64,000 nucleotides of DNA from Streptomyces venezuelae (lineage in GTDB: Bacteria > Actinomycetota > Actinomycetes > Streptomycetales > Streptomycetaceae). Below the pieces are notes generated by a model that saw only the letters and a program-made list of their open reading frames with translations, was not told the DNA's origin and made no database searches. A program made the translations under genes and the position numbers. Positions 1 through 64,000 of this stretch are shown piece by piece. Location of the stretch: NCBI RefSeq assembly GCF_008642295.1, contig NZ_CP029190.1, positions 3,951,501 to 4,015,500 on the forward strand. Reading direction: 5' to 3'. Within the stretch, counting starts at the first letter, position 1; each line of letters begins with the position of its first letter.

Positions 1-486
1 CCACATCCAGGCGGACACGCGAGGACCGGTCCGCATCGCGACCACTGCCAACACCGTGAGGTACGCGAGGAAGGAGCTGGGCGACCACGGCCAGGTCATG
101 TACCCGGCATCGAACACGGACAGCAGCAGGGTGCTCGCCACGCTCGCCCAGAACGCGGCAATCGGCCGCATCAGCGTCATCAGCACCGGGACACCGGCGA
201 TCAGGCCCATGAACAGGGACGACAGCGGATTCGAGAACCACATCCCCCAGCCGTCCATGCCGCCGAGGACGACCACGACGAAAGCGGCCAGCCCCACCGC
301 CGCGTGCGGGGCGTGCGGTGCCAGCAGACGTATCCCCTCCGGCAGCCGCCGGGTCAGTGGGCCGTCCGTCCGCATCGGGGGCAGCGGCCGGTAGACAAAG
401 GCGTTGACGAACAGGTCCTGGCGCAGGGCCTGGAGAATCTGGAATTCGGGGGTCCGGGGGGTCCCCCCGGCGGCTGTCTTGGTCAC
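1..486 (-). CDS. Sensor histidine kinase, N-terminal part (cut by window edge)
   Basis: The minus strand is open from a GTG at 486 to the window start (162 codons). It encodes a short soluble lead ending in a PLPPMRTDGPL-like stretch, then several hydrophobic segments separated by short loops. This is the layout of the membrane sensor part of DesK-type Streptomyces kinases; the catalytic part lies outside the window. The GTG is preferred over the ATG at 375 because the reading upstream of that ATG (ALRQDLFVNAFVYRPLPP) looks like conserved coding sequence. No clear ribosome site precedes the GTG. It lies 87 bp downstream of a response-regulator gene on the same strand, so it may belong to a second two-component pair. 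The kinase identity is inferred from the N-terminus only. Confidence 0.6.
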   Translation of the reverse strand, partial: MTKTAAGGTPRTPEFQILQALRQDLFVNAFVYRPLPPMRTDGPLTRRLPEGIRLLAPHAPHAAVGLAAFVVVVLGGMDGWGMWFSNPLSSLFMGLIAGVPVLMTLMRPIAAFWASVASTLLLSVFDAGYMTWPWSPSSFLAYLTVLAVVAMRTGPRVSAWMW

Positions 487-548
487 GTACAAACCGTAGG
501 TCCGCCGCACCCTCGTCCGCGTCGCCGCCGATGGGGATCTCTCAGGGT

Positions 549-579
549 CCCCCTCAAGTACTACCCGGCCCCCTCAGTA
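549..579. repeat. Direct repeat CCCCCTCA(A)GTA, 20 bp apart
   Basis: CCCCCTCAAGTA (549-560) and CCCCCTCAGTA (569-579) lie between the response-regulator stop and the start of the next kinase. Repeats spaced about two helical turns apart upstream of a signalling gene could be an operator. This is inference only. Confidence 0.3.
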
Positions 580-1245
580 GCCCGTCGGACGGACCAGACC
601 CGTCTCGTACGCGAACACCGCCGCCTGGGTGCGGTCGCGCAGGCCCAGCTTCACCAGGATGCGGCTCACATGGGTCTTCACCGTCTGCTCGGCCACCACC
701 AGGTGTTCCGCGATCTCCGCGTTCGACAGCCCCTGCGCGATCAGCGACAGCACCTCCGTCTCCCGCTCGGTCAGCTCCCCGATCCGGTCCCGGGAAGGCG
801 CACGCGGAGCCCCCAGCCGGGAGAACTCGGTGATCAGCCGTTTGGTGATGTTCGGCGAGAGGAGGGCCTCACCCGCCGCGATCACCCGGACCGCCTCGGC
901 GAGCTGGTCCGCGGAGGCGTCCTTGAGGAGGAACCCGGAGGCTCCGGCCCGCAACGCCTCGTACACGTACTCGTCCAGGTCGAAGGTGGTCAGCACCAGC
1001 ACCTTCACCCGTGCCTCCGGTGCCCGGGTGATCGCGGCGGTCGCCTCGATGCCGCTGACCCCGGGCATACGGATGTCCATCAGGACCACGTCCGGATCGA
1101 GTTCGGCGACTTTGGCGACGGCATCGGCGCCGTCCACCGCCTGGCCGACCACCTCGATGTCGGGCTGGGCGTTGAGCAGCACGGTGAAGCCCTGCCGGAC
1201 CATCATCTGGTCGTCGGCGATCATCACCCGGATCGGCGTGGTCAT
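574..1245 (-). CDS. NarL/FixJ-type response regulator
   Basis: This 223-residue cytoplasmic DNA-binding regulator is the output partner of the kinase encoded just upstream. The receiver domain (about residues 5-120) has the acidic pair DD at 11-12, the phospho-acceptor Asp57 in VVLMDIRMPG and the conserved Lys in LLKDAS. The C-terminal LuxR helix-turn-helix (about 155-215) reads LTERETEVLSLIAQGLSN. The start ATG at 1245 overlaps the kinase stop in an ATGA (1242-1245), so the two are translationally coupled. The longer upstream reading to 1428 only shadows the kinase gene. It is the last gene of a four-gene minus-strand operon. The stimulus and targets cannot be read from the sequence. Confidence 0.93.
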   Translation of the reverse strand: MTTPIRVMIADDQMMVRQGFTVLLNAQPDIEVVGQAVDGADAVAKVAELDPDVVLMDIRMPGVSGIEATAAITRAPEARVKVLVLTTFDLDEYVYEALRAGASGFLLKDASADQLAEAVRVIAAGEALLSPNITKRLITEFSRLGAPRAPSRDRIGELTERETEVLSLIAQGLSNAEIAEHLVVAEQTVKTHVSRILVKLGLRDRTQAAVFAYETGLVRPTGY

Positions 1246-2561
1246 GAGTCCTTCTCGGTCGGTGGATCCATCGGGAGCAGCGCCGTCACCTCGTACCCCC
1301 CGCCGGGGCGGGGGCCGGCGGCCAGCTCGCCCCCCAGCATGCCCGCCCGCTCGCGCATTCCCAGCAGGCCGTGCCCGGCACCGGGGGACGGCTGCACGGG
1401 GCGGGTCGGGGCGGAGTTCGCGACGCACAGGTGCAGTTCGCGCGGCCCGTACGCGATGCCCACCTCGACCCGGGAGCCCGGCGCGTGCCGGAGGCAGTTG
1501 CTGAGGGCCTCCTGGACGATCCGGTAGGCGGTGAGCTCCACGCCGGGGGTGAGCGGCCGGCGGACGCCCGCGATCTCGGTGCTGACTTCCAGGCCGGCGC
1601 CCCGCACGTTCTCCACCAGCCCGTCCAGATCGGCGAGGGTGGGCTGCGGATGGTGTGGGTTCGCGGGATCCTCGGGGTCCTCGGAGCGCAGCACTCCGAG
1701 GACCCGCCGCAGTTCGGTGAGGGCCTCCAGGGCGTTCTCCCGGATGCCCGCCAGGTTCTCCTTCAGCTCCTCGGAGGGGTTCTCCACCAGGTGCGGGGCG
1801 ACCTGGGCCTGGATCGAGATCACCGACATGTGGTGGGCGACGACGTCGTGCAGTTCGCGGGCGATCCGGCTGCGCTCCTCCAGCAGCGCCCGCTGCGCCC
1901 GCTCGGCCTCGGTGAGGGTCTCCTGTTCCGCCAGCTTGCCGCGGGCCAGCCGCACCGCCCGCAGCGCATAGCCGAGGACGGCGGCGAACCCGAACAGGAG
2001 CACGGCCGAGAGCAGGGTGTCATCGCTGCCCGGCGGGGCCGCGAGGTTCTCGGCCAGCCAGGTCAGGACCACCGTCAGGACGACCGCCTCGGTGGTGACC
2101 CGCGCCGGTACGCGCAGGGCGAGCAGCAGGATCACCAGTGCGAAGGCGGGCAGGCCGGAGGGCATCCAGAGCCAGGGCTGTCCGCCGTCCGCGCCGTGCG
2201 CGATGACGGCGGCCGTCCAGCCGGCCGTGATCAGCCCCAGCCAGAACCCGGCCAGCGGGCTGAACAGGGCGATCATGATGGACAGCCCGGTCAGCAGGCC
2301 CAGTCCGGCCGGGGCGCCGCCCTTGATGCCGTAGTGCGAGCCGATCTGTTCCGTGGTGAGGAAGGCGAAGAACACCGCCGCATACCCGACCAGGACATGG
2401 GGCAGCCACGCCAGCCAGCGCGGCCTGCGCATCCTCGGCAGCGGGTCCCGTTCGACGGTGAGCAGATCCCGGACAACGGTCCACACCGCCCCGCGCAGCC
2501 GTGCCGGAACGGTGGCCGGAGGCCGGGTGCTGTGCTCGCTCACATCGTCCAGCCTATGCAT
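1242..2561 (-). CDS. DesK/NarX-family sensor histidine kinase
   Basis: This 439-residue membrane kinase should autophosphorylate and pass phosphate to the regulator encoded next. About five to six hydrophobic segments span residues 48-205. A HisKA_3 dimerisation region follows, with phospho-acceptor His238 in the motif RIARELHDVV. The C-terminal HATPase ends with the GAGHGLLGMRERA ATP-lid motif. The ATG at 2561 overlaps the end of the acyltransferase gene by 8 nt; a GTG at 2543 (residue 7) is an alternative start. The close packing with an acyltransferase and a secreted hydrolase suggests a cell-envelope role, which is inference. Confidence 0.9.
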   Translation of the reverse strand: MHRLDDVSEHSTRPPATVPARLRGAVWTVVRDLLTVERDPLPRMRRPRWLAWLPHVLVGYAAVFFAFLTTEQIGSHYGIKGGAPAGLGLLTGLSIMIALFSPLAGFWLGLITAGWTAAVIAHGADGGQPWLWMPSGLPAFALVILLLALRVPARVTTEAVVLTVVLTWLAENLAAPPGSDDTLLSAVLLFGFAAVLGYALRAVRLARGKLAEQETLTEAERAQRALLEERSRIARELHDVVAHHMSVISIQAQVAPHLVENPSEELKENLAGIRENALEALTELRRVLGVLRSEDPEDPANPHHPQPTLADLDGLVENVRGAGLEVSTEIAGVRRPLTPGVELTAYRIVQEALSNCLRHAPGSRVEVGIAYGPRELHLCVANSAPTRPVQPSPGAGHGLLGMRERAGMLGGELAAGPRPGGGYEVTALLPMDPPTEKDS

Positions 2562-3750
2562 GGGTGATCTCCCGGGTCGCGGCCGGCCGCGCGCAAGCGG
2601 CCCCGGTCCTGCGGCCGTTCGGGTGGCGGGGCTGCTCGTATGTACCGAACGCGGTCCGGCAGACCAGCAGCGCCGCCGCGAACACCGGCAGCCACAGCAG
2701 CCGGGCGGCTATCCACCCCGGGCCGTCCGGGACCGTGTGCAGGCCCGGCAGATCCGTCCCCGACGCCAGACCGAGGGCGGTGACGGCCATCATCGCGGTC
2801 TGGTGCCACAGGAAGAGGGTCATCGCGGACAGGTTGGCCAGGGCCACCGCGGCCCAGATCCGGGGACGGCTCATCGCCCGGCCCAGCGGCCCCCGCAGCA
2901 GCAGGGCCAGCCCGCACTGGGCGAGGCCGAAGGACACGGCGGCCAGCGTCGGCGGGTTCAGGTTCGACACCGCGGCACCCGGCACGCCCACCATCGACGC
3001 CGGATAGCCGCCCCACAGGACCAGCGCCGCCGTCCCGGCCGTCCCGACGCCCAGCAGCCAGGCCGCGGCCCGTCGGCCGGCGAACGCGCCCCGGGCCCAG
3101 GCGGCGCCCACGGTGTAGGGGACGAGCCAGCCGGCGGCCACATTGACCCAGCCGGTCCACTCGGGCGCGCCGAACCCGAACCGGGCCAGGTCGACATGCG
3201 CGACCACGGCGAGCGGCCACAGCGGATGCAGCCGGGCCACCAGCGGGGTCACGGCGGTCAGCGCGGCGAACACCAGCAGGAACCACAGCGGGGAGAGCAC
3301 CAGGTTCAGCAAGGTCCGCACGGTGTCCGGCCCGGCGCCGCCGAGCAGCATCCCGGCCGTGGTCACCGCCCACAGCCCGAGGACTGCCGCCACCGGCCGG
3401 AACAGCCGGCCCAGCCGCCGCCCGACCCATTCCCGGTACGTCGTCCCCCGCGCCCGGGCCGAGGCGAGGCTGCGGGTGGCCACATGCCCGCCGACGAGGA
3501 AGAACACGGCCAGGGTCTGGAACACCCAGGAGACCGGGGCCAGCCACGGCATGTGCACCAGCGGGCTGGTGCCGCTCAGACCGCCGTCGTGGTCGGTCAG
3601 TGAGGTGACCAGCCAGTGGCCCAGGATCACGCCCAGGATGGCGAGGGCCCGCAGCGCGTCCACGCTGCGGTCGCGGCCGGCCGGGGTGCCGGAGTCGATC
3701 CGGTCGGCCACGGCCGCCCAGCGGGTGCGCAGACCACGGATCTCAGGCAT
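2554..3750 (-). CDS. Acyltransferase 3 (OafA-like) family membrane protein
   Basis: This 398-residue multi-pass membrane protein opens with RSVDALRALAILGVILGHW, the signature of the acyltransferase-3 family, in which the first helix carries a conserved Arg and the following His. About ten hydrophobic segments follow. Members transfer acyl groups from cytoplasmic donors to sugars, lipids or antibiotics at the membrane; the substrate here is unknown. Its ATG lies inside the end of the upstream hydrolase gene (8-nt overlap) and its stop lies inside the kinase start, so it is the second gene of a tightly coupled operon. Confidence 0.85.
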   Translation of the reverse strand: MPEIRGLRTRWAAVADRIDSGTPAGRDRSVDALRALAILGVILGHWLVTSLTDHDGGLSGTSPLVHMPWLAPVSWVFQTLAVFFLVGGHVATRSLASARARGTTYREWVGRRLGRLFRPVAAVLGLWAVTTAGMLLGGAGPDTVRTLLNLVLSPLWFLLVFAALTAVTPLVARLHPLWPLAVVAHVDLARFGFGAPEWTGWVNVAAGWLVPYTVGAAWARGAFAGRRAAAWLLGVGTAGTAALVLWGGYPASMVGVPGAAVSNLNPPTLAAVSFGLAQCGLALLLRGPLGRAMSRPRIWAAVALANLSAMTLFLWHQTAMMAVTALGLASGTDLPGLHTVPDGPGWIAARLLWLPVFAAALLVCRTAFGTYEQPRHPNGRRTGAACARPAATREITHA

Positions 3751-4711
3751 GGCCGGCCTTCCGGTCGGTACCGAGGACTATGCGGGCGAGGCTGTCGAGG
3801 GAGCGGCTGCCCGGCGTGAGGTAGTCGCTGTGGCCGCCGCTCCCGGCGGCGAAGGGCAGTGCTCCGAAGGCGGGGTCCACCGGGTCGGTGCCGAACCCGA
3901 GGCCGGCCAGCCGCAGATGCGGCACCCGGCCGATCCAGTCGGCCCCGCCCCGCCCGGCCCAGACGCGGGCGGCCGTCGGCAGAGCCGCGGCGCTTTCGGC
4001 GCCCGTCCCCGGACTGCCGAACAGCACGAGGTCCGTGACGGCCGGGCCGGTCTCGGTGCGGGCGCAGACCACGGAGCCGTACGAATGGCAGAGCAGGGAG
4101 AGCCGCGCCCCGGGTCCGGCCAGCTGCCGGAGCCGGCCGGTGAAGGGCCCCAGTGCCCGGGCGGCCTCCTCGGCGCGGCTTCCGGTGAGGACGGCCGGGC
4201 TGATCGTGCCGGGGGTGTCATAGCCGAGCCAGGCCACCACCGCGGAGTGCGGATGCTCCGCCCGCAGGCGCTGCCCGAGCGCAACGGCCCCGGCACGGAA
4301 TCTCTGATAGGTGTCGAGCGTCGTGTCCGACCCGGGGACCAGGACGGCCACCCGGTCGGCGGTGCCGAGATCGCCGAACACCTCGACGGCCCGGCCGCTG
4401 CCCCGCCCGTCGAAGGCGAGGAAGCGGGCCGTCCCGCCGGCCTCCATGGCCCGAAGCCGGGCGGCCCGCCCGGTCCGCCCGGCCTCCTCCGCCATCCGTA
4501 CGGCCTCGGCGAGGTTGGCGCGGTTGGCGGCGTACCGCTCGGAGAGGCCGGCGCCCTCGGCGAAGGAGACGGCGGCGGGCGCGGGCACCGCCGGGGAGGC
4601 GGCGGCCGACACGGGAATTGCGACGGCGGCGGCGATCAGACCCGCGAGCAGCGTGCGCCGCAGGCGTCCGGGAAGGCGGACCGGCCGGACTCGCTCGGAC
4701 TTGCTGCTCAT
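3743..4711 (-). CDS. Secreted alpha/beta hydrolase (DUF1023 type)
   Basis: This predicted export-targeted hydrolase has 322 residues. Residues 1-40 have an Arg-rich n-region, a hydrophobic core (LAGLIAAAVAIPVSAAA) and Ala-rich cleavage options. The body carries GYDTPGTISPAVL and the nucleophile elbow LLCHSYGS, with the catalytic Ser near residue 210; this combination is typical of the actinobacterial DUF1023 family. The ATG at 4711 is preferred because GGGGA lies about 8 nt upstream; the longer reading to 4753 would add 14 residues and has no ribosome site. It is the first gene of the operon ending at 574. The substrate is unknown. Confidence 0.85.
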   Translation of the reverse strand: MSSKSERVRPVRLPGRLRRTLLAGLIAAAVAIPVSAAASPAVPAPAAVSFAEGAGLSERYAANRANLAEAVRMAEEAGRTGRAARLRAMEAGGTARFLAFDGRGSGRAVEVFGDLGTADRVAVLVPGSDTTLDTYQRFRAGAVALGQRLRAEHPHSAVVAWLGYDTPGTISPAVLTGSRAEEAARALGPFTGRLRQLAGPGARLSLLCHSYGSVVCARTETGPAVTDLVLFGSPGTGAESAAALPTAARVWAGRGGADWIGRVPHLRLAGLGFGTDPVDPAFGALPFAAGSGGHSDYLTPGSRSLDSLARIVLGTDRKAGHA

Positions 4712-4741
4712 CGGCGTTGTTCCCCACTTCGGTCGGTGTCC

Positions 4742-4766
4742 CCGGAGAGGCATCTGCTCTCTCCGG
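4742..4766. promoter_or_regulatory. Hairpin in the leader of the hydrolase operon
   Basis: Perfect 8-bp inverted repeat CCGGAGAG / CTCTCCGG with a 9-nt spacer, 31 bp upstream of the operon's first start codon. It could be an operator or an mRNA leader hairpin. There is no further evidence. Confidence 0.35.
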
Positions 4767-4903
4767 TACCGAAGCTAGAAACCGGCACCCCTGGTCGGCG
4801 TCACACTGCGGAGCGGGCTTTGCGCGTAGCTCTCAGGTATGACGAGGGTGAGCCGAGAGGGGTTCGACGTATCCGGGCCACTCCGTCCCGACACAATCAA
4901 TGC

Positions 4904-6667
4904 TCAACGGCGATAGGTGAGCGGCGGATTCTGGCCCCCGACCAGCTCACGGACGAGACTGCCGTCCCCCTGGAGGGTGAGGCGGCTCCACTGGCCGGGG
5001 TTGCAGCTGGCCGTGGGGCCGTACGAGACGCTCGACGGGCTCAGTTCGACCGGCGGGCCGGCCGACTGCAGGGTGGCCGACCAGCCGCACTCGAGGGCGG
5101 CGGAGCGGACCTCCAGCCTCATCACCGGTTCGCCCACGGCGCCCTGGGTGAGGGTGAGCCGCCAGGTCTGGGTACCGGAGGTGGCCGTCCAGGTGCCGAG
5201 GTAGCCGGCCGGGATGCCGCCGGTGCCGGGCACCGAGGGCGCGGTGGTGCCCGGTGTCGAACCGCCGCTGCTCGAGGCGGTGCTGCCCGATCCGCCGCTG
5301 CCCGAGGCGGCGCCTGCCGGGGAGTTCGGGGCGGTGCCGGGGGCCGTGGCCGTGGGGGTGGTGCCGGCGGAGGTCCGCGTGGCCGGGCCGCCCGCAACGG
5401 GGTCGCCGTCGGCGCTCATCACGGCGTACACGGTGCCGCCCGCGGCGATCGCCACGACCGTGGCCACGGCCACCAGGAACACGGTCGAAGCGGTGCGGGG
5501 CCGCGGGTGCGGCGGGGCCGGGGCCACGGGCGCCGGGGCGTACGAGAAGACCGGACCCGGCGGAACCACAGTCGGGGCCGGGGCCGGGCCATAGCTCGGT
5601 GCCGGGCCGTAACTCGGGTACGCGGGGACCGGAGCGGGGACCGGAGCCGGTGCGTGGCCGGTCGGGGCGGGCAGGGTGGGCGGGTCCGCGCGCGGGCGGT
5701 CCGGGCCGGCGTCCTCGCGGTCCAGCAGCTGGACCGCATGCCGCCCCAACTGGGCCACCAGCGCGCCCGGAAGCCAGGGTTCCAGGGCCCTGCCGTCCGC
5801 GACGGTGTCACCCGCGCCGACCAGGGCCAGCAGCTCCGCCGGAGTCGGGCGGTCCGCCGGCTGCTTGCGCAGGCAGCCGGCCACCAGCGTACGGAGCTCC
5901 GCGGGGACGGCCGCGAGATTCGGTTCCGCCCCGGTGATGCGCAGGAGCAGCGGCGCGAGCCCCCCGGCGGTCTCCGGATCTCCGAAGGGCAGCGCTCCGG
6001 TGGCGGCGTACATCAGCACCGCACCGAGGCAGAACACATCGCAGGCCGGGGTGACCGGCTCGCCGCGGATCTGCTCGGGGGCCATGAAGCCGGGGGAACC
6101 GACGAGTTCGCCGGTCCGGGTCAGGCCCAGGGCACCGGCTCCGCTGCCGGCACCGCTTCCGCTTCCGGTGTCCTCGAGGGCGCGGGCGATGCCGAAGTCG
6201 ATGACCCGGGGGCCGTCGATGGTGAGCAGGACGTTCGACGGCTTCAGATCGCGGTGGATCAGGCCGGCGCTGTGGATGTCGCGGAGGGCATGGGCGAGGC
6301 CGGCGGCGAGGATCCGTACGGAACGGGTGGGCAGGGGCCCGAAGTCGCGGGCCACGATCTGACGGAGGCTCGGGCCGGCGACGTAACCGGTGGCCAGCCA
6401 GGGCGTATCGGCTTCGGTGTCGGCGTCGAGGACCGGAGCGGTCCACTCGCCGCCGACCCGGCGGGCGGCGGACACCTCCTGGCGGAACCGGGTGCGGAAC
6501 TCCTCGCGGCGGGCGAGCTCGCGGTGGACGAGTTTGACGGTGACGGTGCGTCCGCGGTCGGACCGGGCGAGGTAGACCTGGCCCATGCCGCCGGCGCCGA
6601 GCCGGGACAGGAGACGGTAGGGCCCGATGCGCTGCGGATCGCCCGGATGCAGGTGTTCCATGGCCAT
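4904..6667 (-). CDS. Membrane-anchored Ser/Thr protein kinase (PknB-like)
   Basis: The 587 residues carry an N-terminal cytoplasmic kinase domain (about 16-285): glycine loop GAGGMGQVY, catalytic Lys45 in VTVKLV, HRDLKPSN with Asp140, DFG Asp157 and an activation segment with GSPGFMAPEQ. A Pro/Ala-rich linker follows, then one transmembrane helix (about 390-410, VFLVAVATVVAIAAGG), a Ser/Thr/Gly-rich spacer and a roughly 100-residue extracellular domain with two cysteines and no PASTA repeats. It probably senses something outside the cell and phosphorylates cytoplasmic targets. The start has a GGGGGAGGGG ribosome site; an ATG two codons downstream is equally possible. A TATCCT -10-like box lies about 28-33 bp upstream. 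It appears monocistronic. Confidence 0.92.
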   Translation of the reverse strand: MAMEHLHPGDPQRIGPYRLLSRLGAGGMGQVYLARSDRGRTVTVKLVHRELARREEFRTRFRQEVSAARRVGGEWTAPVLDADTEADTPWLATGYVAGPSLRQIVARDFGPLPTRSVRILAAGLAHALRDIHSAGLIHRDLKPSNVLLTIDGPRVIDFGIARALEDTGSGSGAGSGAGALGLTRTGELVGSPGFMAPEQIRGEPVTPACDVFCLGAVLMYAATGALPFGDPETAGGLAPLLLRITGAEPNLAAVPAELRTLVAGCLRKQPADRPTPAELLALVGAGDTVADGRALEPWLPGALVAQLGRHAVQLLDREDAGPDRPRADPPTLPAPTGHAPAPVPAPVPAYPSYGPAPSYGPAPAPTVVPPGPVFSYAPAPVAPAPPHPRPRTASTVFLVAVATVVAIAAGGTVYAVMSADGDPVAGGPATRTSAGTTPTATAPGTAPNSPAGAASGSGGSGSTASSSGGSTPGTTAPSVPGTGGIPAGYLGTWTATSGTQTWRLTLTQGAVGEPVMRLEVRSAALECGWSATLQSAGPPVELSPSSVSYGPTASCNPGQWSRLTLQGDGSLVRELVGGQNPPLTYRR

Positions 6668-6826
6668 GTGATCCCCTCCCCCTGGGCCGGCCGAACGGGC
6701 CGAGGATAGTGGGCCGTTGCCGCGGCCCGCAGGGGGATGGACGGTGACGGTTCCGTTCCGGTTGCGGACACCCCCGGCCCCCGGAGGCCCGCTGGGGGAT
6801 CGAGGGGGATCGAGGGCGTCCGCGGG

Positions 6827-7372
6827 TCAGGCCTTGGGCGGGGTGAGGGTGTCCATGGCTGCGGCCAGCCGCTCCAGTACGCGCGCGGTTTCGGCGAAGG
6901 CCTCCTCGCCGAGCTCCGCCGCGAGCCGGGCCGCCAGGTCGGCGTGCCCCGGCTCGATCCGGCTGATGGCCTCGCGGCCGGCCGGGGTCGGGTGGAGGAG
7001 CTTGGCCCGGCGGTGGGCCGGGTTGGGGAGGTACTCGGTGAGGCCGCGTTCCGTGAGCAGGTCCGCGATGCGCTGGACGCTCTGCCGGGTGATGCCCATG
7101 GCGCGGGCGATGCCCGCGACCGGCAGCGGCTCGTGCAGGACCGCGCCGAGCACCTGCCACCAGGCGGCGGTCAGCCCGGCCGGGCGGGCCAGCTCCTCGG
7201 AGACGGCGAGGAACTGCCCGTTCAGCCGGAACACGCCGATCGCCGTGCGGCTGAGCAGCGCCTGGACCTCCGGCGTCCCCGCGTCAGCCGTACCGCCCGC
7301 CGGAGCCGTACCGCCCGACGCCCCGTGGTCGCGCGCCGGCGAAGCATCGCGCGTCGGCGAAGCATCACGCAT
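6827..7372 (-). CDS. MarR-family transcriptional regulator
   Basis: The 181 residues contain a winged helix (about 65-135) with PVAGIARAMGITRQSVQRIADLL as the recognition region and NPAHRRAKLLHPTPAG as the wing, the MarR layout. The first 30 or so residues are a low-complexity repeat (RDASPTRDASPARD) and may not be translated; a later start is possible. It overlaps the end of the PfpI-like gene by 8 nt and is translated behind it. It is a good candidate to bind the inverted repeats in the shared promoter at 8038-8071 and autoregulate. The ligand is unknown. Confidence 0.85.
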   Translation of the reverse strand: MRDASPTRDASPARDHGASGGTAPAGGTADAGTPEVQALLSRTAIGVFRLNGQFLAVSEELARPAGLTAAWWQVLGAVLHEPLPVAGIARAMGITRQSVQRIADLLTERGLTEYLPNPAHRRAKLLHPTPAGREAISRIEPGHADLAARLAAELGEEAFAETARVLERLAAAMDTLTPPKA

Positions 7373-8003
7373 CGCCCGACGCCTCCGCCGCCATCAGGAC
7401 CGGGTACGCGCTCGCGTCCGAGTCGTGGAAGAGCCGGTACCAGGCGTCCAGAACCTCGGGGCCGTACACCCCGAGGCGCGCGAACACCTCGCGGGCGAAG
7501 GCCACCGGCTCCGTCGGCCCCGCCGTGATCAGGTCGCCGTCCGTGACCGCGTCCGCCTCGACGTACCGGTCGGCGCCCGCGTAGCCGGTCTCCGCCAGGT
7601 AGAAGGAGACGGCGCTGGTGTGGGCGCGGTCGTCCAGCAGGCCCTCGCGGGCCAGGCCCGCCGTGGCGCCGCAGATCGCCGCGACCGGTACGCCGGCCGC
7701 GAGGAACTCGCGGGCCTTGGCCGCGAAGGGGGCCAGCGAGTCCCCGGTGTCCCACAGTTCCGCGCCGGTCAGGATCAGCAGGGAGGACTCCGCCGGGTCC
7801 AGGTCGGCGAGCGCCGAGTCCGGCTGGATGCGGATGCCGGCCATCGTGGTGACCGGCTTGTCGTCGGCGAGCGCGACCGTGCGGATCTCGTAGCCGCGCT
7901 GGGCGAGGTGTGCGGTGGTGTGACCGGTCTCCCAGTCCGCGTACGTGTCGTACACCGCGAGGTGGACCGGCTTGCGCGGGGCGGTGTTCACGTTGCTGGT
8001 CAT
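7365..8003 (-). CDS. DJ-1/PfpI-family protein
   Basis: This 212-residue cytoplasmic protein has the DJ-1/PfpI flavodoxin-like fold. The nucleophile elbow AAICGATAGLA places the reactive Cys as in this superfamily, and HTSAVSFYLAETGY matches the following conserved strand. Members act as glyoxalases, amidases or stress proteins; the sequence does not decide which. The ATG at 8003 is chosen because GGAGAG lies about 5 nt upstream; the upstream reading to 8054 crosses the promoter. It is the first gene of a two-gene operon with a MarR regulator, consistent with an inducible detoxification unit (inference). Confidence 0.82.
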   Translation of the reverse strand: MTSNVNTAPRKPVHLAVYDTYADWETGHTTAHLAQRGYEIRTVALADDKPVTTMAGIRIQPDSALADLDPAESSLLILTGAELWDTGDSLAPFAAKAREFLAAGVPVAAICGATAGLAREGLLDDRAHTSAVSFYLAETGYAGADRYVEADAVTDGDLITAGPTEPVAFAREVFARLGVYGPEVLDAWYRLFHDSDASAYPVLMAAEASGDA

Positions 8004-8037
8004 CGTGCTCTCCTCCGTCGTTCCCTGGTCTCGCTTA

Positions 8038-8073
8038 TGACAAGAGACTGTCATGACGACAGCATCCTGTCAA
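8038..8073. promoter_or_regulatory. Promoter with two adjacent inverted repeats (probable MarR operators)
   Basis: TGACA-N6-TGTCA (8038-8053) and GACAG-N4-CTGTC (8058-8071) lie side by side just upstream of the PfpI/MarR operon. On the minus strand a perfect TTGACA (-35) is at 8073-8068, inside the second dyad, with a weak -10 (CAGTCT) about 17 bp on, inside the first. Repressor bound to either dyad would cover the promoter. Confidence 0.55.
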
Positions 8074-8192
8074 TCACCCCCGCGCCCACAGTCGAGCCGA
8101 CGGCCGAGCGGACAGACTGCCGAGGCCGGAGCGCCACCCTCATACAAGGCGCCGATATCCCCTCCCACCTGCGCACTTCTAGCCTGGCCCGC

Positions 8193-9560
8193 ATGACCCC
8201 TCACCCGCAGACCGACCCCGCGGCCGGCGCCGCCGTCAAGGCTGCCGACCGTGCCCACGTCTTCCACTCCTGGTCCGCCCAGGCCCTGATCGATCCGCTC
8301 GCCGTCGCCGGGGCCGAGGGGTCGTACTTCTGGGACTACGAGGGCAACCGGTACCTCGACTTCTCCTCCCAGCTGGTCAACACCAACATCGGCCACCAGC
8401 ACCCCAAGGTCGTCGCCGCGATCCAGGAGCAGGCCGCCAAGCTCTGCACCCTCGCCCCCGGCTTCGCCGTGGACGCGCGCTCCGAGGCCGCACGCCTCAT
8501 CGCCGAGCGCACCCCCGGCGACCTCGACAAGATCTTCTTCACCAACGGCGGCGCCGAGGCCGTCGAGAACGCCGTCCGGATGGCCCGGCTGCACACGGGC
8601 CGCTCCAAGGTGCTCAGCGCCTACCGCTCGTACCACGGCGCCACCGCAGCGGCCATCAACCTGACCGGCGACCCGCGCCGCTGGCCCTCCGACACCGCCT
8701 CGGCCGGCGTCGTGCATTTCTGGGGCCCCTTCCTCTACCGGTCCCCGTTCCACGCGACCACCGAGGCCGAGGAGTGCGAGCGCGCCCTGCGCCACCTCGC
8801 CGACACCATCGCCTTCGAGGGCCCGCAGTCCATCGCCGCGATCATCCTGGAGACCGTCCCCGGCACCGCCGGGATCATGGTCCCGCCGGCCGGGTACCTG
8901 GCCGGGGTCCGCGAACTCTGCGACCGGTACGGCATCGTCTTCATCCTCGACGAGGTCATGGCCGGCTTCGGCCGCACCGGCAAGTGGTTCGCCGCCGAGC
9001 ACTGGGACATCACCCCGGACCTGCTCACCTTCGCCAAGGGCGTCAACAGCGGCTACGTGCCCCTCGGCGGCGTGGCGATCTCCGCCGCCATCGCCGAGAC
9101 CTTCGCCAACCGCCCCTACCCCGGCGGACTCACCTACTCCGGCCACCCGCTCGCCTGCGCCGCGGCCGTGGCCACCATCACCACCATGGAGGAGGAGGGC
9201 ATCGTCCAGCACGCCGCCCACCTCGCCGAGAACGTCATCGGCCCGGCCCTCGCCGAGATCGCCGAACGCCACCCCTCCGTGGGCGAGGTCCGCGGCCTGG
9301 GCACCTTCTGGGCACTGGACCTCGTACGGGACAAGGAGACGCGCGAGCCGCTCGTCCCGTACAACGCGGCCGGAGCCGACAACGCGCCCATGGCCGAGTT
9401 CGCCGCCGCCTGCAAGAAGTCCGGACTGTGGCCCTTCGTCAACATGAACCGGACCCATGTCGTGCCCGCCTGCAACATCTCCGAGACCGAGGCCAAGGAA
9501 GGCCTCGCGCTCCTCGACGAGGCGCTGACGGTCGCAGACCGCCACACCACCTCCGCATAG
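8193..9560 (+). CDS. Class III aminotransferase (PLP-dependent)
   Basis: This 455-residue fold-type I enzyme moves an amino group from an omega-amine or amino acid to a keto acid. Class III landmarks are present: TNGGAEAVENAVRMAR (cofactor phosphate binding), FILDEVMAGFGRTG (Asp to the pyridine nitrogen) and LTFAKGVNSGY with the Schiff-base Lys. The substrate cannot be set from sequence; beta-alanine, GABA or taurine-type donors are all possible. ATG 8193 follows a TAGCCT -10-like box (8180-8185) by 7 nt with no ribosome site, so the message is probably leaderless. A GntR regulator lies downstream on the same strand. Confidence 0.9.
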   Translation: MTPHPQTDPAAGAAVKAADRAHVFHSWSAQALIDPLAVAGAEGSYFWDYEGNRYLDFSSQLVNTNIGHQHPKVVAAIQEQAAKLCTLAPGFAVDARSEAARLIAERTPGDLDKIFFTNGGAEAVENAVRMARLHTGRSKVLSAYRSYHGATAAAINLTGDPRRWPSDTASAGVVHFWGPFLYRSPFHATTEAEECERALRHLADTIAFEGPQSIAAIILETVPGTAGIMVPPAGYLAGVRELCDRYGIVFILDEVMAGFGRTGKWFAAEHWDITPDLLTFAKGVNSGYVPLGGVAISAAIAETFANRPYPGGLTYSGHPLACAAAVATITTMEEEGIVQHAAHLAENVIGPALAEIAERHPSVGEVRGLGTFWALDLVRDKETREPLVPYNAAGADNAPMAEFAAACKKSGLWPFVNMNRTHVVPACNISETEAKEGLALLDEALTVADRHTTSA

Positions 9561-9658
9561 CTCCCGCACCGCGCCCGCACAGCGGTCACACGGCAGCCGC
9601 ACGTCCGTTCCGCTGCCTGGCCTAAGGTGTCCGAAGCCCTACAAAGGAGACGGACCCC

Positions 9659-10339
9659 ATGCCAGGCAGCGGAGCTGTCACCCGCAACACCCTTCGTCAG
9701 CAGATCGCGGACGCGCTGCGCGACGAGGTGCTGGCGGGCCGCCTGCCCCCGGGCCAGGAGTTCACGGTCAAGCAGATCGCCGAGCAGTACGAGGTCTCCG
9801 CGACCCCGGTCCGCGAGGCACTGGTCGACCTGTCGGCCCAGGGACTGCTCGAATCCGTCCAGCACCGCGGCTTCCGGGTCAAGGTGTTCACGGTCGACGA
9901 CTTCCGCGGCATGATCGAGGCCCGCACCCTCATCGTGGACGGCATCTTCCGGCGGCTCGTCGAGCGCGGCACGGCCCCCGGATGCGGCGAGCAGCTGGTT
10001 TCCGTACGCCGCCGGGCCGAGGAGGCCCAGCGGGCCGCCGAGAGCGGTTCCCTGGAAGTGCTGATCGGCTATGACCTGCGGTTCTGGCGGGAGCTGGGCG
10101 GGCTGGTCGGCAATGCCTACATCTCCGAGTTCCTGCACCGCATCCGGGTGCAGTGCTGGGTCTTCGCGGTGCCCTATCTGAAGAGCGAGCCACAGTTGCG
10201 GAGCCTGCTGTGGTGCGGCCACACCGAACTGCTGAACGCGGTGACCCGGGCCGATGCGGACGAGGTGCGCCGCCTCGTCCACGCCTACAACCAGCACGGA
10301 CTGGACTGGGCGGCCGACCTGCGGGCGGCCGGCGAATGA
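9659..10339 (+). CDS. GntR-family (FadR/FCD-type) regulator
   Basis: The 226 residues have an N-terminal winged helix (about 8-75), where TVKQIAEQYEVSATPVREAL is the classic GntR recognition helix, followed by an alpha-helical C-terminal ligand-binding region of FCD size. ATG 9659 has a strong AAAGGAG ribosome site, and a TAAGGT -10-like box lies about 35 bp upstream. Its stop overlaps the start of the glycosyltransferase in ATGA (10336-10339). The target could be the upstream aminotransferase, the downstream glycosyltransferase or both. Confidence 0.88.
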   Translation: MPGSGAVTRNTLRQQIADALRDEVLAGRLPPGQEFTVKQIAEQYEVSATPVREALVDLSAQGLLESVQHRGFRVKVFTVDDFRGMIEARTLIVDGIFRRLVERGTAPGCGEQLVSVRRRAEEAQRAAESGSLEVLIGYDLRFWRELGGLVGNAYISEFLHRIRVQCWVFAVPYLKSEPQLRSLLWCGHTELLNAVTRADADEVRRLVHAYNQHGLDWAADLRAAGE

Positions 10340-12774
10340 CCGGCACCACCGTTCCGCCGCAGACCTGGCTCGGGCCCGTCGGGCTCAGCGTGGTCGTCCC
10401 CGCCTACCACGAGGAGGAGCGGCTCGGCCCCACCCTGGAGGCCCTCCGCCGCCACCTCGACCTGCATCTGGGCACCGCCCCCGGCGACTGGGAGGTGGTG
10501 GTCGTCGACGACGGTTCGACGGACGGCACGGCCGCCGTCGCCGAGGCCGCCGCGGTCGGCGAACCGCGGATCCGGCTGATCCGGTCCGACCGCAACCGGG
10601 GCAAGGGCTCCGCCCTGCGGCTGGGCGTACTGGCCTCCGCCGGACAGCGGGTGCTGCTCACCGACGCCGACCTCGCCACCCCCGTCGAGGATCTGGAGCA
10701 CCTGGAGAAGGCCCTGGCCCAGGGCCCGGACATCCAGGCCGCGATCGGCTCCCGCGCCCACCCCGACTCCCGGATCGAACGCCGCCAGAGCCGGCCGCGG
10801 GAGCTGCTGGGCCGGGCCGGGAACGGCCTCGTCCGCGCCGTGGCCGTGCCCGGCATCCGGGACACCCAGTGCGGGTTCAAGCTCTTCGACGGCGACCGGG
10901 CGCGGGCCGCGTTCGCGGCCTCCCGGCTCGACGGCTGGGGCGTGGACGTGGAGATCCTGCAGTACTTCCGGAAGCAGGGCTGGGCGGTGGCGGAGGTTCC
11001 GGTGCGCTGGTCGCACCAGGAGGGCTCCAAGGTCCGCCCGCTCGACTACCTGAGGGTGCTCGGCGAGCTCGCCCGGCTGAACGCGGGAGCGCTCGCCGTC
11101 GCCGCGCTCTACCTGCTCGGTGCGCTGTTCCTGTACCGGCACCGGTGGGCCGATCTGCAGGGGACCTATCTGGCCGACTCGGGCCAGGACCAGAACCAGT
11201 GGGAGTGGTTCTTCGCGGTCACCGCCGAGAACGTCTCCCAGCTGCGCAATCCGCTGTTCACGCTGTACCAGGGGATGCCCGACGGGGTGAACCTGATGGG
11301 CAACACGGTCATGCTCGGGCTGTCCGTGCCGCTCACCCCGCTGACCCTGCTGGCCGGCCCGGAGATCACGCTCATGCTGGTCTTCACCCTGGGCATGGCC
11401 GGCACGGCCTGGGCCTGGTACCGGCTGATCCGCCGCCGGCTGGCGGCCGGCCGGTGGGCCGCGGCCGTCGGCGGCGCGTTCGCGGCCTTCGCCCCGCCGA
11501 TGGTCTCGCACGCCAATGCGCACCCGAACTTCGTGGTGCTGTTCATGATCCCGGTGATCATCGACCGGGCGCTGCGGCTCTGCGAGGGGCGGCGGGTGGT
11601 CCGGGACGGGGTACTGCTCGGCCTGTTCTCCGCCTACCAGGTCTTCCTCGGCGAGGAGCCCTTCCTGCTCGCCGCCATGGCCATGCTGATCTTCGCCGGG
11701 GCGTACGCCGCCTTCGACCGCGAACGGGCCCGGGCGGCCTGGAAGCCCCTGGCCAAGGGTCTGGGGATCGCCGCGGCCGTGTCCGTACCGCTGGTGGCCT
11801 TCCCGCTCTACTGGCAGTTCTTCGGCCCGCAGAGCTACCACTCGGTGCTGCACGGGGACGGCGCCGGGAACAGCCCGCGCGCCCTGGTCGAGTACGCCTC
11901 CCAGTCCTTCTTCGGGGACCGGGAGACGGCCGAGCGGCTGTCGCTGAACCCCACCGAGCAGAACGCCTTCTTCGGCTGGCCCCTCCTCGCGCTGGCCGCG
12001 GCCGTGGTGGTCTGGCTGTGGCGGCACACGGCGGTCCGGGCCCTGGCGGTCACCTGTGCGGCTGCCGCGCTGCTCTCCCTGGGGCCGCGGATCCGGATCC
12101 CGCACACCGAGACCGTCATCCCCGGGCCGTGGCGGCTGCTGGCCCACCAGCCGCTCTTCGAGTCGGTCATCGAGGGGCGGGTGGCGATGGTGTGCGCCCC
12201 CGTGCTGGGCATGCTGCTGGCCTTGGCACTGGACCGGATCCGGCGGCTGCGGACGCGCGAGCAGCGGGTGCTGGGCGGGCTGGCGGTGGCCGCGGCGCTG
12301 ATCCCGGTGCTGCCGGTGCCGCTGGAGGTCCGGGACCGGGAGCCGGTGCCGGTGTTCATCGCGGAGGGTCTCTGGAAGCCGTACGTCAAGGAAGGCGAAG
12401 CACTCGTTCCGGTACCGCTGCCGGACCCGGCGGCGGCCGACGCGCTGCACTGGCAGGTGGCGGCGGACTTCGGCTTCCGGCTGGCCGGGGGCTATTTCAA
12501 CGGCCCGTGGGGGCCCGAGCGGATCGGGATCTACGGGGCCACGCCGCGGCACCTGTCGAACCTGCTGCGGGACATCCGCTACGGGGCGGAGCCGCCGGAG
12601 ATCACCCCGGAATGGCAGGCGCAGGCCCGCGCCGACCTGGAGTACTGGAAGGCCGGCGCGGTGGTGCTGCCCTTCCAGGACCGCGGTCTGGAGCTGCGGG
12701 ACACCCTGACCAGGCTGCTGGGGCGGGCTCCGGTGAAGGAGGCCGACGTGTGGGTCTGGCGGGTGGGGGACTGA
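10336..12774 (+). CDS. Bifunctional GT2 glycosyltransferase fused to a membrane GT-C-like domain
   Basis: The first 250 or so of 812 residues form a GT2 (DPM1/ALG5-like) domain: LSVVVPAYHEEERL, VVVVDDGSTDGT, the metal-binding LLTDADLATP and DTQCGFKLF. These enzymes load a sugar onto polyprenyl phosphate. The rest has about ten hydrophobic segments with large loops and resembles polytopic GT-C transferases that use polyprenyl-linked sugars. The single chain may therefore make and use its own lipid-linked donor at the cell membrane. It is translationally coupled to the GntR gene (ATGA overlap). The acceptor is unknown. Confidence 0.83.
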   Translation: MTGTTVPPQTWLGPVGLSVVVPAYHEEERLGPTLEALRRHLDLHLGTAPGDWEVVVVDDGSTDGTAAVAEAAAVGEPRIRLIRSDRNRGKGSALRLGVLASAGQRVLLTDADLATPVEDLEHLEKALAQGPDIQAAIGSRAHPDSRIERRQSRPRELLGRAGNGLVRAVAVPGIRDTQCGFKLFDGDRARAAFAASRLDGWGVDVEILQYFRKQGWAVAEVPVRWSHQEGSKVRPLDYLRVLGELARLNAGALAVAALYLLGALFLYRHRWADLQGTYLADSGQDQNQWEWFFAVTAENVSQLRNPLFTLYQGMPDGVNLMGNTVMLGLSVPLTPLTLLAGPEITLMLVFTLGMAGTAWAWYRLIRRRLAAGRWAAAVGGAFAAFAPPMVSHANAHPNFVVLFMIPVIIDRALRLCEGRRVVRDGVLLGLFSAYQVFLGEEPFLLAAMAMLIFAGAYAAFDRERARAAWKPLAKGLGIAAAVSVPLVAFPLYWQFFGPQSYHSVLHGDGAGNSPRALVEYASQSFFGDRETAERLSLNPTEQNAFFGWPLLALAAAVVVWLWRHTAVRALAVTCAAAALLSLGPRIRIPHTETVIPGPWRLLAHQPLFESVIEGRVAMVCAPVLGMLLALALDRIRRLRTREQRVLGGLAVAAALIPVLPVPLEVRDREPVPVFIAEGLWKPYVKEGEALVPVPLPDPAAADALHWQVAADFGFRLAGGYFNGPWGPERIGIYGATPRHLSNLLRDIRYGAEPPEITPEWQAQARADLEYWKAGAVVLPFQDRGLELRDTLTRLLGRAPVKEADVWVWRVGD

Positions 12775-12857
12775 CCGCGCGGCAGCGGCCGGGAGCCGTC
12801 GACCTCTTCGCTGAGCGTGTTCGGCGGACTACGCTGGCCCGATCGGCGGACAACGGC

Positions 12858-12881
12858 TGACTCGACGACTGACTCGACGAC
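12858..12881 (+). repeat. Tandem 12-bp repeat TGACTCGACGAC x2
   Basis: Two perfect head-to-tail copies sit between a TACGCT -10-like box (12830-12835) and the GTG of the next gene, so they lie in its probable 5' leader. The function is unknown. Confidence 0.5.
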
Positions 12882-12895
12882 CGATCGGAGCCCGC

Positions 12896-13546
12896 GTGGC
12901 CTGTGACCTGTGGCTGGTCCCCCTTGTCGACGTGCTGTGCCACAGCCCCGACAACCCCTTCGCGGAGGAGATCGCCGCGTATGACAAGGCGCTCGGCGAG
13001 GCCGGGCTGCCGTCCGTGCCCGTCTTCGCCTATATGCCGGGCCTGTCGGGGGACGTGGCACCGGTGGCCGGGTTCGACTACGACGCCCTGCACTTCCTGC
13101 GCCGGGCCTATCTGCTCCAGCTGTGCGGGCTGCCGGTGACCCCGGTGGACGAGCTGGGCGGCGACTACGAGCAGCTGCTGGAGATGTTCGAGGCCACGGC
13201 CCAGCAGTCGCACCTGGTGTGGCACTACGACCACGCGGGCGCCTATGTGCCGGTGGACTTCCCGGCTCCGCTGGCCAACGAGGAGCTGCTGGCCGGGGGC
13301 GGCCCGCTGGGATCGGCGCAGGGGCTGCTGCGGGAGCTGGCGTTCGTGGCGCCGGCGATCGGGATCGATCCGGCGAATCCGCCGGCGGCGCCGAGACCTC
13401 CGGGCCGGCCGACCTCGCTGGAGGAACCGGCGGGCCCTATTCCGTACGACGACAGTCCGTTCGCCCGGGAGCGGCACGTGTGGCTGGGGCTGCATGCCGC
13501 CGCCACCCGGAGCCTGGGCCAGGGCTCGATGATCATCTTCAGCTGA
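12896..13546 (+). CDS. Hypothetical protein, conserved-looking, function unknown
   Basis: This 216-residue soluble, acidic protein has no signal peptide or membrane helix. I do not recognise the family. The N-terminus (MACDLWLVPLVDVLCHS) and a mid-region rich in aromatic and acidic residues look like a compact domain of about 150 residues, followed by a Pro-rich linker (PAAPRPPGRP) and a short C-terminal segment (ARERHVWLGLHAAATRSLG). The GTG start has a CGGAG site 7 nt upstream. It converges on the SLATT-like gene across a hairpin. The codon bias is native. Confidence 0.75.
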   Translation: MACDLWLVPLVDVLCHSPDNPFAEEIAAYDKALGEAGLPSVPVFAYMPGLSGDVAPVAGFDYDALHFLRRAYLLQLCGLPVTPVDELGGDYEQLLEMFEATAQQSHLVWHYDHAGAYVPVDFPAPLANEELLAGGGPLGSAQGLLRELAFVAPAIGIDPANPPAAPRPPGRPTSLEEPAGPIPYDDSPFARERHVWLGLHAAATRSLGQGSMIIFS

Positions 13547-13594
13547 CCGAGGCGGGCGTCCCCCACGGCACCCACACACGGCACTGACCGGCCG

Positions 13595-13611
13595 CCGGGG
13601 CCCGGCCCCGG
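13595..13611. terminator. Bidirectional terminator hairpin between convergent genes
   Basis: CCGGGGCC / GGCCCCGG dyad inside a long G/C tract between the stops of the convergent genes at 13546 and 13629. There is no T-tract, as is usual in streptomycetes. Confidence 0.5.
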
Positions 13612-13628
13612 CCCCGGCCGCAGCCGGG

Positions 13629-14393
13629 TCAGCGGGGCTGCTCCGGGGGGCGCTGCCTCGGCATGTTCGGGCGGGTGCCCGGGGGGAGCGGGAACCGGCT
13701 CGGGTGGGCGCCCGGCTCCGGGCCGCGCGCCGTGGTGGCGGCCAGGGACTGCATGACCAGCGGGGCCGGACCGGAGCGGAATTCGACCATCCAGTCGGCG
13801 GTCTCGGAGCGGACCAGCTCGGTGATGTCCTCCGAGAACCGGCGCAGCACGGTGAGGCACCGTTCCGCCGCCTCGCTCGCCGTGCCCTCGGTCGGACCCA
13901 GCACCTCCCGGACGTTCTCCGAGGCCCAGTCGAACTGGAGGGTCTGCAGTCTGCGCTGGACCGCCTGGGCCGTGGCCACGTCCCGCATCCAGCCGGAGGT
14001 CAGGCCGAAGAACCGGTCACAGGCCAGGCAGGCCGCACCCAGCAGCAGCGCGAGATAGCCGTACGCCGAGGCCCCCGGCACCGAATCGGTCAGCTCCAGC
14101 AGCGGCATCGCGGCCCCGGTGACCGCGCCGAGGGCGGCTCCGGCGCGCAGCAGCCGGGCCCCGCGCCGCTTCCAGGCACGGTCGGACAGGTACCACTCCG
14201 CGGTGCGCAGGGCATCGGCCTCGACCCGCCGGTAGAGCTCGTCCAGCCGCTCCGCGGGCTCGCCCCAGTCCCCGAGGGGGAACGGCCGGCCGGTGAGGTC
14301 GCCCGCCGGCCGCGCTCTGCTGGCGCCTTCGCTGTTGCCTTCATCCCGGGGATCCCGGGGTGGCCCCTCGGGCTGCATCTCCGGCTGGCTCAC
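13629..14393 (-). CDS. SLATT-domain-like membrane protein
   Basis: The 254 residues comprise a short acidic lead, a helix rich in charged residues (LDELYRRVEADALRTAEWYLSDRAWKRR is too long to quote in full as a motif, but YRRVEADAL is its core), two close transmembrane helices (about residues 70-120) with a very short loop, then a long cytoplasmic helical tail (DVATAQAVQRRLQTLQFDW). This is the SLATT fold layout, predicted by others to form pores and often tied to conflict systems; family membership is my inference. GTG 14393 is chosen because AGGGAG lies 6 nt upstream; a longer reading to 14498 lacks a site. Confidence 0.72.
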   Translation of the reverse strand: MSQPEMQPEGPPRDPRDEGNSEGASRARPAGDLTGRPFPLGDWGEPAERLDELYRRVEADALRTAEWYLSDRAWKRRGARLLRAGAALGAVTGAAMPLLELTDSVPGASAYGYLALLLGAACLACDRFFGLTSGWMRDVATAQAVQRRLQTLQFDWASENVREVLGPTEGTASEAAERCLTVLRRFSEDITELVRSETADWMVEFRSGPAPLVMQSLAATTARGPEPGAHPSRFPLPPGTRPNMPRQRPPEQPR

Positions 14394-14611
14394 CCGGCAC
14401 TCCCTCTGCCTGCGCTGACGTGTGGTGGTGCGCGTGTGCGCAATGGTGCGCATGCTCGTCCATGCTCTTCCTACCTCCGAATGGTGGGCCGTGGGCATGG
14501 AATCCCGGGATTACCGCCCGCAAGGAGGTCTTGATCAGGTACATGCGCGCCGGGTCTCTCACTCGAAAGAGTTGGTCCTCACGGCGTAGGGCGCAGGGGG
14601 CGGTGAAGCCG

Positions 14612-14660
14612 TAGGCTCGGTTTGACCGACCCAGAGCGACCCAGAGCGACCCAGACCGAC
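14612..14660 (+). promoter_or_regulatory. Probable ybaB-recR promoter and leader with 10-bp tandem repeats
   Basis: A TAGGCT -10-like box (14612-14617) is followed by head-to-tail 10-bp units CGACCCAGAG (14627-14636 and 14637-14646), CGACCCAGAC (14647-14656) and a degenerate fourth. The repeats therefore fall in the presumed leader, before the GTAGGAG site at 14675-14681. The rest of 14394-14611 holds the divergent promoter region, with nothing else I can identify. Confidence 0.45.
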
Positions 14661-14686
14661 CCGGCAGTGAAACGTAGGAGTGAACC

Positions 14687-15031
14687 GTGATTCCCGGTGG
14701 TGGCCAGCCCAACATGCAGCAGCTGCTCCAGCAGGCCCAGAAGATGCAGCAGGATCTCGCCGCGGCCCAGGAGGCGCTGGCGGCGGCCGAGGTCGAGGGG
14801 CAGTCCGGCGGTGGGCTGGTGAAGGCGACCGTCACCGGTTCCGGCGAGCTCCGGGCCCTGGTGATCGACCCGAAGGCGGTCGATCCGGAGGACACGGAAA
14901 CCCTGGCCGACCTGGTGGTGGCGGCCGTCCAGGCGGCCAACGAGAATGCGCAGCAGCTCCAGCAGCAGAAGCTGGGTCCGCTGGCCCAGGGTCTGGGCGG
15001 CGGGTCGGGCATCCCCGGCCTCCCGTTCTGA
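14687..15031 (+). CDS. ybaB: YbaB/EbfC nucleoid-associated protein
   Basis: This 114-residue small DNA-binding protein has the YbaB layout: Gln-rich helix ([20 protein letters not shown]), a beta sheet with [18 protein letters not shown], then a second helix ([16 protein letters not shown]) and a Gly-rich tail. It binds DNA as a dimer and bridges or coats the nucleoid. The GTG start has a strong GTAGGAG site. recR follows 43 bp downstream on the same strand, the standard ybaB-recR pairing, which links the protein to recombinational repair. Confidence 0.94.
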
Positions 15032-15074
15032 CCCCTGACCCCGTACCCCATACCCGTAGGAAGAAGGCAGTCCG

Positions 15075-15674
15075 TTGTACGAAGGCGTGGTTCAGGACCT
15101 GATCGACGAGCTGGGCAGGCTGCCCGGCGTCGGGCCCAAGAGCGCGCAGCGGATCGCCTTCCACATCCTCCAGGCCGAGCCCACGGACGTGCGCCGGCTG
15201 GCGCACGCGCTGCTGGAGGTCAAGGAGAAGGTCCGGTTCTGTGCGGTCTGCGGGAACGTGGCGCAGGAGGAGCGGTGCGGCATCTGCCGTGATCCGCGCC
15301 GCGATGCCACGGTGATCTGTGTGGTGGAGGAGCCCAAGGACGTGGTCGCGATCGAGCGGACGCGTGAGTTCCGGGGCAAGTACCACGTGCTCGGCGGGGC
15401 GATCAGCCCGATCGAGGGGGTGGGCCCGGACGACCTGCGGATCCGGGAGCTGCTGGCGCGGCTCGCGGACGGCACGGTCACCGAGCTGATCCTGGCCACG
15501 GATCCGAACCTGGAGGGCGAGGCCACCGCCACCTACCTCGCCCGCATGATCAAGCCCATGGGCCTGAAGGTCACCCGCCTGGCCAGCGGGCTCCCCGTCG
15601 GGGGAGACCTGGAGTACGCGGACGAGGTCACGCTCGGGCGGGCCTTTGAAGGAAGGCGACTTCTCGATGTCTGA
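15075..15674 (+). CDS. recR: Recombination mediator RecR
   Basis: The 199 residues are the normal RecR length. In order: helix-hairpin-helix [15 protein letters not shown] (about 16-30), C4 zinc finger with CAVCG and CGIC (about 57-72), a Toprim domain with [14 protein letters not shown] and GGAISP, and a Walker-B-like C-terminus ([20 protein letters not shown]). With RecF and RecO it loads RecA at gaps. The start is TTG at 15075 with GGAAGAAGG about 7 nt upstream. It overlaps the DUF5063 gene by 8 nt. Confidence 0.96.
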
Positions 15675-16320
15675 CGCAACGCTGCACGCCCTGGGCCAGG
15701 ATCCGGACGACTTCGCCGTCCAGATCGCCGACCAGATCGAGTCCTTCATCGTCGCGGTCACCGAGGTGGCCAAGGGCGAGGACCCGGACAGCGCGGTGCC
15801 GTTCCTGCTGCTGGAGGTCTCCCAGCTGCTGCTGGCGGGCGGCCGGCTGGGCGCGTACGAGGACGTCCTGCCCGACGAGCGGTACGAGCCGGACCTCGGC
15901 CCGGAGCCGGACGTGGACGAGCTCCGGGAGCGGTTCGCGTACCTGCTGGACCCGGTGGACGTGTACTCGGAGGTCTTCGACCCGTACGAGCCGCGCAAGG
16001 CGCCGGTCGCGCACCGGATCTCGGACGACCTCGCGGACGTGGTGGCGGACCTCAGGCACGGGCTGGCCCACTACCGGGCCGGGCGGACCACCGAGGCGCT
16101 GTGGTGGTGGCAGTTCTCGTACTTCTCCAACTGGGGCTCCACCGCCTCGGCCACCCTGCGGGCCCTGCAGTCGCTGGTGGCGCATGTGCGGCTGGACCAG
16201 CCGCTGGAGGATCTGCACGGGCTGGACACGGACGAGGACCTGGCCGAGGACGACCTCGCCGAGCAGGCCGGGCGGGTGATGGCCGAGGAACTCGGCGGCC
16301 TGGGCCACCCGCGGGGGTAG
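15667..16320 (+). CDS. DUF5063 domain protein
   Basis: This 217-residue acidic, soluble, helix-rich protein begins [20 protein letters not shown], with a central region [21 protein letters not shown] typical of the actinobacterial DUF5063 family found next to recR. Its function is not known. The ATG at 15667 lies inside the end of recR (8-nt overlap) behind GAAGGAAGG, so it is translationally coupled to RecR. A start seven codons earlier is open but has no site. Confidence 0.85.
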
Positions 16321-16339
16321 GGAGCGCGTACTCTTCGTG

Positions 16340-16368
16340 ATCATGGGATGAACGGAACGTCTCATGAT
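16340..16368. promoter_or_regulatory. Imperfect dyad upstream of aspartokinase
   Basis: ATCATGGGA (16340-16348) and TCTCATGAT (16360-16368) are inverted with 8 of 9 matches, 34 bp upstream of the -10-like TAGACT. It could be an operator for lysine/threonine pathway control. This is inference. Confidence 0.35.
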
Positions 16369-16401
16369 GTGGTACGCGAAGGTCGGATTCCGGGCGCTCG
16401 T

Positions 16402-16407
16402 TAGACT
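16402..16407 (+). promoter_or_regulatory. -10 box of lysC (TAGACT)
   Basis: Typical streptomycete -10 hexamer about 40 bp before the lysC GTG, leaving a leader of roughly 33 nt with a GAGGAG ribosome site. No convincing -35 is seen. Confidence 0.5.
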
Positions 16408-16446
16408 GGCCCGCGACCGCAGTACTGGATTGAGCGAGGAGCGCAC

Positions 16447-17727
16447 GTGGGCCTTGTCGTGCAGAAGTACGGAGGCTCCTCCGTAGCCGATGCCGAGGGC
16501 ATCAAGCGCGTCGCCAAGCGGATCGTCGATGCCAAGAAGAACGGCCACCAGGTGGTCGTCGTGGTGTCGGCGATGGGCGACACGACGGACGAGCTGATCG
16601 ATCTCGCCGAGCAGGTATCCCCGATGCCTGCCGGACGTGAATTCGACATGCTGCTGACCGCGGGAGAGCGGATCTCCATGGCCCTGCTGGCCATGGCGAT
16701 CAAAAACCTGGGCCACGAGGCCCAGTCGTTCACCGGCAGCCAGGCAGGCGTCATCACCGACTCGGTCCACAACAAAGCGCGCATCATCGATGTCACGCCG
16801 GGCCGGATCCGCACCGCGCTGGACGAGGGCAACATCGCCATCGTGGCCGGCTTCCAGGGCGTGTCGGCGGACAGCAAGGACATCACCACCCTCGGGCGCG
16901 GTGGTTCCGACACCACCGCGGTGGCCCTGGCGGCTGCGCTGGACGCCGAGGTGTGCGAGATCTACACCGACGTGGACGGCGTGTTCACCGCCGACCCGCG
17001 TGTGGTGAAGAAGGCCCGGAAGATCGACTGGATCTCCTCCGAGGACATGCTGGAGCTCGCCGCCTCCGGCTCCAAGGTGCTCCTGCACCGCTGCGTGGAA
17101 TACGCGCGCCGCTACAACATTCCGATCCACGTACGCTCGTCCTTCTCCGGACTGCCGGGCACCTGGGTCAGCAACGAAAAGCCCGAGTCGCAAGGGGACG
17201 AGCAGGTGGAGCACGCCATCATCTCCGGAGTCGCCCACGACGTCTCCGAAGCCAAGATCACCGTCGTCGGGGTCCCGGACAAGCCGGGCGAGGCCGCGGC
17301 GATCTTCCGCGCCATTGCGGACGCCGAGATCAACATCGACATGATCGTGCAGAACGTCTCGGCGGCCTCCACCGGCCTGACGGACATCTCCTTCACCCTC
17401 CCCAAGGCCGAGGGCCACAAGGCCATCGACGCCCTGGAGAAGGCGAAGACCGCGATCGGCTTCGACTCCCTCCGCTACGACGACCAGATCGGCAAGATCT
17501 CCCTGGTCGGCGCGGGCATGAAGACCAACCCGGGGGTCACCGCCTCCTTCTTCCAGGCGCTGTCCGACGCGGGCGTCAACATCGAGCTGATCTCCACCTC
17601 GGAGATTCGCATCTCGGTGGTGACCCGCCAGGACGACGTCAACGAGGCCGTCCGCGCCGTGCACACGGCCTTCGGACTGGACTCCGACAGCGACGAGGCC
17701 GTCGTCTACGGAGGCACCGGCCGATGA
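16447..17727 (+). CDS. lysC: Aspartate kinase (alpha subunit)
   Basis: This 426-residue enzyme phosphorylates L-aspartate with ATP, the first step to lysine/diaminopimelate, threonine, methionine and isoleucine. The N-terminal kinase domain begins [12 protein letters not shown], with [12 protein letters not shown] (aspartate binding) and [17 protein letters not shown]. Two ACT domains (about 265-345 and 350-426) with [15 protein letters not shown] and [14 protein letters not shown] give feedback control. Its length matches other actinobacterial enzymes. The GTG start is behind GAGGAG. The stop overlaps the asd-like start (ATGA). An in-frame internal GTG may give a separate beta subunit. Confidence 0.96.
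17206..17727 (+). CDS. Predicted internal start: aspartokinase beta (regulatory) subunit
   Basis: GTG at 17206 is in frame (codon 254 of lysC), with AAGGGGA 7 nt upstream. It would give a 173-residue protein starting [12 protein letters not shown], that is, just the ACT domains. In Corynebacterium the beta subunit of the alpha2beta2 aspartokinase starts at the equivalent place. Expression here is inference. Confidence 0.45.
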
Positions 17728-18797
17728 CCGCGAACCGGTCGTCCGCCCCGGCGCTCGCCGTGGTGGGGGCGACCGGAGCAGTCGGGTCCACACTGCTCCA
17801 GATCCTGCCGACCAGGGCGGACGTCTGGGGTGACATACGCCTGATCGCCTCCCAGCGCTCGGCCGGCCGCCGGCTGGCCGTGCGCGGGGAGGAGGCCGAG
17901 GTGCTCGCCCTCACCGAGGACGCCTTCGACGGCCTCGGTCCGGGCGACGTGGTGCTGTTCCTCACACCGGCGGAGGTCTCGGCCCGCTGGGCTCCGGTGG
18001 CCACCGCCCGCGGCGCGGTGGTCGTCGACCAGTCCGCCGCCTTCCGGCAGGACCCCGAGGTGCCCCTGGTGGTGCCCGAGGTCAACGGGTACGCGGCGCG
18101 GATCCGGCCGCGCGGGATCGTGGCCGGACCGGACTGTGTGACCGCGGCGATGATCGCCGCGGTCGGCGCGCTGCACGCCGGGTTCTCCCTGGTCGAGCTG
18201 ACCGTCTCCTCCTACCAGGCGGCGGGCGCGGCCGGCCGGGCCGGCAGCCAGGCGCTGCGCCGTCAGCTGTCGCTGGTCGCGGGCACCGCGCTGGGCGAGG
18301 CGCCCGGGGACGTACGGCGGGCCGTGGGCGAGGACACCGGGCCGTTCGCCGCTCCGCTGGCCCTCAACGTGGTGCCCTGGTCCGGTGACTTGCGGGAGGA
18401 CGGATGGTCCTCGCACGAGCTGGCGGTACGGGCCGAAACCCGCCGGATCCTGGACCTGGCCTCCCTGAAGGTCTCCGTGACCTGTGTGCAGGTGCCGGTG
18501 GTGACCGGGCATTCGCTCACCGTCCGGGCCCGGTTCGAGCAGCGGGTGGACGCGCGGACCGCCCGCGAGGTCCTGGAGGCCGCGCCCGGGGTGGTGCTGG
18601 TCGACGACCCGGCCGCGGGCGAGTTCCCGACCCCGGCGGACGCGGCGGGCACCGATCCGGCGTGGGTGGGGCGGCTGCGCGGATCGCTGGACGACCGGTA
18701 CGCGCTGGAGTTCTTCGTGTGCGCCGACAATCTGCGCAAGGGGGCCGCACTGAATGCCGCCCAGATTGCGGAACTGATCGTGGGTGAACTCGCGTAA
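17724..18797 (+). CDS. asd: Aspartate-semialdehyde dehydrogenase paralogue, divergent active site
   Basis: The 357 residues have an N-terminal NADP-binding fold with [16 protein letters not shown] and a C-terminal dimerisation/catalytic domain ending in [18 protein letters not shown]. The usual role is reduction of aspartyl phosphate to aspartate semialdehyde. The catalytic Cys ([11 protein letters not shown], family usual NPNC) and the active-site His (VTGHSLTV) are kept. The substrate-binding Arg before that His (CVRV in the family) is Gln (TCVQVPV), and the NPN context is lost. It is translationally coupled to lysC. It may have altered activity; a canonical copy probably exists elsewhere. 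Confidence 0.85.
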
Positions 18798-18812
18798 ATC
18801 GCTTTGTAGGAT

Positions 18813-18840
18813 CATCACCGATCCCTTGATCAAGGTGATG
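18813..18840. terminator. Inverted repeat after asd (terminator or operator)
   Basis: CATCACC (18813-18819) and GGTGATG (18834-18840) are perfect inverted arms around an AT-richer centre containing GATC...GATC, starting 16 bp after the asd stop. It is most simply a terminator for lysC-asd, but could be an operator for the sigma factor. Confidence 0.4.
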
Positions 18841-18966
18841 GCCCGACTGCCGCCTGGACGGATGGGGCAATCGGGAAGAGCGGGTACGCATGAGGGCAAT
18901 AGGTGAATTGCTGGTGAGGATGCCTCGCGCGTACAACCCTGACGGGGGGACGCGTGTCCAACGGGC

Positions 18967-19719
18967 GTGGCAGAGGCACTACTCGACTTCGCTGTTGTTC
19001 CACCCGGCTTCGCCGGGGGAACTCCCCTGCGCGCCGGATTCGTTCCGGCGCGCCCGCGCTCACGCACGCCCGGCGGCTTCCCGGTGATCGTGCCCGAGGC
19101 GACAGCCGGAACTTCAACGACCCGGGGCGGCCGGGTGCCGGCTCCGAGGGCGGGCGCAGACCGGACGGACCGGCTCGACGGCACCGGACCCGCGGCAGCA
19201 GTGGCCGCTGACGGAGACGTGGTCGCGGGCACCACGGTCGACCACCTCACCGAGACCTACCGCACGCACTACCGCTCGCTGCTCGGTCTGGCCGCGCTGC
19301 TCCTGGACGACACCGCATCCTGCGAGGACGTGGTCCAGGAGGCGTTCATCCGGGTCCACTCCGCCCGCAACCGGGTGCGCGACCGGGAGAAGACCCTCGC
19401 CTACCTGCGCCAGACGGTGGTCAACCTCTCGCGCTCCGCGCTGCGCCGCCGCATCCTCGGCCTGAAGCTGCTCTCCAAGCCGATGCCGAACATGGCGAGC
19501 GCGGAGGAGGGGGCGTACGACCAGCTGGAGCGGGACGACTTGATCAAGGCGATGCGCGGGTTGCAGCGCCGCCAGCGCGAGGTCCTGGTGCTCCGGTACT
19601 TCGCGGACATGACGGAGGCCCAGGTCGCCGAGACGCTCGGGATATCCCTGGGCTCGGTGAAGGCGTACGGATCGCGGGGCATTGCCGCGCTGCGGGTGGC
19701 GATGGAGGCCCAGGCATGA
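18967..19719 (+). CDS. SigE/ECF-family RNA polymerase sigma factor (start uncertain)
   Basis: The well-supported part is the last 160 or so residues: sigma region 2 (YRTHYRSLLGLAALLLDD, CEDVVQEAFIRVHS) and region 4 (RRQREVLVLRYFADMTEAQ, VAETLGISLGSVKAY) of an ECF/SigE-type factor. Coordinates follow the longest reading (250 residues from GTG 18967), but 18967-19083 has poor third-position GC (about 69%) and two perfect hairpins, so the true start is probably GTG 19084 or later. It is translationally coupled (ATGA, 19716-19719) to a membrane protein that may be its partner or anti-sigma. Confidence 0.85.
   Translation: MAEALLDFAVVPPGFAGGTPLRAGFVPARPRSRTPGGFPVIVPEATAGTSTTRGGRVPAPRAGADRTDRLDGTGPAAAVAADGDVVAGTTVDHLTETYRTHYRSLLGLAALLLDDTASCEDVVQEAFIRVHSARNRVRDREKTLAYLRQTVVNLSRSALRRRILGLKLLSKPMPNMASAEEGAYDQLERDDLIKAMRGLQRRQREVLVLRYFADMTEAQVAETLGISLGSVKAYGSRGIAALRVAMEAQA
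19003..19053. terminator. Two perfect hairpins inside or before the sigma gene
   Basis: CCCGGC-TTC-GCCGGG (19003-19017) and GCGCGCCGG-N7-CCGGCGCGC (19029-19053) lie where the sigma reading frame has weak codon bias. They look like tandem terminators or a structured leader rather than coding sequence. Confidence 0.45.
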
Positions 19720-20915
19720 CGACGGAACCGACCAAGAGGACCGGCGCCGGCGACGAACCGGGCGGCGCACCGGGCGGCTGTGCCGACGGTGCCGGCGGTG
19801 CCGCGGCCGAGGAGCTCGCGCTGCGGTCCATGTTCCAGGGGGCCGTCGGCGGACTGGAGCCCGCCGAGGACGCGCTGGAGCGGCTGCGGATCGCCGTCCC
19901 GCGGCGGCGGGCCCGCAAGCGTCAGGCGCTCGTCGGCGCCGCGGCCATGGTGGTGCTGGCCGGGGTCGGCGTTCCGACGCTGATGCACCTCACGGGGAGC
20001 CCGGACCAGGCCCGGGACACCGCGGCCGTCGCCGGGCACGGCCAGGACAGCTCCGGCCAGACCGCCGGCACCGCCGGCGACCCGAACCTCGCCCGGCCCG
20101 GCCTCGGCAAGTCCAAGAGCCCGAAGCCGGCCGACAAGGGCAAGGGCGGCAGGGACGCGGAGGACGAGGAAGCCGGGGAGGACAAGCCGGACCGCGGCAA
20201 GGGCCGGCCGGAAGCGCCGGAGCCCGGGAGCGCCCCAACGGGCGGAGCCTCCGGTTCCGCGGGGGCCTCCGCCGGGGACGCCCCGACCGGCAAGGCCAAG
20301 GGCAAGCGCCCGAAGCCCCCGGCGGCGGGGGCTTCGGCACCCGCGTGCAGCGCCGGCCAGCTGGGCGCGGTCGCGGACACCCGCACCCCGGACGCGGACG
20401 GCAAGGTCTACGGCACCTTCCGGGTCACCAACCTGTCCGGGCAGGGCTGTGTGGTGAGCGCCGCGGGCAGCCTGACGGTGGCCCCGGCGCCCGGTTCGCC
20501 CGGCCAGCCCCTGGTCCCGGTGGTGGAGCACACGGAGGACGACCCGGCGACCGGCCTGCCGCCGGCTTCGGCCGCGGCGGCCTCGCTGATGCTGACGCCG
20601 AACACCGCGTACGAGGTGCAGTTCGCCTGGGTGCCGGCCACCGAGGGCTGTCCGGCCGTGCCCCCCACCAACGGCCCGTCGGACCAGTCCGGCGCGCAGG
20701 CCCCGGCGGAGACCCCGACGGGCGCGACCGGCGGCGCGGACGGAGTGACGGACTCGGATCCGCTGGACGGCGGTGCGACACCGGGGTCCACGGGCCTGGA
20801 GGTCACGCACACCGCGGAGCCTGGGGCTCCGGTGGCGCAGACCTCGATCCCCTCCGCCTGCGGCAGCGGGACGGTCTACACGACCGGCGTCATTCCGGTC
20901 GACTCGGCGCAGTAG
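19716..20915 (+). CDS. Membrane-anchored DUF4232-like protein, partner of the sigma factor
   Basis: The 399 residues comprise a cytoplasmic N-terminus of about 70 residues with a helix (ELALRSMFQGAVGGLEPAED), one transmembrane helix (about 73-92, LVGAAAMVVLAGVGVPTLM), a 100-residue Gly/Pro/Lys/Glu-rich low-complexity spacer, then an extracytoplasmic domain with two early Cys (ACSAGQLG, GCVVSA) of DUF4232 type. It starts inside the sigma gene stop (ATGA). An anti-sigma-like or signal-sensing role is inferred only from this coupling; no zinc anti-sigma motif is visible. It overlaps SURF1 by 26 nt, tail to tail. Confidence 0.75.
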   Translation: MTTEPTKRTGAGDEPGGAPGGCADGAGGAAAEELALRSMFQGAVGGLEPAEDALERLRIAVPRRRARKRQALVGAAAMVVLAGVGVPTLMHLTGSPDQARDTAAVAGHGQDSSGQTAGTAGDPNLARPGLGKSKSPKPADKGKGGRDAEDEEAGEDKPDRGKGRPEAPEPGSAPTGGASGSAGASAGDAPTGKAKGKRPKPPAAGASAPACSAGQLGAVADTRTPDADGKVYGTFRVTNLSGQGCVVSAAGSLTVAPAPGSPGQPLVPVVEHTEDDPATGLPPASAAAASLMLTPNTAYEVQFAWVPATEGCPAVPPTNGPSDQSGAQAPAETPTGATGGADGVTDSDPLDGGATPGSTGLEVTHTAEPGAPVAQTSIPSACGSGTVYTTGVIPVDSAQ

Positions 20916-21747
20916 CCGAAGCGGCGGCGGCCCCGGCGGCGGATCCCTCGGCCGGGGCTTCCGCGGCCGGGGTCGGCTCCGCCGGGATCTGCTCCGCCGG
21001 GACCAGGCCGGCCTCCGCATCGCGGATGGCCTCCACCTCGCGCCGGTACAGCCGGAACCACATGAACAGGACGAACGCGGCGAAGACGAACCACTCGCCG
21101 GTGTAGCCGAGGTTCTGGAAGGCCTTCAGGTCGAGGCCGGTGTTGGCGGGTGCGGCGGCCGGGACCGGAGTCAAGCCGTCCGTGCCCGTCTGTACGGTCA
21201 CCCAGGCGTCGTACAGGTCGTACGGCACCAGGTTCACCAGCGAGGCCGCACCGATCACCCCGAGCTGACCGGCCGGCAGGCCGCCGGCCGCGTGGACCCC
21301 CTTGGTTCCGGAGTTCTCGGCGGACTGCAGGGCTCCGGTGACCTCGACCCGGCCGGCGGGCGGGGCCGGGGCGGCCTTGGCGCCGGCAGGTCCGGGCAGC
21401 CAGCCGCGGACCACGGGCAGCACCTTGCCGCCGTCGGTCTTGAGCAGGGTCAGCACATAGTGGCCGGTCTTGCCGTCCAGCCGCCGCTCGGGGACCAGGA
21501 ACTGCTCGGCGTACTCCCCGGAGGCGGCGGCCAGCCGGCCGGAGGTCTTCTTGTCCACCGGCAGCAGCGAGTCCAGCGGCGCCGCGGCCTGGCCGGCCGG
21601 CCGCTCGGCGGTGGCCTCCCGGTGGGTGTCGACACGGTCCTCGAAGCGGCCGAGCTGCCACGACCCCATGAACAGACAGACGGGGACGGCCAGCACGACG
21701 AAGACGTTGATCCCCCACCACCGCGGGGTCAGCAGAAACCGGTGCAC
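20890..21747 (-). CDS. SURF1-family cytochrome oxidase assembly protein
   Basis: The 285 residues contain an N-terminal transmembrane helix after HRFLLTPRWWGINVFV, the SURF1 signature GSWQLGRFEDR, a periplasmic-side domain with RLDGKTGHYVLTLL, VVRGWLPG and LVNLVPYDLYDAWVTVQTG, a second helix (WFVFAAFVLFMWFRLYR) and a short Ala/Glu-rich tail. SURF1 helps insert heme a into the aa3 oxidase. GTG 21747 is chosen because GGAGG lies directly upstream; the longer reading to 21837 runs through intergenic repeats. It is tail to tail with the DUF4232 gene. Confidence 0.88.
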   Translation of the reverse strand: MHRFLLTPRWWGINVFVVLAVPVCLFMGSWQLGRFEDRVDTHREATAERPAGQAAAPLDSLLPVDKKTSGRLAAASGEYAEQFLVPERRLDGKTGHYVLTLLKTDGGKVLPVVRGWLPGPAGAKAAPAPPAGRVEVTGALQSAENSGTKGVHAAGGLPAGQLGVIGAASLVNLVPYDLYDAWVTVQTGTDGLTPVPAAAPANTGLDLKAFQNLGYTGEWFVFAAFVLFMWFRLYRREVEAIRDAEAGLVPAEQIPAEPTPAAEAPAEGSAAGAAAASATAPSRPE

Positions 21748-21868
21748 CCCTCCACGGTACGGGCCGACCCCACGACCCGGGCTCCCGGGTCCTGCAGCCC
21801 CACTGCCCGTCCCGTCCCGCCCCGCCGAAGCCGGCACGGGCGAGTGAGCCGAAGGGGCGCGTCGGCGA

Positions 21869-21960
21869 AGGAGGGCGAGCGCCCGGAGAAAACCGCGTGG
21901 GGGTCCCCCCGGACGAAGTCTGGGGGAGCACGAGCGGTTTTCGAGGACGCACGCCCTCCT
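21869..21960. repeat. Nested inverted-repeat element in intergenic DNA
   Basis: Three nested dyads share one centre: AGGAGGGCG/CGCCCTCCT (21869-21877, 21952-21960), GAAAACCGC/GCGGTTTTC (21888-21896, 21934-21942) and TCCCCCCGGAC/GTCTGGGGGA around GAA (21904-21927). It lies between an S9 peptidase stop and the SURF1 start. The core resembles short dispersed repeats I recall from other streptomycete intergenic regions. It could act as a terminator. Confidence 0.6.
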
Positions 21961-21996
21961 GGAGCCGACAGCAGCGCCCCGGAGGCGAACCGAGCC

Positions 21997-23802
21997 CTAA
22001 AGAGAAAGGTGCGTGAGGGCGAAGTCGAGCTCCATGCGGACCTGCTTGATCCGCTCCTCCACCACCAGCGAGCCGTGCCCCGCGTCGTAGCGGTAGACCT
22101 GGTGGACCGCACCGCGGGCGGCGAGGCGGTCCACGTAGTTGTCGATCTGCCGGATCGGGCAGCGCGGGTCGTTCACCCCGGCCGCGATGTACACGGGCGC
22201 ACGGACCGCGTCCACGTAGGTGAGCGGGGAGGAGGCCCTGAACCGGTCGGGGACCTCCTCGGGGGTGCCGCCGAACAGCGTGCGGTCCAGCGCCTTGAGC
22301 GCCTCCATCTCGTCGTGGTACGCGGTGACGTAGTCGGCGACGGGTACGGCGGCGAGGCCGACGGCCCAGGCATCGGGCTGGGTGCCGAGCCCGAGCAGGG
22401 TGAGGTAGCCGCCCCAGGAGCCGCCGGACAGCACCAGCCGTGCCGGGTCGGCCAGCCCGGAGGAGACCGCCCATTCCCGGACGGCCGCGATGTCCTCCAG
22501 CTCGATCAGGCCGACCCGGTGCTTGAGCGCATCGGTCCATTCGCGGCCGTAACCGGTGGAGCCGCGGTAGTTCACGCGGACCACGGCGAATCCGTGGTCG
22601 AGCCAGGCGGCGGGGGAGGCGGTGAAAGCGTCGCTGTCGTGCCAGGTCGGCCCGCCGTGGATCTCGAAGATCGTGGGGAAGGGGCCGTCGCCGTGGCCGA
22701 CCGGCCGCTGGGTGAGGGCGTGGATGCGCCCGCCGGGGCCGTCCACCCAGGCGTCCTCGACCGGGACCGAGCCGGGGGCGGTCATTCCGGGCGCGTCGAG
22801 CACCAGGCCGCCGGCGGTGGACCGTACGGAGGAGGGCTCGGCGGCCGAGGACCACAGGTACTCGACGGTGCCGTCGGGCCGGGCGGTGGCACCGGAGACG
22901 GTGCCGGCCGGCGTGTCGACCCGCTCCAGGGAGCGCGCGGTGAGGTCGTACCGCCACAGCTCGCTGCGCGCCTCGTGGCTGTGGGCGATGAGCAGGGCGC
23001 TGCCGTCCGGGTACCACTCGGCGGCGACGTCACCGGGCAGGTCGACGGCGAGGTCCTCTTCGGTGCCGTCGGCCACGTCCCAGATCATCGGCTCCCAGCG
23101 GCCCCGGCGCTGGTGGCCGATGAGGAGGCGGGTGTCACCGGCGACGGGTGCGAAGCCGAGGACTTCCAGCCCGAGCTCCTCGGTGCCGTCCTTGGAGTCG
23201 TCGAGTTCGGCGACGGTGGCGCCGTCGAGGGTGACGACGCGGAGCGCGGAGTGCATGGCGTCGCCGTGCTCGGTGTGCTCGATGGCGATCAGGGTGCCGT
23301 CGTGGCTGAGGTCGCCGACGCCGGCGGATTCGCGGTGCCGGTAGATCTCGACGGGTGCGGTGCCGTCTGCGCGGCAGACGTGGAGGGTGGTGCCCTCCTC
23401 GTCGGTGGAGCGGCCGACGACCGCCGTGCCGTCGCGGCCGATGGCGAGGCCGGCGGGGTAGGAGGGCTCCAGCCCGGGGGTGGCGGGCAGGTCCTCGCCG
23501 CCCTCGAAGGGCTGACGCACCCAGGTGCCGAATTCGTCGCCGTCGGTGTCGGAGAACCACCAGATCCACTCCCCGTCGGGGGAGAGGGTGCCGTCGGTGG
23601 TGCCGTTGGGGCGGTCGGTGGCCTGCCGGCGGGTGCCGGTGGTGCGGTCCCAGGCGTAGAGCTCGTAGGTGCCGGTCGCGTTCGAGACGAAGAGCGAGCG
23701 GTCCGGGGCGTCTTCCGCCCATTCGGGCAGGCTCACCCGCGGGGCGCGGAAGCGCTTCTCCCAGTCGGGCATCGCGGAGTCGGTCATCTCGTGGGTGGTC
23801 AT
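21997..23802 (-). CDS. S9-family (prolyl oligopeptidase-like) serine peptidase
   Basis: This cytoplasmic peptidase has about 601 residues. The N-terminal half is a WD/beta-propeller-like region with repeated SPDGEWIWWF and SHDGTLIAIEHTEH blocks. The C-terminal alpha/beta hydrolase has the nucleophile in VLSGGSWGGYL, the acid in AGVNDPRCP and His in YDAGHGSLV. It cleaves peptides, or possibly esters, too large for the gate being excluded by the propeller. ATG 23802 has GGAGG only 2 nt away; ATG 23811 and the codon-9 ATG are alternatives. It is probably monocistronic. Confidence 0.9.
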   Translation of the reverse strand: MTTHEMTDSAMPDWEKRFRAPRVSLPEWAEDAPDRSLFVSNATGTYELYAWDRTTGTRRQATDRPNGTTDGTLSPDGEWIWWFSDTDGDEFGTWVRQPFEGGEDLPATPGLEPSYPAGLAIGRDGTAVVGRSTDEEGTTLHVCRADGTAPVEIYRHRESAGVGDLSHDGTLIAIEHTEHGDAMHSALRVVTLDGATVAELDDSKDGTEELGLEVLGFAPVAGDTRLLIGHQRRGRWEPMIWDVADGTEEDLAVDLPGDVAAEWYPDGSALLIAHSHEARSELWRYDLTARSLERVDTPAGTVSGATARPDGTVEYLWSSAAEPSSVRSTAGGLVLDAPGMTAPGSVPVEDAWVDGPGGRIHALTQRPVGHGDGPFPTIFEIHGGPTWHDSDAFTASPAAWLDHGFAVVRVNYRGSTGYGREWTDALKHRVGLIELEDIAAVREWAVSSGLADPARLVLSGGSWGGYLTLLGLGTQPDAWAVGLAAVPVADYVTAYHDEMEALKALDRTLFGGTPEEVPDRFRASSPLTYVDAVRAPVYIAAGVNDPRCPIRQIDNYVDRLAARGAVHQVYRYDAGHGSLVVEERIKQVRMELDFALTHLSL

Positions 23803-23889
23803 GCCCTCCATTGTGTCGGGATGCCGACTGGGCCGAACGGGGGGAGAGTGGACGGGTACGCCCCTCGAGTGCTCCGAGGAGGAGTGATC

Positions 23890-24057
23890 ATGGCCAAGAA
23901 GGCTCGTACCGGCAAGTCAGGCCACCAGGATTCAGAGCGTGCGATGGCGAAGAACACGGCGGCCGAGGCGCGTGCCAAGGCTGCGGTCAGAGATGTGCAG
24001 TCGCTCTCCGCGAAGACGAGGGGCATGCAGCAGAAGGCTCAGGCCAAACGCGGCTGA
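23890..24057 (+). CDS. Small basic protein, unknown function
   Basis: The 55 residues are Lys/Arg/Ala-rich (MAKKARTGKSGHQDSERA...), with no hydrophobic core and predicted mostly helical. The GAGGAGGAG ribosome site is strong and well spaced from ATG 23890. It is too small for a family call; it might bind nucleic acid or ribosomes by charge. It lies between the divergent S9 peptidase and the deaminase gene. Confidence 0.65.
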   Translation: MAKKARTGKSGHQDSERAMAKNTAAEARAKAAVRDVQSLSAKTRGMQQKAQAKRG

Positions 24058-24132
24058 GTCCGGCACCGGTCCACCCGGTCTGTGGCGGTGTGATGCGGCT
24101 GCGGACCGGGTGTGCCGCCGTATCGTGGTGGC

Positions 24133-25458
24133 ATGCTGCTGATCGTCCGAGGCGCCCGGCTGTACGCAGGGGACGGCCGGGTCGCGCCCGGCCTGGTCGA
24201 TGTGGAGGTGGCCGAGGGCGGGCATGTGGCGCAGGTGATCCCGCATGACGACGAGCGTGAGCCGCCTTCCACCGGGACCCTGATCGAGGCGCGCGGGGCG
24301 CTGCTCAGCGCGCCTTTCGTGGAGCCGCACATCCATCTGGACACGGCCCTGACGGCAGGCGAGCCGCGCCCGAACGAGTCCGGGACGCTGTGGGAGGGCA
24401 TCGCCTGCTGGAGCGAGCGGAAGCAGACCCTGACCCGGGAGGACGTGGTCGCCCGGGCCACGGAGGTGCTGCGCTGGCAGGCGGCGCAGGGGGTGCTGTA
24501 CGTCCGTACGCACTGCGATGTGACGGATCCCCGGCTGGTCGCCCTGGATGCGCTGGCGGAGGTCCGGGACCGGGTCCGGGACGTGATGACCCTGCAGATC
24601 GTGGCCTTCCCGCAGGAGGGCATCGTGTCGTTCCCGGGGGGCGAGAAGCTGCTGCGGGAGGCGGTGGCCCGGGGCGCGGACGTGGTGGGGGCCATCCCGC
24701 ACTTCGAGGACACCCGGGAGGACGGGGTGGCCTCGCTGCACCTGGCGTTCGCGCTGGCCGAGCAGCACGGGCTGCGGGTGGACGCGCACTGCGACGAGAC
24801 CGACGACGAGCAGTCCCGGTTCGTGGAGGTGGTGGCCGCGCTGGCGCTGCGGTCCGGGCTGCGGGAGCGGGTGACGGCCTCGCACACCACGGCCATGGGC
24901 TCGTACAACGGCGCCTACAGCCGCAAGCTGGAGCGGATGCTGGCCCGTTCGGGCGTCAACCTGGTGGCCAATCCGTTCGCCAACCTCAACCTGCAGGGCC
25001 GTTTCGACGGTTATCCCAAGCGGCGCGGGCTCACCCAGGTGAAGGAGATGCTGGCGGCGGGGGTGAACGTGGCCTTCGGGCACGACGATGTGATGGACCC
25101 GTGGAACGCCCTGGGGACCGGCAATCCGCTGCAGACGGCCCTGGTCGGCCTGTACGCGGCGCAGCTGACGGGGGCGGACGAGATCCCGACGGCGTTCTCG
25201 ATGGTCACCGACCGGGCGGCGGCGGTGCTGGGCATCACGGAGGAGTACGGCATCCGGCCGGGCAGTCCGGCCGACTTCGTGCTGCTGCCCGCCCCGTCGC
25301 CGGCCGAGGCGATCCGCCGGCAGGTCCGGCCGCGGTACGTGGTCTCGCGGGGCCGGGTGCTGGCGCGGACCCCGGACGTGCCGACGCGGTTGAGCTGGCC
25401 GGGGGAGGAGCCGGCGAACGTGGACTTCAGCCGCTCGGCAGGCCCGCGCCCGCAGTGA
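24133..25458 (+). CDS. codA: Cytosine deaminase-like amidohydrolase
   Basis: The 441 residues form an amidohydrolase TIM barrel. Metal ligands: HIHLD near the N-terminus, DAHCDETDD, SHTTAMGSYN and GHDDVMDPWNALGTGN. The motifs TALTAGEPRPNESGTLWEGI and RTHCDV follow Escherichia coli CodA closely, supporting deamination of cytosine to uracil (pyrimidine salvage); other N-heterocycles are possible. A TATCGT -10-like box ends 6 nt before ATG 24133 and there is no ribosome site, so it is probably leaderless. It is tail to tail (0-nt gap) with the response regulator at 25459. Confidence 0.86.
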   Translation: MLLIVRGARLYAGDGRVAPGLVDVEVAEGGHVAQVIPHDDEREPPSTGTLIEARGALLSAPFVEPHIHLDTALTAGEPRPNESGTLWEGIACWSERKQTLTREDVVARATEVLRWQAAQGVLYVRTHCDVTDPRLVALDALAEVRDRVRDVMTLQIVAFPQEGIVSFPGGEKLLREAVARGADVVGAIPHFEDTREDGVASLHLAFALAEQHGLRVDAHCDETDDEQSRFVEVVAALALRSGLRERVTASHTTAMGSYNGAYSRKLERMLARSGVNLVANPFANLNLQGRFDGYPKRRGLTQVKEMLAAGVNVAFGHDDVMDPWNALGTGNPLQTALVGLYAAQLTGADEIPTAFSMVTDRAAAVLGITEEYGIRPGSPADFVLLPAPSPAEAIRRQVRPRYVVSRGRVLARTPDVPTRLSWPGEEPANVDFSRSAGPRPQ

Positions 25459-26139
25459 TCACTGCCGGCCGTGGCGGGGGAGCAGGCCGTGGTCCATGGC
25501 CACGACCACCGCATGGGTGCGGTCGCTGACGTCGAGTTTGGCGAAGACGCGCAGCAGATGGGTCTTCACGGTGGCCTCCGCGATCACCAGGCGCCTGCCG
25601 ATGTCCGCGTTGGACAGGCCGTCCGCGACCGCGGTCAGGACATCCACCTCGCGGGCGGTCAGTACCACCGGTGCGGGCCGGCGCATCCGGGCGACCAGGC
25701 GTTCCGCGACGCGCGGGGCCAGCACGGTCTCGCCGCGGGCGGCCGAGCGGATCGCCTCGACGAGCTGCTCGCGGGTGGTGTCCTTGAGGAGGTAGCCGAT
25801 CGCGCCGGCCTCGACGGCCCGCTCGATCTCGGCGTCGGTGTCGTAGGTGGTGAGGATCAGTACACGGGTGCCGGCCGGCCGGGTCCCCGGTCCTGCCGGG
25901 CCGGCCATGATCTCGGCGGTGGCGGCGACCCCGTCCATGACCGGCATCCGGAGGTCCATCAGGACCACGTCGGGGGCCAGGGCGGCGACGAGTGCAACCG
26001 CTTCCCGGCCGTTGTCCGCCTCGGCGACCACCGTGATGGAGGGTTCGGAGGCGAGGAGGGCGACGACTCCGGCCCGCATCACGGTGTGGTCGTCGGCCAC
26101 GACGACCCGCAGGGGCTGGTCGGGGCTTCCGGTCGTCAT
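25459..26139 (-). CDS. NarL/FixJ-type response regulator
   Basis: The 226 residues have a receiver domain with DD near residues 16-17, phospho-Asp in VVLMDLRMPVMDG (about 61) and Lys in LLKDTTREQ. The LuxR-type HTH in the last 65 residues reads LTAREVDVLTAVADGLSN, RLVIAEATVKTHLLRV. It starts 1 nt after the stop of its kinase (TGACATG), so it is coupled. It is the last gene of the MMPL-kinase-regulator operon and probably controls that transporter. Confidence 0.93.
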   Translation of the reverse strand: MTTGSPDQPLRVVVADDHTVMRAGVVALLASEPSITVVAEADNGREAVALVAALAPDVVLMDLRMPVMDGVAATAEIMAGPAGPGTRPAGTRVLILTTYDTDAEIERAVEAGAIGYLLKDTTREQLVEAIRSAARGETVLAPRVAERLVARMRRPAPVVLTAREVDVLTAVADGLSNADIGRRLVIAEATVKTHLLRVFAKLDVSDRTHAVVVAMDHGLLPRHGRQ

Positions 26140-26140
26140 G

Positions 26141-27424
26141 TCAGTGTTCCTTTCGCGTGGCGGTGGTGGCGGCTTCGGTGGCGGTGGTGCTCGTGGTGAC
26201 GGTGGTGCTCGTGGTGGCTGTGGTGGCGGGTGTGGCCGGAGTGGTCATGGCGGCGGGGGCGGTGTGGAAGGTGGCGAGGATCCGGGTGCCGTCGCCGAGG
26301 GAGCTGGTGACGGTGAGCTCGCCGCCCAGTTCGGCCAGCCGCTTCCGCATCCCGTCGAGGCCGAAGCCGGGCGAGTCCCCGACCGTGAACCCCCGCCCGT
26401 CGTCGGTGATTTCCAGCTCGATGGCGTACGGGTGCTGGGTGAGGACCACGCCCACCGTGCTTGCGTCGGCGTGCTTGCGTACGTTCGCCAGGGATTCCTG
26501 GGTGCAGCGCAGCAGGGCGATCCGGGTCTGCTGGTCGCAGTCCACGTCCGGTGGGAGGTCGGCGTCGACGGTGAGCCCGGTGTCCTGGGCGAAACGTTCC
26601 AGCGTGCGGCGCAGGGTGCCGACCACCGGGCCGGGGGTGAGCCCGCTCTGCGGGGCGGAGCCGACCAGCACCCGGGCCTCGGCGAAGTTCTCCCGGGCGG
26701 TCTGCTCGATCGACCGGAGCTGATGCGCGGTCCGCTCCGGGTCGGAATCCAGGGCCGAACGGGCCGCCTCCGCCAGCACGATGATCGAGGCGAAGCCCTG
26801 TGCCAGGGTGTCGTGGATCTCCCGGGCCATCCGCTCCCGCTCGTCCGCCGCGCCCTGCTGCCGGTGCGCCTCGGCCAACCGCTGCCGGGCGCCTTCCAGT
26901 TCGGCGCCGAGCCGGCCCGCGCGTTCCTCGCCGTCCTCCTGCAAGCGGTGCACCAGCAGACCCAGCAGCACCCCGGCGAGGAAGCCGGCCACGGTGAAGA
27001 CCGTGTTCCCGGTGGGGGAGTCGATGGGGTGCAGGAGGGTGCCGGCCACGGTGGCCCCGGCGGCGGCCCCGCTGAGGCCGATCGCGGCCCGCGGGGACGG
27101 GGCGTGGATCCAGAACTGCGGGAGCGAGACGATGAACAGGGCCGCTCCGCCGCCGGGCAGGGCGGCCATCGCCCCCACGCCGAGGGCCAGCAGCACCAGC
27201 CAGGCCCCGGGCGGCAGCACCGGCTCCGCGAGGCGGAGCCGGACCGCGGCGTATCCGGCGGCCAGTACGGCCAGGACGGTCATCGAGGCGTAGAGGGCCG
27301 GACCGTGGTCGTTGCGCAGGCTGATCGCCGAGGGGGCGAGACCGAGCAGCACCCAGACCGCCGAGTACCAGAGGTGGAACTTACGGACGGTCAATCGGGC
27401 GGTGTGCTGCGGCCGTTGCTCCAT
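26141..27424 (-). CDS. Sensor histidine kinase of the MMPL operon
   Basis: The 427 residues have six or so membrane segments in the first 170, then a coiled linker (RAGRLGAELEGARQRLAEAH), HisKA_3 with the phospho-acceptor in RMAREIHDTLAQGF, and a HATPase domain with ELEITDDGRGF and GFGLDGMRKR. The C-terminal 30 residues are a Thr/Ala repeat tail (TTPATPATTATTSTTVTTS), which is unusual and probably disordered. It begins 4 nt after the MMPL stop. The stimulus is unknown; export of a membrane-active compound is a reasonable guess. Confidence 0.9.
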   Translation of the reverse strand: MEQRPQHTARLTVRKFHLWYSAVWVLLGLAPSAISLRNDHGPALYASMTVLAVLAAGYAAVRLRLAEPVLPPGAWLVLLALGVGAMAALPGGGAALFIVSLPQFWIHAPSPRAAIGLSGAAAGATVAGTLLHPIDSPTGNTVFTVAGFLAGVLLGLLVHRLQEDGEERAGRLGAELEGARQRLAEAHRQQGAADERERMAREIHDTLAQGFASIIVLAEAARSALDSDPERTAHQLRSIEQTARENFAEARVLVGSAPQSGLTPGPVVGTLRRTLERFAQDTGLTVDADLPPDVDCDQQTRIALLRCTQESLANVRKHADASTVGVVLTQHPYAIELEITDDGRGFTVGDSPGFGLDGMRKRLAELGGELTVTSSLGDGTRILATFHTAPAAMTTPATPATTATTSTTVTTSTTATEAATTATRKEH

Positions 27425-27428
27425 GCGG

Positions 27429-29693
27429 TCAGCCTACGTTCACGGCCCGGCCGGCGTCGGCGCCGTCGTGGGCGCCGTCCCCGAGGGCTCCGGGGCGGCC
27501 GGGCTCCGTGGCCACGGCCTTCCGGCGGGCCCGGCGTACACCTCGGGACGGCCACCAGTTGGCCTCGCCGAGCAGCAGCATCAGGGAGGGCAGGATCAGG
27601 ACCCGGATGACGAAGGCGTCGAGGAGGACGGCCACGGCCAGGCTGAAGCCGATCTGCTTCATCTCGATCAGATGCAGGGCGGCGAAGCTGGCGAACACCG
27701 TCACCATCACCGCGGCGGCGCTGGTGACCACCCCGGCCGAGCTGCGGATGCCGTCGATGACCGCCTGCCGGGTGGGCACGCCGTTCAGCGCGGCCTCCCG
27801 GATCCGGCTGATCACGAACACCTGGTAGTCCATCGACAGCCCGAAGAGGATCACGAAGAGGAACAGCGGGACACGGGAGCCGATCGAACCGGTGGAGTCG
27901 AAGCCGAGGATTCCTTCGGCCCATTCGTACTGGAAGACCAGCACCAGCACGCCGAGCGAGGCGGCGGCGGAGAGCAGGTTCAGTGCGATGCCGACGAGGC
28001 CGAGGACCACGGAGCGGAAGGCCCATACGGTCATGGCGAAGGTGACCAGCAGCAGCGCGGCGATGATCAGCGGGAGCTTCTGCTTCTGGTGGGCCGGGTA
28101 GTCCTGGCTGCGGGCGATGTCGCCGGTCACGGCGGTCTCGGTGCCGGGCAGCCGGCCGACGGTGGCCGGTATGTGCGTCTCGCGCAGGGACTTCAGCGAG
28201 GCCATGGAGGTGTCGGAGCTGATGAGGTGCGGGACCTTCAGTTCCAGCAGGGTGATCCGGCCGTCGGGGGAGCTCCGCAGGACCGGGGTGCCGGTGACGG
28301 CCGCATCGGCCCGGGCGCGGTCGGCGAGCCGGCGGAGTTCGGCCGCCACCTCCTCGGTGCGCTCGGCGTCGGCCCGTACGACGACCTGGTGCATGGCCTT
28401 GAGCTCGGGGTAGGAGGCCAGCAGCCGGTCGTAGGTCTGCATGGCGGGGATGGCGCGGGAGTGGGTCTCGCGGCTCATCTCGGTCAGGTTCAGGTTCAGC
28501 AGCGGCAGGGCCAGGGCGAGCATCGCGAGGCTGGTGACGACGAGGGCGGCGAGCGGGTGCCTGCGGGTGGGGCGCAGGACGGCGTCGGTGATCCGGTTGC
28601 CGCCGGTCTTCGGGCGCCGGACCTTGGGGGTCGTGCCGCGGGCGGCGGCCCGGGCCTCCTTGCGGGCCTTGCGGCGCTCGGAGCGCTCGCCGAGCTTGGC
28701 GAGCAGGGCGGGGAGCACGGTGAGGGAGCTGACCACGGCGACCAGGGTGACGACGATCGCGCCGGTGGCGATGGAGGAGAAGATCACGTCGTCGGCGAGG
28801 TAGAGGGTGGCGCTGGAGGCGGCGACGGCGAGACCGGAGACGACCACGGCCCGGCCGGAGGTGGCGGCGGCGAGCTCGACCAGGGCCCGGGAGCTGAGCC
28901 GGCCGCCGGCCCGCGCCCGCTCCTCACGCTCCCGCTTGAGGTAGAAGAGCGTGTAGTCGACACCGACGGCGAGACCGATCAGCAGGATGATGTTGGTGCC
29001 GACGCCGGCGTCGGGGAAGAGGTGCGAGGCGAGCATCGACAGACCCACGGCGGCGATGATCGAGGTGAGCGCCAGCAGCAGCGGCACGATGGCCATGGCC
29101 ACGGAGCTGAACACGAGCAGCAGGGTGATCAGGGTGACCGGCAGGGCGATGATCTCGGTGCGGGCGAGGTCGTCGCCGCGCAGCTTGTCGACGCCCTTGC
29201 CGATGGAGGGGCTGCCCACCTCCTCCACCCACAGCCCGGGGTGAGCCGCCTGGACCGCGGCGGTCTGGGCGAGCAGTGGGTCGACGCTCTTCTTGCCGTC
29301 GAGCTCGGCGCCCTTCATGGTGACGTCGACCCGGACGGCGGAGCCGTCGGCGGCCGGCACCGGGTCGGCCACCGACAGCACCTCGGGCAGCTTCCGCATC
29401 CGCTGGACGGTGTCCCGGGCGGCGGCGTCGGCGGCGGCCCGGTCGAGCGGGCCGCCGCCGGGGCGGGCGTGGATCAGGACCCGCTCCAGGGGCCGCTGCT
29501 GGAGGCCGCCCTCGGCCGCGATGGCCTCGGCCCGGCCGGCCTCGCCGATCCGGTAGTCCGCGCTGGTGGCCGGGTTTCCGCCGATCGCGATGCCGGTGCC
29601 CAGGCAGAGCGTCACGAAGAGGAGCCATCCGACGATCGCCCGCCAGGGGCGTTCGGCGCTCCAACGAGCCATGCGTACAGGAAGATTCGTCAT
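27429..29693 (-). CDS. MMPL-family (RND-type) membrane transporter
   Basis: This protein of about 754 residues has the duplicated layout: TM1, a 130-residue extracytoplasmic loop, TM2-6, a cytoplasmic linker (KLGERSERRKARKEARA), TM7, a loop and TM8-12. The proton-relay region is GLAVGVDYTLFYLKRERE in the first half and FGLSMDYQVFVISRIREA in the second, with conserved Asp-Tyr pairs. It exports lipids or antibiotics. Start choices: ATG 29693, ATG 29672 (MARWSAERPW, with TTGACC 33-38 bp upstream) or TTG 29711; none has a ribosome site. It heads the operon with a two-component system. Its upstream region is now the remnant of a broken ABC permease. Confidence 0.88.
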   Translation of the reverse strand: MTNLPVRMARWSAERPWRAIVGWLLFVTLCLGTGIAIGGNPATSADYRIGEAGRAEAIAAEGGLQQRPLERVLIHARPGGGPLDRAAADAAARDTVQRMRKLPEVLSVADPVPAADGSAVRVDVTMKGAELDGKKSVDPLLAQTAAVQAAHPGLWVEEVGSPSIGKGVDKLRGDDLARTEIIALPVTLITLLLVFSSVAMAIVPLLLALTSIIAAVGLSMLASHLFPDAGVGTNIILLIGLAVGVDYTLFYLKREREERARAGGRLSSRALVELAAATSGRAVVVSGLAVAASSATLYLADDVIFSSIATGAIVVTLVAVVSSLTVLPALLAKLGERSERRKARKEARAAARGTTPKVRRPKTGGNRITDAVLRPTRRHPLAALVVTSLAMLALALPLLNLNLTEMSRETHSRAIPAMQTYDRLLASYPELKAMHQVVVRADAERTEEVAAELRRLADRARADAAVTGTPVLRSSPDGRITLLELKVPHLISSDTSMASLKSLRETHIPATVGRLPGTETAVTGDIARSQDYPAHQKQKLPLIIAALLLVTFAMTVWAFRSVVLGLVGIALNLLSAAASLGVLVLVFQYEWAEGILGFDSTGSIGSRVPLFLFVILFGLSMDYQVFVISRIREAALNGVPTRQAVIDGIRSSAGVVTSAAAVMVTVFASFAALHLIEMKQIGFSLAVAVLLDAFVIRVLILPSLMLLLGEANWWPSRGVRRARRKAVATEPGRPGALGDGAHDGADAGRAVNVG

Positions 29694-29796
29694 ACCGAAC
29701 ATGCTGGTCAACGAGGCCTGTCCGCCGACAGGCTCGGCCGGTGGAACCCGGTGTCCACCGGTCGGTGGACGCCGGGCGCTGATGGGGCGGGCGCAG

Positions 29797-30000
29797 CCCG
29801 GGAGCCAGGGCCGCCAGGGTCTCCCAGGAGACGGTCAGGGCACGCTGGTTCCCCGATATGAGCTGTCCGACGAGGGTCACCTCGGCCCGTCGGCCAGCCA
29901 CGTCCAGGGTGATCCGGTCGCCGACCTTCAGGCCGTGCCGGGTCAGGAACGGCGGCCCGGCCACTGCCTCGCCGGCGCCCTGCACATATCTGCCCTTCAC
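29797..30000 (-). pseudogene. Fragment of an ABC transporter permease (FtsX/MacB type)
   Basis: A 68-codon stretch reads VKGRYVQGAGEAVAGPPFLT, RHGLKVGDRITLDVAGRRAE and VTLVGQLISGNQ, which is the periplasmic-domain sequence of FtsX-like ABC permeases. It lacks both the N-terminal membrane helix upstream (cut at about 30000) and everything after LAALAPG. No complete gene surrounds it. It abuts, head to head, a response regulator that is cut at the same point. Confidence 0.7.
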
Positions 30001-30002
30001 GA

Positions 30003-30527
30003 CGCGCGCTCGCCCAGAACCCGGCCTGCCGGGTGATCATGCTGACCACCTTCGACCTCGACCAGTACGTCTATGCCGCGCTCGCGGCCGGCGCCGGCGG
30101 CTTCCTGCTCAAGGACGTCACCTCCGACCATCTGGCCGCAGCCATCCGCCTGGTGGGTACCGGAGACGCCCTGCTGGCCCCGTCCATCACCCGCCGCCTG
30201 GTGGAGCGCTACGCCGGATCGGACCCGGGGGCCGCAGCCGCACCCGGATCCGTACTCGGACCGGGGTCCGCCGCCCCGAGGCCGCGCGCCGCCGCGTCCG
30301 CCCGGGTGCACCGGGACCTGGCCGGTCTGACCCCCCGTGAACACGAGGTCCTGACGCTGATGGGCCGCGGTCTGTCCAATGCCGAGCTGGCCCGGGCCCT
30401 GACCCTCAGCGAGGCCACGGTGAAGACCCACGTGGCCCGCATCTTCGCCAAACTGAACCTCCGCGAGCGGGCCCAGGCGGTGGTGCTGGCCTACGAGACG
30501 GGTCTGGTCTCCCCCGGAGACGGGGAC
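30003..30527 (+). pseudogene. 5'-truncated NarL-type response regulator
   Basis: Homology begins abruptly at about 30003-30009 (LAQNPACRVIMLTTFDLDQY) in the middle of a receiver domain. The acidic pair and phospho-Asp (about 70 residues) are missing, while the Lys switch (LLKDVTSDH) and a full LuxR HTH (LTPREHEVLTLMGRGLSN, TVKTHVARIFAKLNLRERAQ) remain. A GTG at 30033 could start a short DNA-binding protein. No stop appears near the natural end (GLVSPGDGD); the frame stays open to 31109 over the opposite gene. It is probably non-functional, or a constitutive DNA-binding remnant. Confidence 0.72.
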
Positions 30528-31051
30528 TCATCCGTCTCCCGCAGGCCGACCCGGCCGGCGAGCTGGGCGATCGCGGTCCCCCCGCACAGCAGCAGACCAC
30601 GCTCCAGGGAACCGCGGGCATCGCGGTCGAACCGGCGCCAGAGAGCCGGATTGCGCACCATCACGTTCGGGTCCACCTCCACATGGTGGCCGTCGTCGTC
30701 GCACACGATCATCCGCTGGGCGACACCGTCCACCCACCGTACGGAGATCAGCCGGTCGGTCCGGACGGTGCGCCGGGTGAACAGCCCGCGCGAGCTCAGC
30801 CGGCCGGGCGCCGCCGAGACCCGCGGCGGCAGTAGCACCACGAACAGCAGGAAGGCCAGACCGGTCCAGGCGAGGCCGCGGACCACGGTCAGCCGCCCCA
30901 ACCCGGCGTCGACGACCAGGAGCAGGGCGAGCAAGAGCGCCGCCACCCCGATCGCGGTCCGCCGCTCGCCCCGCCAGTGGGCGTCGTACACGACGGGTTC
31001 GGGAGGTTCGTCCGCCTCGTCCGGACCCGGAACTTCGCAGCCTCGTTCCAT
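30491..31051 (-). CDS. Two-helix membrane protein with PH-like C-terminal domain
   Basis: The 186 residues have an acidic N-terminus (DEADEPPEPVVYD), two adjacent transmembrane helices (about 33-80), then a beta-rich cytoplasmic domain with LISVRWVDGVAQRMIVCDDD and HHVEVDPNVMVRNPALWRRF, which looks like a bacterial PH (bPH) fold. The function is unknown. Its end overlaps the tail of the truncated response regulator on the other strand. It is divergent from the KimA-like K+ transporter. Confidence 0.75.
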   Translation of the reverse strand: MERGCEVPGPDEADEPPEPVVYDAHWRGERRTAIGVAALLLALLLVVDAGLGRLTVVRGLAWTGLAFLLFVVLLPPRVSAAPGRLSSRGLFTRRTVRTDRLISVRWVDGVAQRMIVCDDDGHHVEVDPNVMVRNPALWRRFDRDARGSLERGLLLCGGTAIAQLAGRVGLRETDESPSPGETRPVS

Positions 31052-31136
31052 GGATATGGACGCTAGAAGCTCCCAGCGGACCGGTCCGGTGATCCTTACG
31101 GCTCGTTGATGCGTTCCTGACGACTCCCGGATGCCG

Positions 31137-31200
31137 CGTCAAAGACCCGTCACGACCAGGCGGTTCCGCGTCAAGAAAGCGCGTGGAACGGCCGTAGGAC
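31137..31200 (+). promoter_or_regulatory. Predicted KdpE-type operator and promoter of the KimA-like gene
   Basis: Four direct half-sites start at 31137 (CGTCAAAGACC), 31148 (CGTCACGACC), 31169 (CGTCAAGAAAG) and 31180 (CGCGTGGAACG): steps of 11, 21 and 11 bp. A TAGGAC -10-like box lies 15 bp after the start of the last half-site (31195-31200). Sequence, spacing and -10 distance all match the kdp promoter at 34546. Direct repeats with an 11-bp period are typical of OmpR/PhoB-family regulators such as KdpE. Confidence 0.6.
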
Positions 31201-31251
31201 GCAATCCCCGGAGCACCCTGGGCGGACCTGCCACGAAAGGGAACACCGGAG

Positions 31252-33105
31252 ATGTCCGTCCTGACGACTGAGCCTGCGGCTGAGAACCCCACCGCCGAGG
31301 AACCCCCCGATACCGGAGCGCGCCACAAGCTGACCGCCGTCACCGGTCTGGCCGCCCTGTCGCTGGACGCCATGGCATCGGTCGCCTACGGACCCGAGGC
31401 CATCGTGCTGGTCCTGGCCGCGGCAGGCGCGCACGGGCTGGGCTTCACGCTCCCCGTCACCTTTGCGATCGCCGCCCTGCTGGCCGTGCTGGTGGCCTCG
31501 TACCGGCAGGTCATCGCGGCCTTCCCGGACGGCGGCGGCAGCTACGCGGTCGCCAAGGCGCACCTCGGGCGGCGCACCAGCCTGGTCGCCGCCGCCTCCC
31601 TGGTCCTGGACTACGTCCTCAACGTGGCGGTCGCCGTCACCGCCGGTGTCGCCGCGCTGACCTCGGCCTTCCCGGAGCTGCACGGCGAGCGGCTGTGGAT
31701 ATGCCTCGCCGTCCTGGTGCTGATCACCGCCGTCAACCTGCGCGGCATCGTCGACTCGGCGAAGGCGTTCATCGTTCCCACCGTCGTCTTCATCGCCTCG
31801 ATCCTGGTGCTGATCGGCGTCGGACTGTTCCGGGACGCCCCGGTCTCGGTCGAGGCGGCGGCCGGCCACGCCTCCGTCCTCGCCGACAACGCCACCACCG
31901 TCGGTGCCCTGCTCCTGCTCAAGGCCTTCGCATCCGGCTGCTCCGCCCTGACCGGCGTCGAGGCGATCGCCAACGCCGTCCCGTCCTTCCGGTCCCCCGC
32001 CACCCGCCGCGCCCAGCGCGCAGAGGTGGCCCTGGGTGCCGTGCTCGGCGTGATGCTCATCGGCCTGGCGGTGCTGATCTCCCGCTTCGGCCTGCAGCCG
32101 GTCGAGGGCGTCACCGTCCTCGCGCAGCTCGCCGACGCCTCGCTCGGCCACGGACTCGGCTTCTACGTCGTCCAGTTCGCCACGATGGTGCTGCTGGCGC
32201 TGTCCGCCAACACCTCCTTCGGCGGTCTTCCCGTGCTGCTGAAGCTGCTGGCCCGCGACAACTTCCTGCCGCACGTCTTCGGCCTCAAGGCCGACCGCCA
32301 GGTCCACCGCCACGGGGTGCTCGCCCTCGCCGCCGTCTCCGCCGCGCTGCTGCTCTTCTCCGGAGGCGACACAAACACGCTCGTTCCGCTCTTCGCCATC
32401 GGCGTGTTCCTCGGCTTCACCATCGCCCAGACCGGCATGGTCCTGCACTGGCTGCAGGAGCGCGGCCCCCGCTGGGCCGGCAAGACGGCGCTCAACGGCC
32501 TCGGCGCGCTGCTCACCGGCGTCAGCGCCATCGTCGTCACCGCGACCAAATTCCACGACGGCGCCTGGCTGATCGTCGTCGCCCTTCCGCTGCTGGTCGC
32601 CGCGTTCGAGGCGGTACACCGGGCGTACGGGCGGATCGGCGTCCGGCTCGGCATCGGCCGCATCCCCGAACCCCCGCACCGGGACCGCTCGCTGGTCATC
32701 GTCCCGGTCTCCTCCCTCACCCGGCTCACCAGCGAGGCCCTGACGGCGGCCGTGTCGCTGGGCGACGAGGTGCGCGCGGTGACCGTGGTCCACTCCGACC
32801 CCGAGGACCGGGCGCAGACCGAGGCGCTGGCCCGGGACTGGGCGCTGTGGAACCCGGGTGTGGAGCTGGTCCGGCTGCCGTCCGAGCGGCGCAGTGTCGG
32901 CCGCCCGGTGGCCGCGTACGTACAGAAGCTGGCCCAGACCGAGCCCGGCACCCGGGTCACCGTGCTCATTCCGGAAGCGGAACCGGCCCGCCTGTGGCAG
33001 CGGATCCTTCAGAACCAGCGCGGGGCCGTCGTGGCCCACGCCGTCCGGCGCGACACGGACGCGGTGATCTGCCGGCTCCGTTTCCGGCTGTCCGCTGCGG
33101 ACTAG
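31252..33105 (+). CDS. KimA-like APC/KUP-family potassium importer
   Basis: The 617 residues comprise twelve membrane helices in residues 25-440, then a cytoplasmic domain of about 150 residues (LVIVPVSSLTRLTSEALTAA...) of the kind that binds cyclic di-AMP in Bacillus KimA. The N-terminal motif LSLDAMASVAYGPEAIVLVL and the helix-2/3 motif SYRQVIAAFPDGGGSYAVAK closely resemble KimA, a proton-coupled K+ importer, and less so amino-acid permeases. ATG 31252 follows CCGGAG at 3-4 nt. The kdp-like operator upstream and the kdp operon 3 kb away support a K+ role. Assignment over a general APC permease is an inference. Confidence 0.78.
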   Translation: MSVLTTEPAAENPTAEEPPDTGARHKLTAVTGLAALSLDAMASVAYGPEAIVLVLAAAGAHGLGFTLPVTFAIAALLAVLVASYRQVIAAFPDGGGSYAVAKAHLGRRTSLVAAASLVLDYVLNVAVAVTAGVAALTSAFPELHGERLWICLAVLVLITAVNLRGIVDSAKAFIVPTVVFIASILVLIGVGLFRDAPVSVEAAAGHASVLADNATTVGALLLLKAFASGCSALTGVEAIANAVPSFRSPATRRAQRAEVALGAVLGVMLIGLAVLISRFGLQPVEGVTVLAQLADASLGHGLGFYVVQFATMVLLALSANTSFGGLPVLLKLLARDNFLPHVFGLKADRQVHRHGVLALAAVSAALLLFSGGDTNTLVPLFAIGVFLGFTIAQTGMVLHWLQERGPRWAGKTALNGLGALLTGVSAIVVTATKFHDGAWLIVVALPLLVAAFEAVHRAYGRIGVRLGIGRIPEPPHRDRSLVIVPVSSLTRLTSEALTAAVSLGDEVRAVTVVHSDPEDRAQTEALARDWALWNPGVELVRLPSERRSVGRPVAAYVQKLAQTEPGTRVTVLIPEAEPARLWQRILQNQRGAVVAHAVRRDTDAVICRLRFRLSAAD

Positions 33106-33123
33106 CCGAGATCGCCCGGCCGC

Positions 33124-34035
33124 TCACGCGGGGATCCTGGAACCGGAGACCCCGCGGAGGGCCGGGCGGCCCGTGACATGGTGCACGTACTCGCGGACGA
33201 GCCGGAATCCGGCGGTCCAGGCGAGCAGCCGGCTCGCCCGGTTGTCCCGCGAGCAGCACCAGCTGGCAGTCCGGCCGCGTGCGGCGATGTCACCGGTCAG
33301 GCCGGCTACGCAGGCCAGGGCGAGGTGCCGGCGCCGGTGGTCGGGGTGGGTGAGTACGGCGACGTCGTCGTACGCGCTCCCGCGGAAGCGGGTGCAGGCC
33401 AGGGCCGCGATGCGGCCCTCGGCGAAGGCGGCCCAGGCGCAGCCGGTGGCGGCGAGCCGCTCCGGACCGCCCCAGCTGCCGAGGATCCAGGACCCGTCGA
33501 CCCCCGTCCCCGCCCGTGAGCCGGACGCCGCCCCCGTCCCCGTCGCTGCGCCGGACGCCGCCCCCGTGCCGGCCGCCGCCCCTGCGCCGGACGCCGCCCC
33601 CGTGCCGGCCGCTGCGCCCGTGCCGGTGAAGGCGGCGAGCGCCGCGGTGTCCGCCGCCGTGAGCCGCCGTACGGTCACCCCGCGCGGCACCCGGTGCGAG
33701 GCGGCCGGCTGCTGGTGGACGTAGACCATCCGCTCCCACGGGGTCACCCGGTCGAACGCGGACCACAGGGCCCCGCCGAACCGGGACGGCGCCTCGACAT
33801 AGCTCAGCGCGAAGGGGGCCAAGGCCCCCGGAGCCAGCGCCCCCGGATCGCCCCGCAGCAGGACCTGGTCCCCGCAGGACACCGCGAGGACCCGGGGACC
33901 CTCGGCCCGGTCGGCCCACCAGCGCCCGGTGCCGGTCTCCAGTACGTGCTCGACCAGCGCGCCCGGGCCGGCCGCAGCCGTGGGGAACCGGGCTGCAAGG
34001 GTGGGCAGCCGGTCGTGGGAAAGGATTTCGATCAT
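33124..34035 (-). CDS. GNAT-family N-acetyltransferase with internal Gly-Thr-Ala repeat
   Basis: The 303 residues contain an N-terminal domain (1-130) of the kind seen in double-GNAT-like actinobacterial proteins, a low-complexity repeat (about 137-178) and a C-terminal GNAT core: AAFAEGRIAALACTRF, VAVLTHPDHRRRHLALAC (acetyl-CoA loop), CSRDNRASRLLAWTAGFRLV. It transfers acetyl from acetyl-CoA to an unknown amine. ATG 34035 (or GTG 34047) sits in a small hairpin that includes the ribosome site. It is tail to tail with the KimA-like gene. Confidence 0.82.
   Translation of the reverse strand: MIEILSHDRLPTLAARFPTAAAGPGALVEHVLETGTGRWWADRAEGPRVLAVSCGDQVLLRGDPGALAPGALAPFALSYVEAPSRFGGALWSAFDRVTPWERMVYVHQQPAASHRVPRGVTVRRLTAADTAALAAFTGTGAAAGTGAASGAGAAAGTGAASGAATGTGAASGSRAGTGVDGSWILGSWGGPERLAATGCAWAAFAEGRIAALACTRFRGSAYDDVAVLTHPDHRRRHLALACVAGLTGDIAARGRTASWCCSRDNRASRLLAWTAGFRLVREYVHHVTGRPALRGVSGSRIPA
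33502..33627. repeat. Coding tandem repeat (GTGAAx hexapeptides, 18/36-bp units)
   Basis: Residues 137-178 of the acetyltransferase are about six hexapeptides (GTGAAA, GTGAAS, GAGAAA, GTGAAS, GTGAAS). At DNA level an 18-bp unit is nested in a near-perfect 36-bp unit. It is likely to vary in length between strains by slippage. Confidence 0.65.
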
Positions 34036-34037
34036 GC

Positions 34038-34050
34038 GGGGTGACACCCC
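34038..34050 (-). promoter_or_regulatory. Hairpin enclosing the acetyltransferase ribosome site
   Basis: On the minus strand GGGGT-GTC-ACCCC lies 2 nt before ATG 34035, and its left arm is the only G-rich ribosome site. Folding would hide it. Confidence 0.4.
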
Positions 34051-34060
34051 CTGAAGAGGC

Positions 34061-34299
34061 GTCGGCGGGGCGGTCCCGGACGGGGGACCGCCCCGCCGAC
34101 GACGAGGACGAATGGCCCCGTGCACGTCCCGACCGCGGGGTCGGGACGTGCACGGGGGAGGAACGGCCGCCGTACGGGCAGGCGGCGGCCGTGGGCACGG
34201 GGCGGGCCCGGACGGGGGCGCGCCGTGGCACACGGCGGGTGCGGCCGGTAGGCGCTACACCGCCGGTGCGGAAGCAGCGGGCGCGTGCGGAACCGGCGG
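34061..34299. repeat. Array of five consecutive hairpins
   Basis: H1, 34061-34100: 17-bp perfect stem (arm GTCGGCGGGGCGGTCCC), 6-nt loop. H2, 34116-34157: 19-bp perfect stem (arm CCCCGTGCACGTCCCGACC), 4-nt loop. H3, 34163-34192: 10-bp stem. H4, 34221-34237: CGCCGTG-GCA-CACGGCG. H5, 34260-34299: 8-bp arms CCGCCGGT/ACCGGCGG. They fill the first 260 bp of the 634-bp gap between the divergent acetyltransferase and kdp. No convergent gene explains them as terminators. Confidence 0.75.
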
Positions 34300-34545
34300 C
34301 ACCGTATGAGGGGGCCGGTCGTCATGGCGCAGACCGCTGTTCACGCCCGCCATACAACCGTCCGGGGCGCCCCTGCTCAAGGAAGTCGGCGGGCAATTGA
34401 CACCCCCCTGACAACCCTCTGATGCCGCCCGCCGGCCCGGCCGGGCCAGGCCCGCTCACCGGCCCGCCGGGACACCCGCACGAGAACCCCCACAGCCGCG
34501 CCGGAGGTGGCTGATTCTCGCCGGATCACAACCGAGGCACGGCGG
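34300..34545. other. Gene-free stretch between hairpin array and kdp operator
   Basis: I see no reading frame with native codon bias. A TTGACA at 34397-34402 lacks a matching -10. On the minus strand TACGGT near 34306 could be a -10 for the acetyltransferase. Otherwise nothing was recognised. Confidence 0.4.
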
Positions 34546-34609
34546 CGTAAGAGACCCGTCAAAGTCGAGCGCCCGGCCGTATGGGCCCCGTCAAGGACCC
34601 CCTTACCTG
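34546..34609 (+). promoter_or_regulatory. Predicted KdpE operator and kdp promoter
   Basis: Half-sites start at 34546 (CGTAAGAGACC), 34557 (CGTCAAAGTCG), 34578 (CGTATGGGCCC) and 34589 (CGTCAAGGACC): steps 11, 21, 11 bp. A -10-like TACCTG begins at 34604, 15 bp after the last half-site start. This is the same geometry as upstream of the KimA-like gene. The sites cover the -35 region, as expected for an activator of the OmpR family. Confidence 0.62.
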
Positions 34610-34669
34610 ACGGAATCCGCGCTTTCCTCTAGCTGTCCCAATACCTCTCTACTTCTTCGGGAGCTCACG

Positions 34670-34753
34670 ATGGCCGACCTGGCCTTCGTCGCCATCACGA
34701 TCGCGGTCTTCGCGCTGGTGGCACTCGTCGCCAAGGGGGTGACCAAGCTGTGA
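34670..34753 (+). CDS. 27-residue membrane peptide at the head of the kdp operon
   Basis: ATG 34670 with GGGAG 6 nt upstream encodes MADLAFVAITIAVFALVALV followed by AKGVTKL: a single transmembrane helix with a basic C-terminal end. Its stop overlaps the kdpF GTG (GTGA, 34750-34753), so it is the first coupled gene of the operon. It is distinct from KdpF, which follows. A small Kdp accessory peptide is the obvious guess; no function is known to me. Confidence 0.7.
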   Translation: MADLAFVAITIAVFALVALVAKGVTKL

Positions 34754-34839
34754 CTGTCGAGAACATCGTCGGCCTGGTGGTCGCCGTCTCCCTGCTGGGC
34801 TATCTCGTCCTCGCCCTCGTGTACCCGGAGAGGTTCTGA
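34750..34839 (+). CDS. kdpF: K+-transporting ATPase small subunit KdpF
   Basis: The 29 residues (VTVENIVGLVVAVSLLGYLV then LALVYPERF) form one transmembrane helix ending in the KdpF signature PERF. KdpF stabilises the KdpABC complex in the membrane. GTG 34750 overlaps the upstream peptide stop, and kdpA follows after 6 nt. Confidence 0.92.
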   Translation: MTVENIVGLVVAVSLLGYLVLALVYPERF

Positions 34840-34845
34840 GCCCCG

Positions 34846-36510
34846 ATGAGTCCTGTTCTTTCCGGTGTGCTCCAGCTCCTCGCCCTCATGGTGGTGCTGG
34901 CACTGGTCTACCGCCCGCTGGGCGACTACATGGCCAGGGTCTACTCCTCGGAGAAGCACTACGCTCCCGAGAAGTGGGTCTACAAGGCCATCGGCGCCAA
35001 CCCGACCGCTGAAATGCGCTGGCCCGCCTACCTGCGCGGTGTCCTGGCCTTCTCCGCGGTGAGCGTCCTCTTCCTCTACGGCCTCCAGCGCCTGCAGGGC
35101 TCGCTGCCCGGCTCGCTGGGCTTTGCGTCCATCGACCCCGACCAGGCCTTCAACACGGCCGCGTCCTTCGTCGCCAACACCAACTGGCAGTCGTACTACG
35201 GCGAGCAGGCCATGGGCCACGTCGTGCAGACCGGCGGCCTGGCGGTGCAGAACTTCGTCTCGGCGGCGGTCGGCATGGCCGTGGCCGTGGCCCTCGTCCG
35301 GGGCTTCGCCCGTTCCCGTACCGGTGAGCTGGGCAACTTCTGGGCCGACCTGGTCCGCGGTGTGGTCCGCATCCTGCTGCCCATCTCGGTGGTCGGCGCG
35401 ATCATCCTGGTCGCCTGCGGTGCCATCCAGAACTTCGCCGGCATCCACGAGGTCGGCCAGTTCATGGGCGGTACGCAGCAGTGGAACGGCGGCGCGGTGG
35501 CCTCGCAGGAGGTCATCAAGGAGCTGGGCACCAACGGTGGCGGTTACTTCAACGCCAACTCCGCCCACCCCTTCGAGAACCCCAACCCGTTCTCGAACCT
35601 GTTCGAGATCTTCCTGATCCTGGTCATCCCGTTCTCGCTGACCCGGACCTTCGGCAAGATGGTCGGCAGCGTGAAGCAGGGCTACGCGATCCTCGCGACC
35701 ATGGCCGTCATCTGGGTCGGCTTCGTCGCGCTGATGATGTGGACCGAGTTCGCGGGCAAGGGCCCGGCCTTCGAGGTCGCGGGCGGGGCGATGGAGGGCA
35801 AGGAGACCCGCTTCGGGATCGGCGCGTCGGCGATCTTCTCGGTCTCCACCACGCTGACCTCGACCGGTGCGGTGAACTCCTTCCACTCCTCGTACACCGG
35901 TTTCGGCGGCGGTATCCAGCTGCTGGGCATGCAGCTGGGCGAGATCGCGCCCGGCGGTGTCGGCTCCGGCCTCTACGGCATGCTGATCATGGCGATCATC
36001 GCGGTGTTCATCGCCGGCCTGATGGTCGGCCGTACGCCCGAATACCTGGGCAAGAAGATCGGCACCCGCGAGATCAAGTTCGCGGCCTGCTACATCCTGA
36101 TCACCCCGGCGCTGGTGCTCGGCTTCACGGCCGCCGCCATGGCGCTGGACACCCCGGCGAACTCGATGACCAACAGCGGGGCGCACGGCTTCTCCGAGAT
36201 CCTCTACGCCTACACCTCCGGAGCCAACAACAACGGTTCCGCCTTCGCGGGCCTGAACGCCGACACCCAGTGGTTCAACTCGACCATCGGCATCGCCATG
36301 CTGCTGGGCCGCTTCCTGCCCATGGTGTTCGTCCTGGCGCTGGCCGGCTCGCTGGCCGAGCAGAAGCCCGTCCCCGAGACGGCGGGCACGCTGCGCACCG
36401 ACAAGCCCCTCTACACCGGGCTGCTGGTCGGAACGATCATGATCATCACCGGTCTGACCTACTTCCCGGCGCTGGCGCTGGGTCCGCTTGCCGAAGGGCT
36501 GGCGTCATGA
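34846..36510 (+). CDS. kdpA: K+-transporting ATPase, channel subunit KdpA
   Basis: The 554 residues form a polytopic membrane protein of the K+ channel superfamily with four pore-loop repeats. Filter-like sequences include [32 protein letters not shown] and [18 protein letters not shown]. It selects and conducts K+ to the KdpB pump. The length is normal (about 555). Its stop overlaps the kdpB start in ATGA (36507-36510). Confidence 0.97.
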
Positions 36511-38636
36511 CCATCGACGTAAAGAAGCAGGACGCCATGTCCACAGCCACCCCCACCCGTGCTCCCCACTCCGACGTTCCCACCGGCCACAAGCCGGAAC
36601 AGGGGCGCGTCGGCGGCGGCCTGTTCGACCCGAAGCAGCTGGTCAAGTCCTTCCCGGACGCGGTCCGCAAGCTCGACCCGCGCGTGATGATCAAGTCGCC
36701 GGTCATGTTCGTGGTCCTCATCGGCTCGGTGGTCACCACGGTGCTGGCGCTGAAGGACCCGGGCGACTGGTTCGGCTGGGCCATCACCGCCTGGCTGTGG
36801 CTGACCACGATCTTCGCCAACCTCGCGGAGGCGGTGGCCGAGGGCCGCGGCAAGGCGCAGGCGGACACCCTGCGTAAGGCCAAGACCGACACGGTCGCCC
36901 GCCGCCTGGTCGGCGGGGACGAGGAGCGGGTGCCGGGCACCGATCTGAAGATCGGCGACCTGGTGGTCTGCGAGGCCGGCGACATCATCCCCGGCGACGG
37001 TGACGTCGTCGAGGGCGTGGCCTCGGTGGACGAGTCGGCGATCACCGGTGAGTCCGCCCCGGTCATCCGCGAGTCGGGCGGCGACCGCTCGGCCGTGACC
37101 GGCGGCACCAAGGTCCTCTCCGACCGTATCGTCGTCAAGATCACCACCAAGCCGGGCGAGACCTTCATCGACCGGATGATCAGCCTGGTCGAGGGCGCCG
37201 CCCGGCAGAAGACCCCGAACGAGATCGCCCTCAACATCCTGCTGGCGTCCCTCACCATCGTCTTCCTGCTGGCCGTCGTCACCCTCCAGCCCTTCGCCAT
37301 CTACGCCGGCGCCGAGCAGTCGATGATCGTGCTGACCGCACTGCTGGTCTGCCTGATCCCGACCACCATCGGTGCACTGCTCTCCGCGATCGGCATCGCC
37401 GGTATGGACCGCCTGGTCCAGCGCAACGTCCTGGCCATGTCCGGCCGGGCCGTCGAGGCCGCCGGCGACGTCTCCACCCTGCTGCTCGACAAGACCGGCA
37501 CCATCACCCTCGGCAACCGCCAGGCCGCCGAGTTCGTCCCGGTCAAGGGCACCACCGAGGCCCAGGTCGCGGACGCGGCCCAGCTGTCCTCGCTGGCCGA
37601 CGAGACCCCCGAGGGCCGCTCCATCGTCGTCCTGGCGAAGGAGAAGTACGGACTGCGCGAGCGCCACCAGGGCGAGCTCGCCCACGCCAGCTGGATCGCC
37701 TTCACCGCCCAGACCCGTATGTCGGGCGTGGACGTGGACGGCAAGAAGATCCGCAAGGGCGCGGCCGGCTCGGTCATCGCCTGGGTCACCGAGCAGGGCG
37801 GCCAGGTGTCCGAGGACGCCGACGCCCTCGCGAGCCGGATCTCCGAGGCCGGCGGCACTCCGCTGCTGGTAGCGGTGGAGGACGAGGACGGTGCCCGTGT
37901 CCTGGGCGTCATCCACCTCAAGGACGTCGTCAAGGAAGGCATGCGCGAGCGGTTCGACGAGCTGCGCCGGATGGGCATCAAGACGGTCATGATCACGGGT
38001 GACAACCCGCTGACCGCGCGCGCCATCGCCGAGGAGGCGGGAGTCGACGACTTCCTCGCCGAGGCCACCCCCGAGGACAAGATGGCCCTCATCAAGCGGG
38101 AGCAGGCGGGCGGCAAGCTGGTTGCGATGACCGGTGACGGCACCAACGACGCCCCGGCGCTTGCGCAGGCCGACGTCGGCGTGGCGATGAACACGGGCAC
38201 CTCGGCCGCCAAGGAGGCCGGGAACATGGTGGACCTGGACTCCAACCCCACCAAGCTCATCGAGATCGTGGAGATCGGCAAACAGCTCCTGATCACCCGC
38301 GGCGCCCTGACCACCTTCTCCATCGCCAACGACGTCGCGAAGTACTTCGCGATCATCCCGGCCATGTTCGCGGTGGTCTACCCGGGCCTGGACAAGCTCA
38401 ACATCATGGGCCTGGCCTCCCCGGAGTCGGCGATCCTCTCCGCGGTCATCTTCAACGCGCTGATCATCATCGCGCTGGTGCCGCTGGCGCTGAAGGGCGT
38501 GCAGTACCGGCCGACCAGCGCGGACAAGATGCTCCGCCGCAACCTGGGCCTCTACGGTCTCGGCGGCCTGATCGCCCCGTTCATCGGCATCAAGCTCATC
38601 GACCTGGTCATCTCCCTCATCCCCGGGCTCGCCTGA
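36507..38636 (+). CDS. kdpB: K+-transporting ATPase, P-type ATPase subunit KdpB
   Basis: The 709 residues have P-type ATPase landmarks: ITGESAPV (actuator), phosphorylated Asp328 in [12 protein letters not shown], the nucleotide domain ([10 protein letters not shown]) and the hinge [18 protein letters not shown]. It hydrolyses ATP to drive K+ uptake through KdpA. The first 30 residues are variable; ATG 36537 (MSTATPTR) is an alternative start. It is coupled to kdpA by overlap. Confidence 0.97.
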
Positions 38637-38657
38637 ATTAGGAACGTGCTGACTCCC

Positions 38658-39332
38658 ATGAACAACTCAGTAGGCAACACAGCGCGGCTGCTCGGCGCGG
38701 GCCTGCGGGCCCTGCTCGTCCTGACCCTGGTCTGCGGCGTGCTCTACCCGCTGGCCGTGACCGGAATCGCCCAGGCCCTGTTCAACGACAAGGCCAACGG
38801 CTCCGAGATCAAGGACAAGAGCGGGCAGGTCGTCGGCTCCTCCCTGATCGGCCAGACGTACAACCTCCCCAAGCAGAACCCTGACGACCCGGAGGAGGCG
38901 GCCAAGCCGGACCTCAAGTGGTTCCAGCCGCGCCCCTCCAACGGCCTCGGCTCCAACAGCGTCAACACCCAGTACTCGCTGATCCTCTCCGGCGCCACCA
39001 ACCGGGCCGGTGACAACGAGGACCTCATCAAGTGGGTCACCGATGCCAAGGCCGCGGTCGTCGCGGACAACTCCACCGCCACCTACAAGGTCAAGCCGGA
39101 GGACGTGCCCGCCGACGCCGTCACCTCCTCCGGTTCCGGCCTCGACCCGCACATCTCGCCCGAGTACGCGAAGCTCCAGGTCAACCGGGTCGCCGAGCAG
39201 AACAACCTCGACGTCAAGCAGGTCGAGAAGCTGGTCGCCGACCACACCTCCGGCCGCGTCCTCGGCTTCATGGGCGAGCCCCGCGTGAACGTCCTGGAGC
39301 TCAACGTGGCCCTGAAGGCGCTCGCGCGGTGA
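38658..39332 (+). CDS. kdpC: K+-transporting ATPase, KdpC subunit
   Basis: The 224 residues have one N-terminal transmembrane helix (LRALLVLTLVCGVLYPLAVT) and an extracytoplasmic domain with the KdpC motifs SSLIGQ, WFQPRPS, SGSGLDPHISPEYA and VNVLELN. It assembles KdpFABC and raises its K+/ATP affinity. ATG 38658 is preferred over GTG 38646, whose ribosome site would be 1 nt away. Its stop overlaps the kdpE start by 4 nt (GTGA). Confidence 0.96.
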   Translation: MNNSVGNTARLLGAGLRALLVLTLVCGVLYPLAVTGIAQALFNDKANGSEIKDKSGQVVGSSLIGQTYNLPKQNPDDPEEAAKPDLKWFQPRPSNGLGSNSVNTQYSLILSGATNRAGDNEDLIKWVTDAKAAVVADNSTATYKVKPEDVPADAVTSSGSGLDPHISPEYAKLQVNRVAEQNNLDVKQVEKLVADHTSGRVLGFMGEPRVNVLELNVALKALAR

Positions 39333-40015
39333 CCAGAGTGCTGGTGGTCGACGACGAGCCGCAACTGGTGAGGGCCCTGGAGATCAACCTGAAGGCGCGC
39401 CACTACGAAGTGGATTCCGCGCCGGACGGCACCAGGGCCCTGGCGACCGCCGCCGCCCGTCGGCCGGACGTCGTCCTGCTGGACCTCGGCCTGCCCGACA
39501 TGGACGGGATCGAGGTCATCCGACGGCTGCGCGGCTGGTCGCGGGTGCCGATCCTGGTGGTCTCGGCCCGGCACAGCAGCGACGAGAAGGTCGAGGCGCT
39601 CGACGCGGGCGCCGACGACTACATCACCAAGCCGTTCAGCATGGACGAACTCCTTGCCCGGCTGCGGGCCTCCTCCCGGCGGACCCTGGAGTCCAAGGAA
39701 GCGGTCGGTGAGGACGTCATCGTGGAAACCGATGAGTTCACCATCGACCTGCTCGCCAAGAAGGCCAAGCGGCAGGGCAAGGAGGTCCGGCTCACGCCGA
39801 CCGAATGGCATCTGCTGGAGGTGCTGATCCGCAACCGCGGCCGGCTTGTCACCCAGCGCGGGCTCCTCCAGGAGGTCTGGGGCTCCAGCTACGGCACCCA
39901 GACCAACTACCTGCGGGTCTACATGGCCCAGCTCCGGCGCAAACTCGAAGCGGACCCCGCCCACCCCCGGTACCTGATCACCACCCCGGGCATGGGCTAC
40001 CGGTTCGACGCATAG
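39329..40015 (+). CDS. kdpE: OmpR-family response regulator KdpE
   Basis: The 228 residues contain a receiver domain with DD at 8-9, phospho-Asp52 in VVLLDLGLPDMDG and Lys in YITKPFSMDELLARLR. The C-terminal winged helix has VRLTPTEWHLLEVLIRNRG, TNYLRVYMAQLRRKLE and TPGMGYRF. It activates kdp under K+ limitation. It is the best candidate to bind the direct-repeat operators at 34546 and 31137. The order kdpE then kdpD is reversed relative to Escherichia coli. Confidence 0.95.
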   Translation: MTRVLVVDDEPQLVRALEINLKARHYEVDSAPDGTRALATAAARRPDVVLLDLGLPDMDGIEVIRRLRGWSRVPILVVSARHSSDEKVEALDAGADDYITKPFSMDELLARLRASSRRTLESKEAVGEDVIVETDEFTIDLLAKKAKRQGKEVRLTPTEWHLLEVLIRNRGRLVTQRGLLQEVWGSSYGTQTNYLRVYMAQLRRKLEADPAHPRYLITTPGMGYRFDA

Positions 40016-40029
40016 GAACGGCTTTATCG

Positions 40030-42576
40030 ATGGGACGCGGCAAGCTCCGGATCTACCTCGGCGCGGCGCCCGGTGTGGGCAAGACGTACGCGATGCTCTC
40101 CGAGGCGCACCGCCGGGTGGAACGGGGCTCCGATGTCGTCGCCGGCTTCGTCGAGCACCACAACCGCCCGCGCACCGTCGTGATGCTGCACGGTCTGGAA
40201 CAGGTCCCGCGCCGCGATCTCGACTACCGCGGCACCGTGTTCGCCGAGATGGACGTGGATGCGGTGCTGCGGCGGCGGCCGGCGGTGGCGCTGGTGGACG
40301 AGCTGGCCCACACCAACATCCCCGGGTCCCGCAATGCCAAGCGCTGGCAGGACGTGGAGGAGCTCCTCCAGGCCGGTATCGATGTGGTGTCCACGGTCAA
40401 CATCCAGCACCTGGAATCCCTCGGCGACGTGGTCGAGTCGATAACGGGGGTGCGTCAGCGCGAGACGGTGCCGGACGAGGTGGTGCGGCGGGCGGACCAG
40501 ATCGAGCTGGTCGACATGTCCCCGCAGGCCCTGCGCCGCCGGATGGCCCACGGCAACATCTACAAGCCCGACCGGGTCGACGCCGCCCTGTCCAACTACT
40601 TCCGGCCCGGCAACCTCACCGCGCTGCGCGAGCTGGCCCTGCTGTGGACCGCCGACCGGGTCGACGAGTACCTGCGCGAGTACCGCGGCGAGCACGACAT
40701 CCGCACCACCTGGCAGGCCCGCGAACGCATCGTGGTCGGCCTGACCGGCGGCCCCGAGGGCCGCACCCTGATCCGGCGGGCCGCCCGGCTGGCCGAGAAG
40801 GGCGCCGGCGGCGAACTCCTGGCCGTCTACATCTCCCGCAGCGACGGCCTCTCCTCCGCCTCCCCCAAGGAACTCGCCGTCCAGCGCACCCTGGTCGAAG
40901 ACCTCGGCGGCAGCTTCCACCACGTCATCGGCGACGACGTCCCCAGCGCCCTCCTGGAGTTCGCCCGCGGAGTCAACGCCACCCAGATCGTGCTGGGTTC
41001 CAGCCGCCGCAAGAGCTGGCAGTACGTTCTCGGGCCCGGCGTCGGTGCCACCGTCGCCCGCGAATCCGGGTCCGACCTCGACGTCCACATCGTCACCCAC
41101 GACGAGGCGGCCAAGGGCCGCGGGCTGCCGGTGGCCCGCGGAGCTCGCCTGGGCCGCTCCCGGATCCTGGCCGGCTGGCTGGTCGGGGTCCTCGGACCCG
41201 CCGTCCTCACCCTCCTCCTGACCAGCCTGGAGCCGGGGCCGGGGCTCGCCAACGACGTCCTGCTCTTCCTCGGCCTCACCGTCGCCGCCGCCCTGCTCGG
41301 CGGGCTGCGCCCGGCGCTCGCCGGCGCGGCCGTCGGCTCCTTGCTCCTGAACTACTACTTCACCCCACCCCTCCACACCCTCACCATCTCCGACCCCGAG
41401 AACATCGTCGCGATCTCGGTGTTCTTCGCGGTGGCGGTGTCGGTGGCCTCGGTGGTGGACCTGGCCGCCCGCCGCACCCACCAGGCGGCCCGGCTGCGCG
41501 CCGAGTCCGAGATCCTCACCCTGCTCGCCGGCAGCCTGCTGCGCGGCGAAACCACCCTCGACGCACTGCTGGAACGCGTTCGGGAGACCTTCGCCATGGA
41601 ATCCGTGGCCCTGCTCGAGCGCGGCAGCGAGGTCGAACCGTGGATCTCCTCCGGCAGCGTCGGCCCCGACCCGGCCGAACGCCCCGAGGACGCGGACGTG
41701 GACATGCCCATCGGCGACCATATGGCGTTGGCCCTGACCGGCCGGGTCCTGCCGGCCGAGGACCGCCGCGTCCTCGGCGCCTTCGCCGCCCAGGCCATGG
41801 CGCTGCTCGACCGGCAGCGACTGGTCGGCGAGGCCCAGGAGGCCCGCAGTCTCGCCGAGGGCAACAAGATCCGTACGGCCCTGCTGGCCGCGGTCAGCCA
41901 CGACCTGCGCACCCCGCTGGCCGGTATCAAGGCCTCCGTCAGCTCGCTCCGCTCCGATGACGTCGACTGGTCCGAAGAGGACCGCGCCGAACTGCTGGCC
42001 GGCATCGAAGCGGGCGCGGACCGGCTGGGGAACCTGGTGGACAACCTGCTCGACATGTCCCGCCTCCAGACGGGCACGGTCACCCCGGTGCTCCGCGAGA
42101 TCGACCTGGACGAGGTCGTCCCGATGGCCCTGGGCGGCGTACCGGAAGGCAGCGTGGACCTGGACATCCCGGAGGACCTGCCCATGGTCACGGTGGACCC
42201 CGGCCTGCTGGAGCGGACGGTGGCCAACATCGTGGAGAACGCGGTCAAGTACAGCCCGGAGGACACCCCCGTCCTGGTCGCGGCCAGCGCCCTGCGGGAC
42301 CGGGTCGAGCTCCGTGTGGTCGACCGCGGGCCCGGGGTCCCGGACGAGGCGAAGGAACGTATCTTCGCGCCGTTCCAGCGCCACGGCGACGCCCCCCGGG
42401 GCGCCGGAGTCGGCCTCGGCCTGGCCGTGGCCCGGGGTTTCGCCGAAGCCATCGGCGCCACCCTCACCGCCGAGGACACCCCGGGCGGCGGCCTCACCAT
42501 GGTCCTCACCCTCACCCCGGTCCCGGCCGCGGACCGCCCACCGGAGGTCAGTGACCTGCGGAGAGCTCGCCGCTGA
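40030..42576 (+). CDS. kdpD: Sensor histidine kinase KdpD
   Basis: In order along the 848 residues: KdpD N-domain with Walker A GAAPGVGKT (11-19) and VALVDELAHTN; a universal-stress-like domain (about 230-365); four transmembrane helices (about 375-480); a GAF-like region; HisKA with His624 in VSHDLRTPLAG; and HATPase with GVGLGLAVARGFAEA. It senses K+/turgor and phosphorylates KdpE. ATG 40030 lies 14 nt after the kdpE stop. The end overlaps the SulP gene by 29 nt, tail to tail. Confidence 0.96.
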   Translation: MGRGKLRIYLGAAPGVGKTYAMLSEAHRRVERGSDVVAGFVEHHNRPRTVVMLHGLEQVPRRDLDYRGTVFAEMDVDAVLRRRPAVALVDELAHTNIPGSRNAKRWQDVEELLQAGIDVVSTVNIQHLESLGDVVESITGVRQRETVPDEVVRRADQIELVDMSPQALRRRMAHGNIYKPDRVDAALSNYFRPGNLTALRELALLWTADRVDEYLREYRGEHDIRTTWQARERIVVGLTGGPEGRTLIRRAARLAEKGAGGELLAVYISRSDGLSSASPKELAVQRTLVEDLGGSFHHVIGDDVPSALLEFARGVNATQIVLGSSRRKSWQYVLGPGVGATVARESGSDLDVHIVTHDEAAKGRGLPVARGARLGRSRILAGWLVGVLGPAVLTLLLTSLEPGPGLANDVLLFLGLTVAAALLGGLRPALAGAAVGSLLLNYYFTPPLHTLTISDPENIVAISVFFAVAVSVASVVDLAARRTHQAARLRAESEILTLLAGSLLRGETTLDALLERVRETFAMESVALLERGSEVEPWISSGSVGPDPAERPEDADVDMPIGDHMALALTGRVLPAEDRRVLGAFAAQAMALLDRQRLVGEAQEARSLAEGNKIRTALLAAVSHDLRTPLAGIKASVSSLRSDDVDWSEEDRAELLAGIEAGADRLGNLVDNLLDMSRLQTGTVTPVLREIDLDEVVPMALGGVPEGSVDLDIPEDLPMVTVDPGLLERTVANIVENAVKYSPEDTPVLVAASALRDRVELRVVDRGPGVPDEAKERIFAPFQRHGDAPRGAGVGLGLAVARGFAEAIGATLTAEDTPGGGLTMVLTLTPVPAADRPPEVSDLRRARR

Positions 42577-44056
42577 GCGTCCGGTGGAGCCGGGCGCTGG
42601 GCTCGTTCAGCCCGGTGATCTCCACGCTCTTGCCGCGTTGCGCGTACTTCTCCTGGACGGAGTCCAGGGCCGCGACGGAAGAGGCGTCCCAGATGTGGGC
42701 CGCCGACAGGTCGATCACGACCCTGTCCGGGTCCCCCGCATAGTCGAACCGCCCGGCCAGCTCGTTCGACGAGGCGAAGAACAGCTCCCCGCTCACGGAG
42801 TAGACGACCCGGGTCCCGTCCGGGTCGGTCACGGCGGTGACGCGGGCACGGTGCGCCACCCGCCGGGCGAAGACGGCCATCGCCGTCAGGGAGCCGGCGA
42901 TGACTCCGACAGCCAGGTTGTGGGTCGCCACCACACACACCACGGTGATCACCATGACGGCGGTCTCCCCGGCCGGCATCCGCTTCCAGGTGCGCGGCGC
43001 GACCGAGTGCCAGTCGAAGGTCGCGAAGCAGACCATCACCATCACGGCGACCAGCGCGGCCATCGGAATCTCCGAGACCACCGGCCCGCACACGATGCAC
43101 AGCACCATCAGGAACACACCGGAGAGGAACGTCGACAGCCGGGTACGGGCCCGGGAAACCTTCACGTTGACCATCGTCTGGCCGATCATCGCGCAGCCGC
43201 CCATGCCGCCGAAGAACCCGGTGACGATGTTCGCGATGCCCTGGCCCACCGACTCGCGCGTCTTGCAGGACCGGGTATCGGTGATCTCGTCGACGAGCTT
43301 CGCGGTCATCAGCGACTCCATCAGCCCGACCAGCGCCATGGCGAAGGCGTACGGCGCGATCGTCGCCAGCGTGTCCACGGTGAACGGCACGTCCGGGAGC
43401 CCGGGAACCGGCAGCGCCGACGGCAGCTCCCCCTTGTCGCCGACGGTCGGCACCGCGATCCCGGCGGCGACGGTGACGGTGGTGAGGACGACGATCGACA
43501 CCAGCGGCGCGGGGACGACGGCGGTGACCTTGGGGAAGAAAACCATCAGCCCCAGCCCGGCCACGAAGAGCGGGTACACGGCCCACGGCACGCCCGCCAG
43601 CTCCCGCACCTGCGCCATGAACACCAGGACGGCGAGGGAGTTGACGAAGCCGACCATGACCGAGCGCGGCACGAAACGCAGCAGCCGGGCCAGCCCGAGC
43701 GCGCCGAGCAGAATCTGGAAGACCCCGGCCAGGATGACGGCCGCCACCAGGTAGCCGAAGCCGTGCTCCCGGTTCAGCGGTGCGATGACCAGCGCCACCG
43801 CCCCGGTCGCGGCGGAGATCATGGCCGGTCGGCCACCGACGACCGCGATCGTCACGGCCATGGTGAACGAGGCGAACAGCCCGATCGCCGGATCCACCCC
43901 CGCGATGATCGAGAACGAGATGGCCTCGGGTATCAGCGCCAACGCCACCACGAGCCCACCGAGCACCTCGGTCCGCAGCACCTTCGGCGCGAGCCAGGAC
44001 GGACGGCGAGGAGCACGCGGCCACGGCAACGCGCGGAGCGCGGAGGAGGAGGGCAT
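42548..44056 (-). CDS. SulP-family inorganic anion transporter with STAS domain
   Basis: The 502 residues have eleven to twelve membrane helices, starting with the SulP signature region LVVALALIPEAISFSIIAG and containing GFFGGMGGCAMIGQTMVNV. A C-terminal cytoplasmic STAS domain (about 400-500) has GELFFASSNEL and DASSVAALDSV. Members carry sulfate, bicarbonate or similar anions; the substrate is not readable. A GTAGGATAAAAT stretch about 90 bp upstream looks like the -10 region. Confidence 0.9.
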   Translation of the reverse strand: MPSSSALRALPWPRAPRRPSWLAPKVLRTEVLGGLVVALALIPEAISFSIIAGVDPAIGLFASFTMAVTIAVVGGRPAMISAATGAVALVIAPLNREHGFGYLVAAVILAGVFQILLGALGLARLLRFVPRSVMVGFVNSLAVLVFMAQVRELAGVPWAVYPLFVAGLGLMVFFPKVTAVVPAPLVSIVVLTTVTVAAGIAVPTVGDKGELPSALPVPGLPDVPFTVDTLATIAPYAFAMALVGLMESLMTAKLVDEITDTRSCKTRESVGQGIANIVTGFFGGMGGCAMIGQTMVNVKVSRARTRLSTFLSGVFLMVLCIVCGPVVSEIPMAALVAVMVMVCFATFDWHSVAPRTWKRMPAGETAVMVITVVCVVATHNLAVGVIAGSLTAMAVFARRVAHRARVTAVTDPDGTRVVYSVSGELFFASSNELAGRFDYAGDPDRVVIDLSAAHIWDASSVAALDSVQEKYAQRGKSVEITGLNEPSARLHRTLSGELSAGH

Positions 44057-44302
44057 GGCGGAGCGGACCTGTCCTGTCGGGGGCGCAAAGAACGACCGGA
44101 GACGCAGGAAGGGCCTGACGTACGGAGCCGGGGAGGCGAAATTTTATCCTACGACCCCTGCACCGGCAGATCGCGCGGCCTCCCCAACGCCTGCCCCCAG
44201 GTGCCCGAACGGTGTAATCCTCACACCGGCCTCTTTGATCACAAGAGAGCTCCGGAGGAGTTCCGCCTTCTGAAGGAACACTCCACAGGAAGGGCAACGG
44301 AC

Positions 44303-44767
44303 ATGGCCGGCCAACTCGCCGTACGCGTCACGACAGCCATCGCCGCAGCAGTTGCGCTCGCGCTCTTACCCCCAGCGCAGGCGCATGCCGGCGCCATCGG
44401 CTCCACCCCGGTGGCCACCTTCGACTACCAGGTCGGGGGCGTCACCATGAAGGTCCCCACAGGCTGCATGTTCACCCACATCATCCGGGGCGAGGGAAAG
44501 AAGATCACCTACCAGAACGCCGGAGTCGACTGCGGGTTCGTCGGAGCCCTCAACGCGGGCTTCTGTAACTGGCGCATCGACTTCACATACGCCGACACGA
44601 GCAACAGGACCTACAAGACCTCGCGCGGCAAGACCCACACCGAGTGCAAGATCAATCCCATGCGGGACAACGCGCCCCAGGCGCTTCCCCACTACGGCAA
44701 AGCGTGCGCCAACCTCAACGTCAATGGCGTCCGCCGGGTCAGCCAGTGCCACCACATCACGAAGTGA
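44303..44767 (+). CDS. Small secreted Cys-rich protein, unknown family
   Basis: The 154 residues begin with a clear signal peptide (basic n-region, AAVALALLPPAQAHA, cleavage after about residue 29). The mature part has six Cys (PTGCMF, VDCGF, GFCNW, TECK, KACAN, SQCHH), a pattern suggesting three disulfides. AGGAAGG lies about 8 nt before the ATG. Third-position GC is clearly below that of its neighbours, suggesting recent acquisition. It lies on the 3' side of tRNA-Pro with the next gene. No function assigned. Confidence 0.72.
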   Translation: MAGQLAVRVTTAIAAAVALALLPPAQAHAGAIGSTPVATFDYQVGGVTMKVPTGCMFTHIIRGEGKKITYQNAGVDCGFVGALNAGFCNWRIDFTYADTSNRTYKTSRGKTHTECKINPMRDNAPQALPHYGKACANLNVNGVRRVSQCHHITK

Positions 44768-44774
44768 GCAGCGC

Positions 44775-45005
44775 ATGACCACGCATCCCACACCGGAAGA
44801 CTCGGCTCAGGACGGCAAGCGTCGCCGCGGCGGCATTTTCGCCTTCTTCGTCGGAGCAGCCGTATCCCTGGCCTTCTTCGCGTTCTTCCCCGGCCTGCCC
44901 CACGTCATCGACTGGGGCGCGATTCTCGTGTCGCTGGCCGTCGGTGTGCTCGCGCGCTTGGCTTACCGTGCTTGGGTCGCGACGAGCGGCCCGCCTTCAC
45001 CATGA
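44775..45005 (+). CDS. Small two-helix membrane protein, unknown
   Basis: The 76 residues have a charged N-terminus (EDSAQDGKRRRGG) followed by two hydrophobic helices (IFAFFVGAAVSLAFFAFFPG and WGAILVSLAVGVLARLA). ATG 44775 is 7 nt after the stop of the secreted protein gene, so the two probably form an operon. It could anchor or export the secreted partner; that is inference from context. Confidence 0.65.
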   Translation: MTTHPTPEDSAQDGKRRRGGIFAFFVGAAVSLAFFAFFPGLPHVIDWGAILVSLAVGVLARLAYRAWVATSGPPSP

Positions 45006-45248
45006 TCGCTCCCTGCGGAAGCAGCCGACTGCGAGGGGCTCGCCGGTGGACCGTGTGAGCCCCAGTGGGAGCACTGCGGCTGCACAACGCAACACCCGGC
45101 AGGAGGGGCGGGAAGCGAAGCAGCGCAATGGGGCTTGTCCGCGCGAAGAGGTCTTCAGGCAGGTTGGTCACCCAGAGAGAGCCGGTGCAGGCTTTCCTGC
45201 ACTGACCAGTCCGAACCCGTAGCCGCTCAGTTGGTCACTCAACGGAAA
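45006..45248. other. Gene-free stretch next to tRNA-Pro
   Basis: No frame with native codon bias. Small hairpins GGGGCTC/GAGCCCC and GTGCAGG-CTTT-CCTGCAC are visible. No integrase and no convincing direct repeat of the tRNA 3' end was found. Confidence 0.4.
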
Positions 45249-45288
45249 CAGGTCAGGCACCTACCAAAATTGGTAGGTGCCTGACCTG
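45249..45288. terminator. 18-bp perfect hairpin downstream of tRNA-Pro
   Basis: CAGGTCAGGCACCTACCA (45249-45266), loop AAAT, then the exact reverse complement (45271-45288). It ends 11 bp beyond the tRNA 3' end, so it is probably the tRNA terminator. Confidence 0.65.
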
Positions 45289-45299
45289 GTCTTACGAAG

Positions 45300-45373
45300 T
45301 CGGGGTGGCGGGATTTGAACCCACGACCTCTTCGTCCCGAACGAAGCGCGCTGCCAAGCTGCGCTACACCCCG
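45300..45373 (-). tRNA. tRNA-Pro (anticodon CGG)
   Basis: The minus strand folds into a full cloverleaf of 74 nt: acceptor stem CGGGGTG/CACCCCG with discriminator A, anticodon arm CTTCG-TTCGGGA-CGAAG giving anticodon CGG, and T-arm GTGGGTTCAAATCCCGC. CCA is not encoded. It reads CCG, the major proline codon in GC-rich genomes. Confidence 0.96.
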
Positions 45374-45462
45374 ATCGCCACCTTGACAGGCTCGCTGTCC
45401 TGGCGACATCGATTACTCTAGCGGACCCTCGCCCGTAGACGAAATCCGGTTTCGGTGCGCGC

Positions 45463-46401
45463 CTAGGCTGGCGGCGTCAGGGTGAGCAGGGTCGCCTCCG
45501 GGGGGCAGGCGAAGCGGACCGGGGTGAAGCGGTTGGTGCCGCAGCCGGCCGAGACGTGCAGGTAGGACCGGTTTCCGCCGGCCTCGTGGGTGGAGAGGCC
45601 CTTCACCCGGTCCGTGTCCAGGTCGCAGTTGGTGACCAGGGCGCCGTAGAAGGGGATGCACAGCTGACCGCCGTGCGTGTGGCCCGCCAGGATCAGCGGG
45701 TAGCCGTCCGCCGTGAACGACTCCAGGCTCCGCAGGTACGGCGCGTGCACCACGGCCATGGAGAAGTCCGCGTCCGGCTCCGGTCCGCCCGCCACCTGCT
45801 CGTACCGGTCTCGCTTGATGTGCGGGTCGTCGAGCCCGGTGAAGGCCAGCTCCAGGTCCTGCAGCTTGAGCCGGCCCCGGGTGTTGGTGAGGTTCAGCCA
45901 GCCTGCCTCGTCGAAGGCGTCCCGCAGCTCCTCCCACCGGTTGTGGACGGCTCCGACCACCGGCTTGTTGCCGTTCAGGCCGTGCCGGCCCTGCACCTTC
46001 TCCAGCAGGTAGAGCGCGGGGTTGCGCAGCCGCGGGCCGTAGTAGTCGTTCGAGCCGAACACGTACACACCGGGGAAGGCCATCAGCGGGCCGAGCGCAT
46101 CGAGCACGTCGGGGATGCCCTCGGTGTCGGAAAGGTTGTCACCGGTGTTGACCACGAAGTCCGGACGGAGTCCGGCCAGGGACTGCAGCCAGGCGCGCTT
46201 CTTGTGCTGGCCGCGCACCATGTGGATGTCCGAGACCTGCAGGACCCGCAGAGGACGCATCCCGCGCGGCAGGACGGGCACGGTCACCCGGCGCAGCCGG
46301 AAGGACCTGGCCTCGAAGCCGGCGGCGTAGGCCACTCCGGCCGCCCCGACCGCCGCGATGCCGGCGGTGATCTTCAGGGGAACTCCGTAACGCGCGCGCA
46401 T
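45463..46401 (-). CDS. Metallophosphoesterase (membrane-anchored, calcineurin-like)
   Basis: The 312 residues begin with a hydrophobic anchor (PLKITAGIAAVGAAGVAYAA). The metal-binding motifs follow in order: VSDIHM, NTGDNLSD, FGSNDYYG (family GNHD is replaced by GSND), VVHAPY and LAGHTHGGQLCIP. It hydrolyses phosphomonoesters or diesters, probably at the outer face. The start ATG 46401 has no clear ribosome site. Its position beside the PBP and wblA genes is conserved in mycobacteria, from memory. Confidence 0.88.
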   Translation of the reverse strand: MRARYGVPLKITAGIAAVGAAGVAYAAGFEARSFRLRRVTVPVLPRGMRPLRVLQVSDIHMVRGQHKKRAWLQSLAGLRPDFVVNTGDNLSDTEGIPDVLDALGPLMAFPGVYVFGSNDYYGPRLRNPALYLLEKVQGRHGLNGNKPVVGAVHNRWEELRDAFDEAGWLNLTNTRGRLKLQDLELAFTGLDDPHIKRDRYEQVAGGPEPDADFSMAVVHAPYLRSLESFTADGYPLILAGHTHGGQLCIPFYGALVTNCDLDTDRVKGLSTHEAGGNRSYLHVSAGCGTNRFTPVRFACPPEATLLTLTPPA

Positions 46402-46477
46402 GGGGACATCGTCGCAGATGGCGGGGATGCGTAAAACGAGTGGGCGGCACCGGGGGGCCACCTGGCAGACTCGAACC

Positions 46478-46939
46478 ATGACCACGCTCAAGGCCAAGCT
46501 GCAGGACGACCTCACCACCGCCATCAAGGCGCGGGACGAGCTGCGCTCGTCCACCCTCCGCCTCACCCTCTCCGCGATCACCAACGAGGAGGTCGCCGGC
46601 AAGACCGCCCGCGAGCTCTCCGACGCGGAGGTGCTCAAGGTGATCGCCAAGGAGGCGAAGAAGCGCCGCGAGGCCGCCGACGCCTTCGCCAAGGGTGGTC
46701 GTCCCGAGCAGGCGGAGCGGGAGCTCGCCGAGGGCCGGGTCCTGGACGAGTACCTGCCGAAGCAGCTCACCGACGAGGAGCTGCGGGAGATCGTGGCCCA
46801 GGCCGTCGAGGAGGCCAAGGCGGCGGGGGCCGAGGGGCCGCGCGCCATGGGTGCCGTCATGAAGATCGTGAACCCGAAGGTGGCCGGGCTGGCCGAGGGC
46901 GGGCGGGTCGCCGCCGCCGTCAAGGAGCTGCTCGCCTAG
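46478..46939 (+). CDS. GatB/YqeY-domain protein
   Basis: This 153-residue all-helical YqeY protein starts TTLKAKLQDDLTTAIKARDE and contains LRLTLSAITNEE, EYLPKQLTDEELREIV and MGAVMKIVNPKVAG, matching the tail domain shared with GatB. That domain contacts tRNA in the amidotransferase; the free protein's role is not established. The CAGACT -10-like box ends 6 nt before the ATG, so it is probably leaderless. It is divergent from the metallophosphoesterase (76-bp gap). Confidence 0.88.
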   Translation: MTTLKAKLQDDLTTAIKARDELRSSTLRLTLSAITNEEVAGKTARELSDAEVLKVIAKEAKKRREAADAFAKGGRPEQAERELAEGRVLDEYLPKQLTDEELREIVAQAVEEAKAAGAEGPRAMGAVMKIVNPKVAGLAEGGRVAAAVKELLA

Positions 46940-46956
46940 CCGGGAGGCAAAGAATC

Positions 46957-46998
46957 AAAGGGGAGGGCCCCGGCCGTGTGGCCGGGGCCCTCCCTCTT
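46957..46998. terminator. Bidirectional terminator
   Basis: GGGAGGGCCCCGGCC (46961-46975), loop GTGT, then its exact complement (46980-46994), flanked by AAAG and CTTT. It serves both the convergent YqeY and PBP genes. Confidence 0.85.
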
Positions 46999-47019
46999 TG
47001 GTTGCTCAGCTCTATGTGC

Positions 47020-49371
47020 TCAGCGCGGGCCGCCGGTGCCGTTGTTCGGGCCGCCGATGACGCCGGGGAGCCCGGGGAACGGGTTGCCGCCCGTGCCGCC
47101 CGCGCCACCGGTACCGCCTGCTCCGCCCGGGTTCCCGGTGCTGCCGCCCGGCCGGCCGCCGCCCTGCCCGCCGTCCGCGCCGGTGCTCGTTCCGGCCGCC
47201 GCCCCGCCCGGCCGGCCGTCGCCGGGCTTGCCGTCACCCGGCCGGTTGGGCCGGTTGGGCCGGTTGGGGTTGCCGCGCCCGCCGGGGGCCGGTACCGAGG
47301 TCTCCGGAGGCAGGCCCACCGTGACGAAGTTGTCCGCCGACCGGCCGGCCAGTGCGCCCGAGACCGCCTGCTTCCAGATCGGACCGGGCAGACCGCCGCC
47401 GAAGACCTTGTCGTAGTACTGGCCGCCGATGGTGATCCGCTCCATCGAGACCTGCTTGGAGCCGCCCGAGCCGACCCAGGTGGCACCCGCCAGGTTCGGC
47501 GTGTACCCGACGAACCAGGCGTTGTAGCGCTCGTCCGTGGTACCCGTCTTGCCCGCGCTCTGCCGGTCGGTCAGGCCCGACTGCCGGCCGGTGCCGGAGT
47601 CGACCACGCCGAGCAGCAGGGTGTTGATGGTGTCCGCGGTGCTCTCCGACATCACCGACTCGCACTTGGTCTTCGGTACCTGGAGCGCCTTGCCGTGCGA
47701 GTCGGTGATCGACTCGATGGCGACCGGCGTGCAGTAGGTACCGCGGTTGGCGAAGGCGGCGTAGGCGTTGGCCATGGTGAGCGGGGACATGCCCTCGGTG
47801 CCCAGCGAGATCGCGGGGACCTGCTTGAGCTTGGTGCCGTCCGCCGGGATGACCCTGAGCTTGTTGGTCATCTCGGTCAGCGGGCACAGGCCCATCTCGC
47901 TGATCATCTCGACGAAGTACGTGTTGACCGACAGCGCCATGGCTTCCCGCATGGCGTACGGGCCGACCTCGGACTCGGTCTCGTTCTCCACCTTGTCCTT
48001 GGGCCTGCCGGTGTTCACCCACGGCTTGTCGCCGCAGGTCTGCACCGGGCTCGGGTACTCCATCTGGAACGGGGAGGCATAGGTCTTCGACGGCTGGATG
48101 CCCCGCTCGATGGCGGCGGCGGCCACGAACGGCTTGAAGGTCGAGCCCGTCGGGAAGCCGTAGTTCGACCCGCCCATCCGCTTGTCCACGGAGAAGTTGA
48201 TCTGGGTTTCGTTCTTCCCGAAGCCGTACGGCTTGGACTGGCCCATGGCCATGACCCGGCCGGTGCCCGGCTGGACCAGGGTCACCGCCGTCGCGACCTT
48301 GTCGTCCTGATCGACATGGTCCTTGATCGACTCGTTGACCGAGTCCTGGGACTGCGGGTCCAGCGTGGTGCGGATGGTCAGGCCGCCCTGGTTCCACACC
48401 TTGGCCCGGTCCTCCCGGTTCGCGCCGAACACCGGGTCGGACAGGAAGGTGTTGCGGACGTAGTCACAGAAGAAGCCGGCGCCCTTGACGGCGGTGATGC
48501 AGCCGTTGCGCGGCCTGGTCACCTTCAGCTGGACCGGCTTGGCCTTGGCGGCGTCCGCCTCGGCCTGTGAGATGTCCCTGACGTCGGCCATCCGCTGGAG
48601 CACCACGTTCCGGCGGTTCATCGCCTCGGTGGAGTCGTTCACCGGGTCGTACCGGCTGGGCGACTGCACCAGGCCGGCCAGCAGTGCCGACTGCTCCAGC
48701 GTCAGGTCCTTGGCGGGCTTGCTGAAGTAGCGCTGCGCCGCGGACTCGATCCCGTACGCCTGCTGGCCGAAGTACGTGATGTTGAGGTAGTTCTCGAGGA
48801 TCTTCTTCTTCCCGAGTTCTTCCTCGACCTGGATCGCGTACTTCAGCTCGCGGATCTTGCGGCCCAGGCTCTTCTGCTGGGCTTCCCGCACCTTGGTCGT
48901 GTCGTCGCCGGCCTCTTCGACGAATACGTTCTTCACGTACTGCTGGGTCAGCGTGGAGGCGCCCTGTGCTGCGCCGCCCTCCTGCGCGTTCCGGTTGACC
49001 GCGCGCAGGATGCCCTTGAGGTCCACCGCGCCGTGCTCGTAGAAACGCGAGTCCTCGATCGCGACGATCGCCTTCTGCATGTACGGAGAGATGGCGGTGA
49101 GCGGGACCACCTGCCGGTCGCGTGAGTAGACGGTGGCGATCAGGCCACCCTCGGCGTCCAGGATCGTGGTGCGCTGACTCAGCGGCGGGGTCTTGAGATT
49201 GGCCGGGATCTCGTCGAATCCCTCGACGGTTCCCTTTGCGGCGAGACCCAGGGCGCCCGCGCCCGGGATTGCGATGCCGGCGAGGACAAGTCCGGAGAGA
49301 ACGGACACTCCGAGGAACTTGGCGGCCTGCTGACTCCTCGAGAGCCCTCCGCCCGAGCGCTTCTTTGCCAT
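47020..49371 (-). CDS. Class A penicillin-binding protein (PonA-like)
   Basis: This bifunctional peptidoglycan synthase has 783 residues. Membrane anchor at 18-40. Glycosyltransferase-51 domain with catalytic Glu in AIEDSRFYEHGAVD and TLTQQYVKN. Transpeptidase with TGSTFKPF (Ser and Lys of SxxK), ALSVNTYF (SxN) and AGKTGTTD (KTG). The last 100 or so residues are a Gly/Pro/Asn-rich disordered tail (RGNPNRPNRPNRPGDG). A minus-strand TAGGCT box (49378-49383) ends 6 nt before the ATG, so it is probably leaderless. It is divergent from wblA; the arrangement matches ponA2-whiB4. Confidence 0.95.
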   Translation of the reverse strand: MAKKRSGGGLSRSQQAAKFLGVSVLSGLVLAGIAIPGAGALGLAAKGTVEGFDEIPANLKTPPLSQRTTILDAEGGLIATVYSRDRQVVPLTAISPYMQKAIVAIEDSRFYEHGAVDLKGILRAVNRNAQEGGAAQGASTLTQQYVKNVFVEEAGDDTTKVREAQQKSLGRKIRELKYAIQVEEELGKKKILENYLNITYFGQQAYGIESAAQRYFSKPAKDLTLEQSALLAGLVQSPSRYDPVNDSTEAMNRRNVVLQRMADVRDISQAEADAAKAKPVQLKVTRPRNGCITAVKGAGFFCDYVRNTFLSDPVFGANREDRAKVWNQGGLTIRTTLDPQSQDSVNESIKDHVDQDDKVATAVTLVQPGTGRVMAMGQSKPYGFGKNETQINFSVDKRMGGSNYGFPTGSTFKPFVAAAAIERGIQPSKTYASPFQMEYPSPVQTCGDKPWVNTGRPKDKVENETESEVGPYAMREAMALSVNTYFVEMISEMGLCPLTEMTNKLRVIPADGTKLKQVPAISLGTEGMSPLTMANAYAAFANRGTYCTPVAIESITDSHGKALQVPKTKCESVMSESTADTINTLLLGVVDSGTGRQSGLTDRQSAGKTGTTDERYNAWFVGYTPNLAGATWVGSGGSKQVSMERITIGGQYYDKVFGGGLPGPIWKQAVSGALAGRSADNFVTVGLPPETSVPAPGGRGNPNRPNRPNRPGDGKPGDGRPGGAAAGTSTGADGGQGGGRPGGSTGNPGGAGGTGGAGGTGGNPFPGLPGVIGGPNNGTGGPR

Positions 49372-49756
49372 GGAGGCAGCCTACGTTCTCATTCGCCGGA
49401 CACGCGCGAATGCCTTGGCCTAAGCTGCTCTCAACTGTCACAGCAGTGTGGTGCCACATCAACCCCTCGGCTTGATTTTCACCCTTCCCGAATGGGGTGG
49501 ACTGATGTCCGAATCTCGCGCCTCCCTCTGTTGGCCCTCTGGCGATTGCACCCGAATTGCCGGAATGGTCGGGCATGTCGCTCGATCACTCCGTCGGGTG
49601 ATCTGCCGCTTACCCATAGTCCGTTCGGACCATTCAAGATTGGGCCCGTCGGGGGTGTTGCACTGTGTCCACCTTCCGTAACGTCCTCAACTGGCAGCGG
49701 TGAATATGCCGCTGCCGCCGTGGGGGAGCCTCGATTCGGGAGAGGACGGCGCCGGC
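49372..49756. other. Long divergent intergenic region between PBP gene and wblA
   Basis: About 385 bp, less GC-rich than the coding DNA around it. It holds the PBP -10 box next to its start and probably a long wblA leader. Candidate plus-strand elements are CATAGT near 49615 and TTGCAC near 49656. No frame is convincing. Complex regulation of wblA would fit this size. Confidence 0.45.
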
Positions 49757-50107
49757 ATGGGCTGGGTTACCGACTGGAGTGCGCAGGCAGCCTGCCGCAC
49801 TACCGATCCGGATGAACTGTTCGTTCAAGGAGCGGCACAGAACAGGGCCAAGGCGGTGTGCACCGGATGCCCGGTGCGGACCGAATGCCTGGCCGACGCG
49901 CTCGACAATCGCGTCGAGTTCGGCGTGTGGGGCGGCATGACCGAGCGGGAACGGCGCGCGCTGCTGCGCAGGCGTCCCACCGTCACCTCCTGGCGACGGC
50001 TGCTCGAAACCGCCCGTACGGAGTACGAGCGCAGCACCGGCATCCTGACCGTGGATGTCGACGCGGACATCGACGTTCCGTACGAGACCTACGCCGCGGC
50101 CGGGTAG
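49757..50107 (+). CDS. wblA: WhiB-family iron-sulfur regulator WblA
   Basis: The 116 residues have four Cys that bind a [4Fe-4S] cluster at 13, 35, 38 and 44 (AACRT, CTGCPVRTEC), the turn GVWGGMTERERR and a basic C-terminal DNA-contact region (ALLRRRPTVTSWRR). Sequence and location match Streptomyces wblA, a global switch that promotes sporulation and represses antibiotic production, and mycobacterial whiB4. ATG 49757 is chosen because conserved sequence begins there (DWSAQAACR); a GTG at 49700 would add 19 unconserved-looking residues. Confidence 0.93.
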   Translation: MGWVTDWSAQAACRTTDPDELFVQGAAQNRAKAVCTGCPVRTECLADALDNRVEFGVWGGMTERERRALLRRRPTVTSWRRLLETARTEYERSTGILTVDVDADIDVPYETYAAAG

Positions 50108-50142
50108 CGCCGCGGCCGGCCACACGTACGGCACACGTACGC

Positions 50143-51438
50143 CTATCGACCCCCGGCAGGCCGAGATCCGGCAGCCGCGAGTCGTTCACCGATGGCCCGC
50201 AGCCCGGCGAGGTCGTGCACATCGCCGGGCAGGGCGGCCACTTCGGCCACCGCCACATCGGGATGCAGCGAGGCGAAGCGGTCCCGCGTGCGCTGCTCGC
50301 GCGCGATCACCTGCATCCGCTCCGCGTGCAGGCGCAACAGCCCCGCGGTGATGTCGTCCACAGTGAGCTCGTTCGCGTCAGGGGGAGTGTCGGCGTCGGA
50401 GTCACGCAGTCCAGCTTTCCCGGACTCCTGATCGACAATGCCGCCTTCCTCAAGATTCTCCGCAGCCGCCAGTGCCCGTTCGGCGGAGAGCTGTCCGGCA
50501 CCGCTGCCGTGCACCCGGTTCAGCACCAGCCCGGCCAGCGGCATCCGCTCCTCGGCCAGCCGTTCGACGAAGTACGCCGCCTCGCGCAGGGCGTCCGGCT
50601 CGGGGGCCGCGACCACCAGGAAGGCCGTCCCCGGCGCCTGCAGCAGCCGGTACGTGGCATCCGCGCGGGTCCGGAACCCGCCGAACATGGTGTCCATCGC
50701 GGCCACGAAGGTCTGTACGTCCTTCAGCAGCGAGGCGCCCATCAGCTTGCTGAGCGTGCCGGTCATCAGCGACAGGCCGGCCATGCCGAGGTTCACGAAC
50801 TTCATCCCGGCCCGGCCGCCCACCTTCGCCGGTGCCATCAGCACCCGGATGAACTTCCCGTCCAGGAAGGACCCCAGGCGCTTCGGCGCGTCCAGGAAGT
50901 CCAGGGCCGACCGGCTCGGCGGGGTGTCCACCACGATCAGGTCCCAGTCGTCCCGGGCGCGCAGCTGACCCAGTTTCTCCATGGCCATGTATTCCTGCGT
51001 GCCCGCGAACCCGGCGGACAGGGACTGGTAGAAGGGGTTCTCCAGGATCGCCCGGGCCCGGTCGGCGTCCGCGTGCGCCTCGACGATCTCGTCGAAGGTC
51101 CGCTTCATGTCGAGCATCATGGCGTGCAGTTCCCCGCCGCCGGCGTCCCCGCCCTCTGCACCGCCGCCGGAGCCCACCCCGTCGACCCTCCGCGGGGTGT
51201 TGTCCAGTTCGTCGATCCCCATCGACTGGGCCAGCCTGCGCGCCGGGTCGATGGTCAGCACCACCACCCGCCGGCCCCGCTCGGCCGCCCGCACCCCCAG
51301 GGCCGCCGCGGTGGTCGTCTTGCCCACCCCGCCGGCCCCGCAGCACACCACGATCCGCGTCTTCGGATCGTCCAGCAGCGCGTCCACCGCAAGCTCCGGC
51401 GGAGCGTCCATGCCCGTCCCCGCGACCTCGGTCGTCAT
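50143..51438 (-). CDS. ArsA/Get3-like ATPase, second of the pair
   Basis: The 431 residues contain P-loop CCGAGGVGKTTTAAALG, switch I region VLTIDPARRLAQSMG and VVDTPPSRSALDFL. In ArsA/Get3 proteins the P-loop reads GKGGVGKT; here the signature Lys is Ala, so this subunit cannot reach across the dimer in the usual way. It has a Gly-rich insertion near residue 90 and is predicted cytoplasmic. It starts by ATGA overlap with the gene before it, so the two subunits are made together, as for Rv3679-Rv3680 in Mycobacterium tuberculosis. Confidence 0.88.
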   Translation of the reverse strand: MTTEVAGTGMDAPPELAVDALLDDPKTRIVVCCGAGGVGKTTTAAALGVRAAERGRRVVVLTIDPARRLAQSMGIDELDNTPRRVDGVGSGGGAEGGDAGGGELHAMMLDMKRTFDEIVEAHADADRARAILENPFYQSLSAGFAGTQEYMAMEKLGQLRARDDWDLIVVDTPPSRSALDFLDAPKRLGSFLDGKFIRVLMAPAKVGGRAGMKFVNLGMAGLSLMTGTLSKLMGASLLKDVQTFVAAMDTMFGGFRTRADATYRLLQAPGTAFLVVAAPEPDALREAAYFVERLAEERMPLAGLVLNRVHGSGAGQLSAERALAAAENLEEGGIVDQESGKAGLRDSDADTPPDANELTVDDITAGLLRLHAERMQVIAREQRTRDRFASLHPDVAVAEVAALPGDVHDLAGLRAIGERLAAAGSRPAGGR

Positions 51439-52415
51439 TCTTCTCCCGCCTGCTTGTGCAGCTCAGTCGCCAGCTCGTACAGCCCGGCCAGGTCCATGCC
51501 CGTGCCGAGCAGCGGCAGTTCGTACGTCGGGACGTCGAGTCCGGCCAGGACCCGGCGCTGTTCGCGCTCCAGCCCCACCCGCTCGGCGTGTTCCACGGCC
51601 TGTTCCAGCAGCGGTTCCACCAGTTGCTCGGCCGGTCCGCCGCGGCGGGCCCCGCCCAGCCCCGCCCGGGACAGTGCCGCGGCCACCTCGGCCCGGTGCT
51701 CCCCGGCCGCGGCCCGCAGGGCCTCCTCGTCCAGGTGGTGGGGGCGCACCATGTTGACGACCACCCGGCCCACCGGAAGCCCGGCTTCCAGGAGTTCCGC
51801 AATGCCGTCGGCCGTCTCCTGGACCGGCATCTCCTCCAGCAGGGTCACCAGGTGCACCGCCGTCTCGGGGGACTTGAGCACCCCCATCACCGCCTGCGCC
51901 TGGTTGTGGATCGGCCCGAACCGGGCCAGCCCCGCCACCTCGTCGTTGACGTTCAGGAACCGGGTGATCCGTCCGGTCGGCGGCGCGTCCATCACCACGT
52001 GGTCGTAGACGAACCGGCCCGACTTGTCCTTCCGCCGGACCGCCTCACAGGCCTTGCCGGTCAGCAGTACGTCCCGCAGACCCGGCGCGATGGTGGTGGC
52101 GAAGTCGATCGCACCCAGCTTCTTCAGCGCCCGCCCGGCCGACCCGAGCTTGTAGAACATCTGCAGGTAGTCCAGCAGCGCCCGCTCCGCGTCGATCGCC
52201 AGTGCATGGACCTCCCCGCCGCCCGGCACCACGGCGATCTTCCGCTCCTCGTACGGGAGCGCCTCCGCCCCGAAGAGCTGCGCGATGCCCTGCCTGCCCT
52301 CCACCTCCACCAGAAGTGTCCGCCTGCCCTCGCGCGCGAGGGCCAGCGCGAGTGCCGCGGCGACCGTGGTCTTCCCGGTTCCGCCCTTGCCGCTGACCAC
52401 CTGGAGCCTGCTCAC
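51435..52415 (-). CDS. ArsA/Get3-like ATPase, first of the pair
   Basis: The 326 residues contain a complete deviant Walker A, SGKGGTGKTTVAAALA, with the signature Lys, plus VEVEGRQGIAQLFG and VVMDAPPTGRITRFL. It is likely to form a heterodimer with the next gene's product. Candidate roles are membrane-protein targeting or anion-linked transport; arsenic genes are absent. Start GTG 52415 lies 8 nt after a minus-strand TAGGCT (52424-52429), suggesting a leaderless message. Confidence 0.88.
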   Translation of the reverse strand: MSRLQVVSGKGGTGKTTVAAALALALAREGRRTLLVEVEGRQGIAQLFGAEALPYEERKIAVVPGGGEVHALAIDAERALLDYLQMFYKLGSAGRALKKLGAIDFATTIAPGLRDVLLTGKACEAVRRKDKSGRFVYDHVVMDAPPTGRITRFLNVNDEVAGLARFGPIHNQAQAVMGVLKSPETAVHLVTLLEEMPVQETADGIAELLEAGLPVGRVVVNMVRPHHLDEEALRAAAGEHRAEVAAALSRAGLGGARRGGPAEQLVEPLLEQAVEHAERVGLEREQRRVLAGLDVPTYELPLLGTGMDLAGLYELATELHKQAGEE

Positions 52416-52546
52416 AACCGACGAGCCTAATTCCTCCGCCCCCGCTCCGGTCGGGCCGGGTGGCCACGACCGGACATGTCGCGCGCATCACCCCGAGCCG
52501 CGGGCGCCGCACGGGGGCACCGGGCGCAGGCACTACGCTCGGCCCC

Positions 52547-52708
52547 ATGACCAAGAAGTTCGAATACGCGACGGTCCCGCTGCTGGTCCACGCCACCAAG
52601 CAGATCCTGGACACCTGGGGCGAGGACGGCTGGGAGCTCGTCCAGGTCGTGCCCGGGCCGAACAACCCCGAGCAGCTCGTGGCCTACCTCAAGCGGGAGA
52701 AGGCATGA
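52547..52708 (+). CDS. DUF4177 small protein
   Basis: The 53 residues (KKFEYATVPLLVHATKQILD... GWELVQVVPGP) match the short actinobacterial DUF4177 family that sits beside RidA and ArsA-like genes. Its role is unknown. TACGCT at 52534-52539 ends 7 nt before the ATG, so it is probably leaderless. The stop overlaps ridA (ATGA). Confidence 0.85.
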   Translation: MTKKFEYATVPLLVHATKQILDTWGEDGWELVQVVPGPNNPEQLVAYLKREKA

Positions 52709-53169
52709 GCGCCGTAGAGGAGAGGCTTGCCGAGCTCGGCCTGACCCTTCCGGAGGTCGTGCCGCCGCTCGCCGCGTACCAGCCGGCCGTCCGCTCGGGC
52801 CAGTACGTCTACACCGCGGGCCAGCTCCCGATGGTGAAGGGCTCGCTGCCGGTCACCGGAAAGGTCGGCGCCGAGGTCTCCGCGGAGCAGGCGAAGGAGC
52901 TCGCCGCGATCTGTGCGCTGAACGGCCTGGCCGCCGTCAAGTCCGTGGTCGGTGACCTCGACCGGATCGTGCGCGTGGTGAAGGTCGTCGGCTTCGTCGC
53001 CTCGGCCCCCGATTTCACCGGCCAGCCGGCCGTTCTGAACGGGGCCAGCGAGCTGCTCGGCGAGGTCCTCGGCGAGAAGGGCGTGCACGCCCGCAGCGCG
53101 GTCGGCGTCGCGGTCCTGCCGCTGGACGCGCCGGTCGAGGTCGAGTTCCAGATCGAGATCTCTTCCTGA
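52705..53169 (+). CDS. RidA-family (YjgF/UK114) protein
   Basis: The 154 residues have a RidA core with VRSGQYVYTAGQLPMVKG, NGLAAVKSVVGDLDRIVRV and a C-terminal VAVLPLDAPVEVEFQIEI. It is longer than Escherichia coli RidA because of about 20 N-terminal residues. RidA hydrolyses reactive enamines/imines; the catalytic Arg of true RidA is not evident here, so the activity is uncertain. It is coupled to DUF4177. Confidence 0.85.
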   Translation: MSAVEERLAELGLTLPEVVPPLAAYQPAVRSGQYVYTAGQLPMVKGSLPVTGKVGAEVSAEQAKELAAICALNGLAAVKSVVGDLDRIVRVVKVVGFVASAPDFTGQPAVLNGASELLGEVLGEKGVHARSAVGVAVLPLDAPVEVEFQIEISS

Positions 53170-53246
53170 CCCGCCGGAGTACGGCTCGGGGCCGGGCTCA
53201 GCCCGGCCCCCTCGAACATCGGGCCGGATGGTCGTAGCATCCGGCC

Positions 53247-54149
53247 ATGTCGAACCGCGAGCAGACCCCAGCCGCCGCCCCCGCCGGAGGCCAGTGGTAC
53301 CCGCCGGAGTGGCCCGACCGGATCCGGGCCCTGGCCGAGGGGTCCCTCACCCCGGTCGCGCCCAAGCGGGCCGCCACCGTGATGCTGCTCCGGGACACCC
53401 CCGAGGGCCCCGCCGTGCACATGCTGCGGCGCCGTGCCTCGATGGCCTTCGCCGGAGGCGCGTACGCCTACCCCGGCGGCGGGGTCGATCCGCGCGACGA
53501 GGACCACCGGACCGGCTGGGCGGGCCCCTCCCGCCAGGAGTGGGCCGACCGGCTCGGCACCGATGCCCCCACCGCCCAGGCCATCGTCTGCGGGGCGGTC
53601 CGGGAGACCTTCGAGGAGGCCGGGGTGCTCCTCGCCGGCCCCGCCGACGGCACCCTGATCCCGGATCTGACCGGCGACGACTGGGAGGCCGACCGGCTGG
53701 CCCTGGTGGCCCGGGAGCTCTCCTTCGCCGAGTTCCTCGACCGTCGCGGGCTGGTGCTCCGCTCCGACCTGCTCGGTGCCTGGGCCCGCTGGATCACCCC
53801 CGAGTTCGAGGCCCGCCGGTACGACACCTGGTTCTTCGTGGCCGCGCTCCCCGAGGGCCAGCGGACCCGCAACGCCTCCACCGAAGCCGACCGGACCGTG
53901 TGGATCCGTCCCGCGGACGCCGCGGCCGGCTACGACAAGGGCGAGCTGCTGATGATGCCGCCCACCATCACCACCCTGCGCTCCCTGGAGCCGTACGGCA
54001 CCGCTGCCGCGGCCGTTGCGGCGGCCGGCTCCCAGGACCTCACCCCGGTGCTGGCCCGGGCGGTCCTCGAAGGCGGGGAGATCGTGCTCTCCTGGCCCGG
54101 CCACGACGAGTTCACCAAACGCGTACGCACGTCCGGAGGCCCCGCATGA
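53247..54149 (+). CDS. NUDIX hydrolase (NUDT19-like, with insert)
   Basis: The 300 residues begin with a strand and GGAYAYPGGGVDPRD. The Nudix box AVRETFEEAGVLL is separated from the Gly by about 50 residues, the insertion typical of NUDT19/Nudt7-like enzymes that cleave CoA-type substrates. TAGCAT (53235-53240) ends 6 nt before the ATG, so it is probably leaderless. It overlaps the next gene by ATGA. Confidence 0.83.
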   Translation: MSNREQTPAAAPAGGQWYPPEWPDRIRALAEGSLTPVAPKRAATVMLLRDTPEGPAVHMLRRRASMAFAGGAYAYPGGGVDPRDEDHRTGWAGPSRQEWADRLGTDAPTAQAIVCGAVRETFEEAGVLLAGPADGTLIPDLTGDDWEADRLALVARELSFAEFLDRRGLVLRSDLLGAWARWITPEFEARRYDTWFFVAALPEGQRTRNASTEADRTVWIRPADAAAGYDKGELLMMPPTITTLRSLEPYGTAAAAVAAAGSQDLTPVLARAVLEGGEIVLSWPGHDEFTKRVRTSGGPA

Positions 54150-54991
54150 CCAGTGCAGCCGCTCTGCCGGGACAGCCCCGCGGAATCGTCACTTCAGGCC
54201 CGGCCACCGCCCGCGCGGTCAATGTGCTGGCCCCCAACCCGTCCGCCATGACCCTGGACGGCACCAACACCTGGCTGGTCTCCGAGCCCGATTCCGAGCT
54301 CGCGGTGGTCATCGACCCCGGCCCGCTGGACGAGGGACACCTGCGCGAGGTCATCGCCACGGCCGAGAAGGCGGGCAAGCGGATCGCGCTGACCCTGCTC
54401 ACGCACGGCCACCCCGACCACGCGGCGGGTGCCGGCCGGTTCGCCGAGCTCACCGGCACCAAGGTGCGGGCCCTGGACCCGGCCCTGCGCCTGGGGGACG
54501 AGGGGCTGGCCGCCGGCCAGGCCATCCGGGTCGGCGGTCTGGAGATGCGGGTGGTCGGCACCCCCGGCCACACCGCCGATTCGCTCTGCTTCCACATCCC
54601 CGCCGACCGTGCCGTGCTGACCGGGGACACCATCCTCGGCCGCGGCACCACGGTGGTCGCCCACCCCGACGGGCGGCTCGGCGACTACCTGGACTCGCTG
54701 CGCCGGCTGCGCTCCCTCACGGTCGACGACGGGGTGCACACGGTGCTGCCGGGGCACGGGCCGGTGCTGGAGGACGCCCAGGGAGCCGTGGAGTTCTACC
54801 TCGCGCACCGGGCGCACCGGCTGGCCCAGGTGGAGACGGCGGTGGAGAACGGTTTCAGCACCCCGTCCGAGGTGGTCGCCCACGTTTACGCGGACGTCGA
54901 CCGGTCGCTCTGGCCGGCCGCGGAATGGTCCGTACGTGCGCAATTGGAGTACCTGCGCGACCACGGACTGATCCCCGGGGGGCCCGAATGA
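54146..54991 (+). CDS. Metallo-beta-lactamase-fold hydrolase
   Basis: The 281 residues have the dimetal site LLTHGHPDHAAGAG, GTPGHTADSLCF, LTGDTILG and the C-terminal LPGHGPV: all MBL-fold ligands are present. There is a LACTB2-like C-terminal helical extension. It could be a thioesterase, lactonase or nuclease. It follows the NUDIX gene by ATGA overlap. Confidence 0.87.
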   Translation: MTSAAALPGQPRGIVTSGPATARAVNVLAPNPSAMTLDGTNTWLVSEPDSELAVVIDPGPLDEGHLREVIATAEKAGKRIALTLLTHGHPDHAAGAGRFAELTGTKVRALDPALRLGDEGLAAGQAIRVGGLEMRVVGTPGHTADSLCFHIPADRAVLTGDTILGRGTTVVAHPDGRLGDYLDSLRRLRSLTVDDGVHTVLPGHGPVLEDAQGAVEFYLAHRAHRLAQVETAVENGFSTPSEVVAHVYADVDRSLWPAAEWSVRAQLEYLRDHGLIPGGPE

Positions 54992-55019
54992 CCGCCCGAA
55001 TGACCACCCCAACCACTCC

Positions 55020-55847
55020 CTAGCCGGGAGGCGCTGTGGCTCCGGCCGGGCGCGGGCTCTTGGTGCCGTGCCGGGCCGTGTACTCGTCCGCGAGCCAGGG
55101 CCCGAGGTCTTCGACGTAACCGCGCAGCACGCCGGGATCCGTGCCGGGCGCCAGTGCCACCCCGGCCGCGGCGCGCATCTGGGCTGCGCGCTCCGGGTAG
55201 TACCGGCCGAACACCTCGGCGGATTCCTGCAGGTCACTGGTCCAGCCGCGCCACCGGGGCATGACCAGGGTGAATCCGGTCCGGACCAGGCGGCGGGCGA
55301 ACTGCCGGCTCAGCTTCCGGTACTCGTCGGGTGTGTGCGCGGCTGCGAGCCGGGCCCGCCAGACCGGCAGTACGGCGGCCAGATCGCCGTTCGTCTCGCG
55401 GGCCAGCAGGCCGTCCGGGCGGTAGCGGGGGAGGTGCTCGGCCAGGTCGGAGCCGAGCAGCGGGGTGCACCGGCAGGCCAGGAACCAGCCCAGGTCGTAT
55501 CGTTCCTGCTCGCTCAGCAGGAGCTCCTTGGAGTACAGCAGGATGCCGGCTCCGTCGATCGCGTCGAAGTCCTCGTCGAGCCCCCGGGCGAGCACCTCGG
55601 CGATGTCCCGGTCGTCCTGGGCGGGCTCGTGCTGGAGGGCGATCAGCAGGTCGAGGTCCGATGCGCCGGGCCGGGCGGTTCCGCGCGGTACGGAGCCGTA
55701 CAGGTAGGCGCTGTGCAGCCGCCGTCCGTACGCCTCGGCGGTGCGGGAGCGGGCCGCCGCCACGACGGCCCGGAACCCTGGCGGTACCCGGCCCAGGTCC
55801 CCCTCGCGTTCGATGTACCCCTGTCCGTCCAGGCCTCGGCGCTCCAT
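55020..55847 (-). CDS. Nucleotidyltransferase-domain protein
   Basis: The 275 residues have the polymerase-beta-like motif YLYGSVPRGTARPGASDLDL (GS then DxD), followed by an all-helical region with few hydrophobic stretches. This layout is seen in aminoglycoside nucleotidyltransferases and in MNT-like antitoxins, but no HEPN partner is adjacent. The substrate is unknown. ATG 55847 or 55856. It interrupts an otherwise conserved gene block. Confidence 0.8.
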   Translation of the reverse strand: MERRGLDGQGYIEREGDLGRVPPGFRAVVAAARSRTAEAYGRRLHSAYLYGSVPRGTARPGASDLDLLIALQHEPAQDDRDIAEVLARGLDEDFDAIDGAGILLYSKELLLSEQERYDLGWFLACRCTPLLGSDLAEHLPRYRPDGLLARETNGDLAAVLPVWRARLAAAHTPDEYRKLSRQFARRLVRTGFTLVMPRWRGWTSDLQESAEVFGRYYPERAAQMRAAAGVALAPGTDPGVLRGYVEDLGPWLADEYTARHGTKSPRPAGATAPPG

Positions 55848-55965
55848 ACGGATCACTGTGCCCGGCGATTCCGGCGGTGCGGGGGCACCGGCGCCGGGCG
55901 TGTCGCGGGGCGGGGGAGCGGGCCGCGGCGCGGGGGCGGGGGTGGCGGCGGGGGCCGGAACGCGA

Positions 55966-55999
55966 GGAGGGGCCCCGCCCGTCCGGGCAGGACCCCTCC
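55966..55999. terminator. Terminator hairpin of crp
   Basis: 15-bp stem with two mismatches (GGAGGGGCCCCGCCC and GGGCAGGACCCCTCC around GTCC), 24 bp past the crp stop on the minus strand. The preceding 55860-55960 is a G/C low-complexity tract. Confidence 0.65.
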
Positions 56000-56022
56000 G
56001 TCGCTCACAGCACGGGCGCCGC

Positions 56023-56697
56023 TCAGCGCGAGCGCTTCGCCAGCCGCTCCACGTCCAGCAGGATCACGGCACGGGCCTCCAGGCGGAGCCAGCCGCGGCC
56101 GGCGAAGTCGGCCAGCGCCTTGTTCACCGTCTCGCGGGAGGCGCCGACGAGCTGGGCCAGCTCCTCCTGGGTCAGGTCGTGGACGACGTGAATGCCTTCC
56201 TCCGACTGCACGCCGAAGCGGCGCGACAGGTCCAGGAGGGCCCGGGCGACCCGGCCCGGCACATCGGAGAAGACCAGGTCGGACATCTGGTCGTTGGTCT
56301 TGCGCAGGCGCCGGGCGACGGCGCGCAGCAGGGCCGTGGCCACCTCGGGGCGGGCGTTCAGCCAGGGCTGGAGGTCGCCGTGGCCCAGGCCGAGCAGCTT
56401 GACCTCGGTCAGGGCGGTGGCCGTGGCCGTCCGCGGGCCCGGGTCGAACAGCGACAGCTCGCCGATCAGCTCGCCGGGGCCGAGCACCGCGAGCATGTTC
56501 TCGCGGCCGTCGGGGGAGGTGCGGTGGAGCTTCACCTTGCCCTCGGTGACCACGTACAGCCGGTCACCGGGGTCGCCCTCGTGGAACAGGGCGTCACCGC
56601 GTGCGAGGGTCACCTCGCCCATGGAGGCGCGGAGCTCCGCGGCCTGCTCGTCATCGAGCGCCGCGAAGAGCGGGGCGCGCCGCAGAACGTCGTCCAC
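56023..56697 (-). CDS. crp: Crp/Fnr-family regulator Crp
   Basis: The 224 residues are a cNMP-binding domain with GELIGELSLFDPGPRTATA (phosphate cassette), a long dimer helix, and a C-terminal HTH with LTQEELAQLVGASRETVNKA. Sequence and context match Streptomyces Crp, which governs germination and secondary metabolism, and Rv3676. GTG or ATG at 56697. A Crp-like site lies 66-81 bp upstream. Confidence 0.95.
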   Translation of the reverse strand: MDDVLRRAPLFAALDDEQAAELRASMGEVTLARGDALFHEGDPGDRLYVVTEGKVKLHRTSPDGRENMLAVLGPGELIGELSLFDPGPRTATATALTEVKLLGLGHGDLQPWLNARPEVATALLRAVARRLRKTNDQMSDLVFSDVPGRVARALLDLSRRFGVQSEEGIHVVHDLTQEELAQLVGASRETVNKALADFAGRGWLRLEARAVILLDVERLAKRSR

Positions 56698-56762
56698 GAG
56701 TCTCTCTCCTATGTCGACCGGCTCCGGGGACCGTGCTCCCCATTTTGCCGGACGCTACAAAC

Positions 56763-56778
56763 AGTGCGATCAATCACA
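56763..56778. promoter_or_regulatory. Crp-like binding site upstream of crp
   Basis: TGTGATTGATCGCACT on the minus strand: the first half-site TGTGA is perfect and the second keeps CAC. It is placed for autoregulation. Confidence 0.5.
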
Positions 56779-56859
56779 AGGATGCCGGACGGACGGGTGT
56801 GCTGTGCGGTGTTACCGGAGGTCCGGGCGGGTGTCACTGCCCGGCCTTAGGCTGGCGGA

Positions 56860-57798
56860 GTGTCCAATAAGCCGGTGAGAGCACAGGCCAAGGGGTCCGC
56901 GGGAGTGACCGCCGCCCTGAATTCAGCTGTGGGCGAACAGGGGGTTGGCGCGGCTGCGGCCCGCCCCCCGGGCAAAGCTTCGGCCAAGAAAGCTGTGGGA
57001 AAGACCAAGCCGGAATCGCATCTGGCCATGGTGCGCCGCGCCCGGCGGATCAACCGTGAGCTGGCCGAGGTCTATCCCTACGCCCACCCCGAACTCGATT
57101 TCCGGAATCCCTTCGAGCTGCTGGTCGCGACCGTTCTGTCGGCCCAGACCACCGATCTCCGGGTGAACCAGACCACCCCGGCGCTGTTCGCCGCGTACCC
57201 GACCCCCGAGGACATGGCCGCGGCCGTGCCGGAGGAGCTGGAGGAACTGATCCGGCCGACCGGGTTCTTCCGGATGAAGGCGAAGTCGCTGCTGGGCCTC
57301 TCTGCGGCCCTGCGGGACAACTTCGGGGGCAATGTGCCCGGACGTCTCCAGGACCTCGTCACACTGCCGGGAGTGGGCCGCAAGACCGCCAATGTGGTCC
57401 TCGGCAATGCGTTCGGAGTCCCCGGAATCACCGTGGACACCCACTTCGGCCGGCTGGTGCGCCGGTGGAAGTGGACCGAGCAGGAGGACCCGGAGAAGGT
57501 CGAGGCGGAGATCTGCGCGATCTTCCCGAAGAGCGAGTGGACGATGCTGTCCCACCGGGTCGTCTTCCACGGCCGCCGGATCTGCCACTCCCGCAAGCCC
57601 GCCTGCGGGGCCTGCCCGATCGCCCCGCTCTGCCCGGCGTACGGGGAGGGCGAGACCGACCCGGAGAAGGCGAAGAAGCTGCTCAGGTACGAGCTGGGCG
57701 GCCAGCCGGGCCAGCGGCTCAGCCCGCCCCCGGACTACCCGGGCCTGCCGGCCCCGCCGCTGGGCGGCACGGTGCCGGGCGGCGACGACGCCGGCTGA
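56860..57798 (+). CDS. nth: Endonuclease III
   Basis: The 312 residues are a DNA glycosylase/AP lyase for oxidised pyrimidines. HhH motif [14 protein letters not shown] with catalytic Lys, Asp in TVDTHFGRL, and a [4Fe-4S] cluster C-x6-C-x2-C-x5-C ([17 protein letters not shown]). It has 50 extra basic N-terminal residues and a Pro-rich tail. TAGGCT (56848-56853) ends 6 nt before the GTG, so it is probably leaderless. Confidence 0.95.
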
Positions 57799-57848
57799 CG
57801 GGGTTCGCCGAGTACGACACGAAGTCAGCCAGACAGAACGGGGTGTTC

Positions 57849-58631
57849 ATGACAGGCGCTGAGCAGAGCGGGTCCACGGCCGCCGCCGAAGCGGCGTACC
57901 ACCGCGTCCGGGCGGCAGCGGACCCTGCCGCCGAACCGGGGCCCGGGGCGGGCGGAGACCACCGCATCCGGATCAGCGCCCACGGCCTGCCCGACTGGCT
58001 GGAGCCGGTCGAGCGGGCCGCCCGGACCGTCGAGCCCCGCCAGCTCAGCCGCTTCCTGCCGCCGTCCGACGGCCGGGGCCGCCAGTCCGCCGTCCTGATC
58101 CTGTTCGGCGAGGGCCCGGACGGGCGGCCAGAGCTGCTCCTGATGGAGCGGTCCGGCAGTCTGCGCTCCCATGCCGGACAGCCGTCCTTCCCGGGCGGGG
58201 CCCTCGACCCCGAGGACGGCGACCCGCAGACCACCGGCCCGCTGCGGGCCGCTCTCCGCGAGGCGGAGGAGGAGACCGGGCTCGATCCGGCCGGCGTCCA
58301 GCTCTTCGGGGTGCTGCCGAGCCTCTACATCCCGGTCAGCGAGTTCGTTGTCACCCCGGTGCTGGGCTGGTGGCACACCCCCAGCCCGGTCGGTGCCGTC
58401 GACCCGGCCGAAACCGCCCGGGTCTTCACGGTGCCCGTGGCGGATCTCACGGACCCGGCACACCGGGTCACGGTCGTCCACCCGAGCGGCCACCACGGCC
58501 CTGCCTTCACCGTGGCATCCGCTCTGGTCTGGGGTTTCACCGCCGGGGTCATCGACCGGCTGCTGCACTTCGCCGGGTGGGAGCGGCCGTGGGACCGATC
58601 ACGTGAGGTCCCGCTGGACTGGCGCGCATGA
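57849..58631 (+). CDS. NUDIX hydrolase (CoA pyrophosphatase-like)
   Basis: The 260 residues have the Nudix box GGALDPEDGDPQTTGPLRAA then LREAEEETGLD, preceded by SHAGQPSFPGG, the UPF0035/NudL signature of CoA diphosphatases. It is predicted to cut CoA to phosphopantetheine and ADP. ATG 57849, or GTG 57843 just upstream. It precedes the MarP protease gene, as in mycobacteria. Confidence 0.88.
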   Translation: MTGAEQSGSTAAAEAAYHRVRAAADPAAEPGPGAGGDHRIRISAHGLPDWLEPVERAARTVEPRQLSRFLPPSDGRGRQSAVLILFGEGPDGRPELLLMERSGSLRSHAGQPSFPGGALDPEDGDPQTTGPLRAALREAEEETGLDPAGVQLFGVLPSLYIPVSEFVVTPVLGWWHTPSPVGAVDPAETARVFTVPVADLTDPAHRVTVVHPSGHHGPAFTVASALVWGFTAGVIDRLLHFAGWERPWDRSREVPLDWRA

Positions 58632-58644
58632 GACGGTGGCCCAC

Positions 58645-59847
58645 GTGAACGTGCTGGACATCCTGTTGCTGCTCGCCGCCGTGTGGTTCGCGATCGTGGG
58701 CTACCGCCAGGGGTTCGTCGTCGGCATCCTGTCGGTGATCGGCTTCCTCGGCGGTGGCCTCGTCGCCGTGTCCCTGCTCCCGCTGGTCTGGGACGAGGTG
58801 ACCGACAACGGAAACCGGGTGACCACCCCCGTGGTCATCGCCGCCGTGGTGGTGATCATCGTCTGCGCCTCGGTCGGGCAGGCCTGCACCACCCACCTCG
58901 GCAACCGGCTCCGCCGTCACATCACCTGGTCGCCGGCGCGCGTGGTCGATGCCACCGGCGGCGCGCTGGTCAACGTGGTGGCGATGCTGCTGGTGGCCTG
59001 GCTGATCGGCTCCGCACTCGCCGGGACGTCACTTCCCACGCTGGGCAAGGAAGTCCGCAACTCCCAGGTGCTGCTCGGCGTGTCCCGGGTGCTCCCGGCG
59101 CAGGCCGACACCTGGTTCTCGGACTTCAGCTCCACCTTGGCGCGCAACGGCTTCCCGCAGGTGTTCAGCCCGTTCTCGAACGAGCCCATCACCGAGGTGC
59201 AGGCGCCCGATCCGGCCCTGGCGAACAGCCCGGTGGCCGCGCGCGCCAAGCAGTCCATCGTCAAGGTGGTCGGCACCGCCCCCAGTTGCAGCAAGGTCCT
59301 CGAAGGCACCGGGTTCGTGTTCGCCCCCGGCAAGGTGATGACCAATGCCCATGTGGTCGGCGGGGTCGGCGAACCGACCGTGCAGGTCGGCGGCGAGGGC
59401 AGGCTGTACGACGGCAAGGTCGTGCTCTACGACTGGGAGCGCGACATCGCGGTCCTGGACGTGCCCAAGCTGAAGGCCCCGGCGCTGCAGTTCACCGAGA
59501 GGGACGCGGCCGGCGGCGATGACGCCATCGTGGCGGGCTTCCCGGAGAACGGCGCGTACGACGTCCGTGCGGCCCGGGTACGAGGCAGGATCAACGCCAA
59601 CGGACCGGACATCTACCACCGCGGCACCGTGCGCCGTGACGTTTACTCCCTGTACGCGACGGTCCGCCAGGGCAACTCCGGCGGCCCGCTGCTCACGCCC
59701 GAGGGCCAGGTGTACGGGGTGGTGTTCGCCAAGTCCCTGGACGACCCGAACACCGGCTACGTCCTGACGGTGGACGAGATCCGCGACGACATCCGGTACG
59801 GCGCGGTGGCGCGGCAGCGGGTGGACAGCCAGGGCTGCGCCCTCTAG
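58645..59847 (+). CDS. MarP-like membrane serine protease
   Basis: The 400 residues contain four transmembrane helices (CvpA-like, 1-125), then an extracytoplasmic chymotrypsin-like protease: His in MTNAHVVGG, Asp in WERDIAVLD, Ser in RQGNSGGPLL. Two Cys (PSCSKV, SQGCAL) may form a disulfide. In mycobacteria MarP protects against acid and oxidative stress by cutting envelope targets. GTG 58645 has GGTGG 5 nt upstream; GTG 58636 is an alternative. Confidence 0.9.
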   Translation: MNVLDILLLLAAVWFAIVGYRQGFVVGILSVIGFLGGGLVAVSLLPLVWDEVTDNGNRVTTPVVIAAVVVIIVCASVGQACTTHLGNRLRRHITWSPARVVDATGGALVNVVAMLLVAWLIGSALAGTSLPTLGKEVRNSQVLLGVSRVLPAQADTWFSDFSSTLARNGFPQVFSPFSNEPITEVQAPDPALANSPVAARAKQSIVKVVGTAPSCSKVLEGTGFVFAPGKVMTNAHVVGGVGEPTVQVGGEGRLYDGKVVLYDWERDIAVLDVPKLKAPALQFTERDAAGGDDAIVAGFPENGAYDVRAARVRGRINANGPDIYHRGTVRRDVYSLYATVRQGNSGGPLLTPEGQVYGVVFAKSLDDPNTGYVLTVDEIRDDIRYGAVARQRVDSQGCAL

Positions 59848-60195
59848 GAGGGGTCCGGCCCGGGTCCGCGGACCCGTCTTACGTCGGCCCGGGTCCGCGG
59901 GCCGCCCTACGTGCGCTGATGGCGCAGGCGGGCCGAGACCCAGCGGGCTCTGCGGCGGAGGATGCGCGGGATCCCGAGTCGGGGGTCGTGGCCCTGCCGG
60001 CCCGCCCTCTCGTGGGTGCCCGGCACTGCTGCCGAGCGGGTTTCGCGTGCGGAGTCACCGTAGTCGTGCGTCCAGCCCATACTCCGACCTCTGCCCGGGC
60101 CCCAAGGTCGGTAACCGCGTTCCGGGCGGCCAATTGGCCTATGCGCCGGGCATTTGAACGATCCTCATGTGAGCGTACGAACCGTCAGGAGCCGG
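59848..60195. other. Intergenic region with tandem terminator repeat
   Basis: A 29-bp unit is repeated at 59857-59885 and 59886-59913 with minor changes. The first contains the 16-bp palindrome CGGGTCCGCGGACCCG. They separate convergent marP and the hydrolase. 59914-60195 has an open 84-codon minus-strand frame of poor composition that I do not accept. Nothing else seen. Confidence 0.6.
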
Positions 60196-61155
60196 TCAGC
60201 GGTCGGGTTCCGGGTCCTTCAGCCAGTTGATGAGCTCCGAGGAGAAGGCCACCGGGTCCTCCTCGTGCGGGAAATGTCCGAGTCCGTCGAACAGCCGCCA
60301 GCGGTACGGGGCTTCCACGTACTCGCCGGATCCGGCCGCGCTCCGGGTCCTCATCACCGGGTCCAGGGAGCCGTGCAGATGGAGCGTCGGGACCCGGACC
60401 GGGCGCTTCATCCGCCGGTTGAACTGGATGCCGTCCGGGCGGGCCAGCGACCGCACCATCCACCGGTAGGGCTCGATCGAGCAGTGGGCGGTGGACGGGA
60501 TGCAGATCGCCCGCCGGTAGACCTCCAGCGCCTCCTCCTCGGGGGGCCGCGGGCCGGACCAGTCCCGGATCAGCTCGCCGGCCAGCGCCCCGTCGTCGGC
60601 CTGCAGCCGGCGCTCCGGGATCCAGGGCCGCTGGAACCCCCAGACGTACGATCCGGCCCGGCTCTGGGCGAAGTCCGACAGCATGGCCGAACGCCAGCGC
60701 CGCGGGTGCGGCATGGAGGAGACCACCAGCCGGCGCACCAGCTTGGGCCGCATCACGGCGGCCGTCCAGGCGAGGTAACCGCCCAGGTCGTGGCCGACGA
60801 GGGCGGCGTCCGGCTCGCCGAGGGACCGTACGACACCGGTGATGTCCAGGGCCAGGTTGGCCGGGTCGTATCCGCGCGGGGTGCGGTCGCTGCCGCCGAC
60901 CCCGCGCAGGTCCATGGCCACCGCACGGAAGCCGGCGTCGGCGAGCGCGGTCAGCTGGTGCCGCCAGGTCCACCAGAACTGGGGGAACCCGTGCAGCAGC
61001 AGGACCAGCGGGCCGTCACCGAGTTCGGCCACATGGAACCGGGCACCGTTCGCGGCCACGTCCCGGTGTGTCACTTCTCGGCCGCCGGGGATGCCGATCC
61101 GGACCGCCGAGGCGGCGGTGGGCGGGCCGGCGGGGTCCGGCGAGCTTGCTGTCAT
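60196..61155 (-). CDS. Epoxide-hydrolase-like alpha/beta hydrolase
   Basis: The 319 residues have oxyanion motif LLLHGFPQFWWTWR, the nucleophile elbow GHDLGGYLAW with Asp as nucleophile (epoxide hydrolase/dehalogenase type) and a C-terminal acid/His (SLDPVM, GLGHFPHEE). It corresponds to EphE in the mycobacterial block. It starts by ATGA overlap with the holin-like gene. Confidence 0.88.
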   Translation of the reverse strand: MTASSPDPAGPPTAASAVRIGIPGGREVTHRDVAANGARFHVAELGDGPLVLLLHGFPQFWWTWRHQLTALADAGFRAVAMDLRGVGGSDRTPRGYDPANLALDITGVVRSLGEPDAALVGHDLGGYLAWTAAVMRPKLVRRLVVSSMPHPRRWRSAMLSDFAQSRAGSYVWGFQRPWIPERRLQADDGALAGELIRDWSGPRPPEEEALEVYRRAICIPSTAHCSIEPYRWMVRSLARPDGIQFNRRMKRPVRVPTLHLHGSLDPVMRTRSAAGSGEYVEAPYRWRLFDGLGHFPHEEDPVAFSSELINWLKDPEPDR

Positions 61156-61610
61156 GACGTCGAGCGTGCCACACCCACAGCCTTGTCACTGACCGCCCGG
61201 GGGTGCGGCTTGACCGTCCCGACCAGGGCTGCGGTCTCCTTGACCGAGGCGATGGTCTTCTCCGGAGGCTTGACCTTCTTGAACTTGGCGACGGCCAGGA
61301 GCGCCAGCAGGGTCGCGATCACCAGGAACGCGACGCCCACGATCAGGAACGACCAGGCCAGGCCCAGCCCCAGGTTGTGGATCCCGTAGGCGGCGGCGAA
61401 GCTCAGCACGGGCAGCGAGAAGAGCGCCAGCACGCCCGCGATGCCGAACGCGGCGCTGCCGATGCCCACTCGCTTGACGTCCTGGCGGATCTCGGCCTTG
61501 GCGAGTGCGATCTCGTCGTGTACCAGGGCGGACATCTCGGCCGTGGCCGAGGCGACCAGCTGGCCGAGCGTGCGCTCGGCTCCCTGCGCCCCTTGGTCCA
61601 CTGCGCTCAT
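61152..61610 (-). CDS. Holin-like (DUF1469/phage holin superfamily) membrane protein
   Basis: The 152 residues have an amphipathic N-terminal helix (LVHDEIALAKAEIRQDVKRV), two transmembrane helices and a Lys-rich tail. It belongs to the actinobacterial phage-holin-family proteins of unknown function found in cell-envelope loci; no phage genes are nearby. It is coupled to the hydrolase gene. Confidence 0.85.
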   Translation of the reverse strand: MSAVDQGAQGAERTLGQLVASATAEMSALVHDEIALAKAEIRQDVKRVGIGSAAFGIAGVLALFSLPVLSFAAAYGIHNLGLGLAWSFLIVGVAFLVIATLLALLAVAKFKKVKPPEKTIASVKETAALVGTVKPHPRAVSDKAVGVARSTS

Positions 61611-61642
61611 CGCTCTCTCCCTCTGTCGTCCATTCCTGCGCG

Positions 61643-63061
61643 TCAGTCAGATGATGCCGGACGGGAGGGGCCCGTGCCGGACCCGGCTGCCGCTTCGGCC
61701 CGGCGGCGGTGCTCGGCGGCCTTCTCCTCGTAGATCTTCGCCATCCGCAGGTGGTACGCGGGGTTGTTCTCCTCGTAGATGTCCGGGATGCCGTCCAGGT
61801 CCTCGTCGCGGTCCTCGTCGGCGGTCAGCGCCTTGTAGGTGCGGTCGCGGAGTTTGAGCAGGACGCAGGCGCAGATTGCGGCGATCAGCGAGCCGAGCAG
61901 GACGGCCGCCTTGATCTCGTCGGTGAGGACGAGGTCGCCCTTGAAGGCGAGTTCGCCGATCAGCAGCGAGACGGTGAAGCCGATGCCGGCGAGGGAGGCC
62001 ACGGCGAGGACGTCGGGCCAGGCGAGGTCCTCGTTGAGTTCGGCCTTGGTGAAGCGGGCGGCCAGCCAGGTGCCGGCGAAGATCCCTACGGTCTTGCCGA
62101 CGACCAGGCCGAGCACCACGCCGAGGGTCTCGGGACGGCTGAAGACCTGGGCGATCGCCTCGTCGGAGAGCAGGACGCCGGCGGAGAACAGGGCGAACAG
62201 GGGCACGGCGAGACCGGCGGAGACGGGCCGGACCAGGTGTTCGATGTGCTCGCCGGGGGAGTACTCCTCGTTGTCCCTGCGGGTGCAGCGGAGCATCAGG
62301 CCCATGGCGACACCGGCGATGGTGGCGTGGACCCCGCTGTTGTACATCAGGCCCCAGATGACGAGGGCGAGCGGGACGTAGATGTACCAGCCGCGGACGC
62401 CGCGGCGGAGCATGAACCAGAAGAGGGCGAGGCCGACGAGGGCGCCGCCGAGTGCCAGGAAGTCGATCTCGTTGGTGAAGAACACCGCGATGATCATGAT
62501 GGCGAACAGGTCGTCGACCACGGCCAGGGTCAGCAGGAAGGCGCGCAGGGCGGAGGGCAGCGAGGTCCCGATGACGGCGAGCACGGCGAGGGCGAAGGCG
62601 ATGTCGGTGGCGGTGGGCACGGCCCAGCCGTCCATGGATCCGCCGCCGAGCTGGTTGACCAGGACGTAGACCGCGGCCGGGGCGGCCATGCCGCAGATGG
62701 CGGCGATGACGGGGAGGGCGGCTGCCTTGGGGTCGCGCAGATCGCCCGCGACCAGCTCGCGCTTGAGCTCGATGCCCGCCACGAAGAAGAAGATGGCGAG
62801 GAGTCCGTCGGCTGCCCAGTGCTGGATGGACAGGTTCAGACCGAGGGACTCCGGGCCTATGTGGAAGTCGCGGACCTTGAGGTAGCTCTCGGCGAGGCCG
62901 GGGGTGTTCGCCCAGATGAGGGCGGTGACAGCGGCCACGAGGAGCACCACACCGCCGACGGTCTCGGCGCGCAGGGCGTCGGCCACGAACCGGCGCTCGG
63001 GCAGCGAGAGCCGTCCGAGCAGCTTGCGGCTCTGGTTGTCGGTGGGGCTGGGCGTGGCCAC
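61643..63061 (-). CDS. nhaA: Na+/H+ antiporter NhaA
   Basis: The 472 residues are about 12 helices with NhaA motifs FFFVAGIELKREL, VPTATDIAFALAVLAVIG and LAVVDDLFAIMIIAVFF carrying the two ion-binding Asp. It exchanges Na+ for H+. The C-terminal 60 residues are cytoplasmic and charged, with an acidic DxDxDG-like loop. GTG 63061 is chosen because GGAGG lies 8 nt upstream; the longer reading to 63127 runs into the promoter. Confidence 0.94.
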   Translation of the reverse strand: MATPSPTDNQSRKLLGRLSLPERRFVADALRAETVGGVVLLVAAVTALIWANTPGLAESYLKVRDFHIGPESLGLNLSIQHWAADGLLAIFFFVAGIELKRELVAGDLRDPKAAALPVIAAICGMAAPAAVYVLVNQLGGGSMDGWAVPTATDIAFALAVLAVIGTSLPSALRAFLLTLAVVDDLFAIMIIAVFFTNEIDFLALGGALVGLALFWFMLRRGVRGWYIYVPLALVIWGLMYNSGVHATIAGVAMGLMLRCTRRDNEEYSPGEHIEHLVRPVSAGLAVPLFALFSAGVLLSDEAIAQVFSRPETLGVVLGLVVGKTVGIFAGTWLAARFTKAELNEDLAWPDVLAVASLAGIGFTVSLLIGELAFKGDLVLTDEIKAAVLLGSLIAAICACVLLKLRDRTYKALTADEDRDEDLDGIPDIYEENNPAYHLRMAKIYEEKAAEHRRRAEAAAGSGTGPSRPASSD

Positions 63062-63128
63062 GGGGGACACCTCCGGTCGGTCGAAAGGCACGACAAACGA
63101 GCTTGCCGACCAGACTTCCCGGCACACC

Positions 63129-63159
63129 TGTGAAATATTTACGCGTTCAATACTTTACA
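63129..63159. promoter_or_regulatory. AT-rich dyad upstream of nhaA
   Basis: TGTGAAATATT and AATACTTTACA are inverted with 9 of 11 matches around TACGCGTTC. It stands out in GC-rich DNA, 68 bp upstream of nhaA: operator-like, possibly overlapping the promoter. Confidence 0.5.
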
Positions 63160-63282
63160 GGATGTAGCCCGGTATGGTGCGGTGATCACACTTTATGCGC
63201 GAAAGGGACATCCGGCGCGTTGCCTGCCGAATGCCCCTTCCAAGGGTGTTTCGCGTGGTCGTGCGCTGCTGTGCGCGGTGGG

Positions 63283-64000
63283 TCAGTCCTCGCTGGAGGC
63301 GCTCGGCAGCTTCGTCTGGATCAGGTCCATGACGGAGGAGTCGGTCAGCGTGGTGACATCGCCCAGCTCGCGGTTCTCGGCCACGTCGCGCAGCAGGCGG
63401 CGCATGATCTTCCCGGAACGGGTCTTCGGCAGCTCGGCCACCGGCAGGATCCGCTTGGGCTTGGCGATCGGGCCGAGGGTGGCGCCCACGTGGTTGCGCA
63501 GATCGGCGACCAGCGAGTCGTTCTCGGAGGCGCTGCCGCGCAGGATGACGAACGCGACGATGGCCTGGCCGGTGGTCTCGTCGGCCGCGCCGACCACGGC
63601 CGCCTCGGCGACCGAGGGGTGCGAGACCAGAGCGGATTCCACCTCGGTGGTCGAGATGTTGTGGCCGGACACCAGCATCACGTCGTCCACCCGGCCGAGC
63701 AGCCAGATGTCGCCGTCGTCGTCCTTCTTGGCGCCGTCGCCGGCGAAGTACTTGCCCTCGAAGCGGGACCAGTAGGTGTCGATGAACCGCTGGTCGTCGC
63801 CCCAGATGGTGCGCAGCATCGACGGCCACGGCTCGGTCAGCACCAGGTAGCCGCCCCCGCCGTTGGGCACCTCGCGCGCCTCGTCGTCCACCACGGTGGC
63901 GGAGATGCCCGGCAGCGGGCGCTGGGCGGAGCCCGGCTTGGTCTCGGTGACCCCCGGCAGCGGGGAGATCATCATGGCGCCGGTCTCGGTCTGCCACCAG
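63283..64000 (-). CDS. acs: Acetyl-CoA synthetase, C-terminal part (cut by window edge)
   Basis: 239 codons are visible. The reading starts outside the window. WWQTETGA, YFAGDGAKKDDDGDIWLLGR, DDVMLVSGHNIST and the C-terminal PKTRSGKIMRRLLRD (with the acetylatable catalytic Lys) are all acetyl-CoA synthetase motifs. It makes acetyl-CoA from acetate, ATP and CoA. Confidence 0.95.
   Translation of the reverse strand, partial: WWQTETGAMMISPLPGVTETKPGSAQRPLPGISATVVDDEAREVPNGGGGYLVLTEPWPSMLRTIWGDDQRFIDTYWSRFEGKYFAGDGAKKDDDGDIWLLGRVDDVMLVSGHNISTTEVESALVSHPSVAEAAVVGAADETTGQAIVAFVILRGSASENDSLVADLRNHVGATLGPIAKPKRILPVAELPKTRSGKIMRRLLRDVAENRELGDVTTLTDSSVMDLIQTKLPSASSED

Follow-up and report, generated by a model that had tools for sequence, protein, structure and literature searches.

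A putative KdpE operator of four half-sites upstream of the kdp and kimA genes of Streptomyces venezuelae

KdpE sites and KimA control in other bacteria

In Bacillus subtilis, kimA lies behind a c-di-AMP riboswitch, and control of its expression by c-di-AMP is reported by Gundlach 2019. A riboswitch of this kind reportedly also controls kdp in B. thuringiensis. The Bacillus KimA (PMC10284832, PMC6994465), a member of the same transporter family as the protein considered here, is under potassium-related control and is bound by c-di-AMP; in the present locus, in contrast, kimA is preceded by a putative two-component operator, and a histidine occupies the position of R337.

In Escherichia coli (PMC3264566), the KdpE site consists of two repeats of 6 bp with a 5-bp spacer, which gives the same 11-bp step as found here, but it is AT-rich (TTTATA/TTTACA) and contains one half-site pair where the present operators contain four half-sites. 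KdpE of Mycobacterium smegmatis, an activator, binds in vitro to a 22-bp site in the kdpF promoter region, which PMC5401905 describes as a single A-rich motif that shows no noticeable resemblance to KdpE motifs elsewhere; the term 'direct repeat' occurs nowhere in the main text of that paper, the passages on the site do not mention KimA, and the promoter proposed there is SigF-type, unlike the box found here. The same paper indicates that KdpE of Staphylococcus aureus also controls genes other than kdp, as we propose below, although those targets are virulence genes, whereas the targets proposed here serve potassium transport and signalling and share a four-half-site operator. A 2023 review states that KdpDE had not been analysed in Streptomyces and cites unpublished work in which KdpDE was dispensable for the development of S. 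venezuelae and for its growth with NaCl or KCl at 0.5 M. In the open-licence literature searched, PMC9945522 and PMC3610689 included, neither a four-half-site operator of this kind nor control of kimA by KdpE was reported.

Operators upstream of kdp and kimA

The window, a 64-kb stretch of the S. venezuelae chromosome, contains the following features.

30491..31051, minus strand: divergent gene for a protein of 186 aa (PH-like domain, two predicted membrane helices)
31060..31065, minus strand: TAGCGT, candidate -10-like box 8 bp ahead of the ATG of the divergent gene
31090..31122, minus strand: half-sites of the putative divergent operator, 31122-31112 CGTCAGGAACG, 31111-31101 CATCAACGAGC and a third, 31100-31090 CGTAAGGATCA
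31137..31190, plus strand: putative kimA operator, half-sites 31137-31147, 31148-31158, 31169-31179 and 31180-31190
31214..31219, plus strand: CACCCT, candidate -10-like box of kimA, one base off the conserved register
31252..33105, plus strand: kimA, KimA-type K+/H+ symporter of the KUP family by homology (617 aa; Pfam AA_permease_2)
34546..34599, plus strand: putative kdp operator, half-sites 34546-34556, 34557-34567, 34578-34588 and 34589-34599
34623..34628, plus strand: TTTCCT, candidate -10-like box of kdp
34670..34753, plus strand: 27-aa ORF MADLAFVAITIAVFALVALVAKGVTKL before kdpF
34750..34839, plus strand: kdpF (29 aa, GTG start)
34846..36510, plus strand: kdpA, ORF
36507..38636, plus strand: kdpB, reading frame with its start placed by the overlap with the kdpA stop
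38646..39332, plus strand: kdpC, ORF
39329..40015, plus strand: kdpE, OmpR-family response regulator and proposed operator binder (Pfam Response_reg and Trans_reg_C)
40030..42576, plus strand: kdpD, sensor kinase with ATG start (Pfam KdpD, Usp, DUF4118, HisKA and HATPase)

The kimA operator reads CGTCAAAGACC CGTCACGACCA, 10 bp, CGTCAAGAAAG CGCGTGGAACG, and the kdp operator CGTAAGAGACC CGTCAAAGTCG, 10 bp, CGTATGGGCCC CGTCAAGGACC. Re-reading of the letters confirmed the eight half-site starts given by a sequence-only reading of this DNA and the steps of 11, 21 and 11 bp in both operators, each of which is composed of two tandem pairs of 11-bp direct repeats, the pairs lying 32 bp (about three helical turns) apart. 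The core proposed in that reading, CGTCAARGACC, did not hold up: the ACC tail lies outside the conserved part, the kdp half-sites being typically CGTATGG or CGTAAGG followed by CGTCAAG or CGTCAAC, each trailed by less constrained bases, and the single 11-mer is no commoner in the genome than its reversed control (22 versus 26 matches).

The layout is conserved in relatives; its absence there had been named in the sequence-only reading as a refutation. A kdpA match was present in 129 of 150 Streptomyces genomes, and 111 of 149 kdpA rows were used, leaving aside 12 directly behind kimA, the one of G001, the second copies in two genomes (G038, G149) and the 23 rows of lowest rank; the operator was upstream of all 111 kdp operons so examined, a 54-bp model fitting 104 of 104 anchored upstreams and seven unanchored ones. 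Without any model, CGTCAA occurred in forward orientation in 96 of the 104 anchored upstreams and in reverse orientation in one, with 21, 11 and 32 as the commonest spacings. EM on the same sequences gave 46.0 bits forward and 36.8 reverse, the reverse value coming from the identical conserved block in the opposite direction and being no null, and 7.9 for the Markov control; in a hold-out, 52 of 52 kdp operators exceeded the null maximum. Among the 21 kdp loci scored out of the kdpA matches in other actinomycete families, 17 upstreams exceeded 20.6 forward and two in reverse, while four had no operator; the design precedes kdp in ten families besides that of Streptomyces.

For scoring, matrix A1 was built from 54 sites (18 kdp, 24 kimA and 12 divergent, picked for diversity from 109, 38 and 15) with the genome of the window excluded. 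It placed 34546 (43.7) and 31137 (31.3) as the best two plus-strand positions in the 64 kb, the next scoring 10.9, against a maximum of 20.6 in 15 Mb of order-3 Markov sequence. These scores and the conserved layout bear out an operator common to both potassium uptake systems. Within the window the kdp operator is strong, and the kimA and divergent-gene operators are weaker. A profile of the whole operator, also built without the own genome, returned seven strong matches there (150 of 8936 first-look candidates scored), not the many random genome hits named in the sequence-only reading as a refutation; the best was the kdp operator (E 4.4e-8).

For kimA, 41 of 43 orthologue rows were used, two partial matches being excluded, and 39 of the 41 upstreams lay above the 99th percentile of random. 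The operator exceeded 20.6 in 61 of 62 named loci with orthologues of at least 75% identity, a cut that is not absolute since random maxima differ between runs, and a test that is not fully independent because the genomes of the A1 sites partly recur in the 80 named loci. At identities of at most 70% it was present in only 8 of 18 KimA loci, and it preceded none of seven more distant KimA homologues.

Both operators carry a TANNN(G/C) sequence 15 bp past the last half-site start (TAGGAC at 31195 and TACCTG at 34604), as reported in the sequence-only reading, but its role there as a -10 box was rejected: it is not conserved in relatives, where another box, spanning +23 to +31 past the operator, is conserved instead. 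The consensus of this other box is GTTTnCTC at +23 to +30 in 111 kdp upstreams and nA(C/A)nCTG at +25 to +31 in 102 distinct kimA upstreams, and no conserved -35 element goes with this -10-like box about 24-31 bp past the operator. The start of the 27-aa ORF is marked by [AG]TGG[CA][CT]GA in 104 of 111 kdp upstreams.

The regulator and competing explanations

The M. smegmatis site, CGTAAAGAAAC-CATCAAGGCC, corresponds to two of the present half-sites 11 bp apart. On the kdp matrix this 22-mer scored 22.3 over half-sites 3-4 and 21.7 over half-sites 1-2, levels that none of 1,999,981 random positions reached; on a mixed matrix it scored 23.0 (no random position as good) and 18.4 (one). Because a published KdpE-bound site consists of two half-sites in register, the regulator that binds these operators is very probably KdpE, in line with the KdpE-type regulator originally suggested. 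A search tolerating up to three mismatches, however, located the M. smegmatis site in just 2 of the 121 genomes covered from a related family. The recognition helix TNYLRVYMAQLRRKLE of KdpE is present in all 15 copies printed, of 49 aligned; the two arginines needed by E. coli KdpE, R193 and R200 (PMC3264566), have counterparts in Streptomyces KdpE, and E. coli KdpE (4kfc, E 4.7e-63) is among the best PDB relatives of the window's protein.

Alternatively, KdpE could be just a neighbour and the operators those of a different OmpR-family member, PhoP, MtrA or AfsQ1 for example. Tandem repeats of about 11 bp are used by many regulators of this family, and the Streptomyces boxes of those three are likewise direct repeats with a step of about 11 bp. 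Although 60 of 62 Streptomyces have KdpE, the operators track kdpA: the profile matched 51 of the 52 kdpA-bearing genomes and two of the nine that lack kdpA, the latter two not confirmed by the matrix. The own genome encodes, besides kdpE at 39329-40015, three further copies, and eight kdpE neighbourhoods without an adjoining kdp (L352 in the own genome, L353, L354 and L359-L363) had no operator above 18. Copies of KdpE persist in kdp-less genomes, with no operator found nearby, so that having KdpE does not by itself predict operators. Against another owner stand the register of the M. smegmatis site, the ten further families in which the design precedes kdp, and operators ahead of kdpD/kdpE copies, and we consider such an owner quite unlikely.

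It is also conceivable, if rather unlikely, that only the kdp operator works, the one at kimA having decayed in this strain from a form that is functional in relatives. Its half-sites 2 and 4 are weak, half-site 4 matching poorly, its promoter box is one base out of register, and its score on the kdp-only matrix from other genomes is low at 11.4 (3000 random 450-bp stretches: 99th percentile 2.3, maximum 11.9). The own-genome profile scan, in which 150 of 8936 first-look candidates were scored, did not return it down to E 10, and scanning the window directly with the profile returned it only as fragments of 9.2 and 5.8 bits. What speaks against decay is its score of 31.3 on the own-genome-free matrix versus random maxima of 20.6 (15 Mb) and 22-24 (one position in a separate 3 Mb), an intact kimA frame, and a distance of 115 bp from the operator start to the kimA start, as in the five best-matching relatives (115-117).

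Control of kimA by a c-di-AMP riboswitch, with incidental repeats, would follow the Bacillus precedents for kimA and kdp. However, at Rfam gathering thresholds the 64 kb yielded only a tRNA and no riboswitch, including the ydaO/yuaA-type c-di-AMP class in the kimA leader, and this leader, about 26 nt from the candidate start, would be too short for one, which makes the idea very improbable. That the repeats arose by chance in GC-rich DNA has practically negligible probability; the single 11-mer is indeed at control level, but the layout conserved across species and families and the random-sequence nulls contradict it.

Our preferred explanation is that 31137-31190 and 34546-34599 are KdpE operators of common design serving KdpD/KdpE activation and a wider regulon, which on the comparative sequence evidence we hold to be probable as a whole. 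The profile matches in nearly all kdpA-bearing genomes speak for it. Against it count the weakness of the kimA operator in this strain, the KdpE copies in kdp-less genomes, the gaps at KimA loci of lower identity and at four of 21 kdp upstreams outside Streptomyces, the rarity of the M. smegmatis site in the related family, two operators of the own genome that face no gene found, and the single site and SigF-type promoter described for M. smegmatis. Binding by KdpE and a potassium response in Streptomyces are what we infer; activation is suggested by operator position and by analogy with M. smegmatis. At potassium shortage KdpD would phosphorylate KdpE, one dimer of which may occupy each half-site pair on the same DNA face, covering about -36 to -89, and recruit RNA polymerase to a promoter without a -35 element of its own. 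The kdpFABC pump and the KimA symporter would thereby be switched on, and the divergent gene (30491-31051) likewise via overlapping half-sites on the other strand.

KimA, its neighbour and a wider regulon

The KimA assignment rests on homology and not on the operator, which had been offered as support for it by weak logic. Residues 23-596 align by phmmer to residues 20-588 of B. subtilis KimA (6s3k, E 1.6e-122), the cytosolic domain included, and D36, Y43, D117, T230 and E233 of that protein are retained. The residues D36, Y43 and E233, essential to potassium uptake in B. subtilis (PMC6994465), correspond to D39, Y46 and E237, which are invariant across the 78, 78 and 80 orthologues aligned at these positions. 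The affinity residues T121, S125 and Y377 are replaced by N124, A128 and F381; among the orthologues the first position is N in 79 of 79 and the last F in 80 of 80, while the middle one is A in 56 and S in 23 out of 79. According to the same paper, T121A, S125A and Y377A lowered uptake without abolishing it. The c-di-AMP contact R337 is replaced by His341, a histidine in 80 of 80 aligned orthologues; in B. subtilis R337 raises c-di-AMP affinity, but inhibition does not require it.

The divergent protein was modelled by AlphaFold2 with a mean pLDDT of 89.8. A weak bPH_6 match occurs in 4 of 36 family members and not in the window's own, and Foldseek gave nothing below E 0.001, the best, EROS (E 0.024), being only a hint. 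Homologues were found in 57 of 111 loci searched, some strains being counted twice. The upstream half-sites of its operator are degenerate and overlap the kimA operator; matrix A1 gave 21.4 at 31154-31101, near chance by score alone since one random position in 3 Mb lay between 22 and 24, and the divergent operator exceeded 20.6 in 15 of 62 close relatives. The majority consensus of 30 divergent promoters is TAnnGT at +24 to +29, with the ATG at +37 to +39; as the box lies only 8 bp ahead of the ATG, a leaderless transcript is possible.

The sequence-only reading spoke of a small regulon, which proved too narrow: in relatives the same operator also precedes the divergent membrane-protein gene, KdpD/KdpE copies and others, and from these genes a larger potassium-control network seems marked. 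The names of the genes in this wider set are readings of translations, except those tested with Pfam. The extra KdpD/KdpE copies in the wider Streptomyces potassium regulon would amount to autoregulation. More tentatively, and with somewhat less than even confidence, actinomycete KdpE might be the master of a broad one-operator regulon (two potassium importers, extra KdpD/KdpE, the two-TM PH-like protein, universal stress proteins and a decarboxylase operon), and the KimA clade might have moved from c-di-AMP to two-component control, a suggestion based on the window's lack of a detected riboswitch and the histidine at the R337 position.

For two strong operators of the own genome, at 6383495 and 6544896, no facing gene was found; a small RNA behind them was considered and dropped, since the 150-nt stretches after them show no more folding than shuffled sequence (z 0.05 and -1.16). 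A 76-nt stretch in locus L212 does fold better than shuffled sequence (z -3.61) and is terminator-like. A similar start follows operators in three named loci, behind one of which (L215) a KdpD-like gene was recognised.

The defined operator provides a direct list of candidate target genes and a probe for footprinting. It allows the published M. smegmatis site to be re-read as two direct-repeat half-sites, and it would tie a transporter known from the c-di-AMP biology of Bacillus to a two-component system. The prediction is that the Kdp pump, the KimA symporter and the small membrane protein would be switched together when potassium is scarce.

The operator upstream of kdp and kimA

The half-site positions given in the sequence-only reading are exact. 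They form two copies of a 54-bp operator, four 11-bp half-sites in steps of 11, 21 and 11 bp, placed as follows.

31137-31190: operator, kimA copy
31252-33105, plus strand: kimA
33124-34035, opposite strand: GNAT acetyltransferase gene, between kimA and kdp
34546-34599: operator, kdp copy
from 34750, plus strand: kdpFABC
39329-42576, plus strand: kdpE and kdpD, behind kdpFABC

The single 11-mer singled out in that reading proved uninformative, with 22 matches in the 7.5-Mb genome versus 26 for a reversed control, and the DNA upstream of kdpA and kimA was therefore read in 150 Streptomyces genomes. A kdpA match was present in 129 of them; 111 of the 149 kdpA rows were examined, and in 104 of the 111 a small ORF preceding kdpF served as an anchor. 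Model-free counts placed CGTCAA in the forward orientation in 96 of these anchored upstreams and in the reverse orientation in one, and the commonest spacings between pairs of CGT[AC][AT][AG]G were 21, 11 and 32 bp. The repeats are conserved in related species: a 54-bp matrix with steps of 11, 21 and 11 bp fits 104/104 anchored upstreams (lowest score 37.2; maximum of -1.7 in 2000 random 260-bp sequences) as well as the seven unanchored ones, which score 42.2-63.6; S. venezuelae's second kdp operon reaches 45.3. When the matrix was trained on one half of the set, 52/52 of the other half exceeded the maximum of 5000 random sequences. Conservation is confined to the half-sites; the bases that follow each of them and those between the pairs are loose.

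A kimA orthologue of at least 75% identity occurs in 38 of the 150 genomes, all of which also carry kdpA. Scored with a matrix built only from kdp operators of other genomes, 39 of 41 kimA-orthologue upstreams lie above the random 99th percentile. Of the other two, L094 scores 0.9 and L046 has no match within 450 bp and one of 17.5 farther upstream. Seven more distantly related KimA homologues, including two from the S. venezuelae genome, have no operator by the same matrix. Across a separate set of 80 loci, some of whose strains also supplied sites to the scoring matrix, the operator accompanies 61/62 kimA orthologues of at least 75% identity and 8/18 at 70% or less. The window's own kimA copy scores 31.3 on a matrix of 54 sites (18 kdp, 24 kimA and 12 divergent, own genome excluded), for which random sequence peaked at 20.6 in 15 Mb and in a further 3 Mb gave a single value of 22-24. 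It reaches only 11.4 on the kdp-only matrix, and profile scans of genome and window missed it or saw it as fragments; judged by these scores, it is probably a real but weak operator.

A 27-aa hydrophobic ORF (34670-34753) overlaps the kdpF start, its start motif recurs in 104/111 Streptomyces kdp upstreams, and it may be an unannotated Kdp subunit or a leader peptide.

The regulator of the shared operator

Shift assays in PMC5401905 established that KdpE of Mycobacterium smegmatis requires CCGTAAAGAAACCATCAAGGCC at kdpF, and this site reads as CGTAAAGAAAC then CATCAAGGCC, a pair of half-sites in register. On the kdp matrix from Streptomyces its score is 22.3, a value matched by 0 of 1,999,981 random positions. 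With at most three mismatches it was found in only 2/121 genomes of a related family; in one it forms the downstream half of a complete four-half-site operator (37.9), in the other the first pair (30.1). Other actinomycete families contributed 21 kdp upstreams, of which 17 exceed 20.6 on the forward strand and two on the reverse. In the E. coli KdpE site (PMC3264566), 5 bp separate two 6-bp repeats, which gives the same step as in the Streptomyces half-sites.

Whole-operator profile matches occur in 51 of 52 Streptomyces genomes with kdpA and in 2 of 9 without it; the matrix did not confirm these two, and the sole kdpA genome lacking a match (G050) has a completeness of 82% and its kdpA close to the end of a contig. 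KdpE itself is present in 60/62 genomes, and the operators therefore track kdp rather than KdpE. No operator above 18 was found in eight kdpE neighbourhoods without adjoining kdp (L352-L354, L359-L363). In five of these eight (genomes G002, G013, G021, G026 and G030) KdpE has a KimA-like gene (36-38% identity) no more than about 5 kb away.

KdpE as regulator of the shared operator is well supported by these comparisons, the experimental anchor coming from a relative; for the Streptomyces operators, KdpE binding and a K+ response are predicted. The observation of the sequence-only reading, a common operator, is right, and its main inference, that KdpE activates both genes, is well supported; regulon size and promoter details differ.

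Promoter geometry and the divergent gene

The -10-like boxes suggested at 31195 and 34604 lack conservation. The main conserved block downstream of the operator lies at +23 to +31, reading GTTTnCTC in 111 kdp upstreams, nA(C/A)nCTG in 102 kimA upstreams and, as the majority consensus of 30 divergent promoters, TAnnGT followed by ATG, which points to a -10 box and leaderless transcription. With the block as the -10 box, the operator would span roughly -36 to -89, and its half-site pairs, some three helical turns from each other, would occupy a usual position for an activator.

Many kimA loci carry a second operator in the opposite direction, toward a gene often starting ATGG(G/A)AC; it exceeds 20.6 in 15/62 close relatives and 3/18 distant ones. 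S. lucensis (L244) and S. spinoverrucosus (L238) are examples of species with kdpF, kimA and the divergent gene together at a single locus. The window's copy is degenerate, its score of 21.4 lying near random maxima.

31122-31112 and 31111-31101, minus strand: half-sites of the divergent operator
31100-31090, minus strand: further CGTAAGGATCA
31065-31060, minus strand: TAGCGT, just before the ATG of the divergent gene
30491-31051, minus strand: divergent gene, a 186-aa ORF pointing away from kimA

The product is predicted (pLDDT 89.8) to be a membrane protein that has two helices and a PH-like domain. Pfam gave only weak matches in the family of 36 members (bPH_6 in four, DUF350 in four) and neither of these in the window's own protein, and a Foldseek search with it returned nothing significant.

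KimA and the extent of the probable regulon

The KimA assignment holds by homology (phmmer against PDB: B. subtilis KimA, E 1.6e-122, residues 23-596); the operator, offered earlier as its support, is not the basis of the identification. Counterparts of D36, Y43 and E233, essential in B. subtilis according to PMC6994465, are kept. K+-site residues T121 and Y377 and R337, a c-di-AMP contact according to PMC10284832, are changed clade-wide in the aligned orthologues, to N (window N124; 79/79), F (F381; 80/80) and H (H341; 80/80), respectively. K+ transport by the window's KimA is likely, and its affinity and c-di-AMP control may differ from those in B. subtilis.

The S. venezuelae genome holds seven strong profile matches.

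before the window's kdp
before the second kdp
before a kdpE copy
two divergent operators, flanked by a universal-stress-protein gene and, on the other side, by a small gene that a pyridoxal-dependent decarboxylase follows
L211:5495-5548 (44.8) and L212:6896-6949 (40.0), adjoining short-chain dehydrogenase genes and pointing away from them

No gene was found in front of either of the last two, and around their promoter boxes the sequence is similar to that following operators in L215, L222 and L244. L211, the second kdp cluster, carries a KdpE of its own, strong operators, a kdpA (6390045-6391706) 98% identical to the window's and, by reading, KdpD, an ATPase resembling KdpB and an adjoining ORF like the window's GNAT gene (L211:16739-17512). 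In a third cluster, L212 (6538001-6558000), five operators score above 18. Its genes encode another copy of KdpE, what reads as a KdpD fragment, a DUF4118 protein on its own, an orphan KdpB-like P-type ATPase, a universal stress protein and a pyridoxal-dependent decarboxylase.

In three Streptomyces genomes (L371, L373, L386) an operator lies among genes reading like menaquinone-pathway genes, in L371 directly before a Pfam-tested ubiE-type methyltransferase gene.

The 80 loci contain 229 operators above 20, versus about one expected by chance. By reading, 209 have a recognised gene behind them and 20 do not: kimA follows 71 (69 loci), kdp 45 (40), the divergent family 30 (27), KdpD-like kinases 22 (20) and rarer kinds the remainder. 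In other loci the genes behind operators include kdpD, kdpE and stress-protein genes. The putative K+ regulon, proposed as small, is wider than that.
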